Source of the DNA: a virus
Reading direction: 5' to 3' (one strand)
Length of the DNA stretch: 55,963 bases
Virus record (IMG/VR): IMGVR_UViG_3300035698_020076
Coordinates: 1 to 55,963 of that record
In this document: one piece after another, positions 1 through 55,963 of the stretch
Layout: the number at the start of each line of letters is the position of its first letter
Numbering within the stretch: the stretch's first letter is position 1
Notes under the pieces: generated by a model
The model's input: the letters and a program-made list of their open reading frames with translations, nothing else
What the model was told of the DNA's origin: nothing
Database searches by the model: none
Program-made: the position numbers and the translations under genes

Positions 1-108
1 ATTGTTCCAGACATTATTATCCAAGTTCGTCATGTATTTGAATCTCATTTCAAACCTGTAGTAGAATTAATTGTTGTTACGTTCAAAAGTGTATCTCGGT
101 TATTTTAG
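1..108 (+). CDS. C-terminal end of an unidentified protein (partial)
   Basis: The frame enters from outside the window and stops at TAG 106-108, leaving 35 residues rich in Val, Ile and Phe. I do not recognise the family from this fragment. A late promoter box follows four bases after the stop, so this is the last gene of an upstream unit. In a T4-like genome this flank could be structural, which is inference only. Confidence 0.55.
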   Translation: MVPDIIIQVRHVFESHFKPVVELIVVTFKSVSRLF

Positions 109-111
109 ATA

Positions 112-119
112 TATAAATA
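112..119 (+). promoter_or_regulatory. T4-type late promoter box
   Basis: Exact TATAAATA, 28 bases upstream of the ATG at 147. It matches the T4 late consensus recognised by the phage sigma factor gp55. Confidence 0.75.
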
Positions 120-146
120 ATATATAAGGTCATTAGGAAGTAAACA

Positions 147-977
147 ATGGTAGGTGGTGCAGTTAAAGCGTTCGCAGCGGAAGAATCCGCTTTTGAACAC
201 GTTAAGAAACAAATTCAAGGTGTAGCTATACCGTTTCAGTCACCTGCAGGTGCAGATGCAGGATTTCCTGATTTTGGGTTTACATTTGAAATGCCGTCAG
301 GTAAGAAAATCAATTTACATGTCGAGTTTAAAGCTAGTTCCACCGCACTAATGGGGTCCATGCGTGACTGGAAATTTGATGGGGTAAAGTTTACAACACC
401 AGATACGCAGAGTGAGCAAAAAAGCGAATTAATTGCTTTAATGAATGGCTCTATCCTAGGTAAGCAAAACGGCAAACGTATACTTAAAGAGCTCCAAACT
501 TACTTTCACCATGAGGTTAAAGAGATTTCATCTAGTTCCCTTAATTATATTAAGAATAAAGATCAGCGTCGTGCGTATTTAGAAAACTATGCTAAGAAGT
601 CAGGAACTTACGTTATTGCGAACGTAAGTGATAAAACGCTCGGTACTAAAATTATTGAACACTATAAAGCTAAGTTTAAAAAGAGTAGCCAAGGTACTAC
701 CGCTGATAAACATATATTAGCTATGATGATTAAAGATGAAATCTGGTTTATGGATGACAGCGGAGGAGTAACAACTGAAGAGTTAGCACTCATTAGCCAA
801 TTCCTCGGCTCTGATAAGAAAATTAAAAAACTCGGGGGATTAACGGCTAAGCTTGAATGTAGAATTCAACCACGCGGGTTAAACTCCGCACCAAAGCCTG
901 TTTCTATTGATGTTTCCTCATCATACAGATTAAGTCAGAAACCAACCGGGGGCACAAAACTCTCTTATGTAAAATAA
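147..977 (+). CDS. PD-(D/E)XK nuclease-like late protein
   Basis: 276 residues. Residues 41-62 contain P-D42-F-G-F, then after a short beta-hairpin-like stretch V-E60-F-K62. This order fits the PD-(D/E)XK core (Asp, then Glu-x-Lys). The rest is a mixed alpha/beta protein with a basic C-terminus and no signal peptide or membrane segment. Family members cut or resolve DNA, or are restriction-like enzymes, but the exact role here cannot be read from sequence. The late box just upstream suggests a role in packaging, recombination or the virion. The motif is short, so the family call is tentative. Confidence 0.5.
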   Translation: MVGGAVKAFAAEESAFEHVKKQIQGVAIPFQSPAGADAGFPDFGFTFEMPSGKKINLHVEFKASSTALMGSMRDWKFDGVKFTTPDTQSEQKSELIALMNGSILGKQNGKRILKELQTYFHHEVKEISSSSLNYIKNKDQRRAYLENYAKKSGTYVIANVSDKTLGTKIIEHYKAKFKKSSQGTTADKHILAMMIKDEIWFMDDSGGVTTEELALISQFLGSDKKIKKLGGLTAKLECRIQPRGLNSAPKPVSIDVSSSYRLSQKPTGGTKLSYVK

Positions 978-979
978 CA

Positions 980-1008
980 GTTGCACTTTTTATCATAATA
1001 TACTATAA
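980..1008 (+). promoter_or_regulatory. Early-type promoter TTGCAC-N17-TATAAG
   Basis: -35 TTGCAC at 980-985, 17-base spacer, -10 TATAAG at 1003-1008. A second TATAAG follows 11 bases later, as in most copies of this family. It drives the genes at 1037 and 1278. Confidence 0.8.
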
Positions 1009-1036
1009 GAAGGTATAAGATGAAAAGGAATAAGCA

Positions 1037-1276
1037 ATGCTTAATTATGATAAAGCCGTTAGCAAGATGGCGGTTCGAATCGCCCACGACTACTTTGGCG
1101 GAGGTAATGATCAACACGTGCTTGCTTATAGGTACGGTGGAGTTCTTGATGTAATATATGAGATTCCAGACGCAGGTGAGGGCTCAGGTGATCGAATCCT
1201 AGGGGCATTTCACTCTGCAAAAGAAAAATTTGATAGCGCTGATGAAGTAATTGCTTCCCTGCAAAGGAGTATTTGA
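1037..1276 (+). CDS. Hypothetical early protein, 79 aa
   Basis: ATG 1037 has an AAAAGGA ribosome binding site at the usual distance and lies just behind the promoter at 980-1008. The protein is acidic and soluble, with no recognisable domain. Its stop lies one base before the next ATG, so the two are translationally linked. Position behind an early-type promoter suggests a host-takeover accessory gene (inference). Confidence 0.7.
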   Translation: MLNYDKAVSKMAVRIAHDYFGGGNDQHVLAYRYGGVLDVIYEIPDAGEGSGDRILGAFHSAKEKFDSADEVIASLQRSI

Positions 1277-1277
1277 C

Positions 1278-1451
1278 ATGAGAATGCACAGTACCGCTCT
1301 TACCGCTCAAGAAGTTGAAGAACTCAGATCGCTTATTCAAGGTGCAGCCTCTAAAACTCTACGTAATCTAGCTCGTGAAATTGAATTCGAGGAAGATATC
1401 TTTCTTGCAATCCATGATGGCGATGATGTTCGTAAGGAGTGGGGCCTATAA
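1278..1451 (+). CDS. Hypothetical early protein, 57 aa
   Basis: I chose ATG 1278 because AAAGGAG at 1262-1268 lies about nine bases upstream; the longer in-frame start at 1251 lies inside the preceding gene. The protein is mostly helical and acidic (LTAQEVEELRSLIQ near the start). The family is not recognised. Its 3' end carries the late promoter box of the next gene. Confidence 0.65.
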   Translation: MRMHSTALTAQEVEELRSLIQGAASKTLRNLAREIEFEEDIFLAIHDGDDVRKEWGL

Positions 1452-1454
1452 ATA
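1447..1454 (+). promoter_or_regulatory. T4-type late promoter box, abuts a start codon
   Basis: TATAAATA ends four bases before the ATG at 1459 and overlaps the stop codon of the preceding gene. A transcript from here would begin at or just inside the start codon. Confidence 0.65.
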
Positions 1455-1458
1455 GAGT

Positions 1459-2061
1459 ATGATTAAACAAAGATTCAGATACTTTATTGGTAAGGGAACG
1501 CTTACCATATTCGACATTGACGAGACCCTCTTTCACACCAAGGCAAAGATCATGGTTGTGAACGGGGGTAAAATTATGTCTAAATTAGATAACCAAGAGT
1601 TTAATACGTACAAGCTCAAGGATGGTGAATCGTTTGATTTCGGGGAGTTCAGAAACGCTAAGATATTTCAGTCGACCTCAACCCCAATGACAAAAATGGT
1701 AGATCGGGCTAAGCGCGTAGTAAAATCACACGGCAATTCACATTCAAGAGCTATTATTGTAACAGCTCGGGCCGACTTTGATGATAAAGAGATGTTTCTT
1801 CAAACCTTTCGTAATCATGGTATAAATATAGATGCCATGCACGTAGAAAGAACAGGCAATCTCGGAATCAGCTCACCAGCTGAAGCTAAGAAAGTCACGT
1901 TTCGCAAATACCTAAATACACGTAATTACATTAAAGTGCGACTATATGATGACGCTATGAGCAATCTTAAAGCTTTTCTAGAACTCAGAAAAGAGTATCC
2001 AGAAATTACCTTTGAAGCTTATTTTGTCACCTCAGATGGTAACGTTAAGGAAATAAAGTGA
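1459..2061 (+). CDS. HAD-superfamily phosphatase-like protein
   Basis: 200 residues with HAD motifs in order. Motif I is FDIDETL with D19, D21 and T23. Motif II is IVTARAD near residue 100. The motif III lysines lie in AEAKK, and motif IV is Y163-D164-D165. These residues form the aspartyl-phosphate active site of HAD hydrolases, so a phosphatase or polynucleotide-phosphatase-like activity is expected; the substrate is unknown. The late box ends four bases upstream of the ATG and no Shine-Dalgarno precedes it, so translation may be leaderless. It overlaps the next gene by four bases. Confidence 0.8.
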   Translation: MIKQRFRYFIGKGTLTIFDIDETLFHTKAKIMVVNGGKIMSKLDNQEFNTYKLKDGESFDFGEFRNAKIFQSTSTPMTKMVDRAKRVVKSHGNSHSRAIIVTARADFDDKEMFLQTFRNHGINIDAMHVERTGNLGISSPAEAKKVTFRKYLNTRNYIKVRLYDDAMSNLKAFLELRKEYPEITFEAYFVTSDGNVKEIK

Positions 2062-3017
2062 TTCGTTTTAAAGCCTTTTTATCAGAGTCAGTACGTCAGG
2101 GACTCCCTCACATACACTCGTCTACTACAGCTAAAGGTAATCAAACACCGTCGCTTTCTACTGACCAGTTTCATCACACCACTACGGGTGGTAAGATTCA
2201 TGTTCACGGTGTAACTGAGAAGACTGATGGTCAAACGTTCCGTATGGGGCATGATGCGCATGGGTTCTATACTCAGCATTCTGGTTCAGGTGAAGAAAAG
2301 GCCCGAACCGGGCAAGATCATATTGATCGTTCAAAGCGCCGAGCTAAAGAAACCGGGAAAGAATATAATCATACTGGTCCCTCCGCGATGGCTAAGTTCC
2401 ATGATGCGCTTCATAATAATAAAGCACTCACTTCACATTTAGCAGACACCCATAAAAAGACTGGTAAGGAAGTTGTAGTTAAGGGTGAAGCATTCAATAA
2501 GCACCTATCAAAACCTAGCGATAGAAAAGGCGAAGTAAAGTTTGTGCATACTTCCTACTCAGAACCAAAAGCTAAGCACGGAACATATGTGATCCACTCA
2601 AAGCTTCCGGGTAACGAGCATCACGACACTGAGCACTTCAAAAAGAACCTATCTAACCACGATATTCATTTCGATGATGATAAAGTACATCACGAAGGCG
2701 GGCACGTAGATGTTAAGCATGAAGTTAAAGATTTTCATAAACTGGATCACGACTTAATTAACTCACGTACGAAACCTTCTAATAAAGCGGCTAAGTTTGC
2801 AGAGATTGAGAAGTTTAATAATATTAAAAAGCGGGTTACACACAAAGTTCAAGCACACGTGGCTAAACTTGGGATTAAAAACAAATGGGGATCAGGCTCA
2901 GAAGGCCTTGTAGTTCACCCATCAGAAAAGAATCCACACGCCGCTAGATTCAAGGTAATTAATCCTGAATTCAAAAAAGCAAAGGCGGCTGGTGGGCGCT
3001 TCGGAGATAAGAAATAA
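2058..3017 (+). CDS. Putative head-cargo protein with capsid-targeting-like N-terminus
   Basis: 319 residues starting at GTG 2058, which overlaps the previous stop. The N-terminus MIRFKAFLSE-S resembles the capsid-targeting peptide of T4 internal proteins, which start MKTYQEFIAE and are cut by gp21 after (I/L)-x-E. The body is very rich in His, Lys and Asp. Near the C-terminus, EGLVVHPS followed by FKVINPEFKKAK resembles motifs IV and V of nucleotidyltransferases or ligases, but the full motif set is not evident. It sits between a HAD phosphatase and another protein with the same kind of N-terminus. Packaging into the head is inference. Confidence 0.65.
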   Translation: MIRFKAFLSESVRQGLPHIHSSTTAKGNQTPSLSTDQFHHTTTGGKIHVHGVTEKTDGQTFRMGHDAHGFYTQHSGSGEEKARTGQDHIDRSKRRAKETGKEYNHTGPSAMAKFHDALHNNKALTSHLADTHKKTGKEVVVKGEAFNKHLSKPSDRKGEVKFVHTSYSEPKAKHGTYVIHSKLPGNEHHDTEHFKKNLSNHDIHFDDDKVHHEGGHVDVKHEVKDFHKLDHDLINSRTKPSNKAAKFAEIEKFNNIKKRVTHKVQAHVAKLGIKNKWGSGSEGLVVHPSEKNPHAARFKVINPEFKKAKAAGGRFGDKK

Positions 3018-4468
3018 TGTTACGTTTTAGATCATTTATAGTAGAAGGTGGTAACATCGGTGACGCGCAGCCGTTTCACGTTAACGCGAAGAATCGTGAA
3101 TCACGTCAAAAAGACATTCATGGAGCTCTATCAGCAGTACATGACGCCTTTCACAAAGAACACGGTGAGCATCTCTTCGGCCAAGATAAAGAACATCTTC
3201 ATAAGAAAACAACCTATACGGGTTCTACCCATGATCTGATGAACAATAAGATCTCACACGCTGAGTTCGCTAAGCACAAGCCTAAAGTCGGGGATGTGGA
3301 CGTTCAAGTTTCAAAAGAGCATAAAGATAAACTCGCTAGCCATCTCACCCCGGGAAAGCGCTATGGGAAGTATACTGTTGCTTCTGCTAAAAAGCACGGT
3401 AACGAGATCTCAGCGGTAATGAAGCACGATAACGGCGAACATCATCAAGTCGATTTCCAAGGGGTTCATAAGCCTGGATCAGAATCCAGCCGCTTTCTTC
3501 ACTCTTCAAACTGGGGAGACACTAAGGCTGGTATAAAAGGCGCACATCATAAAATTCTATTAAACGCTACCGGAGGGGAGAAGCATAAATTCTCTATTAC
3601 TCACGGTGCTCGGTCGCGCACGGATGATAAAGATCCTGGAGCGACCCATCCTAAGGATGTGACTAAAAAGCTATTCGGGGATAAGGCGGATCATAAACAT
3701 ATTACATCGTTTACGGGCGTTACACATCTTATTAAACACCATATTCCTCAAGACCAACACCAAGGCATCTACAATAAGTTCAAATCCAGCGTCGAGCGTG
3801 ATAAGAGATTTGACAATAAAGCTGCTTTAAGTCATATGCGCAAGCATTTAGGTGTGCACGACGAAGTGAAAGAAGAGCTTTCAGAAGCTCAAAATACGCA
3901 ACACGCGCACTTATCCTTTTTGGGGGCAGCCCCACATACCCACATGGGGCATATCAATGATATTGGTGGCTCTATGCACTCAACAGACCACGACGGTAAG
4001 AAGTTTGTCGGGTTGTCAGGTAAATCTGATCACTTTTCTGATAGACAACGTGAAGATATTGCCAACACTCAGAGCGGCCGTAAAATTGAATTCAAGGCAG
4101 AGAAGTCTCCCGGCCAAACAATTGCTCGTGCTCACGCTTCTATGAAAGGAAAAGGTCCAAAACATCTTCACCTTCATTTTGGACATGATCGTAAACCATA
4201 CGCAGAAGGTCTAAAGAGGTCTATTGAGAATGGAAAGATTCCAGAGCTCAATGGTCATAAGATCGACAAAGTTCACATTCATTACCCAAAAGACACTGAT
4301 CGTACACACGGTATGTCCGGTACTGCTATGAGAAACGCAGCGCATACTAATGATTTGAATACATATAAAAAGCATCTAGGCCCTAACTTCACTACAGGGG
4401 ATGCTAGAAGAGTTATGAATCATACAATCAACGGCATACGCCAAGGTAAGATTCCCTTAAAAAGATAA
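3017..4468 (+). CDS. Two-domain nucleotidyltransferase-like protein with capsid-targeting-like N-terminus
   Basis: 483 residues; TAATG overlap with the previous gene. The N-terminus MLRFRSFIVE-G again fits a T4-type targeting peptide with an (I/L)-x-E cut site. The first half has GST, then VGDVDVQV, like the GS...DxD signature of polymerase-beta-type nucleotidyltransferases. The second half has H-T-H-M-G-H with HMGH at residues 309-312, and GMSGTAMR near residue 432, matching the HxGH and ISSTxxR motifs of cytidylyltransferase-fold enzymes. The fusion of two such folds is unusual. Substrates are unknown. It is the last gene before a strong late promoter. Confidence 0.65.
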   Translation: MLRFRSFIVEGGNIGDAQPFHVNAKNRESRQKDIHGALSAVHDAFHKEHGEHLFGQDKEHLHKKTTYTGSTHDLMNNKISHAEFAKHKPKVGDVDVQVSKEHKDKLASHLTPGKRYGKYTVASAKKHGNEISAVMKHDNGEHHQVDFQGVHKPGSESSRFLHSSNWGDTKAGIKGAHHKILLNATGGEKHKFSITHGARSRTDDKDPGATHPKDVTKKLFGDKADHKHITSFTGVTHLIKHHIPQDQHQGIYNKFKSSVERDKRFDNKAALSHMRKHLGVHDEVKEELSEAQNTQHAHLSFLGAAPHTHMGHINDIGGSMHSTDHDGKKFVGLSGKSDHFSDRQREDIANTQSGRKIEFKAEKSPGQTIARAHASMKGKGPKHLHLHFGHDRKPYAEGLKRSIENGKIPELNGHKIDKVHIHYPKDTDRTHGMSGTAMRNAAHTNDLNTYKKHLGPNFTTGDARRVMNHTINGIRQGKIPLKR

Positions 4469-4485
4469 ACCGAGCACCCTAAGCT

Positions 4486-4493
4486 TATAAATA
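4486..4493 (+). promoter_or_regulatory. T4-type late promoter box
   Basis: Exact TATAAATA. It starts a short unit that ends at the terminator at 4688-4718. Confidence 0.7.
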
Positions 4494-4573
4494 AACGGTA
4501 ATCACGAGAGTGGTTATATGGTAAGGCCATGGCAATCCCATTTTATTTACAGATAAGCCTAAGGGAAACTCTG

Positions 4574-4696
4574 ATGCAAAGAATACAAGAACCAACCCGC
4601 GACTCTCACGTTTCTTCTCCTATTAAGCTAGATGGCGTTGTCGGAGAAAATGGGTGCCTTGGTCTTAATCAAAGAGAATTACAGCAGGCTTCTTAG
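4574..4696 (+). CDS. Small late ORF, 40 aa
   Basis: ATG 4574 is preceded by AAGGGA at 4561-4566. The 40-residue product begins MQRIQEPTRDSHVSSPIK and has no known domain. It is the only gene between the late box at 4486 and the terminator, and its TAG stop lies in the 5' arm of that terminator. The transcript of about 220 nt could instead act as an RNA. Confidence 0.45.
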   Translation: MQRIQEPTRDSHVSSPIKLDGVVGENGCLGLNQRELQQAS

Positions 4697-4718
4697 ATCG
4701 TTTCTAGGAGGCTTTTTT
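4688..4718 (+). terminator. Rho-independent terminator
   Basis: Ten-pair stem GCTTCTTAGA / TCTAGGAGGC (two G-T pairs), five-base loop, then six T. It closes the short unit started at 4486. Confidence 0.8.
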
Positions 4719-4737
4719 ATTGTTTAAAGGAATATAT

Positions 4738-7700
4738 ATGTTTAAGCACGATGATACAGTAGAGATTACAAAGGGGCCTCACGCCGGGGAAAAGGGCTGG
4801 GTTCGTAAAACCTCTAACCCTAACCATTATAAAGTAGTTAGTCACTCTGCATACCCTCTACATAGTGGAACAATCCATAAGGATAACCTCAGAGCATGTA
4901 AGAATCCTGAAACAAATGAAGCTACCAAAGTAAAGCCATTAGTAACTATCAAGAAAATGAGTTCTAATGAAGCTAACGTTTCAAAGCGTAACATTTCATA
5001 TGACGTGTACCATGATGGTAAGTATCATACAACCTTTAAAGATGTAAACGATGCTGTAACTCATAGAGATAAAATGAACGAAGAAGTCGATCTACCTATG
5101 TTTTCTACAATTAAACATCATTTCGATTTAGGTAAAGGGATGGGTGGAAAAGCTAAGTGGAGTGATCATAGATACGTTGATGAACATGGTAGATCTATTA
5201 TAACATCCGATGCTGGTAGGCATGGGACAGGTGATACAGAAGGTATGCACGTAGGTGCAGAAGTAGCGTCATTTCATGGGAGCCCTATTACACACGATCC
5301 TAAGACTGGAAAACAGTTAATGAGAAAAGAAGAAGTCGAGCTAGACGAGCTTTCACGTAAAACACTTCTCAATTATCGTGATAGAGCATCCGCTGAGCAT
5401 AGACATTTGTCTGAGCCAGGCGAGGGTCGTCTTAACATTAACGATACCCCTACATATAAAAAGTATCGCAATCGTTTAATAGGTAGCGCTCGTGCTTCTC
5501 GTAAAGCTGAACGTAAATACAAAGCTGGTGTGAACGAAGAAGTCGAACTAGATGAAGTTCTAAACATTCAACAGCGCCAGAAGCGAGCACAGATCATTAA
5601 GCGCTATAAGTCTAAAATTCAGCGTGCGAGAAAACTTGCCCAGCGTAAGATGGCTCCTAATAAGAACATTAAGAAAAGAGCATACGCTCAAGCTCGTAAG
5701 CTTGTTAGAACTCGTATTGCTGGTAAGCGTGGTGCTGATTATGCAAACCTCGGTCCCTCTGAAAAGATGGCAATCGACAAAGCGGTACATGGCAAGCAAG
5801 CTCTTATTAAAAAAATCGCTATGCGTCTTGTGCCCCGAGTTAAACAGGCGGAACAGGCGAGATTGCATTCCTTCATGAAAGGCTCTGCCTTAAAAAATCA
5901 AGGTAAGGCTGAAGGAAAAGGTAACGGCGGGCTTCATGAAGAAGTTAATGATCTTTTCTCTGAAGCATTCCCTACTCCGTTCTCAGTAAAAAGTAAGAGA
6001 GTCTCCCCTGGATCAGATGATGATATGGGCATAGGTAAAAAGTCAATGCCGGATAAAACCAAAGCTAAGACGTCAAGCGAAGGTGATAGAGATGGGGTCG
6101 AGCAGGATGGCGAAAAGCTAAAGAACGGCGGTAAACTCGCCCCCGGTAATAAAAATATTATTCAATATTCGAAGTTTGAAGAAGAAGTAGCGCTTGAATC
6201 TAATGCATTTAAGGCGCTCGTTAAAAAAGCTGACACCTCTGATATTGAAATTGAAATACTTGGCGAAATTTATGACCGAGGATGTGATGCGTGGCAAGAA
6301 TCTTGCGGGGTGTCTCAACAACAGTACGCGTTTGCTCGTGTTAATTCCTTTATCAATAAGGGTAATACTTACTATAAGGAAGATGCTGATCTTCAATTCG
6401 ATGAAGCTCAGCTAGCTGCTATTGGTGGTCATAGTGATTCATCTCGTAGATGGAATGATTACGTAACAAAGAAAAGAGCAACCCTAGCTCAGAGTCGCCG
6501 TAAAAAGAAACCAGCGATGGCTGAAGAAACAATTGATGAAAATGCAAAAACTCAACGAAGAATACAAACCCTATCTAAACAGCTTGAAAAACATAGTGAT
6601 GCATTATCTCTTGCAAAAGAGAGAAGAAAAATGAAAAGTAATTATAGCCGAGGAAGCACTTTAAGCGCTGCTGAAACTAGACATATGCAAAAAATGAGAG
6701 AAATCCGATCCGAAATTGATAAACATTCAAAATCTTTAAATGAAAATGCAAAACCATATGTAAGTCATTCCAGTGGTGTTGGAGTTGGAAGAAGTGCAGA
6801 AGCTCATGTTTTAGACTCAAACAGTAATATTGTAAAAACCTTTACTAAAAAGGAGCATGGACCAGCTTACTTAAAGAAAGCTAATGCTCATTTAAAAACT
6901 AATTTCGCTTCATTGAGTGAAGATTCACAGATAGATGAATTATCTAGTAAAACGCTTGATAGTTATATTAAAAAGTCCACAAATGATCGTACAAAGGCAT
7001 TTGGTAATGTAAAAAAATATTATAACAGACTTAAAGGTACGGATCAAGCTTACAAAAAGCGTTATGACCTAGAAAAAATGGAAGAAGAAGCAGTTGATCC
7101 GGACTACGAAAAGAAGCTTCAAGCACACGGTGAATTATCTAAAAAACTTATACACAAATATGGAGGTATTCATCAAAGAACCCCAAAGGGTAATGGATTT
7201 GTACACGCAGCAGCATTTGGAAAGCCGGATCATGTTGTTCTTCGTAATAATCATGAAGACGATAGAATTGCCCACATCAAACATTTAAAGACTGAGCAGG
7301 ATTATATGAAGAAAGAATCTATCGATGAAGGTTTAATGCCTGCAAAGCATAAAGCAATCGCTAGAACGGTTCACACCGCGCTGGAAGATGAATCTACCCC
7401 AGGACCTGTATTTGCTAACAAGGTAAAGATGGCTCATAAAATGCTTAGAGGTAAGTATGGTTCTAATTGGAGAACACAAGCTGGAATTAAAGAAGACCTA
7501 TACGAAGCTCGCAACCCAAGCACTTCATATGTAAAGCCGCATTTTGGTTCAAGTACCCCTGATTCACAAACCGGATGGAAAGCTTCTAATAAGCACGGTA
7601 AGGTTAAGTACTTCGGTATGGACTTTAAAGCTGCGGCTGGCAGACATGCTGGAAATAAAGCTTGGGATAAATCGGAAGAAAAGAGCCGTCAAGCTGGAAA

Positions 7701-7965
7701 GTTTAGAAAATATTCTGAAGAAGTACATGATAAATGTGGCACTGATGATTGCTGTGGTCAATGTGAACCTGATGTAAACAGTGCATTTGATGCTGCGTTC
7801 GGGGAAGAAGTAAGATCTGCTGATACGAAGGGCGTCATTGTTCGTAGAGCAGATGGTACTTCTTATACGCGCAAGCAAAAAGTTAACCGCAAGATTATCA
7901 AATCAGGTAATGTTACTGATGGGCAACCAGATCCAGAACAAGAAGGCGAGAATACAAGCACATGA
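4738..7965 (+). CDS. Large repeat-rich late protein with N-terminal KOW-like segment
   Basis: 1075 residues. ATG 4738 has AAAGGA at 4726-4731; a TTG 18 bases upstream is less likely. The start, VEITKGPHAGEKGWVRK, looks like a KOW motif. The long basic body has recurring acidic blocks (EEVELDELS, NEEVELDEV, QIDELSSKT), each followed by a helical basic stretch such as SRKTLLNYRDRA. A Cys cluster (CGTDDCCGQCEPD) lies near the C-terminus. The acidic blocks contain repeated L-x-E, the cut rule of the T4 head protease, so a processed head-core protein is possible. That is inference. It overlaps the next ATG by four bases. Confidence 0.7.
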   Translation: MFKHDDTVEITKGPHAGEKGWVRKTSNPNHYKVVSHSAYPLHSGTIHKDNLRACKNPETNEATKVKPLVTIKKMSSNEANVSKRNISYDVYHDGKYHTTFKDVNDAVTHRDKMNEEVDLPMFSTIKHHFDLGKGMGGKAKWSDHRYVDEHGRSIITSDAGRHGTGDTEGMHVGAEVASFHGSPITHDPKTGKQLMRKEEVELDELSRKTLLNYRDRASAEHRHLSEPGEGRLNINDTPTYKKYRNRLIGSARASRKAERKYKAGVNEEVELDEVLNIQQRQKRAQIIKRYKSKIQRARKLAQRKMAPNKNIKKRAYAQARKLVRTRIAGKRGADYANLGPSEKMAIDKAVHGKQALIKKIAMRLVPRVKQAEQARLHSFMKGSALKNQGKAEGKGNGGLHEEVNDLFSEAFPTPFSVKSKRVSPGSDDDMGIGKKSMPDKTKAKTSSEGDRDGVEQDGEKLKNGGKLAPGNKNIIQYSKFEEEVALESNAFKALVKKADTSDIEIEILGEIYDRGCDAWQESCGVSQQQYAFARVNSFINKGNTYYKEDADLQFDEAQLAAIGGHSDSSRRWNDYVTKKRATLAQSRRKKKPAMAEETIDENAKTQRRIQTLSKQLEKHSDALSLAKERRKMKSNYSRGSTLSAAETRHMQKMREIRSEIDKHSKSLNENAKPYVSHSSGVGVGRSAEAHVLDSNSNIVKTFTKKEHGPAYLKKANAHLKTNFASLSEDSQIDELSSKTLDSYIKKSTNDRTKAFGNVKKYYNRLKGTDQAYKKRYDLEKMEEEAVDPDYEKKLQAHGELSKKLIHKYGGIHQRTPKGNGFVHAAAFGKPDHVVLRNNHEDDRIAHIKHLKTEQDYMKKESIDEGLMPAKHKAIARTVHTALEDESTPGPVFANKVKMAHKMLRGKYGSNWRTQAGIKEDLYEARNPSTSYVKPHFGSSTPDSQTGWKASNKHGKVKYFGMDFKAAAGRHAGNKAWDKSEEKSRQAGKFRKYSEEVHDKCGTDDCCGQCEPDVNSAFDAAFGEEVRSADTKGVIVRRADGTSYTRKQKVNRKIIKSGNVTDGQPDPEQEGENTST

Positions 7966-8180
7966 AATATACATCCATGGCAAATACTATCCAATCCATT
8001 CTAGAAGGGCGCACGTTGACCCCTATAATAGGTACAGATATTAAAGACCCGCTTGATTCTGAAGAGGATGAAACCCCTACAGATGTAGAGGATGATGAAA
8101 ATAGTAAAATACGCCTCAAACATCATACTAGACGTTCAATTAGGCATCAGAATAAATTAAAAATTATTGATAACGCATAA
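7962..8180 (+). CDS. Hypothetical acidic/basic protein, 72 aa
   Basis: ATG 7962 overlaps the upstream stop (ATGA), so it is translationally coupled. A second ATG at 7977 (MANTIQSILEG) lacks its own ribosome binding site. The middle is very acidic (DSEEDETPTDVEDDE) and the tail is basic. No family is recognised. Confidence 0.6.
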   Translation: MKYTSMANTIQSILEGRTLTPIIGTDIKDPLDSEEDETPTDVEDDENSKIRLKHHTRRSIRHQNKLKIIDNA

Positions 8181-8182
8181 CC

Positions 8183-8190
8183 TATAAATA
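8183..8190 (+). promoter_or_regulatory. T4-type late promoter box
   Basis: Exact TATAAATA, 28 bases upstream of ATG 8219, directly after the preceding stop. Confidence 0.8.
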
Positions 8191-8218
8191 GATTAAATAA
8201 CTTCACGGAGAAATTAAA

Positions 8219-9889
8219 ATGCACGATATTCTAAAAAACCTACCTAAAGGCCTACTTGCCGATGTTAAAGCTATGATGGAAGGCAAGAAGACCAACAAAC
8301 ATGGTAACGATGTTGTAGGACAAGAAGATTCAGATATCGACAACGATGGTGATTCTGATAATTCTGATAAGTTTCTTGCTAAGCGGCGCACGGCGATTGC
8401 TAAGAGTATGAATAAAGAAGAAGTTGAAGAGTTAGATGAACTTTCAAAGGATACTCTTATAAGTTATAAAAACAAGGCTAAGGCTGATCCAGCGTTCGAA
8501 AAGCGTAAGGGTAAGATTTCTCACGCTCGTAAAGCTATTATGGCAAAACGTAATGCTGGGATTACACGAGCTGAGCCAAAGATTGCGTCGCACCTTGATA
8601 AAGAATATGATCAGAGAGCAAAAAAACGCGCTGAATTAGCTAACGCACTTCATGATCATTTTCATAAACATGCGCCAAAGGTTCTTGCTAAGCATGGTTA
8701 TACAAAGACGGCTGATGGTAGTAAGTATACCACTTATACTAAACCACACGAGACCGGTCATCAGTTCCATGTGAGTCTTACAAAGACAAGACCAGAGCGT
8801 GACCGCGCTGATGGCACGCCAGCCACGCACCAGATAACTAATACATCAGGTTGGTCCGGTGATAAGCATAAAACACATGATGACTTATATTGGGCACGAA
8901 ATAAAGAGGTGACCCTGGATGATCATAAAAAAGAATCATTAAAAAGCTTTGATGATGCTCTTAAAAAACACCATGAAAACCGTCACAATGATATGATGCG
9001 AGAGTCTATTAACATCGAAAGTGATGTTATTCTTGAAGCAGAGAATGCTGTCGACCGTCTAAAGCATCACCACTCACATATTAAAACACTTTTAAAATCT
9101 CTTGATGATCATATGGATAAATATGCATCTAAGGCAAAAGAGCATAAAGGATATAAGGGCGATGTGGGTCCACATTGGGGGCACGTTGGTACTTTTGCAA
9201 ACGTTGCCGATAGCTTAAGCAATATTCACGATTCAATTGCGAAATCTCACGTTGTTAGCGAAGAACTTGAAGAAGGTTATAAAATTCCTTCTAACTACGC
9301 TGAACTTGCAGCTAGAAAAAAACGTCGCGCTGAAAAGGATGCCGCCAAAAATGACGATGGCAGCATGAAACCAATTAAACTAACTAAAGGTTGGGGTGAC
9401 GGCGGTAAGGGTATGAAGGCTAATTACGGGAAGCTTGCTAAAGAAGAAGTAACTTTTTCACAGACTCTTTCACAGGAAGAAATTGATTTTTTTGAAAGTA
9501 TTGGTAACGAAGACCTAGATGAAGCACGCGGTCGCCCAAAGCGCTCCGTGACTAATCAAGGGTTTACAGTGCACCCAAAGACTAGAGAAAAGTTGATGCA
9601 TAATAACCCAGATCATATGGCGAGAATTGCTAGGCTTCAAAAAAATGGTCTACTTCCTAAAGTAGAAAAGGAAGCTAGTCAGCATATTATGCAACAGCTT
9701 GAAAAGGCTCGTGTGTCTATGAGCGGCACCGGTAAGGTTGACTTTCATGATGGAACATCGCATAATCTATTAGGCTCACACGCCGCTAAGCTTATTACTA
9801 AGTATGGTGGTATGAAGCCAGGTGAGAAAGAAGCTTTTCAAAAGAAGATTCATATTTCCCACGCAAACCTAATGAAAGAGCTAAAATAA
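8219..9889 (+). CDS. Repeat-rich late protein related to the 4738 gene product, with a calcium-loop motif
   Basis: 556 residues; CGGAG ribosome binding site and a late box upstream. Residues 37-47 read D-S-D-I-D-N-D-G-D-S-D, which fits a dockerin or EF-hand-like calcium-binding loop. The EEVEELDELSKDTLISYKNK block near residue 63 is the same acidic-helical repeat found in the 4738 protein, so the two genes are paralogous in parts. The protein is basic and His-rich. Abundant L-x-E sites would suit head-protease processing (inference). The function is unknown. Confidence 0.7.
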   Translation: MHDILKNLPKGLLADVKAMMEGKKTNKHGNDVVGQEDSDIDNDGDSDNSDKFLAKRRTAIAKSMNKEEVEELDELSKDTLISYKNKAKADPAFEKRKGKISHARKAIMAKRNAGITRAEPKIASHLDKEYDQRAKKRAELANALHDHFHKHAPKVLAKHGYTKTADGSKYTTYTKPHETGHQFHVSLTKTRPERDRADGTPATHQITNTSGWSGDKHKTHDDLYWARNKEVTLDDHKKESLKSFDDALKKHHENRHNDMMRESINIESDVILEAENAVDRLKHHHSHIKTLLKSLDDHMDKYASKAKEHKGYKGDVGPHWGHVGTFANVADSLSNIHDSIAKSHVVSEELEEGYKIPSNYAELAARKKRRAEKDAAKNDDGSMKPIKLTKGWGDGGKGMKANYGKLAKEEVTFSQTLSQEEIDFFESIGNEDLDEARGRPKRSVTNQGFTVHPKTREKLMHNNPDHMARIARLQKNGLLPKVEKEASQHIMQQLEKARVSMSGTGKVDFHDGTSHNLLGSHAAKLITKYGGMKPGEKEAFQKKIHISHANLMKELK

Positions 9890-9894
9890 TAGCT

Positions 9895-9902
9895 TATAAA
9901 TA
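9895..9902 (+). promoter_or_regulatory. T4-type late promoter box
   Basis: Exact TATAAATA, 33 bases upstream of ATG 9936. Confidence 0.8.
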
Positions 9903-9935
9903 GTATTAAGTTACACTTATAAACGGAGAAGTAAT

Positions 9936-10460
9936 ATGGCCAATTGGGGCAACACAGACGACGCAGCTAACTCAGTATCATGGGCGCCAGCGCTATTAAA
10001 TACGGCAGCTAACTCTGTCAATCAAACTGCACTATATGGTAATACTAATATGGGTGCGTTTGAAGCTAAAGAAGTTAACGCACAAGTTGGACTTGATGAC
10101 TCAGAACCAGCGTACCGATTCGGTTCGCATGCTGGGTGGAATCTTAAGACAACAGGTACGGGATCTATTACTAGCATTACTATTACCACGCCAGGTACCG
10201 GGTACGCTAACACAGATACTTTCGTTGTTGCCGCAACAGGAACCGGCTCTGCCAACGCTACGGGCACTATTGGTACAGACGGATCGGGTGCAATCACTTC
10301 AGTAGTTCTTACTACCGGAGGAACTGGATTTACAACCGCCGCACCGACAGTCGTAATTACAACCGGGGCTGGTACCACTGGCGTTCTAACAGCAGCTGCT
10401 GGTGGTCGCGCAGGTCGTGTTAGTTATGAAACACTCGTTGCAATGGGTACAATCGTTTAA
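9936..10460 (+). CDS. Putative virion structural protein, Gly/Thr-rich
   Basis: 174 residues; AAACGGAGAAG precedes ATG 9936. The centre repeats beta-strand units of the type GSITSITITTPGTGY and GAITSVVLTTGGTGF, a pattern common in phage decoration and tail proteins. The ends are conserved-looking and soluble. The strong own late promoter suggests an abundant virion protein. No specific family is assigned. Confidence 0.6.
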   Translation: MANWGNTDDAANSVSWAPALLNTAANSVNQTALYGNTNMGAFEAKEVNAQVGLDDSEPAYRFGSHAGWNLKTTGTGSITSITITTPGTGYANTDTFVVAATGTGSANATGTIGTDGSGAITSVVLTTGGTGFTTAAPTVVITTGAGTTGVLTAAAGGRAGRVSYETLVAMGTIV

Positions 10461-10517
10461 TTTGAATGAACTGAAACTAGTAGTTACCGCTAGCTATTTA
10501 TTAAGATAACATATAAT

Positions 10518-10910
10518 ATGAAAATAGAGAATATTAACGAAGATAATTTTGTACTATTTGCTGCAAAGCATTATGACAATGCGGCATGCCATGACACAAT
10601 AGAGTTTTACGATGATTTAAAGAGATTTAAATATATCAAGAGACTATTTGGGAAGTATGAAGAAACAGGTGACCTGCGAGAGAGGCTTATCCTGAATCAT
10701 ATAATTATATTATATAATGTTTTTGGTCAAGAGGCAACTAGAATGTTGTTTTTTAAGTTAGATTCTTATTATTATTGCTTAAAACCTTTTTTAGTGATGT
10801 TACACTTTATGCCAGAAAAAGTAGAAAATATTGGGCACGAGGGTAGGGATATTTTTTCTAGTGATATACCTATGGATCAGCACGTAATTGATATATTAAG
10901 GAAGATATAA
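10518..10910 (+). CDS. Conserved hypothetical protein of T4-like phages, 130 aa
   Basis: Begins MKIENINEDNFVLFAAKHY and has a helical core (DDLKRFKYIKRLFGKYEETG...LILNHIIILYNVFG). From memory this pattern recurs in T4-like phages, with no known function. It is AT-rich and has no clear Shine-Dalgarno. It abuts the next gene directly. Confidence 0.7.
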   Translation: MKIENINEDNFVLFAAKHYDNAACHDTIEFYDDLKRFKYIKRLFGKYEETGDLRERLILNHIIILYNVFGQEATRMLFFKLDSYYYCLKPFLVMLHFMPEKVENIGHEGRDIFSSDIPMDQHVIDILRKI

Positions 10911-11264
10911 ATGAATAAAGAGATAAAAATAAAGGGGTCAATTCACGATTGGAAACGAGCCCTACCTAATGATATTTCTCATATTGATTCGACTGAAGAT
11001 GATAGGGTCTCTCATGCATATAAAAAAATAAATGGTAAGAAGGTCCGTTTTGGTTCTTATCACCATAATGCAAAGTATGGCACATTTAAAGAAGAAGCAC
11101 CAGCTAACTCTGCAGGAGGCGGTGGTGTGGCCGCCATCGGGGTCGGCGCAGATGGTGAGCCGGGTGTAATGCCAAAAGCGGTATCCAGATATAAGAAAAA
11201 AAATAAAGAAGGTGAGCCAAAAGCTGGCCGTAAAACATTTACGCAGTTTATGAAGGGTATATAA
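10911..11264 (+). CDS. Conserved hypothetical protein with Gly-rich segment, 117 aa
   Basis: The centre carries ANSAGGGGVAAIGVG followed by EPGV, a signature I associate with small conserved proteins of marine T4-like phages. The flanks are basic. It lies in the stop-start chain 10518-11948 leading into the spanins. The function is unknown. Confidence 0.65.
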   Translation: MNKEIKIKGSIHDWKRALPNDISHIDSTEDDRVSHAYKKINGKKVRFGSYHHNAKYGTFKEEAPANSAGGGGVAAIGVGADGEPGVMPKAVSRYKKKNKEGEPKAGRKTFTQFMKGI

Positions 11265-11265
11265 T

Positions 11266-11775
11266 ATGTTTAGCTTAATACCACTACCAGTAAAGATAGG
11301 CGTGGCTGCTATTGCTTTGGCCGGCGCAGCTGGTTTTGGCTATATGAAGGGTAGTGAAAAATCTGCAATTGCATTAGCAAATTATAAAGCGACCGCAGAA
11401 GAACAAATCTCTGAACTTAAAGATAAAAATGCAGCGATAAATGATAATGTTACAGTGAAGTATGTTGATCGCGTGAATACAATTAGAGAAAAAGAAACGA
11501 TTTATAGAGATGTGGTTGCTCGCCAAAAACCACAATATAATCTATCAATAGGTTGGATTTACTTGCATGACGCCGCAGCTAGGATGGCTAACCCAAACAT
11601 GGAAATGGCAGCTGATAGTTCGCCTTCAGGAATTATGGACACAACTGCGCTGAATGTGGTAACGAGTAATTACGCAATTTGTAGTCAAACTTCCAGTCAA
11701 CTCAAAGCACTTCAAGAATGGATTAAAGATACACAAGCGGCTGTAAAAGCTAGTAATGAAGAGGTAAAGAAATGA
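11266..11775 (+). CDS. Putative inner-membrane spanin (i-spanin)
   Basis: 169 residues. One N-terminal membrane segment (about residues 7-27) is followed by a long periplasmic coiled-coil-like region and a charged C-terminus. Its stop overlaps the start of a small lipoprotein gene, the classic arrangement of Rz/Rz1 spanin pairs, which fuse inner and outer membranes at the end of lysis. The call rests on topology and gene order. It is preceded by a conserved small gene and followed within 1 kb by a small two-pass membrane protein that could be the holin. Confidence 0.7.
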   Translation: MFSLIPLPVKIGVAAIALAGAAGFGYMKGSEKSAIALANYKATAEEQISELKDKNAAINDNVTVKYVDRVNTIREKETIYRDVVARQKPQYNLSIGWIYLHDAAARMANPNMEMAADSSPSGIMDTTALNVVTSNYAICSQTSSQLKALQEWIKDTQAAVKASNEEVKK

Positions 11776-11948
11776 AACAAATTTCACTAGTTATAACATT
11801 AGCCCTCCTTAGCGGCTGCAGCACTACAAAATTAATCCCACAGGCTTATATGCCAGCGCCACCTAGTATCTTAATGCAACCCCCTGGGGAGCTTAATACT
11901 ATTAGACCTACAGAAACACAAGAAGAAGATCCAAATGGAAAATTTTGA
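11772..11948 (+). CDS. Putative outer-membrane lipoprotein spanin (o-spanin)
   Basis: 58 residues. A signal peptide ends in a lipobox, LLSG-C16, and the mature part is Pro-rich (PQAYMPAPPSILMQPPGE), as usual for Rz1-type proteins. The ATG overlaps the i-spanin stop (ATGA), and the 3' end overlaps the next gene by 14 bases. It would be lipidated at Cys16, anchored in the outer membrane, and would pair with the i-spanin across the periplasm. This implies a Gram-negative host. Confidence 0.75.
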   Translation: MKQISLVITLALLSGCSTTKLIPQAYMPAPPSILMQPPGELNTIRPTETQEEDPNGKF

Positions 11949-12180
11949 TGATTTCATCATTGAAGAGGACGGTGATGATTCCTCTTCCGATGCAAAGAAA
12001 AATACGATCAATTTTATCGTATCTAACTTTTACCGGTTTATCAATAGTGGTAATGATGGTGACGACCGGGCGCTTCTAATGCTTATCGGGGCCCTAAGTG
12101 TTTTAAACACAAGCGATGACTCTACAGCAATTCAAGCAGCAAGACGTCTTACCCAAATGGCACTAGTAAGAAGAAAATAA
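11935..12180 (+). CDS. Hypothetical acidic protein, 81 aa
   Basis: Starts inside the 3' end of the o-spanin gene. The acidic N-terminus (MENFDDFIIEEDGDDSSSD) is followed by a helical domain ending in a basic RRK tail. No family is recognised. The tight overlap indicates co-translation with the lysis genes. Confidence 0.6.
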   Translation: MENFDDFIIEEDGDDSSSDAKKNTINFIVSNFYRFINSGNDGDDRALLMLIGALSVLNTSDDSTAIQAARRLTQMALVRRK

Positions 12181-12190
12181 AGGAAATTTT

Positions 12191-12427
12191 ATGAATATTT
12201 TAAAAAAGATTAAAGATTGGTTTAGTGCAGATAATAGTACCCTAATTGAACAGTTTAGAGAAAATATCTCAGAAGACTCTAAGGTAACAAAGCCCTCAAC
12301 ACCACGGGTTAAAAAACCAGTCACCTCAACGCGTAAAAAACCTGTAGAGAGTATTTACAATAAGGATAAAACCACCACAAAAAAAGCGCCAGCTAAGCCA
12401 CGCAAACCAAGAGCTAAAAAAAGCTAA
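12191..12427 (+). CDS. Hypothetical Lys/Pro-rich protein, 78 aa
   Basis: AAAGGAAAT precedes ATG 12191. An amphipathic helix at the start (MNILKKIKDWF) is followed by a disordered, very basic tail with TKKAPAKPRKPRAKK. Such tails bind nucleic acid or membranes, but no role can be assigned. It sits between lysis-type genes. Confidence 0.6.
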   Translation: MNILKKIKDWFSADNSTLIEQFRENISEDSKVTKPSTPRVKKPVTSTRKKPVESIYNKDKTTTKKAPAKPRKPRAKKS

Positions 12428-12492
12428 ATAATATAATAATACAAATTGATTCTTTAATTTTCATCATGTAGTACAAAACACAGGATGAAATA

Positions 12493-12738
12493 ATGAAAAA
12501 ATTCTTTAAACAAATATTTACAGATCCTGGCGGGGGGTATTCTTCCAAAAGAGCTGTAGTACTATTAGGTGTATTTCTTATTGCAACAGGGTATATTGCA
12601 AATTTATTTTTTGATTACACCGTAGAACAATTTATGTTTGAGTCTGTTATGTATATCGTTATTGCAGGTTTCGGGATCTCAGGAGCTGAGAAATTCGCTC
12701 CTAAAGATAAACAACAAAGTAAAGAGATTGAAGAATAA
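12493..12738 (+). CDS. Small two-pass membrane protein, holin candidate
   Basis: 81 residues. Two hydrophobic segments, about residues 20-40 and 50-65, are separated by a short loop, and the C-terminus is charged. CAGGATG precedes the start. Its place just downstream of the spanin pair makes a holin or pinholin role plausible, but sequence alone does not prove it. It overlaps the next ATG by one base. Confidence 0.55.
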   Translation: MKKFFKQIFTDPGGGYSSKRAVVLLGVFLIATGYIANLFFDYTVEQFMFESVMYIVIAGFGISGAEKFAPKDKQQSKEIEE

Positions 12739-13244
12739 TGCCTGAAACACTACCCATACAAAATTCAAAGAAAATTGATAAAGTTACGGAAGCTGTAAAT
12801 AGACTACAACAGGATATGGCACAGGTTGGTTCTTTGGTCGGTCGCTTGGATATTACTATTGAGAAACTTACAGAGGTATCTACTACCGTCTCGCAGCTGC
12901 TTGCTGTACAGGGTAATAGAATTGAATTTCATGAAAAGGAAGGGGAAAAGTTGGCTCAAATATTAGAATCTCGCCGCCAAGAAGAACTCCAACATATTAA
13001 AGATGTTTACAACCGTATTGAGACAGTAGAGATTGATCTACGTAAAGAAGTAGATAATTCGTATCAAAAAGTATCTGATAAAATTGATGGTACACAAGAA
13101 GCTAATGATGTTAGCCGTAAAGAGTTTAATAAAGAAATTACAGATAGATTAGGTCGTTTAGAAAAATGGATCTGGTCCTTAGCCGGCGGCGGTATTGTTG
13201 GCGTATGGTTATTTAATAGTATAGATATTACCAAATTATTCTAA
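12738..13244 (+). CDS. Coiled-coil protein with C-terminal membrane anchor
   Basis: 168 residues. Heptad-like repeats run through most of the length (VTEAVNRLQQDMAQVGSLVG, then many KEVDNS/KEFNKEIT units). One hydrophobic segment lies near residues 145-163. The layout resembles haemolysin XhlA-type or phage membrane-tethered coiled-coil proteins. It is co-transcribed with the holin candidate. Confidence 0.6.
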   Translation: MPETLPIQNSKKIDKVTEAVNRLQQDMAQVGSLVGRLDITIEKLTEVSTTVSQLLAVQGNRIEFHEKEGEKLAQILESRRQEELQHIKDVYNRIETVEIDLRKEVDNSYQKVSDKIDGTQEANDVSRKEFNKEITDRLGRLEKWIWSLAGGGIVGVWLFNSIDITKLF

Positions 13245-13251
13245 ATAACAG

Positions 13252-13280
13252 TTGCACTAGTCTCGAATATAGCATATAAT
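13252..13280 (+). promoter_or_regulatory. Early-type promoter TTGCAC-N17-TATAAT
   Basis: -35 at 13252-13257, 17-base spacer, perfect -10 TATAAT at 13275-13280. It lies 35 bases upstream of the primase gene. Confidence 0.8.
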
Positions 13281-13315
13281 CATAATGTGATACAATAACT
13301 ATATGGATTATATGT

Positions 13316-14355
13316 ATGTCTTTGATATGGCTTGACTCGAAATACCTTTCTCTATTATCATTCCGACTACGGAACTTCAAGAGAAAAGGAAATAACAACT
13401 GGAACTTCTCATGTCCTTTCTGTGGTGATTCAAAAACAGACACAAGTAAGGCAAGAGGGTATGTATTTCCATCTAAAGGTAAACTAAGGTATTATTGTCA
13501 TAATTGTACAATACCTGGTATAGATATCCCTAAACTAGTAAAACACGAAGACCAAGGTCTTTACGACGAATATATTAAAGAGAAGCTTGTATCATCAGGA
13601 TCGCTTCGTGAAAAGTCTGACGTAGAACTCTTTGCTGATAAGATGAAAAAACCTACGTTTGTTAAAGCTACTCCCCTTAAGAAATTAAAAAAGATATCAC
13701 AACTTCGACCTGATTCACCTGTCAAGGCTTATATTAATAAGCGTCAGATTCCCCCTAATTACCATTTTAAACTCTTCTACTGTAGCAAGTTTATGTCATG
13801 GGTAAATGAGTTTGAGCCTGGGAAGTTTGATAATGTTGAATATGATGAGCCGAGACTCATTATACCATTAATCGATGAAGAAGGCAACTTGTTTGGGGTA
13901 CAAGGTAGATCATTTAAGAAAAATGCATCTCTCCGTTATATTACAATTATGTTTGATGAAACAAAGCCTAAACTTTATGGGCTTGATGCTATAGATGAAC
14001 TCCTACATATATATGTAGTAGAGGACCTATTGACTCAATGTTTCTTCCTAACGCATTAGCATCTGCTGGTTCAGACCTCACTTCTAATCTCAGCTATATA
14101 TCAGATGATCCTTCAAAGTTTACTATAATTTACGATAATGAGCCGAGAAATAAAGAGATAATAGCTAAGATAGAAAAATCTATTGATAAAGGCTATCCTG
14201 TTTGTATATGGCCGGAAACTGTAGAGCAAAAAGATATTAATGATATGATTATAAAAGGCGGGCTCTCTAAGAACAAAGTAGTTGATATTATTGAAGAAAA
14301 CACCTATATTGATCTAGAAGCTAAATTAAAATTACAACAATGGAAAAAGATATAA
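13316..14355 (+). CDS. 61: T4-type DNA primase, interrupted by a frameshift
   Basis: The N-terminus has the zinc-binding site of DnaG/gp61 primases: CPFCGD near residue 35, then CHNC near residue 62, followed by the RNA-polymerase domain. The first frame reads to E236 and stops at 14059. The TOPRIM continuation (E-G-P-I-D-S-M, then IIYDNEPRN) lies in the -1 frame from about 14023 to the TAA at 14355. Adding one G in GAGGACC at 14021-14027 restores a single protein of about 346 residues. No slippery heptamer is present, so a one-base deletion or sequencing error is more likely than programmed shifting. The primase would make RNA primers for lagging-strand synthesis. Confidence 0.85.
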
Positions 14356-14600
14356 TGTACTCATCTGAACTAATTCGAAAAATGCCTCTAAATCCTAAAC
14401 GAAAAATTCTATTTGTTGTTTATAATGACACTATGATTAAAGAAGCTGAGCAAATTATTGCAACGATCCATAGCCGCGATTACTTGTGGAATAATGTTAC
14501 TGTTGTTTCGTTTGACAAAGATTTTAATCGCCAGGGTGTAGATTATGATGTATACATTGATCCTATGGTATTCAAGTATAAAAACTCATGGAATGATTAA
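14355..14600 (+). CDS. Hypothetical protein, 81 aa
   Basis: I chose ATG 14355 (TAATG overlap with the primase stop); ATG 14340 would start inside the primase. The alternating hydrophobic strand ILFVVYND and the later VTVVSFDKDF suggest a small alpha/beta fold. The stop overlaps the next ATG. No family is recognised. Confidence 0.6.
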   Translation: MYSSELIRKMPLNPKRKILFVVYNDTMIKEAEQIIATIHSRDYLWNNVTVVSFDKDFNRQGVDYDVYIDPMVFKYKNSWND

Positions 14601-14743
14601 TGTGGTTGCGGAAGATATTATGTCGATTAGGTTGGCATAGTTGGACCCCTTGGGATCAACCCCGCTGGATTAATGATAATAAGAACGCGATGCAGTATCG
14701 TAAGTGTATTTGCTGTCAAAAGCAACAAAGGAATATTATATGA
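14600..14743 (+). CDS. Small zinc-finger-like protein (DUF1660-like), 47 aa
   Basis: Begins MWLRKILCRLGWHSW and ends with RKCICCQKQQR. The spacing of a Cys near the start, GWHSW, and a closing C-x-C-C motif resembles the small phage proteins grouped as DUF1660. The ATG overlaps the upstream stop, and its own stop overlaps the next ATG. The function is unknown; a zinc-stabilised mini-domain is likely. Confidence 0.6.
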   Translation: MWLRKILCRLGWHSWTPWDQPRWINDNKNAMQYRKCICCQKQQRNII

Positions 14744-15261
14744 TGACATTTAAAGAACGTATGCTCTATCTTGAAGGTATACAAACCAAAAATAAGAATA
14801 ATACCCACCCTAATGGAACATATGCTTCCGTAACCTTATCTAAAGCTTCACAGAAGACATTAGATGATTGGGTTACAGCTTATAAGATCCCTAATGCTAC
14901 AGAGCCTTCTACATACCATTCAACTTTGATTTATTCACGTAAAGGTGTACCAGAAGCTCAAGATTACAAAGTAGATCTCCCCATCAAAGCTAAGATTGAT
15001 CATTGGAAGATATTTAAGACCCAAAAAGGGGAAGATGCTCTAGTTGCAATTATGAACGCTCCGATATTAACACAGCATCATAAAAATATTCGTAAACAGT
15101 ATGGAGCTACTCATGATTTCCCAGACTACCACCCACACGTGACAATCAGTTATGATTTCGGCTCTGATATCGTACCTAAGGAAGTGCCTGATCTCGAACT
15201 AGAGTATGATTCGAAAGAATTTAAAGCTCTCGATCCAGATTTTGTGCCACCTAAGAAATGA
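14740..15261 (+). CDS. Acb1-like 2H phosphoesterase (candidate anti-CBASS protein)
   Basis: 173 residues from ATG 14740 (alternative 14743), with AAAGGAATA upstream. Two H-x-T motifs, H60-S-T62 and H133-V-T135, define the 2H phosphoesterase active site. The surroundings, GTYASVTLS before motif 1 and YGATHDFPDYHPHVT around motif 2, match my memory of T4 Acb1 (gp57B). Acb1 cleaves the cyclic nucleotide signals of CBASS defence. The N-terminus MTFKERMLYLEG resembles the targeting-type N-termini of other genes here, so delivery with the virion is a possibility. Homology is judged by eye. Confidence 0.75.
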   Translation: MMTFKERMLYLEGIQTKNKNNTHPNGTYASVTLSKASQKTLDDWVTAYKIPNATEPSTYHSTLIYSRKGVPEAQDYKVDLPIKAKIDHWKIFKTQKGEDALVAIMNAPILTQHHKNIRKQYGATHDFPDYHPHVTISYDFGSDIVPKEVPDLELEYDSKEFKALDPDFVPPKK

Positions 15262-15413
15262 CTGACAAATTAACCAGGCATTCAAATGCTTCTTACACAT
15301 ATGCTCTTCGAGATACAGCAGACATGTATCAAAATGATACACCTGCTGTGTGTGCTGTATTACGCGATTGTGCAGATATTATAGACGCGCTAACCGAGAA
15401 GCTTGAGAGATGA
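15258..15413 (+). CDS. Hypothetical helical protein, 51 aa
   Basis: ATG 15258 overlaps the Acb1-like stop and its TGA overlaps the next ATG, so it is in a tight co-translated chain. It begins MTDKLTRHSNASYTYALRDT and ends with an amphipathic helix. No family is recognised. Confidence 0.6.
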   Translation: MTDKLTRHSNASYTYALRDTADMYQNDTPAVCAVLRDCADIIDALTEKLER

Positions 15414-15808
15414 AAGTAATTATCGCAGGTACACGATACAAAGATCCTGAGAATAAAATTCCGTTTGACGATTATAATTTGGTAGTTAATTCTATACATA
15501 GATCTAAATTCATTATAACTGAAATAGTTAGTGGTCAAGCTATTGGAGTTGATTTGCTTGGGGAGCGGTTTGCCTCCGCTAACAACATCTCAGTGAATAC
15601 TATGCCTGTCACGCCCGAAGAGTGGAACCGCCTAGGAAGACGCGCCGGCCCAATGCGTAATAAACGTATGGCTGAGTACGCAGACGCTGCTGTAATTATT
15701 TGGGATGGGAAGTCTCCTGGGTCACGTAATATGATTAATGAAATGATTAAACTAGAAAAGCCATATTACATTGGAATGACTTATAATAATATTGAGGATT
15801 TTATGTAA
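15410..15808 (+). CDS. DUF2493 / SLOG-type nucleotide-binding protein
   Basis: 132 residues with a Rossmann-like start (MKVIIAGTRYK), a central VSGQAIGVDLLGERFA, and the signature RRAGPMRNKRMAEYADAAV followed by IIWDGKSPGS. These are the hallmarks of the YspA/DUF2493 branch of the SLOG superfamily, thought to bind nucleotide-derived ligands. The reaction is unknown. In a gene chain with an Acb1-like enzyme, a role in nucleotide signalling is conceivable (inference). Confidence 0.8.
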   Translation: MKVIIAGTRYKDPENKIPFDDYNLVVNSIHRSKFIITEIVSGQAIGVDLLGERFASANNISVNTMPVTPEEWNRLGRRAGPMRNKRMAEYADAAVIIWDGKSPGSRNMINEMIKLEKPYYIGMTYNNIEDFM

Positions 15809-16056
15809 TGATAACTAACCACGATAAGGGCTTAGTAATAGAAGCATTTGGCGTAGATTCAATAAGAATGATTTACGGGAATAAAATGTGGCATATTCAA
15901 TATAAAAACAAAAATAAAAGTATCTTTTGGAAAACATATTGCACATATGCTAACTATGATGAAGCTGTAAAAATTTTTAAAGCGCTTGAAGACAGTGGAA
16001 TAATAACCATACATAGGTATTCTAATAAAACAGCAATGGAGATAATATTGAGATGA
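15808..16056 (+). CDS. Hypothetical protein, 82 aa
   Basis: Starts by TAATG overlap with the DUF2493 gene and overlaps thyX by four bases. It is rich in aromatic and basic residues (MWHIQYKNKNKSIFWKTYCT). No domain is recognised. Confidence 0.6.
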   Translation: MITNHDKGLVIEAFGVDSIRMIYGNKMWHIQYKNKNKSIFWKTYCTYANYDEAVKIFKALEDSGIITIHRYSNKTAMEIILR

Positions 16057-16838
16057 TTTCTAGTAAAGTAAACCTAGTAGGTATAACAAAGCCTAGCTCT
16101 TATACAGGCTGCCTTACTCCTGCTGAACTAATCGCATGGGCAGCTCGTGTCTCTAATCCCAACAATCAAAATAATACGTCAACAGCTATTGGGCTTATTA
16201 AATATTTGATTAAACATGAACATTGGTCTCCGTTTGAGATAGTACATATTTCAATGGAAATAAATACAACACGGGACATTGCTCGACAAATTCTTCGGCA
16301 TCGTTCATTCTCTTTCCAAGAATACTCCCAGCGGTATGCTGACCCAACAGCTGATCTAAACTTCCATCCACGTGAAGCTCGACTTCAAGATAAAAAGAGC
16401 AAGCAAGCTTCGCATGAAACTGATGATAAGCGCCTGTTGGAGGATTGGGTTATACGTCAGATGGTAGTTATTAACAACGCTAAAGTCGCACATAATTGGG
16501 CTACAGAAAACGGAATTGCTAAAGAGCAGGCGCGTGCTGTGCTTCCAGAAGGTAATACGGAATCAGTTATAATTATGGCTGGCTCCCTCCGTAGTTGGGT
16601 ACATTATTGCCGACTGCGAATGAAGTGGGATACACAAAAAGAACATCGCATTGTTGCTGAACAAGCTTGGGAAGTTATTAAAGCTCATTTCCCAGATATT
16701 ACAGAAACCGTAGAACATATTGAATACATAGAGCAACTTAAAACTATTTTGTTTAAAACACTACAAACACATATTGAAACAGGTACATCACCTGAAGATA
16801 TAATAAAAGAATTGACCTCCCTGATTGAAAGAATTTAA
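16053..16838 (+). CDS. thyX: Flavin-dependent thymidylate synthase
   Basis: 261 residues. The ThyX motif RHRSFSFQEYSQR is at residues 82-94 (RHRxxSxxxxSxR), and HEHWSPFE near residue 55 is the conserved His-rich segment. The enzyme makes dTMP from dUMP using methylenetetrahydrofolate and FAD. It lies in a stop-start chain with nrdA and nrdB, so the block supplies deoxynucleotides for phage replication. Length is near the family norm. Confidence 0.95.
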   Translation: MISSKVNLVGITKPSSYTGCLTPAELIAWAARVSNPNNQNNTSTAIGLIKYLIKHEHWSPFEIVHISMEINTTRDIARQILRHRSFSFQEYSQRYADPTADLNFHPREARLQDKKSKQASHETDDKRLLEDWVIRQMVVINNAKVAHNWATENGIAKEQARAVLPEGNTESVIIMAGSLRSWVHYCRLRMKWDTQKEHRIVAEQAWEVIKAHFPDITETVEHIEYIEQLKTILFKTLQTHIETGTSPEDIIKELTSLIERI

Positions 16839-16841
16839 ATT

Positions 16842-17870
16842 ATGAGTAAAAGAGTATTAGTTACCGGAGGCGCCGGGTTTATTGCTGCGCATTTTATTGA
16901 AAACATTCTTAAGACAACAGATTGGGAAGTTGTAAGCCTTGATCGACTTGATTTTTCAGGCAATCTAAATAGGCTTCACGAAGCAGTATTATCTGCCCCT
17001 GAATCAGAGCGTAAGAGAGTAAAGATTGTTCATCACGATCTTAAAGCCGAGCTTAATCCCCAAATTCAACAAATGATTGGACCTATTGATATTGTTGCGC
17101 ATATTGCAGCAGGCTCTCATGTAGATCGATCTATCGATTATCCAATGGAATTTGTAATGGATAATGTTGTCGGGACAGGTAATATACTCGAGTTCGCTCG
17201 CCGGCAAAACAATCTTGAGAAGTTTATATACTTCTCTACAGATGAAATCTTTGGCCCTGCTCCTAATGGGATTAAGTATAAAGAAAACGATCGATATAAC
17301 TCTACAAACCCGTATTCAGCATCAAAAGCTGGGGGCGAAGAGCTTGTAGTAGCGTATGAAAATACGTATAAACTCCCGGCAATCATCACACATACGATGA
17401 ATGTATTTGGAGAACGTCAGCATCCAGAAAAATATATTCCAATGTGTATTAAGCGTACACGTGATGGTGAGTTGATATCTATTCACTCAGACCCAACTAA
17501 GACTCAAGCTGGGCAACGTCACTATATTCATGCAAAAGATGTTAGTAATGCCCTAATGTTCCTTCTCAATTTTGCTAAATACGACACGTTGCAACCTGAC
17601 TTTGGTGGTGCCAAGTGCCAGAAGTTTAATATTGTCGGGGCAACAGAATTAGATAATCTACAGTTAGCACAAATCATTGCTGACGCTCAAGGTAAAGAAC
17701 TGGTATACGAGATGGTGGATTTCCACTCTGCTCGTCCTGGACACGATTTACGATATGCTCTTGACGGTTCTAAAATGAAAAATATGGGCTGGGAACCGCA
17801 ACCCGTTGAAACAAGACTTCAAGAAGTTATTGATTGGACTTTAAATAACCCGCGTTGGTTACAGGATTGA
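16842..17870 (+). CDS. NAD-dependent sugar-nucleotide dehydratase/epimerase (RmlB-like)
   Basis: 342 residues. The N-terminal NAD site TGGAGFIAAHF is followed by the catalytic region YFSTDEIFG and the YSASK (Tyr-x3-Lys) pair, as in extended short-chain dehydrogenases. The STDEIFG context resembles dTDP-glucose 4,6-dehydratase. It starts three bases after thyX. Together with the second enzyme at 24699 and the glycosyltransferase at 25649 it could make a modified sugar for virion, DNA or cell-surface decoration (inference). Confidence 0.85.
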   Translation: MSKRVLVTGGAGFIAAHFIENILKTTDWEVVSLDRLDFSGNLNRLHEAVLSAPESERKRVKIVHHDLKAELNPQIQQMIGPIDIVAHIAAGSHVDRSIDYPMEFVMDNVVGTGNILEFARRQNNLEKFIYFSTDEIFGPAPNGIKYKENDRYNSTNPYSASKAGGEELVVAYENTYKLPAIITHTMNVFGERQHPEKYIPMCIKRTRDGELISIHSDPTKTQAGQRHYIHAKDVSNALMFLLNFAKYDTLQPDFGGAKCQKFNIVGATELDNLQLAQIIADAQGKELVYEMVDFHSARPGHDLRYALDGSKMKNMGWEPQPVETRLQEVIDWTLNNPRWLQD

Positions 17871-17874
17871 TAAA

Positions 17875-18024
17875 ATGAATATAACAGAATCAGATGTTGC
17901 TAAACTTTACCATGAGCTTTTTCCTCATGTTAATTATTGGGGACAATCGCGAGCCGTAAAGCAAAAGTATCGGGATGCTCTTAAAGCGGTACTGAAGTAT
18001 AAACAGGAATGTGAATGTAAATGA
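17875..18024 (+). CDS. Hypothetical protein, 49 aa
   Basis: A small ORF between the dehydratase and nrdA; its TGA overlaps the nrdA ATG. It begins MNITESDVAKLYHELFPHVN and is helical, ending ECECK. No family is recognised, but the exact coupling to nrdA supports it as a real gene. Confidence 0.65.
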   Translation: MNITESDVAKLYHELFPHVNYWGQSRAVKQKYRDALKAVLKYKQECECK

Positions 18025-20303
18025 TTATAAGCGTAATTAAGCGAGATGGTCGCAAAGAAGCTCTCGATATTGATAAGATTCACAAAGTTACAGAATGGGC
18101 ATGCGAAGGACTTGCTGGTGTTTCTGTAAGTGAAATAGAACTAGCAGCACATCTTCAGTTCTATAATAATATTAAAACTGAAGATATTCATGAAACATTA
18201 ATTAAAGCTGCAGCAGAACTGATTACAGAAGAAACACCTAACTATCAGTTTGCGGCTGGCCGTCTCATTAATTACCATCTTCGTAAAGAAGTATATAATA
18301 GCTTTACACCGACAACAGTATATCAGCACTGGATCAAAATTGCTAGAATAGGTTACTATGATCACCAACTTGAGAAGGATTATTCTGTAAAGGAATGGGG
18401 TATAATTGAAGGGTTTATCGACCACAACCGCGATAATAATCTCGCGTATGCAGGTATGGAGCAATTTCGTGGTAAGTATTTAATTAAAAATAGAGTAACC
18501 GGGCAAATATACGAAACCCCACAAATGACGTATATTCTAATAGCAATGACTCTTTTCTCTAATTACCCTAAAGAAACACGACTTAAATGGGTAAAGGATT
18601 TATACGATGCTTTATCTAATTTCGATATTAGTTTTCCTACACCTATTATGTCTGGTGTTCGTTCCTCATCCAGGCAGTTTAGCTCCTGTGTATTAATAGA
18701 GTCGGATGATGATCTCAACTCCATCATAGCAACATCAGGAGCTATCACAAAATACGTATCGCAAAAAGCTGGAATCGGGATTGGCGGTGGGAGAATTCGA
18801 GCCGGTGGAAGTGAAGTGAATGGGGGAATAGTAAGTCATACCGGTGTAATTCCATTCTGGAAAACATGGCATTCAGCTGTTAAATCCTGTAGTCAGGGCG
18901 GGGTCCGAGGTGGTGCAGCTACACTTCACTATCCTTTTTGGCACTTCGAAGTAGAAGACTTTCTAGTTCTTAAGAACAACAAGGGTACAGAAGAAAATCG
19001 TATTCGTGGGTTGGACTACTCTGTTCAGTTTAATAAAGTTATGTACGAGAGACTTCTATCTGGAGGAAATATCACTCTCTTTTCACCGAAAGATGTACCC
19101 GGGCTATATGAAGCTTTCTTTGTAGACGTAGATCTATTTCGTGAATTATATGAAAAATATGAACGCTCAAGAACAATTCGAAAAAAAGTTGTTCCGGCAG
19201 CTGAACTATTTGCATCCTTTATGCAAGAACGTAAAGACACAGGACGCATTTACCTCCAGAATGTAGATCACTGCAACGATCACGGCTCATTTATAAAAGA
19301 AAAAGCTCCTATTAGAATGAGTAATCTTTGCCAAGAGATCACCCTCCCTACAAAACCTCTCTATGACCTTAACGATGCCGCGGGTGAAATCAGTCTATGT
19401 ACATTAGCAGCTAATAACTGGGGTAGAATTAAGAAGCCATCTGACTTTGAAGTGCCATGTGCTTTAATAGTGAGAGCCTTAGATGCACTATTAGATTATC
19501 AAGCATACCCTGTAAAGGCCGCTGAGCTAAGCACTAAAAAACGTAGACCGCTTGGGGTAGGTATTATTAACTTTGCGTATTGGTTAGCTAAAAATGATTC
19601 AAATTATTCTAATCCTAACCTCGAAAAAATTCATGAATATGCAGAGGCATGGTCTTACTATCTCATTAAAGCATCTGTAGATCTAGCTGAGGAGTTTGGA
19701 GCGTGCCCTGGTAATCTAGATACACATTATAGTAATGGTACCTTTCCTAAGGATACATACAAAAAAGAAGTTGATTCTTTAGTGAAACCAGTATATAAGA
19801 TGGATTGGGCAACTTTAAAGATAAAGGCTAAAAAGTTTGGTATTCGTAACTCAACTCTCATGGCCCTTATGCCAAGTGAAACATCCGCTCAAATCTCAAA
19901 CGCTACTAATGGTATTGAACCGCCTCGTAGCCTGGTGTCGTTTAAACAATCAAAAGATGGCGTGTTAAAACAAGTTGTACCTGAGATCTATAAGCTCAAG
20001 AATAAGTATGAACTACTCTGGGATCAAGAGTCTCCAGAGGGGTACCTGTCAATAATGGCCGTACTTCAGAAGTTTATTGATCAATCTATCTCTACAAATA
20101 CTTCGTATAATCCTAAGTTTTACCCTGATGGTAAAATTCCAATGTCTGAACTACTTCAACATTTAATTTACTGTTACAAATACGGGATAAAAACTCTATA
20201 CTACTTCAACACTATGGATGGAGCTGGAGAAATTGATATTCATGAAGAACTCATGCAGGTAGATATTGGAGATAATGAAGGTTGTGATAGTTGCGAAATA
20301 TAA
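18021..20303 (+). CDS. nrdA: Class Ia ribonucleoside-diphosphate reductase, alpha subunit
   Basis: 760 residues. An ATP-cone lies at about residues 1-90 (VIKRDGRKEALDIDKI). Active-site residues follow: C223 (FSSCVL), N435-L-C437-Q-E439, and C460 (SLCTLAANN), corresponding to E. coli C225, N437/C439/E441 and C462. The C-terminal redox pair is GCDSCE. It reduces NDPs to dNDPs with the nrdB product and the glutaredoxin at 24198. It is full length and overlaps the small gene upstream by four bases. Confidence 0.97.
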   Translation: MIISVIKRDGRKEALDIDKIHKVTEWACEGLAGVSVSEIELAAHLQFYNNIKTEDIHETLIKAAAELITEETPNYQFAAGRLINYHLRKEVYNSFTPTTVYQHWIKIARIGYYDHQLEKDYSVKEWGIIEGFIDHNRDNNLAYAGMEQFRGKYLIKNRVTGQIYETPQMTYILIAMTLFSNYPKETRLKWVKDLYDALSNFDISFPTPIMSGVRSSSRQFSSCVLIESDDDLNSIIATSGAITKYVSQKAGIGIGGGRIRAGGSEVNGGIVSHTGVIPFWKTWHSAVKSCSQGGVRGGAATLHYPFWHFEVEDFLVLKNNKGTEENRIRGLDYSVQFNKVMYERLLSGGNITLFSPKDVPGLYEAFFVDVDLFRELYEKYERSRTIRKKVVPAAELFASFMQERKDTGRIYLQNVDHCNDHGSFIKEKAPIRMSNLCQEITLPTKPLYDLNDAAGEISLCTLAANNWGRIKKPSDFEVPCALIVRALDALLDYQAYPVKAAELSTKKRRPLGVGIINFAYWLAKNDSNYSNPNLEKIHEYAEAWSYYLIKASVDLAEEFGACPGNLDTHYSNGTFPKDTYKKEVDSLVKPVYKMDWATLKIKAKKFGIRNSTLMALMPSETSAQISNATNGIEPPRSLVSFKQSKDGVLKQVVPEIYKLKNKYELLWDQESPEGYLSIMAVLQKFIDQSISTNTSYNPKFYPDGKIPMSELLQHLIYCYKYGIKTLYYFNTMDGAGEIDIHEELMQVDIGDNEGCDSCEI

Positions 20304-20311
20304 TTCAAAAT

Positions 20312-20497
20312 ATGATGGATGATATAGAATCTTTAGAAAATCCATACCATATAAGATGGCAATATGATCAGCATGATATTTACGAAGATGCTAAAGAAGC
20401 CGCATCTGATATTCTAAGAACTTATTTGGAGAATACACCATGTACGATGAAGAACCAGAGTTCCACGAAGGCCGTAGAGGTAAAAGACGTAGATTAA
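20312..20497 (+). CDS. Hypothetical protein, 61 aa
   Basis: I chose ATG 20312 (MMDDIESLENPYHIR); a TTG start at 20291 would lie in the nrdA end. Its 3' end overlaps the next gene by 58 bases, which is unusual, and there is no clear ribosome binding site. The acidic helical content looks genuine, but confidence is limited. Confidence 0.45.
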   Translation: MMDDIESLENPYHIRWQYDQHDIYEDAKEAASDILRTYLENTPCTMKNQSSTKAVEVKDVD

Positions 20498-20727
20498 CTA
20501 CAAATAAGATTGAACGTCAAAAACGAATTGCAAAATCCCACGGGCTCTCAATTAATACTCCTCACCGTTTTGCAAAACATCACGCCACAAACTGCGGGCA
20601 AACACGATGTGTAATGTGTGGGAATCCTAGGTGTATATGGGGTGAAAAAACCTTACAAGAAAAAATATTTGAAACACAAGAAAGTATAATAGAGTCATGG
20701 GCTGTGAAGTATGCAAAAGAAACATAA
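20440..20727 (+). CDS. Conserved zinc-ribbon-like phage protein, 95 aa
   Basis: TTGGAGA precedes ATG 20440. The N-terminus is basic (GRRGKRRRLTTNKIERQKR). The centre has CGQTRCVMCGNPRC followed by IWGEKTLQEKIF, a Cys-rich knuckle plus a conserved NPR..GE..QE stretch seen in many phages. It probably binds zinc; its role is unknown. It is located between nrdA and nrdB. Confidence 0.75.
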   Translation: MYDEEPEFHEGRRGKRRRLTTNKIERQKRIAKSHGLSINTPHRFAKHHATNCGQTRCVMCGNPRCIWGEKTLQEKIFETQESIIESWAVKYAKET

Positions 20728-20915
20728 CTACAATAGGTGTTTTTGCTAGTCAAGTTACACCTATATCTTTTAACCAGTTTCAAGAGTGTATTGATAATTG
20801 GGCAGAACCGATATCGACGCTGCTTCTTACTCAGGAATTGAATCCTGAACAAGAAAATCTCTCAAAATGTACTTTTTTTGAAAATGGTGAATATAAAAGG
20901 TTTATTAATAAATGA
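20697..20915 (+). CDS. Hypothetical protein, 72 aa
   Basis: Overlaps the zinc-ribbon gene by 31 bases and overlaps the next ATG by four. It has an early CxxC (MGCEVCK) and is otherwise a small soluble protein. Chain position supports it; the family is unknown. Confidence 0.5.
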   Translation: MGCEVCKRNITTIGVFASQVTPISFNQFQECIDNWAEPISTLLLTQELNPEQENLSKCTFFENGEYKRFINK

Positions 20916-21100
20916 CTGAAGTAAAAGAGGGTGATTATATAAACATAGATAATGACAAATGGGAAGATTTTAAAAAAGACTACTATGTCCATAGAGCTAT
21001 ATATAGAGAAGATACAACCGCTGTGTCGCTTGTGTTAGAATATAAAGATGAAATTATAAGATGCACAGTAGCAAAAAATCAGATTGTGAAAGTTAAATAA
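20912..21100 (+). CDS. Hypothetical beta-rich protein, 62 aa
   Basis: Linked by ATGA overlap upstream and TAATG overlap to nrdB downstream. The pattern VKEGDYINIDNDKWEDFKK followed by short strands suggests a small SH3-like barrel. No family is assigned. Confidence 0.6.
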   Translation: MTEVKEGDYINIDNDKWEDFKKDYYVHRAIYREDTTAVSLVLEYKDEIIRCTVAKNQIVKVK

Positions 21101-22209
21101 TGTCAGTATTTTCAACAACAAATAAAAAGAGTCACGTAGATAGAACTATTTTCTTTGATGAGCCGGTAGATATTGCTCGTTATGATAAAGTGAAATACAG
21201 TCAATTTGAAAAACTGACTGAGCAACAACTATCCTACTTCTGGCGCCCTGAAGAAATTGATGTATCACGAGACTCGAAAGATTTTAGAGGCTCTCTGACC
21301 AAACATGAACAATTTATCTACACGTCAAATCTTAAAAGACAGACCCTTCTTGATTCTGTACAGGGCCGGGCTCCTTCCCTTGCTTTCCTTCCTATATGTT
21401 CGCTCCCTGAAGTGGAAAACTGGATCCAGGCATGGGCGTTTTTTGAGACGATCCACTCTAGAGCTTACACGCACATCATTCGTAATGTGTATACTGATCC
21501 GAGCAAGATATTCGACGAACTCCTCGATATTAAAGAAATTGTAGATTGTGCCGAGGACATCAGTAAGTACTACGATGATTTAATAGACTGGAATGTTATG
21601 AGATATAATAATTCTTCGGTATCAAACACGCCACCATATAATGTATATGAACACAAAAAAGCTTTATGGAGATGTCTAAATGCTGTTAATGCTCTTGAAG
21701 GTGTTAGATTTTACGTTTCCTTTGCTTGTTCTTGGAATTTTGCTGAGCTCAAAAAGATGGAAGGCAACGCGAAGATAATAAAACTTATCGCTCGTGATGA
21801 AAACCTTCACCTCGCAGCCACTCAACAGTTAATTAAACTACTTCCTAAAGACGATAAAGACTTTGCAAAAATTGCAAAAGAGCTTGAGGATGAATGTATT
21901 CAAATCTTTATGGATGTAGTTAATCAAGAAAAGGCTTGGGCTCACTATCTGTTTAAAGATGGCTCCATGATTGGCTTGAACGAAAAGCTACTATGTGATT
22001 ACGTTGAATGGATCGCCAAGAAGAGAATGGCTGCAGTAGGACTACCTTCAACGTTTGCAGGAGGCTCAAACCCCCTCCCATGGACTCAAAAATGGATCGC
22101 CGGATCAGATGTTCAAGTCGCGCCTCAACAAACTCAAATTAGTTCATATGTGATAGGTGCTGTGAAACAAGATGTAGATAGTGATACTTTTAAAGGTTTC
22201 ACTCTTTAA
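21100..22209 (+). CDS. nrdB: Class Ia ribonucleoside-diphosphate reductase, beta subunit
   Basis: 369 residues. Iron ligands D85 (QTLLDS), E116 and H119 (FFETIHS) and the radical tyrosine Y123 (RAYTHII) are present, and DENLHLA carries later ligands. The C-terminal peptide (DSDTFKGFTL) would dock on NrdA. It generates the tyrosyl radical needed for ribonucleotide reduction. It is separated from nrdA by four small ORFs and followed immediately by a homing endonuclease gene. Confidence 0.97.
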   Translation: MSVFSTTNKKSHVDRTIFFDEPVDIARYDKVKYSQFEKLTEQQLSYFWRPEEIDVSRDSKDFRGSLTKHEQFIYTSNLKRQTLLDSVQGRAPSLAFLPICSLPEVENWIQAWAFFETIHSRAYTHIIRNVYTDPSKIFDELLDIKEIVDCAEDISKYYDDLIDWNVMRYNNSSVSNTPPYNVYEHKKALWRCLNAVNALEGVRFYVSFACSWNFAELKKMEGNAKIIKLIARDENLHLAATQQLIKLLPKDDKDFAKIAKELEDECIQIFMDVVNQEKAWAHYLFKDGSMIGLNEKLLCDYVEWIAKKRMAAVGLPSTFAGGSNPLPWTQKWIAGSDVQVAPQQTQISSYVIGAVKQDVDSDTFKGFTL

Positions 22210-22211
22210 AT

Positions 22212-23324
22212 ATGCTATATGTACCAGAAATTGAAGAGTGTATTGCTTTTGCAACTAAGTTAGGGGCGAAACGTATAATTGAAATTCCTATTATTTCAAA
22301 TAATTCTTCAAAATTATTTAATTGTCATAGTAATTGTAAACTAAATCCAGTTAGGGGGGTTTATTTCACTAGAGATTCACATGGAATACTTCATGCTTTT
22401 AGTCATTCAGTTTTAAAAACAAATGATGGGTTGAGAGATATAACACCGGTTTTAGATAATAGAAAATATAATATTTTCAGTTATGGTGGAAATATTAAAA
22501 CAAATATTCAACACTTTACATATGTAGAAGATACAGTCTTTATAAATAGGAAAGAACAGGAGACAGAATTAATGTACTATATTTATGGTTTAATAGATCC
22601 TAGAACTAATACCCCTTTCTATATCGGCAAGGGAAAAGATAATAGATGTTTACAGTATTTTACGGAGAGTGCTTTAAAGAATGAAGGTAATACAAAAAAA
22701 ACTGCAAAAATTAAAAAACTTAAAAAATTAGGTTATGAACCACATATTGAATTTTATGCTCAAAATATAGAAGATGAAGATTTAGCATATGAAATAGAAG
22801 TTGCGTTTATAAAGAAATACGGGAGAATCGGTATCGATGATTGCGGGGTATTAACAAATGTGACCTTAGGTGGGAATACCCCACCTAACCATAAAGGAAA
22901 AACGTATGAACAGATTTATGGTATTGAACAAGGTGAAATTCAAAAACAAAATAGACATAATCTTCAAATAACAGCTGGCGGGTGGTTCAAAGGGCATACA
23001 CATAGTGAAGAGATGAAGGCAAATCATAGTAAACGTTTTAGTGGTAAAAATAATCCTAGGTATGGTGTTAAAGTTGCTGGGACTGAAACTGCTAAAAAGA
23101 TTAGTATAGCAAATAAAGGAAAAAAACGGCCAGGTATGAGTTATGCAGTTAATCTAATTAATACACATACCCGAGAAAAGCATAATATGCTTTATAGCGA
23201 GGTATCAAGTTTTTGTAAAGCTAATAATTTAAGCTTCGGTACGCTTCAAAAACAATTGTATAAAAATTCACCAATAAGTAAAAGAGGTAAAACTAAAGGA
23301 TGGAAAATACAAAGAGATGTATAA
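22212..23324 (+). CDS. GIY-YIG homing endonuclease with an extra N-terminal domain
   Basis: 370 residues starting two bases after nrdB. The GIY-YIG core begins near residue 121 (YYIYGLIDPRTNTPFYIGKG). It is followed by NUMOD-like DNA-binding segments, including FKGHTHSEEMKANHSKRF and GKNNPRYG. The first 115 residues are a separate domain with Cys/His content (LFNCHSNCKLNP) that I do not recognise. Free-standing endonucleases of this type spread themselves by cutting related phage genomes beside conserved genes such as nrdB. Codon use is more AT-rich than in nrdB, consistent with mobility. Confidence 0.8.
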   Translation: MLYVPEIEECIAFATKLGAKRIIEIPIISNNSSKLFNCHSNCKLNPVRGVYFTRDSHGILHAFSHSVLKTNDGLRDITPVLDNRKYNIFSYGGNIKTNIQHFTYVEDTVFINRKEQETELMYYIYGLIDPRTNTPFYIGKGKDNRCLQYFTESALKNEGNTKKTAKIKKLKKLGYEPHIEFYAQNIEDEDLAYEIEVAFIKKYGRIGIDDCGVLTNVTLGGNTPPNHKGKTYEQIYGIEQGEIQKQNRHNLQITAGGWFKGHTHSEEMKANHSKRFSGKNNPRYGVKVAGTETAKKISIANKGKKRPGMSYAVNLINTHTREKHNMLYSEVSSFCKANNLSFGTLQKQLYKNSPISKRGKTKGWKIQRDV

Positions 23325-23340
23325 GGAAGGATTAATATAA

Positions 23341-23490
23341 ATGAAATGGACTGAATGCCATAGTTGCGGGTCTGAATACCGAGTAGTATCTGACTCGGAT
23401 GCTCTTATCGAGTTTTGCCCTTACTGCGGGGACTCCATAGAGCATGAAGAAGAAATAGAAGATTATTATGAGGAAAATATAGAAGAATAA
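23341..23490 (+). CDS. Small zinc-ribbon protein, 49 aa
   Basis: Has CHSCG near the start and CPYCGD near residue 26, a four-Cys zinc ribbon, then a very acidic tail. AAGGA precedes it, and its stop overlaps the next ATG. The role is unknown. Confidence 0.7.
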   Translation: MKWTECHSCGSEYRVVSDSDALIEFCPYCGDSIEHEEEIEDYYEENIEE

Positions 23491-23912
23491 TGTGGATATT
23501 TAAGGAAAAAGAGTTTATAACAAGTGATATACCCGATGGCGCTGTAGGGTTTGTTTACTGTATAACTAATCCATCCGGGGATAAGTATATTGGGCAGAAG
23601 AGATTTTGGAAACCAAAAGTACTCAAACCTCTTAAAGGAAAAACACGCAAACGTAGATCAATCATCGAAAGTGATTGGCAAACTTACGTAGGATCCTCTA
23701 AACTAGTTCAAGAGCAAGTAGCTGAGCTAGGATTAGAAAACTTTAAGAGAGAGATCTTAGAAATTTGTTATTCTAAAGGAATGCTATCCTATACAGAAGC
23801 TAAGATGCAATTTGACCTAGGCGTGCTATTCGATGAGAATTACCTTAATGGAATAATCCAAACACGCGTAAATAAGAAACATATTATCAATACTAAACCG
23901 AATGATAAATAA
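23490..23912 (+). CDS. GIY-YIG-fold protein conserved in T4-like phages
   Basis: 140 residues. GFVYCITNPSGDKYIGQKRFW matches the GIY...YIG core, followed by WQTYVGSS and FKREILEIC. No NUMOD tail is present. From memory this short version recurs in T4-like phages beside the same neighbours, so it looks like a resident nuclease rather than a recent homing gene. The substrate is unknown. Confidence 0.75.
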   Translation: MWIFKEKEFITSDIPDGAVGFVYCITNPSGDKYIGQKRFWKPKVLKPLKGKTRKRRSIIESDWQTYVGSSKLVQEQVAELGLENFKREILEICYSKGMLSYTEAKMQFDLGVLFDENYLNGIIQTRVNKKHIINTKPNDK

Positions 23913-23923
23913 GGAAATATATA

Positions 23924-24205
23924 ATGGGAAAGAAGAAAAGCCGTACTACATACTCATCAAAAGGTGAGCGTAGAAACGTAGCAAAAGACATTCTTAAACT
24001 AGTTAAGAACACCACGTCTGCTTTTGATAAGCATGCTAATAAGGTGATCGCTTGGCAGCTCGGAAAAAATCCTTGGATAACCGTGAAGAACCCTGCAGAT
24101 GGCACAAATCGACCATATCTAAAGGTCCGCGCGAATGATATTATGGGAGACCCTAAACGACGCGGTGCTAATCTCTTTAACAGAAAAGGCCCTGAAAATG
24201 AATAA
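23924..24205 (+). CDS. Conserved basic phage protein, 93 aa
   Basis: AAGGAAATATATA precedes the ATG. It starts MGKKKSRTTYSSKGERRNVA and contains WQLGKNPWITVKNP, a pattern typical of a small conserved protein of T4-like phages. It is basic, probably a nucleic-acid binder. It overlaps the glutaredoxin gene by eight bases. Confidence 0.7.
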   Translation: MGKKKSRTTYSSKGERRNVAKDILKLVKNTTSAFDKHANKVIAWQLGKNPWITVKNPADGTNRPYLKVRANDIMGDPKRRGANLFNRKGPENE

Positions 24206-24446
24206 CGTTATAATTTATACAAAAGAAAATTGCCCTTCATGTGTAAGGGCAAAGCAACTGTTAAATATGAAGTCGGTTCCATTTATTGAGAATGTGATTG
24301 GTCGTGATCTCCTACGTGAAGATTTCATGGCAACTTTCCCCGAGGTACAAACAGTACCTCTTATTATTATTGACGAACAGAAGGTACATGGTTATGAAGC
24401 ACTCCGAGAATATTTCGACAGTCAGCCCCAGTTTCTCAAAGGATAA
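24198..24446 (+). CDS. Glutaredoxin
   Basis: 82 residues from ATG 24198. The redox motif C12-P-S-C15 follows the first strand (VIIYTKEN), and the TVPLIII cis-Pro loop and GYEALREYF helix complete the thioredoxin fold. It is the likely electron donor for the NrdA/NrdB reductase encoded upstream. The start agrees with family length. Confidence 0.93.
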   Translation: MNNVIIYTKENCPSCVRAKQLLNMKSVPFIENVIGRDLLREDFMATFPEVQTVPLIIIDEQKVHGYEALREYFDSQPQFLKG

Positions 24447-24702
24447 ACTACAGCAGCATCTCAGAGATTTTATCGCTGAAGTTACGTTTACAAAGAAAGA
24501 TGGTACAGAGCGCGTAATGCTATGTACACTTAAAGCTGATATTCTTAATGATGGTGTAACATATGAGAAAAAAACTGACCGAGTAAAGAAAGAAAATCCT
24601 AACGTATTACCCGTTTGGGATGTTGAAGCTCAAGGTTTTCGCTCAATTAACATTGACACTGTTACAAAAGTCTCACCTCCTATTTTAGAAGATCTTACAT
24701 GA
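24394..24702 (+). CDS. Conserved hypothetical protein (SH3-like), 102 aa
   Basis: I chose ATG 24394 because AGAAGG lies about eight bases upstream, although it overlaps the glutaredoxin gene by 53 bases. The segment VTFTKKDGTERVMLCTLKAD followed by PVWDVEAQGFRSI is a pattern conserved in T4-like phages. The function is unknown. Confidence 0.7.
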   Translation: MKHSENISTVSPSFSKDKLQQHLRDFIAEVTFTKKDGTERVMLCTLKADILNDGVTYEKKTDRVKKENPNVLPVWDVEAQGFRSINIDTVTKVSPPILEDLT

Positions 24703-25652
24703 AAACGCTTATAACAGGCGCTTCTGGTTTTCTTGGCAGTACTATTATTAATGATTATAGAATTTTCTTCGGTGATGTAGTTGCTATGTCTCGTTCACAA
24801 CGATCGTTTGATAATAGGCTTGTAAAATCATACGCAATTGATATTTGTGATACTAATGTTACAAGTTTAATTCAAGAAAACGCCCCAAACGCAATCATCC
24901 ACACAGCCGCTCGCTCAATCGTTCAAGATTGTGAGAGAAACCCTGCACAAGCTTTTATGGTTAATGTGCAGGGAACTGTCAACGTATTAGAAGCTGCACG
25001 GCGTATGGGTACTGATATTCCCGTTGTTGTTCTTGAGACTGATAAAGTGTATGGACAACAACCACCGGAAAACATTCCTACATCAGAAGAGCATCCGCTC
25101 TTAGGAAATTCCCCTTACGAATCATCAAAGGTGATGACAGCTCAGGTGTGTGAATTCTATCGTTCTTATTACGGGATGAGAATATATTCACTTCGCCCAG
25201 CCAACATTTATGGTTATTGGGATACGAACAAATCACGTATTATTCCAAACACGTTTACAAAGCTTATTAATAATGAGTCCCCAGTAATATATTCAGATAG
25301 TAAAGATCAGCTTCGGGAATATGTATATGTAGATGATTTGGTACTAGCTATTGCTAGTATTATTAGAAAAGAACCAAATGTAGAACCTGGCGCCTTTAAT
25401 GTATCGAGTGGTATTGTTAAGTCTCCAGAGCAAGTAATCAATATCATTAAAGAAACAATGGGGAGTTCGATCGAAACAACAATCATCGAAAAACCATTTG
25501 CGTTTAATGAAATTAACAATCAAGCATTGACCGGTGATAAACTAATCAATGCGCTTAAAATTAATGAAACAGATAGACTTAAATTCACACCTATGGAGAC
25601 AGCAATTCAAGATATGTGGGAAAAAATTAAAAATAGAGGTTATGGAGTATGA
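24699..25652 (+). CDS. NAD-dependent sugar-nucleotide dehydratase/epimerase
   Basis: 317 residues. TGASGFLGS near the start is the NAD-binding loop; VLETDKVYG and SPYESSK carry the Thr and Tyr-x3-Lys catalytic residues. It resembles GDP-mannose or CDP-glucose 4,6-dehydratases. It overlaps the glycosyltransferase downstream by four bases, so the two are one functional unit that makes and transfers a sugar. Confidence 0.85.
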   Translation: MKTLITGASGFLGSTIINDYRIFFGDVVAMSRSQRSFDNRLVKSYAIDICDTNVTSLIQENAPNAIIHTAARSIVQDCERNPAQAFMVNVQGTVNVLEAARRMGTDIPVVVLETDKVYGQQPPENIPTSEEHPLLGNSPYESSKVMTAQVCEFYRSYYGMRIYSLRPANIYGYWDTNKSRIIPNTFTKLINNESPVIYSDSKDQLREYVYVDDLVLAIASIIRKEPNVEPGAFNVSSGIVKSPEQVINIIKETMGSSIETTIIEKPFAFNEINNQALTGDKLINALKINETDRLKFTPMETAIQDMWEKIKNRGYGV

Positions 25653-26632
25653 CATTTGCACACGACAGTATGGCAGTAAACGCAAAAGGTGGAACAGAGC
25701 TAATGCGTGATGGGCTCGAGTCTAGATTGCCTACAGAGCTTTTAGATAAATTTCAGATTTTTATCTCGCGTGTAGAAGAAGATATGGATAATACGAGACA
25801 CCGGGTTCTTTGGTGTCAAGATCTTCCTGGCGATCCCGCTTCAGATCACCTAAAAAATGAGGGTTGGAAGAAATTTCATAAAATTGTTTTTGCTACAAAC
25901 TGGCAAATGCAGGCTTTCATTAATCATTATCAAATTCCTTGGTCGCACTGTATTGTTATTCCTAATTGTACCATACCGATACCTGAGCATGAAAAACCTA
26001 AAGACGGTATTATTCGTTTAGCGTATTGGTCAACCCCTCATAGAGGCTTAAATATTCTGATACCAGTATTTAAAAAACTATGCGAAAAATATGATAATAT
26101 CGAGCTTGACGTTTATTCGTCGTTTGAAATATATGGCTGGGGAGAAAGAGATGCTCAATTCCAAGAACTTTTTGAGGAATGTAAAAATCATCCTAATATT
26201 AATTACCACGGCTCAATCCCTAATAGCGATCTTAAAAAAGCCCTAGAAAAGACTCATATCTTAGCTTACCCGTCAACTTGGACAGAGACTTCATGTATTA
26301 CCCTGATGGAAGCTATGTCCGGTGGGTTACTCTGTGTACATTCTAATCTCGGGGCATTACCTGAAACAGCTGATGGTTGGACACAGATGTACCAGTTTAA
26401 TGAAAACCTAAACGAGCATGCTTCTGTATTTCATTATGAGCTTTCTGTAGCGATCGAACATTATTGGAATGATATGGTGCAATCTCGCCTTAAAACTGCT
26501 AAAACGTATGCAGATGTATTTTATAATTGGGAACCGCGAGCGATGCAATGGGAAGGCCTATTGAATTCACTTTTACATCTACCAATGGAACTCCCAGCCC
26601 CGCCGGAAGAGGTTTTTTCATATAGTACGTAA
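25649..26632 (+). CDS. Glycosyltransferase, GT-B fold (family 4-like)
   Basis: 327 residues. RLAYWSTPHRGLNILI begins the second Rossmann domain. AYPSTWTETSCITLMEAMSGG carries the E-x7-E-type donor site of GT4 enzymes. The N-terminal domain is shorter than usual. The acceptor could be modified phage DNA, virion proteins or host surface sugars; sequence does not say which. It ends just upstream of a promoter. Confidence 0.85.
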   Translation: MTFAHDSMAVNAKGGTELMRDGLESRLPTELLDKFQIFISRVEEDMDNTRHRVLWCQDLPGDPASDHLKNEGWKKFHKIVFATNWQMQAFINHYQIPWSHCIVIPNCTIPIPEHEKPKDGIIRLAYWSTPHRGLNILIPVFKKLCEKYDNIELDVYSSFEIYGWGERDAQFQELFEECKNHPNINYHGSIPNSDLKKALEKTHILAYPSTWTETSCITLMEAMSGGLLCVHSNLGALPETADGWTQMYQFNENLNEHASVFHYELSVAIEHYWNDMVQSRLKTAKTYADVFYNWEPRAMQWEGLLNSLLHLPMELPAPPEEVFSYST

Positions 26633-26638
26633 AAAGAG

Positions 26639-26667
26639 TTGCCTTTTTATGAGAAAGGGACTATAAG
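26639..26667 (+). promoter_or_regulatory. Early-type promoter TTGCCT-N17-TATAAG
   Basis: -35 at 26639-26644 and -10 at 26662-26667, 32 bases before ATG 26700. Confidence 0.8.
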
Positions 26668-26699
26668 AAGGTATATTAAGAAAAACAAGGAAAGTTTAA

Positions 26700-27803
26700 A
26701 TGGGACAGCGTACGATTCGGGTTAAAAAGACCAAGAAGACTACAAGAATGTCAAAAGCATCAGTTAAAGTAGTTGATGATAAATATTATGGCGCGGAACA
26801 AAGCACGGTGGTAACAGATATCCCCGGGCTAACCGCGGCGTTGAATTGGTATAATTATATGATGGATAGCGATAAGGCTCGTATATTTCTCATTGATTAT
26901 ATGAAAAAGAATAATTTTCAGAAGTCTGAAATTAGCGCGGTGAAGCGTGTTCCAAAATATAATATACCTTCTACTATAGGTTGGTTGGCTCGTATTCAAT
27001 CGAACGGTAACGTTTTAATCAAACCTGAATACTTTAATATCCGCCTCGCAGAAATTATTGCTCAGGGTATTGAGATCAAAGAGGAAGCCCTGGTTGAAAA
27101 AGATAAAACAGTAATATCTATCCAGGACCGCATGATCGCTAAAAATAACCTTCTTTTCGCTGAAGTTGAAGCAGAAGTAATTGATGCTCGTGAATCTATG
27201 TACGAGTATTTAATCAGTAACGAGATTACCCCGGCAGCAGCTACGTTTTTTCAATCTAAATATGCTCCTATTTATGAAGAGCTCATGTCAGATGAGGAAC
27301 AAGTGAACGAGGCGTGGGGAAAAGAATTAACCCCTGAACGTAAGTTCTGGAAGGCTGTTATGGATGACCTCGAACGGTACATTAATAACAAAAAAGCAGT
27401 TAAAATGCGCAAGCCGCGAGCAAAAAAGACAAAGTCTGCGGTGGATATTATCAGTAAGATGAAGTTTCAGGAAGCATTTCCGCCTCTTAAAATTGTTTCG
27501 GTAAATCCTGCGGAGCTTATTGGAAGTTCACAGGTTTGGACATATAACACCAAGTATAAAAAACTAGCAATGTACAATGCTCAGGGGCCCGCTGGAATCA
27601 GTGTAAAAGGCACCACATTGATTGGTTTTGACCCTGAGAACAGTGCTATGAAGGGGGTTCGTAAGCCTTCTGAGGTGACAGAGCAAGTACTCTCTGCTGG
27701 TAAAATTCAACTACGTCGAGTAATGGATACCCTCAAAACAAAAGGATCCGACCCTACTGGGCGTATAAATAGTGATACGATAATTCTAAGGGTCATTAAA
27801 TGA
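26700..27803 (+). CDS. Conserved hypothetical protein of T4-like phages, 367 aa
   Basis: A basic N-terminus (GQRTIRVKKTKKTTRM), a helical middle, and a basic linker with MRKPRAKKTK around residue 237, then a strand-rich C-terminal part (VWTYNTKYKKLAMYN). I believe homologues occur in T4-like marine phages, but I do not know a function. Nucleic-acid binding is plausible from charge. It overlaps the next gene by four bases. Confidence 0.7.
   Translation: MGQRTIRVKKTKKTTRMSKASVKVVDDKYYGAEQSTVVTDIPGLTAALNWYNYMMDSDKARIFLIDYMKKNNFQKSEISAVKRVPKYNIPSTIGWLARIQSNGNVLIKPEYFNIRLAEIIAQGIEIKEEALVEKDKTVISIQDRMIAKNNLLFAEVEAEVIDARESMYEYLISNEITPAAATFFQSKYAPIYEELMSDEEQVNEAWGKELTPERKFWKAVMDDLERYINNKKAVKMRKPRAKKTKSAVDIISKMKFQEAFPPLKIVSVNPAELIGSSQVWTYNTKYKKLAMYNAQGPAGISVKGTTLIGFDPENSAMKGVRKPSEVTEQVLSAGKIQLRRVMDTLKTKGSDPTGRINSDTIILRVIK
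27764..27771 (+). promoter_or_regulatory. Possible internal late promoter box
   Basis: TATAAATA lies inside the 3' end of the 26700 gene, 28 bases before ATG 27800, the same spacing as several other late genes. It could be chance. Confidence 0.35.
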
Positions 27804-28174
27804 GTGATAATATAGTACTATTTCCTAAGCAAAAAAAGGACTCACCTCCTAATTCTATGGATCAAGTATATCAAACTGCATTAGAATCACGTAAAGATCA
27901 TATCGAATATCTAATTGATGAAGTATTATCAGATTCGTTTAATTATGTTAGAGAATCTGGATTCGATCTAGGTGAAGAAAAATGCGTAAAGACTACGGCA
28001 ATGCTTGTAGAATCTCTGCGATCGGCGTTATATCAATCAGCTGGAATATGGCATCCCATGCAGTCCGTTGCTGGGATGATGTTTGAGCAGGCATCCGAAC
28101 CAATGGAAATAACGGATGAAGAGCTATTGAGTTTTGATCCGTACAGTGAACCCACTTCAAATACGACTATATGA
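27800..28174 (+). CDS. Hypothetical protein, 124 aa
   Basis: Overlaps the upstream stop. Short N-terminal MSDNIVLFPKQKKDSP, then a helical core with an acidic C-terminus. No family is assigned. Likely co-transcribed with the exonuclease downstream. Confidence 0.65.
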   Translation: MSDNIVLFPKQKKDSPPNSMDQVYQTALESRKDHIEYLIDEVLSDSFNYVRESGFDLGEEKCVKTTAMLVESLRSALYQSAGIWHPMQSVAGMMFEQASEPMEITDEELLSFDPYSEPTSNTTI

Positions 28175-28188
28175 AGTTTAAATTATGA

Positions 28189-29055
28189 ATGGATTTATAT
28201 AAAATGATAATCGTTGACCTATCTCAGACTATGATTTCAAATTTTATGGCACAGATTGGAAACCATACTAATATTCCAATTGAAGAAGATTTACTACGAC
28301 ATATGATTCTTAATTCTCTCCGTAGCTATAACTCAAAACATCGTAATGATTATGGTGAGATGGTAATTGCGTGCGATGACACTAATTACTGGCGCCGAGA
28401 GGTGTTTCCATATTACAAGGCCAACCGTAAAAAGGATCGTGTCAAGTCGGAGATTGACTGGAATGCTCTATTTACTATACTAAATAAAGTTCGTGATGAG
28501 CTCAAAGAATACTTCCCCTATCGGGTACTGCAAATCAAAACAGCAGAAGCTGATGATATTATCGGGGCTCTTTGTCAAGAACATGGAAATACGTCAGAAA
28601 AAATTCTAATTATTAGCGGTGATAAAGATTTTAAACAACTTCAAACTTATATGAACGTCAAACAATATGACCCTGTTCGTAAGAAGTATCTTGTAGAAAA
28701 TAACCCTGATCAATATTTACGGGAACATATCATCAAGGGTGACCGCGGCGACGGTGTTCCAAACTTCATCTCCCAAGACGATTCACTTGTAATGAATATT
28801 CGCCAAAAGCAAATCCGCCAAACGAAACTTGACGTGTGGTCTGCACCTAATGCTGTAGATAACTTTAACGAAACAGAACTACGTGGCTGGAAGCGTAACC
28901 AACAACTAGTTGATTTAAATTACATTCCGTCTATAATTAAAGAACAAGTTATAAAAGAGTATCACGATCAAGAAGGCAAAGATCGTAGTAAACTCTTTAA
29001 TTACTTTATCACATTCAGGCTTAAAAACCTACTCACAGACATTGATCATTTCTAA
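28189..29055 (+). CDS. rnh: T4 Rnh-type 5'-3' exonuclease (FEN family)
   Basis: 288 residues. The metal-binding acidic residues are in order: VDLSQT at the start, CDDTNYWRR near residue 63, AEADDIIGAL near residue 122, and SGDKDFKQL near residue 142. Arg and Lys clusters (WRREVFPYYKANRKK) match the helical arch of T4 RNase H. The enzyme removes RNA primers from Okazaki fragments. ATG 28204 is a possible shorter start. The neighbouring primase and PhoH genes fit a replication block. Confidence 0.9.
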   Translation: MDLYKMIIVDLSQTMISNFMAQIGNHTNIPIEEDLLRHMILNSLRSYNSKHRNDYGEMVIACDDTNYWRREVFPYYKANRKKDRVKSEIDWNALFTILNKVRDELKEYFPYRVLQIKTAEADDIIGALCQEHGNTSEKILIISGDKDFKQLQTYMNVKQYDPVRKKYLVENNPDQYLREHIIKGDRGDGVPNFISQDDSLVMNIRQKQIRQTKLDVWSAPNAVDNFNETELRGWKRNQQLVDLNYIPSIIKEQVIKEYHDQEGKDRSKLFNYFITFRLKNLLTDIDHF

Positions 29056-29065
29056 GGTAAACAAA

Positions 29066-29479
29066 ATGCAACGTAAAACAATCGCCTGGATTCTTAAATT
29101 TACTTCAGAGTTGAAACCTGAAGAAGAGCAGATTAAATGTCTGCAGGTAAACAATAATAGTGCCTTGCTTACGGTATTGCGCTTTTGCTTTGATCCAAAT
29201 ATCAAATGGCTACTACCTGAGGGTGATGCCCCTTATGAACCCTGCCAGTTTGATAACGTAGAAAATATGTTATATTCTGAAGCTCGACGACTCTATCTAT
29301 TTGTAGAAGGTGGGAATCCTAACCTAAAGCAAAAGAAGAGAGAGATGATGTTTATTGATTTACTTCAATCCATACATCATGATGATGCGAAACTTCTTAT
29401 CTCTATTAAGGATAAGAAATTACCATATAAGGGACTTAAAGCCTCAACAGTATTGAAAGCGTTCCCGGGGCTATTTTAA
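29066..29479 (+). CDS. Conserved hypothetical phage protein (DUF6433-like), 137 aa
   Basis: ATG 29066 has AAGG at 29054-29057 upstream; the longer start at 29042 lies in the exonuclease. The segment LRFCFDPNIKWLLPEGDAPY followed by RLYLFVEGGNP and KREMMFI is strongly patterned and recalls a family of about 138 residues in T4-like phages. The function is unknown. Confidence 0.7.
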   Translation: MQRKTIAWILKFTSELKPEEEQIKCLQVNNNSALLTVLRFCFDPNIKWLLPEGDAPYEPCQFDNVENMLYSEARRLYLFVEGGNPNLKQKKREMMFIDLLQSIHHDDAKLLISIKDKKLPYKGLKASTVLKAFPGLF

Positions 29480-29497
29480 CTAAGAAAGAAAGAAGTA

Positions 29498-29665
29498 ATG
29501 TCTAAGAAATTTTCACAAAAATCTGATCGCTATGATGATGAAGATAGTTACGAAAACTATAACAACCGAGAAGACCTTCGCAATCATCGCAAGCAGAAAA
29601 GAATGAAAAATGCTCTTCGTACAAATAATATTATGGATCTTATTGATCTAGATGAAGATTATTGA
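29498..29665 (+). CDS. Hypothetical charged protein, 55 aa
   Basis: AAGAAAGAAG precedes ATG 29498. It is highly charged (SDRYDDEDSYENYNNREDL) and ends MDLIDLDEDY, and is probably disordered. It lies between two conserved genes and overlaps the frame of the next. Confidence 0.6.
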   Translation: MSKKFSQKSDRYDDEDSYENYNNREDLRNHRKQKRMKNALRTNNIMDLIDLDEDY

Positions 29666-30000
29666 TAAATAGAGTATGGAGAAAAATTATTCCTACATAT
29701 ACTTTTAAAAGAATTAGCACAGGTGAGATATTTGACGACTTTATGTCATATAGTGATCGCCAGGCTATTCTAACATCGGACGATGATATTGAAGCAGTTG
29801 TTACCTCAGCTGCTGTTGTATCAGGTATAGCCGGTATTACCCACAAAAATGATTCAGGTTTCAATGACATGCTGTCGCGTATTGCAACAGCAAACCCCAG
29901 TTCACCGCTTGCAGAAACGCACGGCGACAAAGGAGTTAAGGCAACGAAAGTACGAGAAGCTGTTCAATCACAAAAGATGAGACAGCTGAACTCAAACTAA
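29662..30000 (+). CDS. FmdB-like conserved phage protein with an unusual start
   Basis: The conserved part begins IPTYTFKRISTGEIFDDFMS, where relatives begin MPxYTF. It continues GFNDMLSRIATANPSSPLAE. No ATG or GTG lies in frame. Candidates are TTG 29662 (overlapping the previous stop) or ATT 29689, which is preceded by GGAG at 29678-29681 with ideal seven-base spacing. I give the longest frame but favour the ATT start. The function is unknown. Confidence 0.65.
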   Translation: MINRVWRKIIPTYTFKRISTGEIFDDFMSYSDRQAILTSDDDIEAVVTSAAVVSGIAGITHKNDSGFNDMLSRIATANPSSPLAETHGDKGVKATKVREAVQSQKMRQLNSN

Positions 30001-30045
30001 TACATTATGATCCATGTGATATATTCTAACACTAGGAGCCATTTA

Positions 30046-30810
30046 ATGGTTGCAAGAACTCAGCGCTTAACTAAGAGACAACAGAGATTAGCAGAGAAAG
30101 GTAACGATAAACAACAAGTAATGAGATTTCCTACAATGAATCAGCTCAATCTAGAGCTTGCAGATATTTCTCCCATGACAGATAATCAAATAGATGTATT
30201 TAGTTATTATGAAGATAATTCCAACATTCTACTTCATGGCTGCGCGGGTACAGGTAAAACATTTATTTCCATGTATCTCGCACTATCAGAACTCGCTGAT
30301 AAAAGATCACGAAAACGTAAACTTGTAATAATTCGTTCCGCACAATCCTCAAAAGCGCTAGGGTTTCTCCCGGGTACTAAAGAACAAAAAATCGCCGAAT
30401 ACGAAGCTCCTTATGTTGATATATGCGCCGAGCTTTACAACAGAGGTGATGCTTATGAGATCCTAAAGAAGAAAGGGCTCATTGAATTTCATTGTACTTC
30501 CTTCTTGAGAGGTACAACGATCCGCGATGCTATCATAATGGTAGATGAAATCCAAAACCTCGGCTATCAAGAAATGAGAACTGTTTTAACTCGCACCGGC
30601 AATAATTCACGAATTATGCTATGCGGAGATACGAAGCAGGACGATTTAACATCCAAACGCTACAACGAAGAAAGTGGCTTGCTTGACATCATGAAGGTGC
30701 TCAAAAAGATGAACAGCATCGAGGTAGTTGAGTTTGGGATTGAAGATATTGTTAGGGGCGGGTTCGTCCGCGATTTTCTTATTGCAGAAATAGGTTTAGG
30801 TTTAGGTTAA
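30046..30810 (+). CDS. phoH: PhoH-family ATPase
   Basis: 254 residues; AGGAG at 30034-30038 sets ATG 30046 rather than the upstream in-frame ATG. Walker A GCAGTGKT is at residues 65-72, Walker B is IIMVDEIQN, and CGDTKQDD is a sensor-like motif. PhoH proteins are RNA/DNA-linked ATPases common in T4-like phages; their phage role is unsettled. Nearby genes are replication and nuclease functions. Confidence 0.92.
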   Translation: MVARTQRLTKRQQRLAEKGNDKQQVMRFPTMNQLNLELADISPMTDNQIDVFSYYEDNSNILLHGCAGTGKTFISMYLALSELADKRSRKRKLVIIRSAQSSKALGFLPGTKEQKIAEYEAPYVDICAELYNRGDAYEILKKKGLIEFHCTSFLRGTTIRDAIIMVDEIQNLGYQEMRTVLTRTGNNSRIMLCGDTKQDDLTSKRYNEESGLLDIMKVLKKMNSIEVVEFGIEDIVRGGFVRDFLIAEIGLGLG

Positions 30811-30833
30811 TGTACTACCTTCGTTAAAGATCT

Positions 30834-30841
30834 TATAAATA
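30834..30841 (+). promoter_or_regulatory. T4-type late promoter box
   Basis: TATAAATA upstream of the broken endonuclease at 30861, with AGGAG at 30847-30851. It may also serve the gene at 31590. Confidence 0.65.
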
Positions 30842-30860
30842 GTGCATAGGAGAAATTTTT

Positions 30861-31589
30861 ATGCGCCATTTTTACGTACATAACACGAAAAATTAATAGT
30901 GACAAATACTACGTTGGTCGACACTCAACGCAAAAAGAACCAGAAAAGGAAAAATATTTTGGGTCTGGTAAATGGGTAAGATCGATTAAAGATAAGTCTT
31001 TATTAATCCGGGAAATAATTGAATTTTTTGATACTGAAGAGCAATTAAAATCTGCTGAATTTAATTTAATAAAGAATCATATAGGTAAAACTGGTTGTAT
31101 GAATTTTAATGAAAATTCAGTAGGATTTAGTTCTATAAATAATCCTGCTAAAACAATTGAAGAACGTAAAAAACGCAGCGAAAGAACTAAAGGCAATAAA
31201 AATCCGATGTTTGGTAAAAAACATAGTTTAGAAATTAGAACTAGAAAATCAGAACAAATGAAATTATATAATCCATCACGTGATGATCCAGAAGTTAGGA
31301 AAAAAATAAGTCAACAACTTATGGGTAAAAACAAAGGAAAAGTTCGTACACAAGAGCTTAAAGATTTTTTTCAAAACAACGTAAACAACAATATGCTAAT
31401 GGCAGATTACCAAATAAAGGCTTTCTAGGTAAAAAGCATACTGAAGAATATAAAAAACATATGTCAATATTAGCTAAAAATAAACCAAATGTTTTATGTA
31501 AACATTGCGGAAAAGAAATGAAAAAACAATTACATGCTAGATGGCATGGTGATAATTGTAAGTTAAACACCAAATTAGGTCTATATTGA
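30861..31589 (+). pseudogene. Decayed GIY-YIG homing endonuclease
   Basis: ATG 30861 opens MRHFYVHNTKN and meets stops at about 30894. The GIY-YIG core continues in another frame (KYYVGRHSTQKEPEKEKYFG). NUMOD3-like units follow (NPMFGKKHS). A second shift occurs near the seven-T run at 31365-31371, after which frame three reads LGKKHTEEYKKHMS and ends in a zinc finger, CKHCGKE...HGDNCK. At least two frameshifts inactivate it unless they are sequencing errors. It sits between a late promoter and the gene at 31590. Confidence 0.8.
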
Positions 31590-32186
31590 TTGTACATAAG
31601 CGATGATCAAGTATGGCCAAATGTGGCCGTTGATGATTTGTGGATATTTGACAAACTAATTGTATCACGCAAATTGAACCACGTATGTGGTCCTGCTGGG
31701 GTCTCGGTCCCTTGTCAGGGCCACTACGTCGTTCGACCTTGCGTCAACCTATTAGGGATGGGTAGGGGAGCGTCGATAGAGTGGTTAACCGACAACACAG
31801 ACCACCTACCACCTGGTTTTTTCTGGCAAGAGATATTCGTCGGACGACACCTGTCGATTGACTACACAAACAGTGTACATATCAGGTGTACAGAGGGAAT
31901 TCAGCCGCCAGGCGACCTCACCCGGTTCTCACGGTGGTATGAGGTCAGCGACACCCCACCAATCCCCCAACTCGTTCAAGATATTGTTTCTCGATACCAG
32001 AATGTAAACATCGAGATGATAGGCGGCCAGATTATAGAGATTCATTTGAGGGGCAACCTAGATTTCTCCGATGGAGCCGTTGACATTATCCCGGTTTGGA
32101 GGGACAATGTAATATTAGTCCCAGACGGGTATGTGTATACAGCCGCGCCAGATGGGGAGCGGCTAGGATTCTATAAGAGGTATTAA
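31590..32186 (+). CDS. Conserved hypothetical phage protein, GC-rich and divergent in codon use
   Basis: 198 residues from TTG 31590. DQVWPNVAVDDLWIFDKLIV, HVCGPAGVSVP and YVVRPCVNLLGMGRGASIE form a pattern I recall from conserved proteins of T4-like phages; the RP...LLGMG stretch hints at an ATP-grasp-like fold. Its third positions are clearly richer in G and C than in neighbours. The start lies at the end of a broken endonuclease, so the original start may have been lost. The function is unknown. Confidence 0.65.
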   Translation: MYISDDQVWPNVAVDDLWIFDKLIVSRKLNHVCGPAGVSVPCQGHYVVRPCVNLLGMGRGASIEWLTDNTDHLPPGFFWQEIFVGRHLSIDYTNSVHIRCTEGIQPPGDLTRFSRWYEVSDTPPIPQLVQDIVSRYQNVNIEMIGGQIIEIHLRGNLDFSDGAVDIIPVWRDNVILVPDGYVYTAAPDGERLGFYKRY

Positions 32187-32188
32187 TT

Positions 32189-32863
32189 ATGTTTAATCAC
32201 AATCTCGTAGAACTTCCTCTACTCGAACAAATAAACAGTGAAACAGAGGGGAGAAAATACTTAACACCAACAGGTGAAAAGTACCCCTCTGTCACTACTA
32301 TTCTCGATAAAACATCTGATAAATCAGCATTAATCGCATGGCGAAAACGCGTCGGGAATGAAGAAGCCGACCGTATTTCTAACCGTGCGTCTACTCGTGG
32401 CACAAAAATCCACGAGCTATGCGAAAAATATATTTTAGAAGGTGATATTAATCTTCAGAAGGAAATGCCTAACAATGTAGTGATGTTCAAACAGCTTCAA
32501 GGGTTTATCGATAAAAACATAAGTGATGTGCGTTTAATTGAAGGTAGGCTCTTTTCACATAAACTAAAAGCAGCTGGTTCTGTCGATCTCATGGCGAGTT
32601 ACCAGGGAAAGCCAGCTACAATCGATTATAAGACGTCGGTTAAATTAAAGAATGAAGCCTGGATTCAGAATTATTTTCTCCAGTGTGCCATGTATTCATA
32701 TATGTTTTGGGAAATGACAGGTATTCTACACCCCACTCTTGTGGTTGCTATCGCTGTTGAAGAGGAAGATCATCCTCAAATCTTTGTAAAAAACGTTGCA
32801 GATTATATTGACGAAGCACAAAAACGTTGTAAACGGTATCATATTCTATATAAAGGAAATTGA
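32189..32863 (+). CDS. PD-(D/E)XK exonuclease, MGME1/Cas4/RecB-like
   Basis: 224 residues. GTKIHELCEKY gives the His motif. GSVDLMASYQ and TIDYKTS give the Asp and x-Lys catalytic strand, and YFLQCAMYSYMF fits the QxxxY motif. The opening GEKYPSVTTILDKTSD is typical of the phage MGME1-like exonucleases. It acts on DNA ends in recombination or replication; the exact substrate is unknown. Confidence 0.85.
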   Translation: MFNHNLVELPLLEQINSETEGRKYLTPTGEKYPSVTTILDKTSDKSALIAWRKRVGNEEADRISNRASTRGTKIHELCEKYILEGDINLQKEMPNNVVMFKQLQGFIDKNISDVRLIEGRLFSHKLKAAGSVDLMASYQGKPATIDYKTSVKLKNEAWIQNYFLQCAMYSYMFWEMTGILHPTLVVAIAVEEEDHPQIFVKNVADYIDEAQKRCKRYHILYKGN

Positions 32864-32864
32864 A

Positions 32865-33002
32865 ATGAATAAAAATCTAGAATATTTGATTCAAAGTACC
32901 CCAGGCTTTGCATTACTGATTGCTTCCATTTATTTTTCCGTTACAACAGGTAATACTAATTACCTCTGGTTAACTCCTATAGCTCTCTTACTCCTACCTT
33001 AA
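32865..33002 (+). CDS. Small membrane protein, 45 aa
   Basis: I chose ATG 32865 with AAAGGAAA upstream; longer frames lie in the nuclease gene. About half of the protein is hydrophobic (FALLIASIYFSV and LTPIALLLLP), giving one or two short membrane segments. The role is unknown. Confidence 0.6.
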   Translation: MNKNLEYLIQSTPGFALLIASIYFSVTTGNTNYLWLTPIALLLLP

Positions 33003-33007
33003 AACAG

Positions 33008-33036
33008 TTGCCTTTATCGTGAAACTATACTATAAG
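33008..33036 (+). promoter_or_regulatory. Early-type promoter TTGCCT-N17-TATAAG
   Basis: -35 at 33008-33013, -10 at 33031-33036, followed by the conserved second TATAAG. It drives 33066. Confidence 0.85.
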
Positions 33037-33065
33037 AAGGTATAAGATGAAAAAGGATATTTAAT

Positions 33066-33404
33066 ATGGGGTTTCGTACTGTAGTAATGCTTAATAATGA
33101 TATGTCTCGTAAGTGGATTGAAGATCCTCAACTCGGGTTAAAAATTCGAAGCGCAATGAACCATATTGGTTATAAAGACCGCCAGGATTTAACCCGCGTA
33201 GACAATTACGGCCGCGTAGTAGAATGTATTCATGCCGATGCACAGACGCTGGTTAGTTTGTCACGCTATGAAAATTTCGAACCATTGGCGTATAATCTCG
33301 TACGGTCCGGGAGAGATGCTGAGAGAGCTGAAGAAGATATGGTTGATATGCTCAGAGATGCTGCAGATAAGTTTGGCTATAAACTTATAAAAAAGTCAAA
33401 GTAA
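33066..33404 (+). CDS. Hypothetical early protein, 112 aa
   Basis: AAAAAGGATATTTA precedes ATG 33066. A soluble alpha/beta protein (GFRTVVMLNNDMSRKWIED, later DAERAEEDMVDMLRDAADKF). No family is assigned. Monocistronic between two copies of the early promoter. Confidence 0.65.
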   Translation: MGFRTVVMLNNDMSRKWIEDPQLGLKIRSAMNHIGYKDRQDLTRVDNYGRVVECIHADAQTLVSLSRYENFEPLAYNLVRSGRDAERAEEDMVDMLRDAADKFGYKLIKKSK

Positions 33405-33407
33405 AAC

Positions 33408-33436
33408 TGGCCTTTATCGTGAAACTATACTATAAG
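33408..33436 (+). promoter_or_regulatory. Early-type promoter, variant -35 TGGCCT
   Basis: TGGCCT at 33408-33413 (one change from TTGCCT), 17-base spacer identical to the 33008 copy, TATAAG at 33431-33436. It drives 33461. Confidence 0.7.
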
Positions 33437-33460
33437 ATGGTATAAGGAAAAGGAACTGTT

Positions 33461-33598
33461 ATGAAAAAGATTATGCAGGTTTTTAAGGATCATAAAAAGC
33501 TCGTCGGAGCTAGTAAGTTCTATCAAGAACTCCTTCTCATTCCTTTCATTCTCGTTTTTGGCTACGTCTTTGTAGTTGGAATTGCTTGTATTCTTTAA
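33461..33598 (+). CDS. Small early membrane protein, 45 aa
   Basis: AAAAGGAACTGTT precedes ATG 33461. A basic N-terminus (MKKIMQVFKDHKKLV) is followed by one membrane segment (LLLIPFILVFGYVFVVGIA). The role is unknown; such early small membrane proteins may affect host envelope functions (inference). Confidence 0.65.
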   Translation: MKKIMQVFKDHKKLVGASKFYQELLLIPFILVFGYVFVVGIACIL

Positions 33599-33613
33599 AA
33601 AGAGTATGCAAAT

Positions 33614-33826
33614 ATGATGCGAATCCCCTTAAAATTTGATGATATAACCTTCGAGAAACACCATCTCGAAGGTTTTATTTGGCCGCTTACCTCTTCCCGA
33701 ACTGGTGAAAAGTATAGCGTATCCTTAACCAATATAGGATTCACCTGTACCTGTGTAGGAGCACAAATGCATGGAAAATGCAAACACATCAAAGAAGTCC
33801 ACGACCTTCTCGTTTCGGAAGATTGA
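33614..33826 (+). CDS. SWIM-type zinc-finger protein, 70 aa
   Basis: The segment FTCTCVGAQMHGKCKHIKEV fits the SWIM pattern C-x-C-xn-C-x-H. SWIM fingers bind DNA or proteins. The first 30 residues form short strands. A strong hairpin lies inside its 5' coding region (33646-33674). It overlaps the next gene by 56 bases. Confidence 0.75.
   Translation: MMRIPLKFDDITFEKHHLEGFIWPLTSSRTGEKYSVSLTNIGFTCTCVGAQMHGKCKHIKEVHDLLVSED
33646..33674 (+). other. Intragenic hairpin followed by T-rich tract
   Basis: Perfect 11-bp stem AACCTTCGAGA / TCTCGAAGGTT with a seven-base loop, then TTATTT, inside codons 11-21 of the SWIM gene. It may act as an attenuator or mRNA stability element. Confidence 0.5.
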
Positions 33827-34040
33827 TTATCTAGGATGGGTAGGTACTTCTGCTATTATTCTAGCTACTATTATACGAGCCGCTGATTATTCTAACTTTC
33901 TCGACTTAGTCCTAACAGGGCTAGGTTGTTTTTTATGGGCGATTGCCGCATATAAGGCGAATAACAAAGCGCTTCTAACTGTTAATGTATTCTCCATCGC
34001 AATCATCTCGGTTGGATTGATTCGAGCCTTTTTATCATAA
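33771..34040 (+). CDS. Three-pass membrane protein, 89 aa
   Basis: ATG 33771 has AGGAG at 33757-33761 upstream, so the 56-base overlap with the SWIM gene looks real. Hydrophobic segments lie at about residues 22-38, 42-60 and 66-86. The family is unknown. Confidence 0.6.
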   Translation: MENANTSKKSTTFSFRKIDYLGWVGTSAIILATIIRAADYSNFLDLVLTGLGCFLWAIAAYKANNKALLTVNVFSIAIISVGLIRAFLS

Positions 34041-34047
34041 TAACTGG

Positions 34048-34076
34048 TTGCCTTTTTATCAAAAGGAGCCTATATT
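34048..34076 (+). promoter_or_regulatory. Early-type promoter TTGCCT-N17-TATATT
   Basis: -35 at 34048-34053, 17-base spacer, -10 TATATT at 34071-34076. It drives 34102. Confidence 0.7.
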
Positions 34077-34101
34077 AAATAATAAGGAAAAGGAATTTAA
34101 A

Positions 34102-34440
34102 ATGATTAAGGTTTTTCAGATTCAGCTTTCAGATGCAGAAGTTGATGCGGTCAATGAAAACGGCTGGAATCACTCTGAACGGACTCAAGCTTATTTTGAT
34201 AAAGGCTTTAAGTCACAAGTAAAATTTGTTGATTTTAAACATTATGAACACGTTGCGAACGTTTCTGAGACAGAAGATCTCGAAGAAGCTTTTACTCTGA
34301 TGAACATGTGGAGTCGACCAGAACGGATTGAAAAATTGCAAGAACGCGTTTCTTCAATGTCTGTTGGTGATATCGTTGAAAAAGATGGTATCCGTTATCT
34401 GGTTGCTAGTTTTGGCTTTGAAGAAATTAAAAAGGATTAA
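34102..34440 (+). CDS. Hypothetical early protein, 112 aa
   Basis: I chose ATG 34102 (MIKVFQIQLSDAEVDAVNEN) with AAAAGGAA upstream; longer frames run through the promoter. A small alpha/beta protein with a C-terminal strand pair (GDIVEKDGIRYLVASFGFEE). It probably has relatives in other large phages; the function is unknown. Confidence 0.65.
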   Translation: MIKVFQIQLSDAEVDAVNENGWNHSERTQAYFDKGFKSQVKFVDFKHYEHVANVSETEDLEEAFTLMNMWSRPERIEKLQERVSSMSVGDIVEKDGIRYLVASFGFEEIKKD

Positions 34441-34442
34441 AA

Positions 34443-34724
34443 ATGGATAATTTTAGGTCTAGTATTTACTTGAGAGCTAAAAGCTCAGTAGATGCCACTC
34501 ATGCAAAAGTCCTTAAGGATACAGCTACGTTTCCTCACTTTTTTATGCTGATTGTCAAATCTAGCTTTGAATATGATATTCGCAAACTCGAACATATTGG
34601 TATAACTGAAGGTTTGGATTGTGATCAAAATAAACAGCTCACATATTTAGAAGAAGCTGTCGAGAAAATCAATCAGGAGCATATCCGTAGGTTCAGATGC
34701 CGGCGTTTTCGTTTTAAAAAGTAG
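34443..34724 (+). CDS. Hypothetical early protein, 93 aa
   Basis: Starts two bases after the previous stop. The C-terminus is strongly basic (HIRRFRCRRFRFKK), suggesting nucleic-acid binding. No family is recognised. Its end runs into the next promoter. Confidence 0.6.
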   Translation: MDNFRSSIYLRAKSSVDATHAKVLKDTATFPHFFMLIVKSSFEYDIRKLEHIGITEGLDCDQNKQLTYLEEAVEKINQEHIRRFRCRRFRFKK

Positions 34725-34753
34725 TTGCCTTTATCGTGAAACTAGACTATAAG
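34725..34753 (+). promoter_or_regulatory. Early-type promoter TTGCCT-N17-TATAAG
   Basis: -35 at 34725-34730, -10 at 34748-34753. It drives the DUF932 operon at 34781. Confidence 0.85.
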
Positions 34754-34780
34754 AATAATTATTGAAAAGGAATATATATT

Positions 34781-35737
34781 ATGGCGCATGCAGTTGAAAT
34801 AGTTGATGGTCAAGCTCAAATGGCGTATGCAGGGGATGTACCTTGGCACGGCCTTGGTGTACCGGTATCAAACGATCTAACCCCGCTCCAAATGCTAGAT
34901 GCAGCTGGTTTGGACTGGTCAGTCGATTCTGTACCTCTCTTCGCAGATGTAGGTGGAAAGCAGCTTGTTACTGGGCACTCCGCGCTCGTACGCTCGAGTG
35001 ATAACCGTGTACTAGACGTCATTACTGATGACTGGAAACCGTGTCAGAATGAGGACGCCTTTAACTTCTTCAACGACTTCGTGGCTGCGGGTGAGATGGA
35101 AATGCATACCGCTGGCTCCCTTAAGGATGGAAACATCGTCTGGGCTCTAGCTAAGGTTAAGGATTCCTTTGAACTCTTTAACGGCAAGGATAAAGTTGAT
35201 GCTTATCTTCACTTTACTAATCCTCACTCATACGGGCAATCGATCGATGTTCGCTTTACGCCGATCCGGGTAGTCTGCAATAATACTCTCTCACTTTCAC
35301 TTAATATGAAGTCAAAAAATAGCGTGAAAGTCTCACATCGACGCGAATTTGACCCTGAAATGGTCAAGGAAGCGCTCGGGGTCGCGAAGCATAAGCTCGC
35401 TACCTATAAGGAAATGGCACAGCATCTTGCTGCAAAGCGCTTCACTAACGAAAGTGTTATTGAGTACTTTGAGCGTGTATTCCCAATGCTTACTAAACGC
35501 GTTGATAATAAGGAACTCTCGAAGTCCGCTAAACTTGCGCTCGAGGTTATCAATACTCAACCAGGCGCTGAATTCGGCGAAGGTACATGGTGGTCCGCCT
35601 TTAATACGGTGACTTTTATGACTGATCATATGATTGGTCGTAGTGCTGACTCTCGGTTAACATCGGCTTGGTATGGAGCGAATAAGAACCTTAAGATTCG
35701 CGCCCTTGAAACTGCCGTAAAAATGGCAGACGCATGA
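34781..35737 (+). CDS. DUF932 family protein (phage/plasmid-like)
   Basis: 318 residues. The start MAHAVEIVDGQAQMAYAGDV followed by PWHGLGVPV, the central HFTNPHSYG, and IRVVCNNTLSLSL are hallmarks of DUF932 (TIGR03299). The family is common in phages and plasmids; a link to DNA recombination or anti-restriction has been proposed but not established. AAAAGGAATATATATT precedes it. It heads an operon of four genes. Confidence 0.9.
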   Translation: MAHAVEIVDGQAQMAYAGDVPWHGLGVPVSNDLTPLQMLDAAGLDWSVDSVPLFADVGGKQLVTGHSALVRSSDNRVLDVITDDWKPCQNEDAFNFFNDFVAAGEMEMHTAGSLKDGNIVWALAKVKDSFELFNGKDKVDAYLHFTNPHSYGQSIDVRFTPIRVVCNNTLSLSLNMKSKNSVKVSHRREFDPEMVKEALGVAKHKLATYKEMAQHLAAKRFTNESVIEYFERVFPMLTKRVDNKELSKSAKLALEVINTQPGAEFGEGTWWSAFNTVTFMTDHMIGRSADSRLTSAWYGANKNLKIRALETAVKMADA

Positions 35738-35946
35738 GCCTGGGGGATTTTTTAGGACAGCCGCTAAGTGTTGGCGATATTGTGGTGTTTCCCGCACCAC
35801 AATATCGCCATCTAGTAAAGGGTATTGTGATTGGGTTTACTCCTAAAAAAGTTCGTATTGAGTATTCTAATACGTGGAACCATAGCGCTCCTGGTTATAA
35901 GTCAGAATATCTTACTGAGCCAGGTCGTAATGTTATTAAAATTTAA
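35734..35946 (+). CDS. Hypothetical SH3-like protein, 70 aa
   Basis: Overlaps DUF932 by four bases. Short beta strands (GDIVVFPAPQ, GIVIGFTPKKVRIEY) suggest a small barrel. The gene contains a perfect 16-bp inverted repeat at 35772-35810. The function is unknown. Confidence 0.6.
   Translation: MSLGDFLGQPLSVGDIVVFPAPQYRHLVKGIVIGFTPKKVRIEYSNTWNHSAPGYKSEYLTEPGRNVIKI
35772..35810 (+). repeat. Perfect 16-bp inverted repeat within a gene
   Basis: Arms 35772-35787 and 35795-35810 (TGGCGATATTGTGGTG and its complement) flank the loop TTTCCCG. Such a long perfect hairpin in coding sequence is unlikely by chance. Confidence 0.85.
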
Positions 35947-35958
35947 AGAGGAACGGTA

Positions 35959-36198
35959 ATGCGAAAACTTAAAGTCTCTATTACCACACCGGACAAAAAG
36001 AGTAAATATCACTTTTGTGTTGACGATCCTAAGCTACCGGGTTCCCCAGTTGTAGGGTATGGCCGAACGTTTAGAGAAGCTCTAGGTGATTGGGCTTGTC
36101 AGTATCAAAAAGACCTTGGTATTAGCTTTGATTTTACACATCTGGCTAATAAGATTGAATCTAAACGATTAGCAAAAGAATTTGAAGAGGAACGGTAA
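35959..36198 (+). CDS. Hypothetical protein, 79 aa
   Basis: AGAGGAACGGTAATGCGA around its start is repeated almost exactly at the start of the next gene, suggesting a local duplication of the initiation region. The protein is an alpha/beta mini-domain of HicB-like appearance (VVGYGRTFREALGDWACQYQ). TAATG overlap with the next gene. Confidence 0.6.
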   Translation: MRKLKVSITTPDKKSKYHFCVDDPKLPGSPVVGYGRTFREALGDWACQYQKDLGISFDFTHLANKIESKRLAKEFEEER

Positions 36199-36488
36199 TG
36201 CGATATTCACTACGACGTACGCGAGATAGTGCTGGAGATTCCGGCTCTATGTCCGAAGCTTTAATCCCGACGTTCGACCAGGATACGGGAGAGATTCTTC
36301 ATGTAGAACGGGAAGAAAACGCACGACCTAGACTAGGTGCAGCTATGCGGGTAGGTTCACATTTTGCAGGTACATTTAGTACTCAAGATTATTGGACAAC
36401 AACACTAATTACAGAAATTCTGGAAGATATACCAGAATACGTTAAGTTTAAAACGGGTAATTCTATCTATGAATGGAAGATGATTTAA
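36198..36488 (+). CDS. Hypothetical protein, 96 aa
   Basis: GAGGAACGG precedes ATG 36198. Basic N-terminus (MRYSLRRTRDSAGDSGS) and acidic centre; no family is assigned. Last gene of the DUF932 operon before the SPFH gene. Confidence 0.6.
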   Translation: MRYSLRRTRDSAGDSGSMSEALIPTFDQDTGEILHVEREENARPRLGAAMRVGSHFAGTFSTQDYWTTTLITEILEDIPEYVKFKTGNSIYEWKMI

Positions 36489-36510
36489 CAATTAAAGGAA
36501 GTAATATATA

Positions 36511-37680
36511 ATGAGTATTCTAATGTTTATCGGCGCGATCGCGCTAGCAGCTATCTTGGGGGTATCGTTGTTTCTCGCGCTTATCTGGCGTAAAGTTGTT
36601 CCAACAAACCAAGTACATATCGTTCAATACCGTAAGAAGACTATTATCCACGGTGTAGGTCATGACGGTGGTAACGTTTACTACAAAATTCCAGCATCAA
36701 TTCCGCGGTTTGGTATTACCGTAACTGAATATCCACTGTCGGTTTTTGCTATTAGTCTAACAAACTATTCTGCATATGATATTGGTCGTCTTCCATTCGT
36801 AGTTGATGTTACTGCATTCTTCCGCATCGCAAAGCCAAATATGGCAGCAGAACGTGTAGCAAACTTTAATGAATTGAATGGTCAACTTACTGAAGTTCTC
36901 GAAGGTACCGTACGTCGTGTATTGGCTACCAATAAACTCGAGGAAATCATGGAAGACCGCGCTAAACTTGGTGAAGAATTTACCAACGAAGTCGTTGCAC
37001 AACTTGGTGAATGGGGTGTTACCACAGTGAAAATGATCGAATTTATGGACATTCGTGACACTGATAGTTCATCTGTTATCTCTGATATCATGGCTAAAGA
37101 ACAATCACGTATCTCGCGCGAAAGTCGTGAAACGGTTGCTGGTAATAACCAAGTCGCTGAAACCAAGGAAATTGAAGCTAACCGCGCCGTCGAAATGTCG
37201 CGGATTGAAGCTGAAGCTACTGTTGGTAAGCGTGAAGCTGAAAAGAACCAGTCTGTTGGTATCGCTAAGGAAAAGTCGAACCAGGAAGTTCAGACTGAAG
37301 CCAAGGTCACTACCGAACGTATGATGGCTGTTCGATTGGTCCAAGCTGTTCGGGAGCTGTCGAATTTACCTATTGGCTGGCATACAAAAGACAGCTTACC
37401 CGCCCCGCAACAAGCGATAGATGACGCAGAGCGCTTCATAATGCACTTGGATTGGAAAACCTTGACCGCACCCTTTGTGGCGCTAACGGAAGACGGAGAA
37501 GTAAATCTCGTTTGGACAAAAGATGGCCACCATCTAGATATCGGCTTCTTCGGAGATGGTACTTATGCGTTTTATGCCAAAAACTCGAACAACGAAAGCT
37601 ATTTGGCAGATGGTGAGCCGGTTACAAAAGCTTTGCCAGATGGTGTTATCCAAATCATCTCTTCTCAACCAGCAGCTTAA
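36511..37680 (+). CDS. SPFH/band-7 (flotillin-like) protein fused to a foreign C-terminal domain
   Basis: 389 residues; AAAGGAAGT upstream. One membrane segment at residues 5-27 is followed by an SPFH domain (TNQVHIVQYRKK to about residue 190) and the start of the flotillin coiled coil (AKEKSNQEVQTEAKVTTERM). From about residue 276 the sequence changes to an unrelated domain (RELSNLPIGWHTKDSLPAP, later VNLVWTKDGHHLDIGFF). That pattern resembles a bacterial domain of unknown function rather than flotillin. The native C-terminus continues in another place at 37765-38211. SPFH proteins scaffold membranes; this copy is chimeric. Confidence 0.75.
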   Translation: MSILMFIGAIALAAILGVSLFLALIWRKVVPTNQVHIVQYRKKTIIHGVGHDGGNVYYKIPASIPRFGITVTEYPLSVFAISLTNYSAYDIGRLPFVVDVTAFFRIAKPNMAAERVANFNELNGQLTEVLEGTVRRVLATNKLEEIMEDRAKLGEEFTNEVVAQLGEWGVTTVKMIEFMDIRDTDSSSVISDIMAKEQSRISRESRETVAGNNQVAETKEIEANRAVEMSRIEAEATVGKREAEKNQSVGIAKEKSNQEVQTEAKVTTERMMAVRLVQAVRELSNLPIGWHTKDSLPAPQQAIDDAERFIMHLDWKTLTAPFVALTEDGEVNLVWTKDGHHLDIGFFGDGTYAFYAKNSNNESYLADGEPVTKALPDGVIQIISSQPAA

Positions 37681-37764
37681 ATCTGTTGATCCAAATACTC
37701 CCGTAAATGACAATGAGAAGCTGATTCGAACAAATTACGCACCTCAGCATATTGTGAACGGAAA
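37340..37764 (+). mobile_element. Foreign cassette inserted in the SPFH gene
   Basis: Roughly 425 bases separate the two flotillin halves and encode the end of the 36511 fusion plus the start of the ORF at 37640. No inverted repeats or transposase are visible, so the mechanism (illegitimate recombination or replacement) is unknown. Boundaries are approximate. Confidence 0.6.
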
Positions 37765-37786
37765 GGTGACGGTGTTCAGGCACTAG
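37640..37786 (+). pseudogene. Truncated second ORF of the inserted cassette
   Basis: 48 residues starting at ATG 37640 inside the end of the fusion gene. NDNEKLIRTNYAPQHIVNGK looks like the body of a small bacterial protein usually encoded next to the domain above. It then runs out of frame into SPFH sequence and stops at 37786, so it is probably broken. Confidence 0.45.
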
Positions 37787-38211
37787 GTACTGCTAAGGCA
37801 GATGCTGAAAAGCAAATGCTCTTGGCTCCGGTCAATGCTCAAATTACTTTGGCTACTGAAATCGGCTCTAACGAAGGATACCAACAGTATCTTATCGAAG
37901 TACGCCGAGTTGAAGCTACCGAAGTTGTCGGGAAGGAAATGGCAACTGCCATGTCTAATGCTGATCTTAAGGTCATTGCTAACTCTGGAAACGTCCAGAA
38001 CGGTATGGGAAGTTTGGCAGATGTATTCACCTCGGCAGGTGGCACATCGATAGCTGGAATGCTGGAAGGACTGGCTCAATCTAAAAAGGGTAAGGAGCTC
38101 GTTGATCGCATAGTAGGCGCAAAGCCCGTACTGGATGAATCAAACAAAAATAATTCGACATCGCGACCTAAGCGGGGTAACCCTCCTGCTACTAAATCCT
38201 CACAAGGATAA
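37765..38211 (+). pseudogene. C-terminal half of the SPFH protein, detached
   Basis: The frame reads GDGVQALGTAKADAEKQM, then APVNAQITLATEIGSNEGYQ and ATEVVGKEMATAMSNADLKV. This is typical of flotillin-like C-termini, ending in a basic tail. It has no ribosome binding site of its own; the first ATG is 37816. It was evidently the continuation of the 36511 gene before the insertion. Confidence 0.75.
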
Positions 38212-38232
38212 CAATCTTTCAAAAATAAAACT

Positions 38233-38258
38233 AGAGGGGCTTCGGCTCCTCTTTTTTT
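38233..38258 (+). terminator. Rho-independent terminator
   Basis: Eight-pair stem with a stable TTCG loop (AGAGGGGC-TTCG-GCTCCTCT) followed by a run of T, 22 bases after the SPFH remnant. Confidence 0.9.
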
Positions 38259-38284
38259 ATGGCCTAAATAATAGGTTAGAGGAG

Positions 38285-38292
38285 TATAAATA
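38285..38292 (+). promoter_or_regulatory. Possible late promoter box
   Basis: TATAAATA ends one base before ATG 38294, too close for a normal leader; it may be chance or may serve 38553. Confidence 0.3.
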
Positions 38293-38293
38293 T

Positions 38294-38497
38294 ATGACGT
38301 CAGATTCACCCGCTAAATATGCTATACCATGTGCTTTTGGATTTAATGATGTAATGGAAGAAGATAGTATTTTCTTTTTAACTTTTAACACTAGTAACGA
38401 AAAACAAGCTTATCAATTAGCACGATGTGTGTGCGGCGATACTGCAGAAAAGGCTTTAATTATACTGAGCCATGCTGGTGAAGTTTTTCATCTATAA
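38294..38497 (+). CDS. Hypothetical protein, 67 aa
   Basis: AGAGGAG upstream of ATG 38294. It begins MTSDSPAKYAIPCAFGFND and contains CVCGDTAEKALIILS; a small soluble domain of unknown function. It follows a strong terminator. Confidence 0.55.
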   Translation: MTSDSPAKYAIPCAFGFNDVMEEDSIFFLTFNTSNEKQAYQLARCVCGDTAEKALIILSHAGEVFHL

Positions 38498-38552
38498 TAG
38501 GATTTAATATGAAGGTTTCGATCGAGATATAAGCTCAGGTACAGAGCATGCA

Positions 38553-38891
38553 ATGCATCAATGGTACAATCTCATGGTTGCCTTTGGGGTGGCAGAGTGT
38601 GCTATTATTAACACATCAGATGAAGCAATCCCTTATATGACATCAGAATTCTCTACAACTGTGTATGATACATTAGAGGAATTTCTTGCAGATCATTCCG
38701 TAGAAAATTTAACATACGTAGAAATAGGCGGCGACGCATATAATCAATTTGATTATTCGGCTACAGACTGGCTTGTACTTGGGGGATCAGATGGTCTTCC
38801 ACATGCGCACGTAGGTATTGATACCGGGTTAATTGGGCTTTATTCCCGTGAAGCCGCAGCAATTGTATTGGCAGCATCAAAATGGCAGTAA
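38553..38891 (+). CDS. Hypothetical protein, 112 aa, 5' end possibly frameshifted
   Basis: ATG 38553 gives MHQWYNLMVAFGVAECAIIN. The same frame continues upstream as FDRDISSGTEHA without a start codon, while ATG 38510 with AGGATTTAAT opens another frame and stops after seven codons. One extra base near 38513-38516 would join them into a longer protein starting MKGFDRD. It overlaps the next gene by ten bases. The function is unknown; acidic and soluble. Confidence 0.55.
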   Translation: MHQWYNLMVAFGVAECAIINTSDEAIPYMTSEFSTTVYDTLEEFLADHSVENLTYVEIGGDAYNQFDYSATDWLVLGGSDGLPHAHVGIDTGLIGLYSREAAAIVLAASKWQ

Positions 38892-39325
38892 CACTAGTGG
38901 GCGAAGTAATAAGTACTGCCGATTCTGTAACAGGGTATAATGTTGGTAATATTTCAACCGACGATGACCAAGTACAGGGCGCCGGCGCTATTGGATTAAA
39001 GGCGACGGCTGGTCTTACTGAAATGTATACCACGACATTAGGCGCAACAGCGCCCTATGGTTTTGCGTCTGGAAACACAGAATTCGGTAATCATCTCATC
39101 ATGTGGTTTAACACGAAAACTCCTATCAATAGCGCGAATGGGTTACAGATTATAGTAGGTAATGGTACTGACCGCGGTCGGTGGGACGTTACGCCGTCCG
39201 GTTTTTATAAGGGTGGCTTTACTACAGCTGTCGTTGATAGCGCACGCGCTTTTAATAATATTTCGGCTGGCACTTGGACCGTAGGTGGGAACCCGCGCAA
39301 TTCCCATGGATCATTAAACCTGTAA
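38882..39325 (+). CDS. Virion-protein-like fragment, 147 aa
   Basis: Gly/Thr-rich beta protein: DDDQVQGAGAIGLKA, GNHLIMWFNTKTPIN, VGNGTDRGRWDVTPSGFYKG and AGTWTVGGNP. I associate this pattern with the N-terminal part of longer phage structural proteins. It stops abruptly after NPRNSHGSLNL, directly before a promoter, so it is probably a truncated copy. Possible remnant of a tail gene. Confidence 0.5.
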   Translation: MAVTLVGEVISTADSVTGYNVGNISTDDDQVQGAGAIGLKATAGLTEMYTTTLGATAPYGFASGNTEFGNHLIMWFNTKTPINSANGLQIIVGNGTDRGRWDVTPSGFYKGGFTTAVVDSARAFNNISAGTWTVGGNPRNSHGSLNL

Positions 39326-39342
39326 TTTAATTAAAATAAAAG

Positions 39343-39373
39343 TTGCTTTTTTCTGAAAAAAGAGCTATATAAT
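39343..39373 (+). promoter_or_regulatory. Early-type promoter for a small RNA
   Basis: TTGCTT at 39343-39348, 17 bases to TATATA or 19 to TATAAT at 39368-39373. Transcription would start near 39379. Confidence 0.7.
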
Positions 39374-39378
39374 ATACA

Positions 39379-39443
39379 GGGTAGGTGGCGAAAGCAACTT
39401 GCCCTGAAGGTGTCTTCGGAAGAAAACATTTATTACCCTTTTT
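39379..39443 (+). ncRNA. Predicted 65-nt small RNA
   Basis: Starts at the predicted initiation point of the promoter upstream. The first bases GGGTA (39379-39383) pair with TACCC (39434-39438), followed by five T, a terminator-like end. A GAAA-loop hairpin (GGCGAAAGC) lies inside. No coding potential is seen. Confidence 0.55.
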
Positions 39444-39446
39444 AAG

Positions 39447-39475
39447 TTGCCTTTAACGAGGAAAACGACTATAAG
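39447..39475 (+). promoter_or_regulatory. Early-type promoter TTGCCT-N17-TATAAG
   Basis: -35 at 39447-39452, -10 at 39470-39475. The start near 39482 leads into a region with no ORF. Confidence 0.8.
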
Positions 39476-39481
39476 AAGGTA

Positions 39482-39789
39482 TAGGGTGGGTAGTTAAGGT
39501 TATCCATTTTTCTTTGACATTGTTGATTTAGATTTAGGAGCGGTAGTCCGTAAAAAGCTACCATTATGTCCGTAAAAAGATATTAAAGATAAGAATGAGG
39601 AGGTTCTTATTACCGCTTACTAAGTTAACTTAGATGAGTGATACATCGATCCTGCCCCCCTGATGAAGGAAGCCAAGCGGCGTTGAGTATCACTCATCTA
39701 AGTTAATTATGGTAGTATGATAGAGAAAGGAACCTTAGCGCGCAAGCCCCTCGGTTCAGTGGTTCGTGTCCACTTGCTGCCTACTTTTT
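39482..39789 (+). ncRNA. Predicted structured RNA of about 305 nt
   Basis: From its own promoter to a five-T run at 39785-39789. GTGGGTAG (39486-39493) pairs with CTGCCTAC (39777-39784), closing the RNA. Inside lies a perfect 20-bp inverted repeat, 39625-39644 with 39687-39706, and a T-arm-like hairpin near 39760. It contains a repeated GTCCGTAAAAAG. No ORF longer than about 40 codons with a ribosome binding site is seen. Confidence 0.6.
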
Positions 39790-39792
39790 AAG

Positions 39793-39821
39793 TTGCTTTT
39801 ATATTGAAAAGCGCTTATAAG
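39793..39821 (+). promoter_or_regulatory. Early-type promoter TTGCTT-N17-TATAAG, leaderless arrangement
   Basis: -35 at 39793-39798, -10 at 39816-39821. The ATG at 39828 lies at the expected +1. Confidence 0.75.
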
Positions 39822-39827
39822 AAGAGT

Positions 39828-40355
39828 ATGGAAAGTTTAAAAGAACATTTAAAAAGTCGTGGGATGAACCCTGATCTGTACAACATTATGTACGATGAAG
39901 AGAATCAACTCATTACTTTCTACTTACATAATGGTGCTGGTGATATCATCGGGTATCAGCAGTACAACCCACGCCAGACGTTTAAAAAGACCAACGACCC
40001 AAAAACCTCTCGGTATTTTACATATACCCCTAGAGGAAAATCGGCGGTGTTTGGTATGGAACAGTTAGACAAGAATAAGAAAACCATCTACATTGTGGAG
40101 GGTGTATTTAAAGCTGCAACGCTTCACCGTTTAGGATTTAACGCGATCGCTGTGCTTACAGATTCACCTAAACAGTTAAAGTCATGGTTTCGGATCTTAA
40201 AAGCTACGCATGAGCTAGTAGGTATCGGTGATCCTGATCCTGCTAGGGAACGTTTAGTTAGAATAGTTAAAAAGGGATTTACATCTCCTATGGATTTAGA
40301 TGAAATGGAAGATGTAGATGTCTTAGAATTACTCGGCAGGGCGACGACCCCGTAA
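39828..40355 (+). CDS. Stand-alone TOPRIM-domain protein (primase-like)
   Basis: 175 residues. IYIVEGVFKAATLHRLGFNA followed by IAVLTDSPKQL and GIGDPDPARER fits a TOPRIM fold with its catalytic Glu and a DxD-like pair, as in phage primases. The upstream part (GDIIGYQQYNPRQTF, SRYFTYTPRG) resembles the region that precedes TOPRIM in primase-helicases. No zinc or helicase domain is present. The start codon coincides with the predicted transcription start. It may be a nuclease, primase accessory or remnant. Confidence 0.7.
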   Translation: MESLKEHLKSRGMNPDLYNIMYDEENQLITFYLHNGAGDIIGYQQYNPRQTFKKTNDPKTSRYFTYTPRGKSAVFGMEQLDKNKKTIYIVEGVFKAATLHRLGFNAIAVLTDSPKQLKSWFRILKATHELVGIGDPDPARERLVRIVKKGFTSPMDLDEMEDVDVLELLGRATTP

Positions 40356-40834
40356 GCCCGCAGATATAGAGGGTTGGTAGTAGTTACTATACAGTCTATT
40401 GACACTACGCTTTAGACAGCTGGTAGTGCGGTGTATATGAGGTGCAACCCCTCACGCCCCTCTGTTTACATACAACCACACTGGTCTAGAACGGTGTGAA
40501 TTGAGAAACTAAACCTCTCAGCTGGCTGCGGAGAGTATATGATGGGGTAAAAAGCCCAAGTTGGCCACGAAATTATATACGAGTATATGTATGGTGCATC
40601 CCCTGGGCTTGGACCTTGGGAGGTAGGGATCATTACCCTAATACTCGACCAGTTTACGTAGCGAGTCTAGTCAACCTGTTACGTACATCCAAGTGCCATA
40701 ACTTCTGATAGTTGACTACTTGATAGATTACGGTACTTTGCTTGGTCGTCTAAGAGATAGGACGTCCCCTTTGTAGGGGAAAATGCGAGGTGCGACTCCT
40801 CGTCCAGGGTTACGATGTTATGATTTTACGGTGC
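40356..40834 (+). ncRNA. Long noncoding region with many hairpins (479 nt)
   Basis: No credible gene. Visible structure includes a near-perfect stem around 40420-40480 (AGTGCGGTGTATATG with a partner in TACATACAACCACACT) enclosing TGAGGTGCAACCCCTCA. A stem AAGCCCA/TGGGCTT lies at about 40550-40606. A tRNA-like piece ends the region at 40740-40810. It lies at the edge of the tRNA array and directly before a late promoter. It could be a large structured RNA of the GOLLD/ROOL type (hypothesis). Confidence 0.45.
40740..40810 (+). tRNA. tRNA-like relic, possible Thr(TGT)
   Basis: D-arm-like GTC...GAC, anticodon loop TTTGTAG on an imperfect stem, good T-arm CGAGG-TGCGACT-CCTCG, and a weak acceptor (GCTTGGT with TCCAGGG, five of seven pairs). 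No CCA. An intact tRNA-Thr lies at 41901, so this is probably a decaying copy. Confidence 0.35.
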
Positions 40835-40842
40835 TATAAATA
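40835..40842 (+). promoter_or_regulatory. T4-type late promoter box
   Basis: Exact TATAAATA, 20 bases before ATG 40863; AAAGGAAG follows. Confidence 0.8.
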
Positions 40843-40862
40843 CTTCTGAAAGGAAGTATATT

Positions 40863-41384
40863 ATGGCAAAATGGATTAAAAGAACTACGCGAAGCAGCTC
40901 TGGTAAGGTTGGTAAACAAAGATCTACCACATCACAGACATTAGGAGGGGGTACTACTCGTTCTAATAGTTCAAAGAGCGGCGACGTAAGGTATACCACA
41001 TCGCGAAAAATAAATAGCGCTGGTCGCATGGTCACTACATTACGTAAGACTCAGAATACCGGCGGGCTTAGAAGAACGCAGATAACAACAACAGCAGGGC
41101 ATGCAGCTCCAAAAATTACAAAGTACAAACCGAAAAAGACTCGGCGTTATAAAGCAAAAAAAAGAACAGCCGCTCAGCAGCGTGAATATGACGCAAAAAT
41201 GGAAGTATACAGAGCGGAAGCACTTATACGAAAAGCAGAAAAGCAAGCGCGACGCGAAGATCGGGATGATCGATGGAAAGAAAAATACGACCTATCTGAT
41301 AAAGATCTCTCGACCATTAAAATTTTATGGAAAGTGTTTTTTTATGTAATGGTCGGGGTTGTTGCCCTAGAAATATTTACTTAA
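40863..41384 (+). CDS. Highly basic late protein with C-terminal membrane anchor
   Basis: 173 residues. The first 90 residues are Ser/Thr/Arg/Lys-rich and probably disordered (MAKWIKRTTRSSSGKVGK). A charged helical region follows (EKQARREDRDDRWKEKYDLS), and a hydrophobic segment closes the protein (WKVFFYVMVGVVALEIF). Basic disordered proteins with a late promoter can bind DNA inside the head or at the membrane; no family is known to me. Confidence 0.6.
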   Translation: MAKWIKRTTRSSSGKVGKQRSTTSQTLGGGTTRSNSSKSGDVRYTTSRKINSAGRMVTTLRKTQNTGGLRRTQITTTAGHAAPKITKYKPKKTRRYKAKKRTAAQQREYDAKMEVYRAEALIRKAEKQARREDRDDRWKEKYDLSDKDLSTIKILWKVFFYVMVGVVALEIFT

Positions 41385-41387
41385 GAG

Positions 41388-41416
41388 TTGCCTTTAAATT
41401 GAAAAGCGCTTATAAG
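41388..41416 (+). promoter_or_regulatory. Early-type promoter TTGCCT-N17-TATAAG
   Basis: -35 at 41388-41393, -10 at 41411-41416, 18 bases before tRNA-Glu. It starts the tRNA array transcript. Confidence 0.85.
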
Positions 41417-41434
41417 TAAAGAATAAGAAATTAA

Positions 41435-41512
41435 CGTGCCGTCCTCTAACTGGACTAAGAGCCTTGACTTTCAATCAGGAGAATGTGGATTCGAATTCCA
41501 TCGGCACGACCA
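41435..41512 (+). tRNA. tRNA-Glu (anticodon TTC)
   Basis: Full cloverleaf: acceptor CGTGCCG/CGGCACG, anticodon loop CTTTCAA, T-arm GTGGA-TTCGAAT-TCCAT, encoded CCA. First tRNA after the promoter at 41388. Confidence 0.95.
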
Positions 41513-41644
41513 GTTTTACTATCGTTAACGTACAAACGGGAGTAGGGAAAGTAAGCCTGCCGGCAAGCATGATCCTAAATTCCTCCACTTAGCGCTAAGT
41601 GATAAATAGAGGAAACGTAATACCTCGGTAGTAGATTTAATAAT

Positions 41645-41721
41645 TGGACCTGTAGCTCAATCGGGAGAGCGTCGGCTTGTCACGTCGGAGGTAGTGGGAT
41701 CAAAACCCATCAGGTCCGCCA
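41645..41721 (+). tRNA. tRNA-Asp (anticodon GTC)
   Basis: Acceptor GGACCTG/CAGGTCC, D-arm GCTC/GAGC, anticodon loop TTGTCAC, encoded CCA. The 132 bases before it hold a perfect palindrome ACTTAGCGCTAAGT but no gene. Confidence 0.95.
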
Positions 41722-41900
41722 GTTTTAGTAACCCTACAGCAAATAAAAACTTTTCATTTCGAGAAAAAAACCTGTGGTTACTGTTGAATCCGTCGATAAC
41801 AACTGGACGTAAAAGAGTTGTAGGTGATTTGACGGCATTCCACCAAAGACGAATGCGACGAAGCCGTATAGGCTAGAATGTTTGAAGATTACGAAATTTA

Positions 41901-41973
41901 GCCAGTATAGCTCAGTTGGTAGAGCAACGGTCTTGTAAACCGTAGGTCCGGAGTTCGAGCCCCCGTGCTGGCA
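41901..41973 (+). tRNA. tRNA-Thr (anticodon TGT), CCA missing
   Basis: Acceptor GCCAGTA/TGCTGGC, anticodon loop CTTGTAA, T-arm CGGAG-TTCGAGC-CCCCG. The discriminator A is followed by CATAGAG instead of CCA, where the hairpin-endonuclease element begins. Confidence 0.93.
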
Positions 41974-41978
41974 CATAG

Positions 41979-42034
41979 AGTCCTAGGAAATTATAAATAG
42001 GCATAGATAAGACCTGTTATAATTTCCTAGGACT
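41979..42034 (+). promoter_or_regulatory. RBS-sequestering hairpin with embedded late promoter
   Basis: Perfect 18-bp arms 41979-41996 and 42017-42034. The right arm contains AGGA (42029-42032), the ribosome binding site of the TTG start at 42042. The left arm carries most of TATAAATA (41992-41999). Read-through RNA would hide the site; RNA begun at about 42005 would lack the left arm and expose it. Confidence 0.8.
41992..41999 (+). promoter_or_regulatory. T4-type late promoter box inside hairpin arm
   Basis: Exact TATAAATA overlapping the left arm of the hairpin upstream of the endonuclease gene. Confidence 0.75.
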
Positions 42035-42041
42035 ATAAACA

Positions 42042-42728
42042 TTGAAGTATACGATTTATAAAATTACAAATATTGTAAACGGAAAAATATATATTGGAAA
42101 ACATCAAACTAAAGATTTTAATGATGGGTATATGGGATCCGGAAAATACTTAAAACGAGCACAAGATAAACATGGTATTGAAAACTTTGAAAAAGAAATT
42201 ATATACGTTTTTGACACCGAAAAAGAAATGAATGGAAAAGAAGCGGAATTGGTTTCAGAAGAATTTTGCTTACGCGAAGACACATATAACATATGTGTTG
42301 GTGGTCAAGGCGGGTTTAGTTTTATAAACAGAGAAGTAATTACTAAATCAGATAGACAAAACCGTATGTTTGCTTGTAAAAAAACATTAAAAGAAAAATA
42401 TGGTGTGATTAATCCAGGACAATTAGAAGTAAGTAGGGAAGCAAACAGAAAAAAGTTTAAAGAGCTTCCTAAAAATCATGTCTTCTTAAAAAGTTTATTT
42501 AAAACAAATGATCCGAGACAAAAAATTGCAACTATTAATGCAAGGTCAAAAGAATCTATTGAAAAAAGAAAAAAAACCTTTAAACGAATAAATCACCAAC
42601 AAGGCAATTCTAATTCCCAATTTGGTTCATTTTGGATTACTGATGGAGAATTAAACAAAAAAATTAAAAAAGATGACCTTATACCACAGGGCTGGTATAA
42701 AGGAAGATTTCTTAAGAAAAAATTATAA
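42042..42728 (+). CDS. GIY-YIG homing endonuclease
   Basis: 228 residues from TTG 42042. The core MKYTIYKITNIVNGKIYIGK is followed by YMGSGKYLKRAQDKHGIENF with the catalytic region, then basic DNA-binding segments. The end, FGSFWITDGELNKKI then IPQGWYKGRFLK, resembles tails of seg-type endonucleases. The gene is AT-rich relative to its surroundings. Expression is probably restricted to late infection by the hairpin described upstream. Its decayed sister is at 48800-49080. Confidence 0.88.
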   Translation: MKYTIYKITNIVNGKIYIGKHQTKDFNDGYMGSGKYLKRAQDKHGIENFEKEIIYVFDTEKEMNGKEAELVSEEFCLREDTYNICVGGQGGFSFINREVITKSDRQNRMFACKKTLKEKYGVINPGQLEVSREANRKKFKELPKNHVFLKSLFKTNDPRQKIATINARSKESIEKRKKTFKRINHQQGNSNSQFGSFWITDGELNKKIKKDDLIPQGWYKGRFLKKKL

Positions 42729-42731
42729 ATA
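42724..42731 (+). promoter_or_regulatory. T4-type late promoter box before tRNA-Ala
   Basis: TATAAATA overlaps the endonuclease stop and ends six bases before the first base of tRNA-Ala, so a transcript could start at the tRNA 5' end. Confidence 0.55.
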
Positions 42732-42737
42732 GATCAC

Positions 42738-42813
42738 GGGGGATTAGCTCATCTGGGAGAGCATTTGCTTTGCAAGCAAAAGGCGATCGGTTCAAGTCCG
42801 ATATCCTCCACCA
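42738..42813 (+). tRNA. tRNA-Ala (anticodon TGC)
   Basis: Acceptor GGGGGAT/ATCCTCC, anticodon loop TTTGCAA, T-arm GATCGG-TTCAAGT-CCGAT, encoded CCA. Confidence 0.95.
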
Positions 42814-42840
42814 ATTACATAATAATGAAAGATTTCAACA

Positions 42841-43158
42841 ATGCTTGAACTTAGAGATGTCTTCGGGCCGTTTAGTGGTTGGACAGTTACTCATAAAGGT
42901 GACCAAATCGAAGCTAAAAAGAAGTTTTTCAGCGATGTTTTAATCATCGTAAATCTCGGGGAAGGTTACGAGTATAAGCGCTTTTCAAAGACCCCGGAGC
43001 AATGGGGACGCCGGGGACGAATTTCTAAAGGAATTAACGTACATTTATCCTGTAATGGCCCGCTTCAATTTACTTTTGAAGAGTGGGATGAAATTAATTA
43101 CGTAGGTAATCGAGCAAAATTATTTTTAAATAAAAGATTGCAATTAATTGAAAAGTAG
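42841..43158 (+). CDS. Hypothetical protein, 105 aa
   Basis: ATG 42841 follows tRNA-Ala by 27 bases. Strand-rich start (LELRDVFGPFSGWTVTHKGD), basic middle (WGRRGRISKGINVH) and helical end. No family is recognised. Its 3' end overlaps a weak promoter. Confidence 0.6.
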   Translation: MLELRDVFGPFSGWTVTHKGDQIEAKKKFFSDVLIIVNLGEGYEYKRFSKTPEQWGRRGRISKGINVHLSCNGPLQFTFEEWDEINYVGNRAKLFLNKRLQLIEK

Positions 43159-43165
43159 CTATATT
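43138..43165 (+). promoter_or_regulatory. Weak early-type promoter TTGCAA-N16-TATATT
   Basis: -35 at 43138-43143; -10 region TATATTAAATAATA matches that of the 34048 promoter. It leads into a noncoding structured region. Confidence 0.4.
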
Positions 43166-43189
43166 AAATAATAGAAGTTATAATTGTAT

Positions 43190-43309
43190 TATTAGATGAG
43201 CACATCATAGACGGCCGCTTGGGTTGGGGTCGGTCTTCCTGGCAGAAGGCGAAAAGCACAACGGGTGCCAGCCCACCGTGTGAATTATTGAAAGTGTGCT
43301 CTTCTAATA
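43190..43309 (+). ncRNA. Predicted structured RNA closed by a long stem
   Basis: Arms 43190-43204 (TATTAGATGAGCACA) and 43295-43309 pair with one mismatch. GGTGCCAGCCCACC and GGCCGCTTGGGTTGGGGTCGGTC form internal GC-rich stems. The rest of 43159-43483 holds no ORF. Confidence 0.5.
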
Positions 43310-43457
43310 GTATTTACTCAGGCTGATTTCGTAATATGAAAGGTTGTCGACAACTGATTGTAAAGCGAATGAAAGTTGCTACATAGTATAGATGGGAATG
43401 CGGTGACTAGCGTCTCAAACATTGGTTCGATTCCAGTTGTAGGTTCGAGTATGTTAG

Positions 43458-43482
43458 TGGGGGCTGAATCAGCCCCCATTTA
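43458..43482 (+). terminator. Terminator-like hairpin
   Basis: GGGGGCT-GAATC-AGCCCCC stem (outer T-A pair) followed by ATTTATT. It lies just before the late box at 43484. Confidence 0.65.
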
Positions 43483-43483
43483 T

Positions 43484-43491
43484 TATAAATA
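43484..43491 (+). promoter_or_regulatory. T4-type late promoter box, abuts a start codon
   Basis: TATAAATA ends four bases before ATG 43496; transcription would start at the ATG. Confidence 0.65.
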
Positions 43492-43495
43492 GTTA

Positions 43496-43828
43496 ATGAA
43501 AACATTTAAACAATTTGTAGTAAGTAAGCCTCATGGGTATTTTGAAGTTAAGCATGGTGGCTGCACAGCTCAGGTAAATGATAGAAAAAATCATATTGAG
43601 ATTGAGCATATTACTACACGACAAAAAGACCGCGGAAAAGGTCATGCTAATCATGTAATGAAAATTATAACAAAGCATGCAGATCAGGTTAAGAAGTCTA
43701 TCACGTTGCAGGCATCACCAGATAAAGAAAAACACAGAAGCAAGTTATATGGTTTCTATGAAAAGCATGGTTTTGAACACGATAATACTTGGCATAATAG
43801 TGGTGATATGAAAAGATCACCACGATAA
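43496..43828 (+). CDS. GNAT acetyltransferase with capsid-targeting-like N-terminus
   Basis: 110 residues. The acetyl-CoA loop R46-G47-K48-G49-H50-A51 fits the GNAT motif (Q/R)xxGx(G/A). The later ASPDKEKHRSKLYGFYEKHGF is the typical motif B with Tyr before the C-terminal strand. The first residues MKTFKQFVVSK closely resemble the T4 internal-protein leader MKTYQEF. The late box is four bases upstream and no Shine-Dalgarno is present. It could be packaged in the head and acetylate host targets (inference). Confidence 0.8.
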   Translation: MKTFKQFVVSKPHGYFEVKHGGCTAQVNDRKNHIEIEHITTRQKDRGKGHANHVMKIITKHADQVKKSITLQASPDKEKHRSKLYGFYEKHGFEHDNTWHNSGDMKRSPR

Positions 43829-43847
43829 AGAAGATTATAAAAATAAT

Positions 43848-43925
43848 GGATGGTGAGCTAGTCTGGTGATTTAGCGCTGGTTTGAAGAACCAGAGAACTC
43901 AGTTCGATTCTGAGACCATCCACCA
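43848..43925 (+). tRNA. tRNA-Phe (anticodon GAA)
   Basis: Acceptor GGATGGT/ACCATCC, anticodon loop TTGAAGA, T-arm CTCAG-TTCGATT-CTGAG, encoded CCA. Confidence 0.95.
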
Positions 43926-43930
43926 AGATC

Positions 43931-43966
43931 TAGGCGTCACTGGTTTAATTCCAGCTCGGGGCACCA
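43931..43966 (+). tRNA. tRNA 3'-half relic with CCA
   Basis: T-arm CTGG-TTTAATT-CCAG, acceptor 3' strand TCGGGGC, discriminator A and CCA. No matching 5' half (expected GCCCCGA) is found just upstream, so this is a fragment. Confidence 0.5.
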
Positions 43967-43972
43967 TTTTAT

Positions 43973-44074
43973 TGTCGTGTAAAGGATCAGTTCTAGACTG
44001 GTCTTATAGAGTGTTCTTCTAATCTAGATTAGAAGATCGAGGCAATGCAGGTGAAACTCCTGTCACGACAGCCA
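43973..44074 (+). ncRNA. tRNA-like RNA with odd arms, CUA in a loop
   Basis: Ends pair as an acceptor (TGTCGTG/CACGACA) followed by G and CCA, with T-arm GCAGG-TGAAACT-CCTGT. Between them lie a stem-loop ATCAG-TTCTAGA-CTGGT, whose loop would place CTA as anticodon, and a nine-pair hairpin TCTTCTAAT-CTAG-ATTAGAAGA. There is no normal D-arm. Confidence 0.45.
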
Positions 44075-44092
44075 GATTTGAGGTAAGGAAAG

Positions 44093-44174
44093 ATTGATTA
44101 ATGTTGGTGGTACTCGACAGTAGTACCTTAATTTAATAGCTAAACCGGTAAGTTATTAAGACGTTTTAATCAAT
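44093..44174 (+). ncRNA. Predicted structured RNA between tRNAs
   Basis: Outer stem ATTGATTAA/TTAATCAAT; inner stem GGTACT/AGTACC. Part of the 345-base gap between tRNA-Phe and tRNA-Leu that holds no gene. Confidence 0.4.
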
Positions 44175-44271
44175 GCAGTTTGATCGACTGTAAACGGAGG
44201 ATGGGACTGGAGAGATTTAAACTCCCTAGGGATACCCCACCGGCCTCATTTATTTAATAAGTATAAAATAT

Positions 44272-44355
44272 GCCCGATTGGTGGAATGGTAGACACGCAG
44301 GTTTTAGGTACCTGTATCGAAAGATGTGAGGGTTCGAGTCCCTTGTCGGGCACCA
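44272..44355 (+). tRNA. tRNA-Leu (anticodon TAG)
   Basis: Acceptor GCCCGAT/GTCGGGC, anticodon loop TTTAGGT, long variable arm, T-arm AGGG-TTCGAGT-CCCT, encoded CCA. Confidence 0.95.
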
Positions 44356-44363
44356 TTATTAAG

Positions 44364-44392
44364 TTGCACTTATGTTCGTTTCATACTATAAG
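44364..44392 (+). promoter_or_regulatory. Early-type promoter TTGCAC-N17-TATAAG
   Basis: -35 at 44364-44369, -10 at 44387-44392, with the second TATAAG. It drives 44421. Confidence 0.85.
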
Positions 44393-44420
44393 AAGGTATA
44401 AGATGAAAGGAAACCTTATT

Positions 44421-44629
44421 ATGATGATTGCAATGTACGCTTCGAAAAAAGAACTTAAGTCATGCATTGGCCAGGCTCTTAACTATCAGGAAACTAGCGC
44501 ATTCGGAGCTGAATATAAGTCCGATGGTATTTTCCAGTAAGTAATCGACCTAGTATTACAAAAATTCAAGGTCGTGAATTTTTCGCAGAAGTTACTATGC
44601 GCAATGATCGTATTATTGCTGTTTCTTAA
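44421..44629 (+). pseudogene. Small early gene with a one-base frameshift
   Basis: AAAGGAAACC precedes ATG 44421 (MMIAMYASKKELKSCIGQAL). The frame stops at 44540. The natural continuation PVSNRPSITKIQGREFFAEV, then MRNDRIIAVS, lies in a shifted frame and ends at TAA 44629. One missing C at about 44534-44537 (TTTTCC) explains it. Together they make a typical small phage protein of about 69 residues of unknown function. Confidence 0.65.
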
Positions 44630-44635
44630 ATTATT

Positions 44636-44722
44636 GGGTGTACGGCGAAGTTGGAGAGTCGCGGCAGGCTGTAACCCTGTTTCCGTAAGGATGAGTTGGT
44701 TCGATTCCATCTACACCCACCA
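44636..44722 (+). tRNA. tRNA-Tyr (anticodon GTA)
   Basis: Acceptor GGGTGTA/TACACCC, anticodon loop CTGTAAC, long variable arm, T-loop TTCGATT, encoded CCA. The 94 bases after it hold only an eight-pair hairpin (44738-44774). Confidence 0.95.
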
Positions 44723-44816
44723 GTTATAAAAGATACTCGTTATCAGAGCTACGTCGAAAACTTGCGTGATAACGGAAGGAGAAGAATCGGCGCTTCCCTG
44801 AGAGTTTGGAGTAAAA

Positions 44817-45362
44817 ATGAAAACTACTATCGTATACTTACATGGTTGGGGAAGCAATCCAACTACAGGTACTGCTGCGAAACTTAAGAAAAGTTTCCCT
44901 GGTGAGAAATTTATATGTCCGCTTATTGACCATACTTTAGATCCTGACGTCAACCAAAAGACTATGGATGCTCTCGGTAAAAAGCTAATGAGTGCCGGAG
45001 ATGCTATTGTAATTGGTTCGAGTGCAGGAGGATTCTGGGCTGACTATCTTGGTTCTGTTTATGGAATTAAAACAGTGCTTGTTAACCCTTCGCTCCGCCC
45101 TTCTACTAACTTTAAAAAGTATAACCTACCAGGGTTGTATTATGATAAATATTCAGTATTAGAAAATTATATTAAAAAGCACGCGAGGCATCATATGGTT
45201 GCAATAGTCGGCGAAAAAGATGATATTGTACCTATTGACCACGTTAAAACACATTATAAAACCCCTGTCGTATTAAAAGGTGAGGGGCATAGGTTGAAAA
45301 ATCTATCTCCAGTTGTTACAATGGTACGTACGATGATAGGAAATTATCCGGAGCATCGTTAA
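44817..45362 (+). CDS. YqiA-like alpha/beta hydrolase (esterase)
   Basis: 181 residues. YLHGWGSNP near the start is the oxyanion region. G67-S-S69-A-G71 holds the nucleophile Ser69. GEKDDIVP carries the acid residue and GEGHR the His. It resembles the small YqiA/UPF0227 esterases. Substrate is unknown; phage copies may act on host lipids or thioesters. It is TAATG-coupled to a cargo-like gene downstream. Confidence 0.85.
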   Translation: MKTTIVYLHGWGSNPTTGTAAKLKKSFPGEKFICPLIDHTLDPDVNQKTMDALGKKLMSAGDAIVIGSSAGGFWADYLGSVYGIKTVLVNPSLRPSTNFKKYNLPGLYYDKYSVLENYIKKHARHHMVAIVGEKDDIVPIDHVKTHYKTPVVLKGEGHRLKNLSPVVTMVRTMIGNYPEHR

Positions 45363-45943
45363 TGAAATCGTTTTTAACATTTATTGAAGAAGGGTTTAGT
45401 ATTCTTCAGGACGGCCATAAAGCCGAAAAAGAAAAGCATTCTGAACACGTTCATAAAATGCTTCAGCAAGCATACACATCTATTGGTGGTCTAAAAGGGC
45501 GCGGGTTTAATGATCCTCATGATATGGTAAAACATATTCCGGTATGGAAAATGCATAAGGATTCTGAAGGAAAAGTCCGAGCTGTTGGCATGTATAAGAT
45601 AAAAAACGGCGCCCATAAAAGAGTTGCTGTTGCGACGGACGGAACCGCTGAAGGAAAAGCCGGCTTAAAACATATTATTAAGCACGATTTGTCAAATAAA
45701 CGTGCGCATGTAGAAACCTCTGGGCCTTCTCTTAACTTTCATAAAAAGGTTCATGGAGCTAATATTAAAAAATATGCTCTGAGCCATGCAGAAGTTAAGA
45801 AAAGATTACCAAATGATGAGATTCGTAAAGCGCCTCATGATGATCCTGAAGTGATCCGTCACCCAGATCTCAAACATCACTTTTATCAACGTAAGATAGG
45901 TGATCATTGGCATACAAAAGTAGCTTTGGAAAATAACAGTTGA
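45362..45943 (+). CDS. Putative head-cargo protein with capsid-targeting-like N-terminus
   Basis: 193 residues. The leader MKSFLTFIEE-G fits the T4 internal-protein type with an I-E-E cut site. The rest, HKMLQQAYTSIGGLKGRGFN and VWKMHKDSEGKVRAVGMYK, looks like a small alpha/beta enzyme, possibly a degenerate acetyltransferase. It ends in a His/Lys-rich tail. It is TAATG-coupled to the esterase. Packaging is inference. Confidence 0.65.
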   Translation: MKSFLTFIEEGFSILQDGHKAEKEKHSEHVHKMLQQAYTSIGGLKGRGFNDPHDMVKHIPVWKMHKDSEGKVRAVGMYKIKNGAHKRVAVATDGTAEGKAGLKHIIKHDLSNKRAHVETSGPSLNFHKKVHGANIKKYALSHAEVKKRLPNDEIRKAPHDDPEVIRHPDLKHHFYQRKIGDHWHTKVALENNS

Positions 45944-45968
45944 TTTTTAAATCAAGAGTTGCTATAGT
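45940..45968 (+). promoter_or_regulatory. Early-type promoter, variant TTGATT-N17-TATAGT
   Basis: -35 at 45940-45945 and -10 at 45963-45968; the ATG at 45975 follows six bases later, again near +1. Confidence 0.5.
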
Positions 45969-45974
45969 AAAAAT

Positions 45975-46193
45975 ATGGAAAAAAATATATTTAGATGGTT
46001 TAAAGATCGAGATGAAAAGACTACAGAAATTAAGCACTACTTAGAAAACGAATGTGGAGAAAGGTTTGCTGTTATAGACAGGCCGTCGCAAAAATATAGA
46101 GTTCGAATACTCAATCATGCGCCTTTTCACACAAAAACGCTAAAAGCTGCTAAATCTTCTGGTCACTTTATCTTTACAGAGCTAAATAAATAA
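45975..46193 (+). CDS. Hypothetical protein, 72 aa
   Basis: Starts MEKNIFRWFKDRDEKTTEIK; no Shine-Dalgarno, and the promoter places +1 near the ATG. Basic, alpha/beta. It ends one base before the tRNA-Gly acceptor stem. Confidence 0.55.
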   Translation: MEKNIFRWFKDRDEKTTEIKHYLENECGERFAVIDRPSQKYRVRILNHAPFHTKTLKAAKSSGHFIFTELNK

Positions 46194-46194
46194 T

Positions 46195-46268
46195 GCGGAT
46201 ATAGCTCAATGGTAGAGCTTTTGGCTTCCACCCAAAAGACAGGAGTTCGATTCTCCTTATCCGCTCCA
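46195..46268 (+). tRNA. tRNA-Gly (anticodon TCC)
   Basis: Acceptor GCGGATA/TATCCGC, anticodon loop CTTCCAC, T-arm AGGAG-TTCGATT-CTCCT, encoded CCA. Confidence 0.95.
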
Positions 46269-46308
46269 GATTTTAAGAATTAAGTCGTGTGAAATAGCAC
46301 GCAGAGTT

Positions 46309-46380
46309 GCGGGTTGGACTGGAGGTGGTTCCAGCCCGGTTTCATAAGCCGAGGACGGGGGTTCGACTCCCTCACCCGCT
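46309..46380 (+). tRNA. tRNA-Met or Ile2 (anticodon CAT), CCA missing
   Basis: Acceptor GCGGGT/ACCCGC, anticodon loop TTCATAA, T-arm GGGGG-TTCGACT-CCCTC. Lacks the initiator GGG/CCC anticodon stem. The 3' end runs straight into AATAGAGTCC, the start of an element remnant. Confidence 0.88.
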
Positions 46381-46476
46381 AATAGAGTCCTAGGAAATAA
46401 TATATAGGCGTAAGATAAGCCCTGTTATAATTTCCTAGGACTATAAACATAATGAAATAAACGATTTATAAAATTA
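46381..46476 (+). mobile_element. Remnant of the hairpin-endonuclease element
   Basis: Matches the leader of the element at 41974: GAGTCCTAGGAAA, CTGTTATAATTTCCTAGGAC, and ACGATTTATAAAATTAC. The hairpin base is partly lost and the endonuclease gene is gone; unrelated sequence follows at about 46477. Confidence 0.8.
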
Positions 46477-46515
46477 CCCATAATGAGTCAAATAAAATAT
46501 ACAAAGGAATTAAAC

Positions 46516-46749
46516 ATGACAACATTTTATCAAGAAAAGGGCTGGTGGAAGTCCCGTACTGTATGGGTCGGTCTTATTGCTGCTCTTTATTCCGCGCTTC
46601 AGTTTGCTGGAATCTCGGCACCTTTCGGTATTGATGTAGCTACCGCAAATGAATTTGTAGTCGGAGTCGTTGGACTTCTTGCAATTTACTTTCGCGTAAA
46701 AGCAACTCAACCAATCAGTTCAGCGGTGGTTCCGACACCAACTGCTTAA
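46516..46749 (+). CDS. Small membrane protein, holin-like, 77 aa
   Basis: I chose ATG 46516 with AAAGGA at 46503-46508. KGWWKSRTVWVGLIAALYSA begins a first membrane segment and VVGVVGLLAIYF is a second; the tail is Pro/Thr-rich. The KxWWxSxTVW start is frequent in phage holin-like proteins. It is followed by a strong terminator. Confidence 0.65.
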   Translation: MTTFYQEKGWWKSRTVWVGLIAALYSALQFAGISAPFGIDVATANEFVVGVVGLLAIYFRVKATQPISSAVVPTPTA

Positions 46750-46770
46750 CAATATTTAAAGCCATATCAG

Positions 46771-46801
46771 GAGCCGCCTGAAATATGGCGGCTCTTTTTT
46801 T
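46771..46801 (+). terminator. Rho-independent terminator
   Basis: Perfect stem GAGCCGCC/GGCGGCTC with an eight-base loop and seven T. Confidence 0.92.
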
Positions 46802-46815
46802 GTAAGGAATTTATT

Positions 46816-47013
46816 ATGACTACTAAAGTAACTGTAGATGCGCACGCTGGCTGGGACGTAATTGTTCATACCCGTAACGGCGAAATTGATTCCCCTCCTG
46901 TTTTTAAAAGAGAGTTAGTTCCTGCATATAAAACTCGAGATTTCAATATTCATTCTGGAATGCAAATTATGAATATTGAAGAATCAGGTAATTGGCAAAA
47001 AAAGCCTGAATAA
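46816..47013 (+). CDS. Hypothetical protein, 65 aa
   Basis: GTAAGGAATTTATT precedes ATG 46816. Beta-rich: VTVDAHAGWDVIVHTRNGE, then KRELVPAYKTRDFNIH. No family is recognised. It ends eight bases before tRNA-Pro. Confidence 0.6.
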   Translation: MTTKVTVDAHAGWDVIVHTRNGEIDSPPVFKRELVPAYKTRDFNIHSGMQIMNIEESGNWQKKPE

Positions 47014-47020
47014 AAGTTAA

Positions 47021-47096
47021 CGGGGTGAGGGAAAATCGGTAATCCGCCTGCTTTGGGAGCAGGAGACAGTCAGTTCGATCCTGACCATCCTGACCA
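47021..47096 (+). tRNA. tRNA-Pro (anticodon TGG)
   Basis: Acceptor CGGGGTG/CATCCTG (with two G-T pairs), anticodon loop TTTGGGA, T-arm GTCAG-TTCGATC-CTGAC, CCA. The end is duplicated: TCCTGACCA is repeated at 47097-47105. Confidence 0.9.
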
Positions 47097-47111
47097 TCCT
47101 GACCAATTTAT

Positions 47112-47186
47112 ATGGGTGTAGCTCAGAGGCAGAGCGACGGTCTCCAAAACCGTAGGGCGAGATTTCGAAATTCTCCACCCATGCCA
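47112..47186 (+). tRNA. tRNA-Trp (anticodon CCA)
   Basis: Acceptor ATGGGTG/CACCCAT, anticodon loop CTCCAAA, T-loop TTCGAAA, discriminator G, encoded CCA. Confidence 0.93.
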
Positions 47187-47221
47187 GTTTATACAATGTA
47201 ATATAATGAAAGGATAGTATA

Positions 47222-47683
47222 ATGTATGAAGACGCAATTAAAGCAATCGTAGAATCAAGTCTCGAATCGTCTGTGTATATTGGTACAGATTCCATTCGTT
47301 ATAAGAAAAAAGGAAAGTGGTTCGCCAAATATTCGACTGTTGTAATCCTTCATAAGGATTCCAAGCACGGATGTACTTTATTCCATAATTCCGTTGATCT
47401 TCCTGATTATGGCAACATAAAGCAGCGTTTGATGGCTGAAGTAGGATATGCTCTTGAAGCAGCTACTGAGATCGTTGAAATCTTGAATGGGCGCCATATG
47501 GAACTTCATATCGACGTGAATCCTAACCCTATCCACAAATCAAACGTTGCTGTTAAGGAAGCGCTGGGATGGGTTAAAGGTACATTAGGAATTGAAGCCA
47601 AAATCAAACCTGAAGCATGGGCAGCTACACATGCTGCGGATCACGTAGTTCGTAAACCATCAGATTTCACTGTACTACATTAA
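47222..47683 (+). CDS. RNase H-like protein (YkuK/DUF458-like)
   Basis: 153 residues. YIGTDSIRYKKKG gives the first Asp of an RNase H fold, LHIDVNPNP the second, and KPEAWAATHAADH the C-terminal Asp-containing helix. The GTDS...HIDVNPN...KPxAWAA pattern matches YkuK (DUF458). A nuclease activity is possible but unproven for the family. AAAGGATAGTATA precedes the ATG. Confidence 0.8.
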   Translation: MYEDAIKAIVESSLESSVYIGTDSIRYKKKGKWFAKYSTVVILHKDSKHGCTLFHNSVDLPDYGNIKQRLMAEVGYALEAATEIVEILNGRHMELHIDVNPNPIHKSNVAVKEALGWVKGTLGIEAKIKPEAWAATHAADHVVRKPSDFTVLH

Positions 47684-47713
47684 AAAATTAATCTCCATTC
47701 TGCATACTTTCAG

Positions 47714-47742
47714 TTGCACTTATTGTGAGACCATACTATAAA
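47714..47742 (+). promoter_or_regulatory. Early-type promoter TTGCAC-N17-TATAAA
   Basis: -35 at 47714-47719, -10 at 47737-47742, with a second TATAAG. It drives 47785. Confidence 0.8.
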
Positions 47743-47784
47743 AAGGTATAAGGAATGGAGATTAACATGCAGAGGAAGTTTAAT

Positions 47785-48003
47785 ATGTATATTACAGAAG
47801 AAAAGCTCACGAATGCGTTTTCATTTCTTGATAATCTTCGTGAATCAGGTGTAACTAATATGTTCGGCTCTCCTGCTTATTTGCAGTCAGAACTGAATTA
47901 CGACCGCAATACAGCTTTCAAGATTGCAGGGGATTGGATGGAAACCTTTGATGGTCGCTCTACCCCCGCCGAGCGTGCCGTTATTGTATTAAATAAGGTA
48001 TAA
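47785..48003 (+). CDS. Hypothetical early protein, 72 aa
   Basis: I chose ATG 47785 with GAGGAAG at 47772-47778; an in-frame ATG at 47755 is less well placed. Helical with LQSELNYDRNTAFKIAGDWM, perhaps a helix-turn-helix-like core. The family is unknown. Confidence 0.6.
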   Translation: MYITEEKLTNAFSFLDNLRESGVTNMFGSPAYLQSELNYDRNTAFKIAGDWMETFDGRSTPAERAVIVLNKV

Positions 48004-48007
48004 GCAA

Positions 48008-48163
48008 ATGACAAAGTTTGTAGAAGTAAATATTGATGGTATTGTTTGGTTTTGCGTTAGCCATAATGAGCGTATTATGAAGCTATATCCTTCGTATGTA
48101 TCCGGTGATTGCAAGCGGAACGGGCAAAAGATGAGCCCCGCTCGTGTAGCACGTTTTTTGTAG
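48008..48163 (+). CDS. Hypothetical protein, 51 aa
   Basis: Starts four bases after the previous stop (MTKFVEVNIDGIVWFCVSHN) and ends ARVARFL. Small beta-rich protein; no family. It ends seven bases before tRNA-Val. Confidence 0.55.
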   Translation: MTKFVEVNIDGIVWFCVSHNERIMKLYPSYVSGDCKRNGQKMSPARVARFL

Positions 48164-48170
48164 TTTTTAA

Positions 48171-48245
48171 GCTCGATTAGCTCAGTGGTAGAGCGTTTCC
48201 TTTACACGGAAAGGGCCGGGGGTTCAAATCCCTCATCGAGTACCA
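48171..48245 (+). tRNA. tRNA-Val (anticodon TAC)
   Basis: Acceptor GCTCGAT/ATCGAGT, anticodon loop TTTACAC, T-arm GGGGG-TTCAAAT-CCCTC, encoded CCA. Confidence 0.95.
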
Positions 48246-48249
48246 GTTT

Positions 48250-48367
48250 TTGAATCTAAGTCCTGCCGCCGGTGCGCGTTCAGGATAAGTTTACGACCCC
48301 TGTAGTACCAGCTACGCGGCGAGACAAAGAGTAAGGGGCTGGTACCCCTGCCTGTGCTTAGATTCAA
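48250..48367 (+). ncRNA. Predicted 118-nt structured RNA
   Basis: Closed by the perfect 11-bp stem TTGAATCTAAG/CTTAGATTCAA. Inside, TCCTG/CAGGA, GTACCAGC/GCTGGTAC and GGGG/CCCC stems can form. No ORF. Confidence 0.5.
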
Positions 48368-48377
48368 GATTATTAAG

Positions 48378-48406
48378 TTGCCTTTAAAACAAAAGGACCT
48401 TATAAG
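48378..48406 (+). promoter_or_regulatory. Early-type promoter TTGCCT-N17-TATAAG, leaderless arrangement
   Basis: -35 at 48378-48383, -10 at 48401-48406. ATG 48415 lies eight bases later at the expected +1. Confidence 0.75.
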
Positions 48407-48414
48407 TAAGTATA

Positions 48415-48666
48415 ATGAATAATTTTTATGAAGAGTGTGCTAAAATTTTAGGTATTGAATACGAATGTGAACCATTTCCATGGACTCATTCGCGACGTAG
48501 TAGGTGGAATAATAGAGCACCTGGAAGCGGCCGATATCCTGGATTTGGTACGATTCGAAAGTTTGGAAATGAGATACATGTTTGCTTAAGACATCCAATA
48601 TCTCATAATAAAGTTTATAAATCTGAGCAGGAAGTATTTGATTTTCTGCGAAAGATTATTGCCTAG
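48415..48666 (+). CDS. Hypothetical protein, 83 aa, stop inside tRNA-Asn
   Basis: MNNFYEECAKILGIEYECEP, then RRSRWNNRAPGSGRYPGFG; a small basic protein. No Shine-Dalgarno and +1 at the ATG. Its last codon and TAG stop (GCC TAG) are bases 2-7 of the tRNA-Asn acceptor stem. Confidence 0.6.
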   Translation: MNNFYEECAKILGIEYECEPFPWTHSRRSRWNNRAPGSGRYPGFGTIRKFGNEIHVCLRHPISHNKVYKSEQEVFDFLRKIIA

Positions 48667-48731
48667 TAGCTCAGAGGTAGAGCAGCGAGCTGTTAACTCG
48701 CTTGTCGTAGGTTCGATCCCTACCTAGGCAG
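48660..48731 (+). tRNA. tRNA-Asn (anticodon GTT), CCA missing
   Basis: Acceptor TGCCTAG/CTAGGCA, anticodon loop CTGTTAA, T-arm GTAGG-TTCGATC-CCTAC, discriminator G. CATAGAGTCC follows directly, the start of the third element copy. Confidence 0.93.
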
Positions 48732-48736
48732 CATAG

Positions 48737-48792
48737 AGTCCTAGAAAGTTATAAAAAGGCAATAATAAGACCGATTATAACTTTCTAGGACT
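48737..48792 (+). promoter_or_regulatory. RBS-sequestering hairpin, second copy with compensatory changes
   Basis: Perfect 18-bp arms 48737-48754 and 48775-48792. Compared with 41979-42034, two base pairs differ and both partners changed together. The embedded late box is TATAAAAA (48750-48757). Confidence 0.8.
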
Positions 48793-48799
48793 ATAAACA

Positions 48800-49080
48800 T
48801 TGAAGTATACGATTTATAAAATTACAAATATTGTAAACGGAAAAATATATATTGGAAAACATCAAACTAAAGACTTAAATGATGTATATATGGGATCCGG
48901 GCTATATTTAAAAAGCGCAAAGCAAAAATAAAAATTGGACTTGCTAGCTCTAAATCACAAGCCGGTAATAGAAATTCTCAACACGGTACAATATGGATTA
49001 CAAATGGTAAAGAAAATAAAAAAATAAAAGCAGTTGATATTATACCAGAAACATGGTATAAAGGTAGAGTACTTAAATAA
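48800..49080 (+). pseudogene. Truncated GIY-YIG endonuclease
   Basis: TTG 48800 opens the same MKYTIYKITNIVNGKIYIGK core as the intact gene and stops at 48931. The conserved tail (GTIWITNGKENKKI, IPETWYKGRVLK) continues in another frame to 49080. About 130 codons of the middle are missing. Confidence 0.85.
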
Positions 49081-49087
49081 AGTTTAT

Positions 49088-49163
49088 GGCGGCCAAAGTG
49101 TTGATGGATACATACCGGTCTGTGAAACCGGAGTAACGGGATCATTACCCGTTGGCCGCCCCA
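49088..49163 (+). tRNA. tRNA-His (anticodon GTG)
   Basis: Acceptor GGCGGCC/GGCCGCC, anticodon loop CTGTGAA. The 3' end reads CCA or C+CA depending on the discriminator. The 132 bases after it hold no gene; a TCGAAG/CTTCGA hairpin is visible. Confidence 0.92.
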
Positions 49164-49295
49164 GAATAGGTCGAAGATAATATGGCTTCGATAACGAGTT
49201 AGACGGTTTGAGTGTGGCCAAGGCTAGGAACATATACTTAGTTAGTTGGGCGCTTGAGGGGGACGGTCTCTAAAAACGCGGAACCCAGTTATTAC

Positions 49296-49370
49296 GCGCT
49301 GGTAGCTCAGTGGTAGAGCAAACGGCTGATAACCGTCAGGTCGGAAGTTCAATTCTTCCTCGGCGCACCA
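49296..49370 (+). tRNA. tRNA-Ile (anticodon GAT)
   Basis: Acceptor GCGCTGG/TCGGCGC, anticodon loop CTGATAA, T-arm GGAAG-TTCAATT-CTTCC, encoded CCA. Confidence 0.93.
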
Positions 49371-49385
49371 ATTTTAGGATGTATT

Positions 49386-49601
49386 ATGATTGAAGAGCAG
49401 TTTTACGTAACCGTCGATATCCCTAAGCGGGTTGATATGAAGTCACGTAAATTTGAACATGCCTTTATTGATGCAGTCTGCAGCAGCTCCGAGTCAGGTA
49501 CTCAAAATCATGATTGGAGATTTGCTTACGCAAGATACTCTTCATATCATGAAGCGGCAGAATGTGAAGCCCGTCTGAAAGAAATGATTAAGCTTCTCTA
49601 G
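49386..49601 (+). CDS. Hypothetical protein, 71 aa, stop inside tRNA-Arg
   Basis: AGGATGTATT precedes ATG 49386. Alpha/beta protein (QFYVTVDIPKRVDMKSRKFE). Its last codons AAG CTT CTC TAG overlap the first ten bases of tRNA-Arg. No family. Confidence 0.6.
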   Translation: MIEEQFYVTVDIPKRVDMKSRKFEHAFIDAVCSSSESGTQNHDWRFAYARYSSYHEAAECEARLKEMIKLL

Positions 49602-49668
49602 CTCAACTGGATAGAGTACTCGCCTTCGAAGCGATCGGTTGAAGGTTCGAATCCTTCGAGGAGCACCA
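49592..49668 (+). tRNA. tRNA-Arg (anticodon TCG)
   Basis: Acceptor GCTTCTC/GAGGAGC, anticodon loop CTTCGAA, T-arm GAAGG-TTCGAAT-CCTTC, encoded CCA. Confidence 0.95.
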
Positions 49669-49675
49669 AATTAAT

Positions 49676-49750
49676 GGGTCAGTGGCGGAAAGGCTACGCA
49701 GCGGATTGCAAATCCGTACCATGCAGGTTCGAGTCCTGTCTGGCCCTCCA
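49676..49750 (+). tRNA. tRNA-Cys (anticodon GCA)
   Basis: Acceptor GGGTCAG/CTGGCCC, anticodon loop TTGCAAA, T-arm GCAGG-TTCGAGT-CCTGT, encoded CCA. Confidence 0.94.
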
Positions 49751-49758
49751 GTATTAAG

Positions 49759-49787
49759 TTGCCATTAACTTCGATTCATACTATAAG
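49759..49787 (+). promoter_or_regulatory. Early-type promoter TTGCCA-N17-TATAAG
   Basis: -35 at 49759-49764, -10 at 49782-49787, with a second TATAAG. It drives the first MORN-like gene. Confidence 0.82.
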
Positions 49788-49813
49788 AAGGTATAAGATA
49801 AAAAGGATATATT

Positions 49814-50179
49814 ATGATAGAATATACAGTTAGAGTTCATCCTAATGGTGATAAGTCTTGGTTCCTTAATGGAAAGCTTCATCGTGAAGATGGACCAGCA
49901 GCCGAATATGCTAATGGCGATAAGTCCTGGTGGATTGATGGTAAGCGCCATCGTGAAGATGGACCAGCAGTCGAATGGGCTGCTGGTAGCAAGTTTTGGT
50001 ACCTTAATGGTGAACTTCATCGTGAAGATGGTCCAGCAGTTGAACATACTGATGGTCGCAAGGATTGGTACCTTAATGGTGCAAGAGTTACCGAAGATGC
50101 TGTCATGAATCCCGTCAAGGAACTCACTGTTTCTGAAGTATCAAAGCTTCTAGGATATGATGTAAAGATCGTTAAGTAA
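49814..50179 (+). CDS. MORN-like repeat protein A (three repeats)
   Basis: 121 residues. Three 23-residue units of the type WYLNGELHREDGPAVEHTDG follow a short N-terminal strand. A partial unit ends VTEDAVMN, and a conserved tail has LTVSEVSKLLGYDVKIVK. The unit resembles MORN_2 repeats seen in YwqK-type and phage proteins. Binding partners are unknown. AAAGGATATATT precedes it, and the early promoter is directly upstream. First of five paralogues. Confidence 0.8.
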   Translation: MIEYTVRVHPNGDKSWFLNGKLHREDGPAAEYANGDKSWWIDGKRHREDGPAVEWAAGSKFWYLNGELHREDGPAVEHTDGRKDWYLNGARVTEDAVMNPVKELTVSEVSKLLGYDVKIVK

Positions 50180-50188
50180 GGATTTATC

Positions 50189-50368
50189 ATGTCAGCGCAA
50201 ATGGGTTATTGGATAGTTCCAGATCTTAAAGATGCGATTTGGTATATCGATGTTATAAACAAACAAAGTCTCTTTCAGTTTAAGTCTGTTGAGAGTCTTA
50301 GGTTAGTTTTTCCTGAAGCTCAGGAATACAAGGCCAATCTAAATACACTTGAATTTGAAAAGGTTTAA
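50189..50368 (+). CDS. Hypothetical protein, 59 aa
   Basis: TAAGGATTTATC precedes ATG 50189. MSAQMGYWIVPDLKDAIWYI suggests a small beta-rich domain. The family is unknown; co-transcribed with MORN A. Confidence 0.6.
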   Translation: MSAQMGYWIVPDLKDAIWYIDVINKQSLFQFKSVESLRLVFPEAQEYKANLNTLEFEKV

Positions 50369-50370
50369 TT

Positions 50371-50562
50371 ATGAAAAAAACAAAAAAAGCTGATCGCCCT
50401 ACTGACGTATACGTCGAACATACAGTAGAGGAACTAAAACGATTAAAGTATTGGTTCGAAGGATTTAAAGCTGCTGGTGGTGAACTTCCACCATGTATGG
50501 GAGTGTTTGACCCATTGCATAAATCAATTCGACTTATGCAAGATTATATAGAAACGACGTAA
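50371..50562 (+). CDS. Hypothetical protein, 63 aa
   Basis: Starts two bases after the previous stop with AAAAGG upstream. Basic N-terminus (MKKTKKADRPTD), then an amphipathic helix (TVEELKRLKYWFEGFKAA). No family. Confidence 0.6.
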   Translation: MKKTKKADRPTDVYVEHTVEELKRLKYWFEGFKAAGGELPPCMGVFDPLHKSIRLMQDYIETT

Positions 50563-50569
50563 CTAATAT

Positions 50570-50603
50570 AGGTTCTACAGGGACAACATTGGCTGTAGAA
50601 GGA
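50570..50603 (+). ncRNA. Hairpin between genes and tRNA-Gln
   Basis: TTCTACAG/CTGTAGAA eight-pair stem. The 96 bases from 50563 to 50658 otherwise hold no gene. Confidence 0.35.
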
Positions 50604-50658
50604 AACCGAGAGATAACCTTGAGCGCGTAAGCGTAACCTCTTGACCTGACCATATTGC

Positions 50659-50732
50659 TGCCTCTTCGTCTAATGGTAGGACAACGGATTTTGAATCCGC
50701 GAATCGAGGTTCGAGTCCTCGGGAGGCATCCA
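50659..50732 (+). tRNA. tRNA-Gln (anticodon TTG)
   Basis: Acceptor TGCCTCT/GGAGGCA, anticodon loop TTTTGAA, T-arm CGAGG-TTCGAGT-CCTCG, encoded CCA. Confidence 0.95.
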
Positions 50733-50749
50733 TTATTAAGGAATATATT

Positions 50750-50938
50750 ATGAGTGACGCACCTACAGATCCCTTAGATATCGCAGTAGAAAATGCATAT
50801 GCTGCTCTGGCTGTAAGTTTTTATAAACTAAGAGAAGCCGGGCGGTATCAAGATGAATACGACGCTATGGGTGATATTATTACGATGCTGTCAAAAGATC
50901 GACAGCATATCCGCCGAAAATATAATGTTAAATTTTGA
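50750..50938 (+). CDS. Hypothetical protein, 62 aa
   Basis: AAGGAATATATT precedes ATG 50750. Helical, with AVENAYAALAVSFYKLREAG. Same ribosome binding region as the GapR-like gene downstream. No family. Confidence 0.6.
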   Translation: MSDAPTDPLDIAVENAYAALAVSFYKLREAGRYQDEYDAMGDIITMLSKDRQHIRRKYNVKF

Positions 50939-50950
50939 AAGGAATATATT

Positions 50951-51187
50951 ATGAGTGATATTGTACAAGCAGACCGCCTACGTCTTTTGATCGAACGAAT
51001 TGAAAATCTGGAAGAAGAGAAGAAAGGTTTCTCTGAAGACATTAAGGATGTATATTCTGAAGCTAAGGCTGTTGGCTATGACACTAAGGTTATGCGTCAA
51101 GTAGTTCGTCTTCGTCGTATCGAAAAGGATGCACGTGATGAAATGGATGCCATCCTGGAAACATATCGCGACGCGTTGGGCGTTTAA
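50951..51187 (+). CDS. gapR: GapR-like nucleoid-associated protein (DUF2312)
   Basis: 78 residues. RLRLLIERIENLEEEKKGFS followed by DIKDVYSEAKAVGYDTKVMR and QVVRLRRIEKD matches the GapR/DUF2312 pattern, including the basic RLRR segment that contacts DNA. GapR of Alphaproteobacteria binds overtwisted AT-rich DNA ahead of replication and transcription. A phage copy could bind phage DNA or displace the host protein. AAAGGAATATATT precedes it. It is the main hint to the host class. Confidence 0.88.
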   Translation: MSDIVQADRLRLLIERIENLEEEKKGFSEDIKDVYSEAKAVGYDTKVMRQVVRLRRIEKDARDEMDAILETYRDALGV

Positions 51188-51190
51188 CAG

Positions 51191-51219
51191 TTGCCTTTAT
51201 TCTCATAATAGCCTATAAG
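51191..51219 (+). promoter_or_regulatory. Early-type promoter TTGCCT-N17-TATAAG
   Basis: -35 at 51191-51196, -10 at 51214-51219, with a second TATAAG. It drives 51250 and the MORN cluster. Confidence 0.87.
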
Positions 51220-51249
51220 AAGGTATAAGATGAGAAAAAGGAAAAGGTT

Positions 51250-51450
51250 ATGACTTTGTTTCACGCTGTAATGATCGACGAAACCGGCTGCGAATTTGGA
51301 GCCGAGGTTGAAGCTAAGACTCGTGGCGAAGCTTATGATATCCTTGAAGAGGATTATCCAGAAAGCCGCGTGGACTGCTTAGAAGCACCTGACAATCGTA
51401 GATCTCGCGTCCTGACGTATCAGGATTATGATTATGATTATGATTTTTAG
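51250..51450 (+). CDS. Hypothetical acidic early protein, 66 aa
   Basis: AAAAGGTT precedes ATG 51250. FHAVMIDETGCEFGAEVEAK then KTRGEAYDILEEDYPESRV suggests a small alpha/beta domain; the tail is DYDYDYDF. No family. First gene before the MORN cluster. Confidence 0.65.
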   Translation: MTLFHAVMIDETGCEFGAEVEAKTRGEAYDILEEDYPESRVDCLEAPDNRRSRVLTYQDYDYDYDF

Positions 51451-51462
51451 AAGGAATTAATT

Positions 51463-51693
51463 ATGATTAAATATAAAGTTGAAGTCCATGCTAATGGTGA
51501 TAGGTATTGGTTCATTAATGGTAAGCGCCATCGTGAAGATGGTCCCGCATCCGAATATGCTAGTGGCGGTAAGTTTTGGTACCTTAATGACGTAGAAGTT
51601 ACTGAAGAAGAAGTAATGAATCCTGGCAAAGAACTTACGGTCGCAGAAATTAGCAAGCTTCTTGGTTATGATGCGAAGATTGTTAAGGATTGA
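51463..51693 (+). CDS. MORN-like repeat protein B (one repeat)
   Basis: 76 residues; AGAAGGAATTAATT precedes ATG 51463. One full unit (WFINGKRHREDGPASEYA), the partial unit and the conserved tail LTVAEISKLLGYDAKIVKD. Shortest paralogue. Confidence 0.78.
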   Translation: MIKYKVEVHANGDRYWFINGKRHREDGPASEYASGGKFWYLNDVEVTEEEVMNPGKELTVAEISKLLGYDAKIVKD

Positions 51694-51747
51694 CATTTCC
51701 ATAGTTTTAAAATATATAACTGTTATATAGAAAAGAGGGAATTTGAT
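51694..51747 (+). repeat. Duplicated intergenic spacer 1
   Basis: CATTTCCATAGTTTTAAAAT, then ATATAACTGTTATATAG, ending in the ribosome binding region GAGGGAATTTGAT. Near copies lie at 52186-52238 and 52536-52587. Confidence 0.8.
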
Positions 51748-52185
51748 ATGATAGAATATAAAGTTAAAGTCCATGAGAATGGTGATAAGAAATGGTTCCT
51801 TGATGGTAAGCGTCATCGTGAGGATGGTCCCGCTATGGAATATGCTAATGGTGCTAAGTTTTGGTACCTTGATGGTAAGAGACATCGTGAAGATGGTCCA
51901 GCTATCGAATATGCTAATGGCGATAAGTCTTGGTACCTTGATGGTAAGAGACATCGTGAAGATGGTCCCGCTATCGAATATGCTAATGGTGATAAGAAAT
52001 GGTTCCTTGATGGTAAGCGTCATCGTGAGGATGGTCCCGCTATGGAATATGCTAATGGTAACAAGTCTTGGTATCTTAATGGCGTAGAAGTTACAGAAGC
52101 CGAAGTCATGAATCGTAGCAAGGAACTCACTGTTTCCGAAATTAGTAAGCTTCTTGGATACGATGTGAAGATTGTTAAGGATTGA
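51748..52185 (+). CDS. MORN-like repeat protein C (four repeats)
   Basis: 145 residues with four consecutive 23-residue units, almost identical at the DNA level, then the partial unit and tail LTVSEISKLLGYDVKIVKD. GAGGGAATTTGAT precedes ATG 51748. The high DNA identity of the units implies recent expansion. Confidence 0.82.
   Translation: MIEYKVKVHENGDKKWFLDGKRHREDGPAMEYANGAKFWYLDGKRHREDGPAIEYANGDKSWYLDGKRHREDGPAIEYANGDKKWFLDGKRHREDGPAMEYANGNKSWYLNGVEVTEAEVMNRSKELTVSEISKLLGYDVKIVKD
51793..52068 (+). repeat. Four tandem 69-bp units
   Basis: Units start at 51793, 51862, 51931 and 52000, each encoding 23 residues beginning at Trp. They keep the reading frame, so unit gain or loss changes only protein length. 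Confidence 0.92.
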
Positions 52186-52238
52186 CATTTCCATAGTTTT
52201 AATATATAACAGTGGCATAGCAACAAATGGAATTAGAT
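52186..52238 (+). repeat. Duplicated intergenic spacer 2
   Basis: Same CATTTCCATAGTTTTAATAT start as spacer 1, diverged at the end (AACAAATGGAATTAGAT). Confidence 0.78.
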
Positions 52239-52535
52239 ATGATAGAATATAAAGTTGAAGTTTATACTAATGGTGAGGAATGGTTCCTTAATGGAAAGAG
52301 GCATCGCGAAGATGGACCCGCTATCGAATGTGCTAATGGTAGCAAGTTTTGGTACCTTAATGGTAAGCGCCATCGTGAAGATGGTCCCGCTATGGAATGG
52401 GCTCATGGTAACAAGTCTTGGTTCCTTAATGGCGAAAGAGTTACCGAAGACGAAGTAATGAATCCTGGCAAGGAACTTACTGTTTCCGAAGTATCAAAGC
52501 TTCTAGGTTATGATGTGAAGATCGTTAAAGGTTGA
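52239..52535 (+). CDS. MORN-like repeat protein D (two repeats)
   Basis: 98 residues from ATG 52239, which aligns with the starts of the paralogues; ATG 52227 is an upstream alternative. Two units, partial unit, and tail LTVSEVSKLLGYDVKIVKG. Confidence 0.78.
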   Translation: MIEYKVEVYTNGEEWFLNGKRHREDGPAIECANGSKFWYLNGKRHREDGPAMEWAHGNKSWFLNGERVTEDEVMNPGKELTVSEVSKLLGYDVKIVKG

Positions 52536-52587
52536 CATTTCCATAGTTTTAATATATAACTGTTATATAGAAAAGAGGGAATTTGAT
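52536..52587 (+). repeat. Duplicated intergenic spacer 3
   Basis: Matches spacer 1 almost completely, including GAAAAGAGGGAATTTGAT. Confidence 0.82.
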
Positions 52588-52887
52588 ATGATCGAATATA
52601 AAGTTGAAGTCCATGCTAATGGTGATAGGTATTGGTTCATTAATGGTAAGCTCCATCGTGAAGATGGTCCCGCAGTTGAATATGCTAATGGCAACAAGTT
52701 TTGGTACCTTAATGGTGAACTTCATCGTGAAGATGGTCCAGCAGTTGAACATACTGATGGTAGCAAGTTTTGGTACCTTAATGGTGAAGAAGTTACTGAA
52801 GACGAAGTAATGAATCGTTCTAAGGAACTTACTGTTTCCGAAGTATCAAAGCTTCTAGGATACGATGTAAAAATCGTTAAGGGCTGA
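52588..52887 (+). CDS. MORN-like repeat protein E (two repeats)
   Basis: 99 residues; two units (WFINGKLHREDGPAVEYA and WYLNGELHREDGPAVEHTDG), the second closest to a unit of protein A. Same tail. Spacer 3 provides the ribosome binding site. Confidence 0.8.
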   Translation: MIEYKVEVHANGDRYWFINGKLHREDGPAVEYANGNKFWYLNGELHREDGPAVEHTDGSKFWYLNGEEVTEDEVMNRSKELTVSEVSKLLGYDVKIVKG

Positions 52888-52939
52888 CATTCTTTTCGAA
52901 ATAGTATATAAGAAATATATCAAAACAAAGGAATTTAAA

Positions 52940-52969
52940 ATGAACTACAAGGAACTCGATTTTTTCTAA
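52940..52969 (+). CDS. Possible nine-residue leader peptide
   Basis: AAAGGAATTTAAA precedes ATG 52940; product MNYKELDFF. Its stop is followed by AAGG and the next gene. It could be a leader peptide or chance. Confidence 0.25.
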   Translation: MNYKELDFF

Positions 52970-52989
52970 GGTAACTTAGGAGAAAGAAA

Positions 52990-53430
52990 ATGGAATATTT
53001 GTACCCACTCATCGCAACCGATCGCGATGGAAAAACTGAACTCTTTTACGATGCTGATTCGTTTCGTGAATTTGCACTTCACCGCTGCGCGAAAGTCGGC
53101 GGTCGCTGGGCCGTTACTGAATATCGCTGGAGCAACACCGTTGTCGTAGAAAACGATTGGATCGTTCGCGACGACCGCGGGCGCCCTGTTGATATCGACG
53201 ATTTTCGTGTGACTAAATACTACTACCGTCACAACAAGTACAACTTCCGTGACGGTCCTGTAGAAAACATCGGTCACAACCGTGCTGGGTGGAAGCAAAA
53301 TGCAACCGCCAAAAAGAACGGTGGTTCTGGAGCCAGCGCTCGTCGTGCTTCTAAAGTTCGCTATGAAAACAAAGTTTATGGATTGAAAGACATTCGTTCT
53401 GAGCGTTATTCCAATCCATGGTTAACATAA
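52990..53430 (+). CDS. Hypothetical protein, 146 aa, GC-richer than neighbours
   Basis: TAGGAGAAAGAAA precedes ATG 52990. MEYLYPLIATDRDGKTELFY, then HRCAKVGGRWAVTEYRW; the C-terminal third is basic and Gly/Lys-rich. Third positions are clearly richer in C and G than in the MORN genes. No family is known to me. Confidence 0.65.
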   Translation: MEYLYPLIATDRDGKTELFYDADSFREFALHRCAKVGGRWAVTEYRWSNTVVVENDWIVRDDRGRPVDIDDFRVTKYYYRHNKYNFRDGPVENIGHNRAGWKQNATAKKNGGSGASARRASKVRYENKVYGLKDIRSERYSNPWLT

Positions 53431-53435
53431 TTTAT

Positions 53436-53443
53436 TATAAATA
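53436..53443 (+). promoter_or_regulatory. T4-type late promoter box before tRNA-Lys
   Basis: Exact TATAAATA, 31 bases before tRNA-Lys. It may drive late expression of the last tRNA group and 53650. Confidence 0.5.
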
Positions 53444-53474
53444 AGAATTGTAGGATTAAGTTCCTACTACAATT

Positions 53475-53550
53475 GATCCAGTAGCTCAGTAGGTAGAGCA
53501 CGAGACTTTTAATCTTGGGGTCGTGAGTTCGAGACTCACCTGGATCACCA
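53475..53550 (+). tRNA. tRNA-Lys (anticodon TTT)
   Basis: Acceptor GATCCAG/CTGGATC, anticodon loop CTTTTAA, T-arm GTGAG-TTCGAGA-CTCAC, encoded CCA. Confidence 0.95.
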
Positions 53551-53558
53551 CTTATTTT

Positions 53559-53629
53559 TGCCTAATCCTCTAATGGTAAGAGCGCGGACTCTGAATCCGT
53601 CAATTAAGGTTCGAGTCCTTATTGGGCAT
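53559..53629 (+). tRNA. tRNA-Gln (anticodon CTG), no CCA
   Basis: Acceptor TGCCTAA/TTGGGCA, anticodon loop CTCTGAA, T-arm AAGG-TTCGAGT-CCTT. The discriminator T is followed by CAC, so CCA is not encoded. Confidence 0.92.
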
Positions 53630-53649
53630 CACTTATTAAGGAATATATT

Positions 53650-54054
53650 ATGAAGTTATTAACAGTTAGAAAAGATGGCGGTGAAGAAAGCACAGTAACT
53701 GGTTATTGGCTCATTGAAGTTAAGAGTCTGTTCTCAGTTGCACTCCTAAAGTTTGATGGAAGTAGCAGAAATGCATATCACACTCACGCTTTTAACTGTT
53801 TTAGTTGGCTGATTAAAGGTTACCTTCGTGAAACAATCAAGAGCGAGGTCACAGGGTATAATTTTCGACTTTATAACCCTAGTTTTCTTCCCTTTATTAC
53901 GCGTAGAGAAACTATGCATAAGGTAGATAGTGCTGGTGTATCTTGGTTGATTACATTCCGCGGACCATGGTCAAAAACATGGAAGGAATGGCATCCTGAA
54001 TCGGATAAGTCATATGATCTATCTGATGGTCGTGTAATAAGTGAAACTAAATAA
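53650..54054 (+). CDS. Cupin-like conserved phage protein
   Basis: 134 residues. YHTHAFNCFSWLIKGYLRE gives the His-x-His cupin metal site, and RETMHKVDSAGVSWLITFRG the second cupin motif with another His. The family recurs in phages with no known reaction. AAGGAATATATT precedes the ATG. Confidence 0.75.
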   Translation: MKLLTVRKDGGEESTVTGYWLIEVKSLFSVALLKFDGSSRNAYHTHAFNCFSWLIKGYLRETIKSEVTGYNFRLYNPSFLPFITRRETMHKVDSAGVSWLITFRGPWSKTWKEWHPESDKSYDLSDGRVISETK

Positions 54055-54118
54055 AGAATTAATGGTTCCTGAGCCGAGAGGGATTAAATTCTACCTAGGG
54101 GTAGAGCCTACTGAATAT

Positions 54119-54210
54119 GGAAGCGTGGCCGAGTGGTCGATGGCTCTAGTCTTGAAAACTAGCGAGGGCAGCAATGTCCTCCGTGGGTTCGAATCCCACC
54201 GCTTCTTCCA
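54119..54210 (+). tRNA. tRNA-Ser (anticodon TGA)
   Basis: Acceptor GGAAGCG/CGCTTCT, anticodon loop CTTGAAA, long variable arm, T-arm GTGGG-TTCGAAT-CCCAC, encoded CCA. Confidence 0.94.
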
Positions 54211-54218
54211 CTTTTAAG

Positions 54219-54247
54219 TTGCCTTTATTCTCATAATAAACTATAAG
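54219..54247 (+). promoter_or_regulatory. Early-type promoter TTGCCT-N17-TATAAG
   Basis: -35 at 54219-54224, -10 at 54242-54247. The leader contains an eight-pair hairpin AAAATCCA/TGGATTTT (54264-54290) before ATG 54323. Confidence 0.85.
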
Positions 54248-54322
54248 AAGATATTAGAAAAGGAAAATCCAAAAGTCATTCATGGATTTTGCCTCTAACA
54301 TAATTCAATTTGGAGATATAAA

Positions 54323-54457
54323 ATGAAAAGTCGTAATCCGATAATTCGCAACCTCTTTAAGTTTAATAAGCCTAAAGCTTATAAAGCTAAAAAGGGTCGC
54401 GGCTCTTATGTTCGTCAGAAGACTGTAAAGGTTCCTGACGAACGTAGGTATGGATAA
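54323..54457 (+). CDS. Small basic protein, 44 aa
   Basis: TGGAGATATAAA precedes ATG 54323. Strongly basic (MKSRNPIIRNLFKFNKPKAY, then AKKGRGSYVRQK). Likely binds nucleic acid; no family. TAATG overlap with the next gene. Confidence 0.65.
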   Translation: MKSRNPIIRNLFKFNKPKAYKAKKGRGSYVRQKTVKVPDERRYG

Positions 54458-54630
54458 TGAATTACTATCTCATTGAAAAGGGCTTCCCGGAAGATAAAAT
54501 TCGCCAGTATAAAAATATTCGCACGGCAAATTACGCGTTAGATCAAGTCAACGCAGTAGCAGGTGAAATTAAATATGAAATCATTACAGATGATTCGCCA
54601 GTAAATATTGTACAATTAAATAGGAATTAA
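54457..54630 (+). CDS. Hypothetical protein, 57 aa
   Basis: Coupled by TAATG. MNYYLIEKGFPEDKIRQYKN then YEIITDDSPVNIVQ; small alpha/beta. Its stop is immediately followed by tRNA-Met. No family. Confidence 0.6.
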   Translation: MNYYLIEKGFPEDKIRQYKNIRTANYALDQVNAVAGEIKYEIITDDSPVNIVQLNRN

Positions 54631-54702
54631 GGCAGGGGGTCTGGGAACCAATCGCCCTTCATACGGGTGAGATGGCGAGATCGATACACGCACCTGCTTC
54701 CA
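54631..54702 (+). tRNA. tRNA-Met or Ile2 (anticodon CAT), second copy
   Basis: Acceptor GGCAGGG/ACCTGCT (core GCAGG/CCTGC), anticodon stem CGCCC/GGGTG with loop TTCATAC, imperfect T-arm GCGAG-ATCGATA-CACGC, CCA encoded. Differs from the 46309 copy, so one of the two could be a lysidine-type Ile tRNA. Confidence 0.82.
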
Positions 54703-54707
54703 TTCAT

Positions 54708-54783
54708 GGCCCCATCGTCTAGTCGGTCAGGATACGGGCTTCTCAAGCTTGAGACGCGGGTTCAATGCCCGCTGGGGCTACCA
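54708..54783 (+). tRNA. tRNA-Glu (anticodon CTC)
   Basis: Acceptor GGCCCCA/TGGGGCT, anticodon loop TTCTCAA, T-arm GCGGG-TTCAATG-CCCGC, encoded CCA. Confidence 0.92.
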
Positions 54784-54786
54784 TAT

Positions 54787-54794
54787 TATAAATA
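54787..54794 (+). promoter_or_regulatory. T4-type late promoter box, abuts a start codon
   Basis: TATAAATA ends four bases before ATG 54799. Confidence 0.65.
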
Positions 54795-54798
54795 GAGG

Positions 54799-55074
54799 AT
54801 GAGAAACTATCTTGTCCTTTTTTTATTGTTTTTAATAGTCGCATGTTCTTCACCTGAACGCATGGTTGAAACCGGACCTGTAATAGTAGAAGATTATGAT
54901 ATGGATGGCGTTGTCGATTATATTGACAACACACCTACGTATTATGAAGGTTATAAGGACGGATACACTGTCTCAAGCCCTAGATCTCATGTAATACCTA
55001 GATCTATACGTAGAACTGTAGGGCCCCTTAGAACCGCGTCTCCCCGGGGAATCCCCGGGGAGAGCCTATGTTAG
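54799..55074 (+). CDS. Lipoprotein with a calcium-loop motif
   Basis: 91 residues. The signal peptide MRNYLVLFLLFLIVA ends at lipobox Cys16. Residues 32-40 read D-Y-D-M-D-G-V-V-D, as in thrombospondin type 3 or EF-hand-like calcium loops. The C-terminus is basic and disordered. A late box directly precedes the ATG without a ribosome binding site (a weak GAGG overlaps). It probably sits in the outer membrane or periplasm late in infection. A GC hairpin closes the gene. Confidence 0.7.
   Translation: MRNYLVLFLLFLIVACSSPERMVETGPVIVEDYDMDGVVDYIDNTPTYYEGYKDGYTVSSPRSHVIPRSIRRTVGPLRTASPRGIPGESLC
55040..55062 (+). other. Very stable GC hairpin at a gene junction
   Basis: Perfect 10-bp stem CTCCCCGGGG/CCCCGGGGAG with a three-base loop, ending six bases before ATG 55068. 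It has no T tract, so it is not a typical terminator. It may control translation of 55068. Confidence 0.8.
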
Positions 55075-55628
55075 AACCAAGAGCTATTACTACAGATGAG
55101 ATTTTATCCCAATTAAGACAGGCATCCTTAGCTTTAACAGCGCCGGAATCACGTAATATACGCGAAGATGTCCCTGTTCGATTGATTGTTAGTATTAATC
55201 AAACCCAGCAAGAGCTAATCGAAGAGATTAACGCTAGTATTGATTCATACGTTGTCAGTGATAATGTACGCATTTCTAAGACAATGTCAGCGACCATTAC
55301 GGCACCGGATTTCGAGATTAATACTATTACCCCTGTACGTCAAGCCATTTCTAATGATATGACTGAATGGCTTTGGTCTCTAAGACCTAAATCCTCAGGA
55401 AGCCATCACATAACAGTTACCTTGGTAGCCCACGTTATGGTCGATGGAGAGCGTGTAGAGAAGCATATTAAAACATTTGATAAGACTCTTATAATTGAAA
55501 TTACATCTCGTCAAAAATTTGAAGACTTTTTCTTTAAATACTGGCAATGGTTGTTTACTACATTGCTTATCCCCATCGGTATTGCTATTTGGAAATTCCT
55601 CATAAAGAGGAAAGAACAGTTGCCTTAA
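55068..55628 (+). CDS. Membrane-anchored beta-sandwich protein of bacterial type
   Basis: 186 residues overlapping the lipoprotein gene. A strand-rich domain (RISKTMSATITAPDFEINTI, then WLWSLRPKSSGSHHITVTLV, then KTFDKTLIIEIT) is followed by one membrane segment (WLFTTLLIPIGIAIWKFLI) and a basic tail. The W-x-W-x-x-x-P...G...TFD pattern resembles a domain found in many bacterial membrane proteins, so capture from a host is possible. The function is unknown. Confidence 0.65.
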   Translation: MLEPRAITTDEILSQLRQASLALTAPESRNIREDVPVRLIVSINQTQQELIEEINASIDSYVVSDNVRISKTMSATITAPDFEINTITPVRQAISNDMTEWLWSLRPKSSGSHHITVTLVAHVMVDGERVEKHIKTFDKTLIIEITSRQKFEDFFFKYWQWLFTTLLIPIGIAIWKFLIKRKEQLP

Positions 55629-55648
55629 ACGTAAAAGTAGCCTACAAT
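55620..55648 (+). promoter_or_regulatory. Early-type promoter TTGCCT-N17-TACAAT
   Basis: -35 at 55620-55625 overlaps the end of the 55068 gene, -10 at 55643-55648. It drives 55673. Confidence 0.75.
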
Positions 55649-55672
55649 CATATTGTGAAAAGGAGAATATTA

Positions 55673-55963
55673 TGATTGTAACTCATACTTTTACGATTGA
55701 ACAGATCAAAGAAATCTATAATGCTGGTGTACGTCGCGGTGAAGAAACTGCTACCGCGTATCAATGTGGTTCACGTGCTTTTGGTAAACACTATGATGAA
55801 TGTGTTGAAGCTATTCATGACATCGTAAATAAGGATGTTAAGTTTGACGACCCTGATAAGGAAAACATGACTCGTTGCTTTAACTCTTTTGTAAGCCGTC
55901 TTCGTAGAGAAGGTACTGATGAGAATATGGTAAGGGTAAAGAGCCAATTTAAAGAGCTTCGGG
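55673..55963 (+). CDS. Hypothetical early protein, runs off the window (partial)
   Basis: AAAAGGAGAATATT precedes ATG 55673. 97 codons are visible without a stop: MIVTHTFTIEQIKEIYNAGV, later SFVSRLRREGTDE. Soluble and helical; no family. Driven by the early promoter at 55620. Confidence 0.65.

Follow-up and report, generated by a model that had tools for sequence, protein, structure and literature searches.

The endonucleases I-TevI, I-TevII and I-TevIII are controlled at the RNA level: a hairpin in the early or middle RNA hides the ribosome binding site (RBS), which is freed by the use of an adjacent late promoter (PMC2988022). The late genes e and soc of T4 are silenced in the same way on early read-through RNA, and in gene e the 5' side of the hairpin holds the late promoter (PMC3014915). 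For T4 segB, a hairpin and a predicted late promoter have been published (Fig. 5 in PMC2988022), and the reviews of 2010 list it among the genes with this combination (PMC2988022; PMC3014915). Hairpin control of a free-standing endonuclease gene has been shown experimentally for mobE of Aeromonas phage Aeh1 (PMC3014915); for segB it is implied (PMC2988022). SegB itself was recently tied to the escape from tRNA-targeting bacterial defences. In the same study, an association with tRNAs across isotypes was published for 386 SegB homologues, mutation of Y17 or G19 inactivated T6 SegB, and overexpression of SegB inhibited the growth of E. coli (PMC13096335).

Here, we describe a free-standing SegB-type homing element at the 3' end of a phage tRNA that probably carries an early-off/late-on translational switch. 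It lies in part of a phage genome (IMG/VR record IMGVR_UViG_3300035698_020076, positions 1 to 55,963; the whole stretch of 55,963 nucleotides is called the window), in which 24 tRNA genes are predicted from 40.6 to 54.8 kb.

Results

An intact SegB-type element between two tRNA genes

The element, copy 1 of three in the window, consists of the following parts; its 5' boundary was set by comparison with copies 2 and 3.

41901..41974, + strand: tRNA-Thr (tgt) without encoded CCA; discriminator A followed by CATAGAG
41975..42737, + strand: SegB-type element copy 1, intact; leader and ORF, filling the gap between tRNA-Thr and tRNA-Ala
41979..41996, + strand: 5' arm of the hairpin; all 18 positions form Watson-Crick pairs with the 3' arm
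41992..41999, + strand: candidate T4-type late promoter box TATAAATA, a motif lying partly in the 5' arm and partly in the loop; an RNA from it would start near 42005-42006
42017..42034, + strand: 3' arm of the hairpin, paired with 41979-41996
42029..42032, + strand: Shine-Dalgarno sequence AGGA, within the 3' arm
42042..42728, + strand: SegB-family GIY-YIG endonuclease of 228 aa; starts with TTG, has the catalytic residues Y17 and G19
42738..42813, + strand: tRNA-Ala (tgc), next gene downstream

T4 SegB is a full-length homologue of the encoded protein (42% identity in 233 aligned positions, E 7e-53), which reaches 26 bits with the Pfam family SegE_GIY-YIG (cut-off 25) and has the annotated segB of phage PP01 among its best full-length isolate matches. 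Y17 and G19 are invariant in an alignment (A1), and the location within a tRNA region, here between tRNA-Thr and tRNA-Ala, is that of the SegB family. An earlier note on this DNA had described a GIY-YIG endonuclease on a free-standing element behind tRNA genes. Since an Rfam search of 40.5-50 kb revealed no intron family and the flanks are intact tRNA genes, copy 1 does not belong to the intron-encoded class of I-TevI. Apart from a 65-bp match in Streptomyces phages, nucleotide similarity led to no nearby phage, and hence to no empty counterpart of the site in the window; the empty sites described below come from Klebsiella and T-even phages.

Outside the tRNA cluster, at about 30860-31180 of the window, a distant GIY-YIG domain (31% identity) is encoded, with TATAAATA just upstream at 30834.

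A hairpin over the RBS with a late box inside it

The 91-nt RNA has a predicted fold of -29.8 kcal/mol, compared with -12.05 +/- 2.63 kcal/mol for 200 dinucleotide shuffles, none of which folded as well (z -6.75). The perfect 18-bp hairpin at 41979-42034 that had been claimed for this leader is indeed there, as is AGGA in its 3' arm nine bases before the TTG, and all coordinates given for them hold. The hairpin begins 4-5 nt 3' of tRNA-Thr and its stem ends 7 nt before the start codon; the choice of TTG is supported by a relative (L032) with ATG at the aligned position. Opening of the start region (-14 to +2) is predicted to cost 14.3 kcal/mol in the long RNA but 2.8 kcal/mol in the late RNA, so that, by folding, the stem sequesters the RBS. 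The exact hairpin DNA has no match in IMG/VR, which argues that the arms are not a conserved sequence, and the Rfam matches that reached the family gathering score were tRNAs only, without a leader family. A role of the hairpin as intrinsic terminator was considered and rejected, since it was not detected as such and no T run follows 3' of it; nor was an intrinsic terminator found on the + strand between tRNA-Thr and the endonuclease gene.

The late box had been assigned to the 5' arm. This applies to its first five bases, TATAA, which are in the stem, but ATA begins the loop. The proposed start of a late RNA near 42005 agrees with the predicted position, 6-7 nt after the box. All 17 occurrences of TATAAATA in the window are on the + strand, where 8.2 would be expected for both strands together; a control pattern gave 5 and 1. 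Seven of the 17 are 16-41 nt upstream of the ATG of an ORF. Judged by its motif, TATAAATA fits a T4-type late promoter of this phage, and box position and strand bias together suggest a promoter placed such that the late RNA would lack the 5' arm. The earlier note also had the gene transcribed early from the tRNA promoter. This was not confirmed: between 39.7 and 43.5 kb, sigma-70-like matches are no more numerous than chance would give (8, with 8.4 expected) and the search revealed no early promoter. Early transcription from the tRNA promoter is something we infer.

Two decayed copies and an unrelated gene of the same design

The three SegB-type elements of the window are located behind tRNA-Thr, tRNA-Met and tRNA-Asn, and copies 2 and 3 are decayed. 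The same design was also found before an unrelated ORF.

46382..46508, + strand: copy 2, 5' fragment behind tRNA-Met; stem 16/18, late box decayed, frame stopped at codon 3
48733..49087, + strand: copy 3, with an internal deletion, behind tRNA-Asn; stem 18/18, late box reads TATAAAAA
40835..40866, + strand: hairpin before ORF 40863-41384, which is unrelated; the 5' arm holds the late box, the 3' arm AAGGAAG and ATG

Compared with copy 1, the stem of copy 3 has two compensated pair changes, and this dead copy has kept a perfect stem although ORF and late box are broken. For ORF 40863-41384, whose hairpin is 211 nt after a tRNA, the predicted opening of the start region costs 16.6 kcal/mol in the long and 0.6 kcal/mol in the late RNA. 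This layout fits a general device for late genes on early tRNA transcripts.

The layout is conserved among relatives while the arms are rewritten

Relatives were collected from IMG/VR, at first 23 and then 80, which gave 105 distinct leaders; most of these begin directly behind a tRNA. Three forms recur. In the first, represented by copy 1, a long stem stops short of the start codon; in the second, the stem continues across the ATG into the coding sequence (for example, with an arm from -6 to +7); in the third, that of T4 segB, the stem is short and has Shine-Dalgarno sequence and ATG in the loop or 3' arm. A first, loose criterion of six paired bases did not separate leaders from shuffles (61% versus 51%); with the stem score, which replaced it after this result was seen, 61 of 104 leaders reach at least 11 over the start region (shuffles, 3.2%). 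Of the 61, 47 have a NNTAAATA box so positioned that a late RNA starting about 7 nt after it would lose the 5' arm (shuffles, 5.4%). Some of the leaders are from related phages, and these counts and those that follow are therefore not fully independent. The median predicted opening of the start region in the 71 SegB-family leaders with a box is 14.4 kcal/mol for the long and 3.4 kcal/mol for the late RNA, whereas 35 other late genes have 7.2 and 2.9 kcal/mol (p 7e-8 versus the SegB-family leaders). Contigs with box-bearing leaders have strand ratios of TATAAATA of 36:5, 17:5 and 9:0.

The arms are only 35% identical between members, but an arm is 92% complementary to the one it pairs with, compared with 45% when arms are swapped. 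For this comparison and for the covariation below, the best register was chosen leader by leader, and the null for identity and complementarity was treated in the same way. At least 12 of 14 positions are paired in 25 of 54 leaders (3.4% in the null). Among 30 leaders, 178 double-changed cells were counted versus 57 in shuffles, and the covariation score is 0.969, compared with 0.233 in shuffles and at most 0.225 when the arms were slid. G-U pairs make up 2.9% of the pairs, and the stems are thus almost purely Watson-Crick.

Fourteen strong hairpins lack a box, ten of them in loci L011-L030. In this group the hairpin covers the ATG, no promoter was recognised, and TATAAATA has no clear strand bias in four of its contigs (G001-G004). 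Hence, the hairpin is not tied to the T4 late promoter. In the same relatives, the 5' arm or loop of these strong hairpins contains TATTTAT. This motif was rejected as a substitute promoter of the clade L013-L030, since it lacks a strand bias.

Insertion at tRNA 3' ends

Among tRNAs at most 75 nt upstream of a relative, 5 of 63 encode CCA, whereas 555 of 645 other tRNAs of the same loci do (p 3e-38); CCA is lacking in 58 of the 63 and in 14% of the others. The junction, found behind 17 isotypes, usually reads discriminator-CATAG or -CATAA. The element is present in Klebsiella phage Nispero and its site is empty in the sister phage vB_VIPKPNOM02, whose upstream flank is 99.5% identical: the empty site reads tRNA-Met ...CCGCCTCCA-AATAA-tRNA-Gln and the occupied one ...CCGCCTC-element-AATAA, so that the insertion splits CCA. 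T-even phages have the same loss of CCA at segB, with tRNA-Tyr and tRNA-Asn replaced. The pairs L119/L121 and L117/L122 show a SegB-type insertion splitting or removing the CCA encoded by the tRNA in front of it. The endonuclease ORF extends into the following tRNA gene in 18 loci (L047, L052, L063, L080, L088, L091, L099, L105 and others), often by exactly 10 nt and with a stop codon, TAG, that belongs to the tRNA's own sequence.

T6 SegB cleaves at the motif RAWTSGAAC (PMC13096335). By our own reading, this is the reverse complement of GTTCSAWTY, which would be the T-loop consensus of tRNAs; the paper itself speaks of neither a T-loop nor a T-arm, and an exact match to the motif is absent in the three tRNAs that host the copies in the window. 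If true, this identity would explain insertion near any tRNA 3' end.

Discussion

The hairpin, the box, the gene, the insertion point and the family-wide conservation of the layout are seen directly. We propose that they work as follows. A read-through RNA from the upstream tRNA genes would fold the 18-bp hairpin, the RBS would be hidden and no endonuclease would be made. Later in infection, the late RNA polymerase would start at TATAAATA within the hairpin, giving an RNA that begins in the loop and lacks the 5' arm; AGGA would be open and the endonuclease would be made, to cut and home at a time when many genome copies and repair enzymes are present. The logic of the switch, with the long RNA predicted to be closed and the late RNA to be open, is well supported by the energetics and by about 100 relatives. 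The enzyme under the switch would cut inside tRNA sequences and be toxic on overexpression, and the growth inhibition of E. coli by SegB offers a reason for tight control. Since SegB is tied to the escape from tRNA-targeting defences, the timing of its switch-on would also bear on this escape (PMC13096335).

Some observations speak against the switch. Stems with so few G-U pairs could also come from copying of a palindrome at the DNA level, and copy 3 has a perfect stem despite its broken ORF and box. In addition, hairpins are kept in the L011-L030 clade without T4-type late boxes, and the late promoter is therefore not the sole use of such a hairpin. A further point is that the search for an early promoter gave none. 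For a role in tRNA processing or purely at the DNA level, which we consider less likely, the scarcity of G-U pairs and the stem kept by dead copy 3 are the strongest points. The hairpin could mainly serve tRNA maturation or RNA stability by marking or protecting the 3' side of tRNA-Thr, or the 5' end that arises when the CCA-less tRNA is cut off, with coverage of the RBS as a by-product of the short gap. The distance of 4-5 nt to the tRNA, the lack of CCA in 58 of 63 upstream tRNAs and the stems kept by both dead copies would agree with this. However, hairpins also cover the start region in L078 and L107, where no tRNA was detected within about 130 nt, and before ORF 40863, far behind its tRNA; in other leaders the 3' arm extends over the ATG into the coding sequence (-6 to +7), and the late box inside the hairpin (47 of 61) is left unexplained. 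Such a function is improbable.

Slightly more improbable still is that the palindrome is a DNA feature, either an operator bound by the endonuclease or a relic kept by template switching. I-TevI does repress its own late promoter via an overlapping operator (PMC2988022), the palindromes are perfect with very few G-U pairs, and compensated changes distinguish copies 1 and 3 of one genome. But with arms 35% identical between members there is no conserved binding sequence, copy 2 has uncorrected mismatches, and the arms consistently cover the Shine-Dalgarno sequence or the start codon. That hairpin and box are accidental or without function, with the gene expressed as its neighbours are, is scarcely credible in view of the z-score of -6.75 and the strong conservation with covariation across the family, even though the other two copies of the cluster are dead. 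The translational switch thus is the reading we prefer.

On balance, we favour a broader view, in which the SegB-family genes make up a large class of mobile elements with a specificity for the 3' ends of tRNA genes in phages. By this view, every insertion splits the encoded CCA of the tRNA before it, and the element often ends within or at the following tRNA. It would be able to multiply inside a tRNA cluster and would bring its own early-off/late-on RNA switch, with arms that are continually rewritten while selection maintains their pairing. With its CCA split, the phage tRNA would depend on a CCA-adding enzyme, which would be a price of carrying the element. CCA-splitting insertion and turnover of the arms are not mentioned in the literature searched, outside of which are the original SegB and mobE papers, and their novelty is provisional.

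How does copy 1 compare with the known systems? The earlier note had called its control I-TevI-like. The control logic is indeed that of I-TevI, I-TevII and I-TevIII, but these are encoded in group I introns, whereas copy 1 has tRNA flanks and no detected intron, and its nearest relative is T4 segB, not I-TevI. Aeh1 mobE shares with copy 1 the free-standing endonuclease and the RBS-sequestering hairpin (PMC3014915), but it is an HNH and not a GIY-YIG nuclease and resides inside nrdA, not at a tRNA. T4 e and soc share the hairpin on early read-through RNA but do not encode endonucleases; ORF 40863 may be a case like these. T4 segB is closest: it is a homologous free-standing GIY-YIG gene between tRNA genes (tRNA-Ile and tRNA-Arg in T4), its upstream tRNA lacks CCA, and its leader folds over late box, Shine-Dalgarno sequence and ATG. 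Copy 1 differs in its longer, perfect 18-bp stem, in its unrelated arms, in its stem end before the TTG where the T4 stem covers the ATG, and in the presence of three copies in one tRNA cluster. The free-standing setting next to tRNA genes that the earlier note had pointed out is not new, as hairpin and predicted late promoter of T4 segB were already published (PMC2988022). The switch of copy 1 repeats the known segB design, and its value is as an entry to a rule of the whole family, in which the same timing device is kept through turnover of the sequence.
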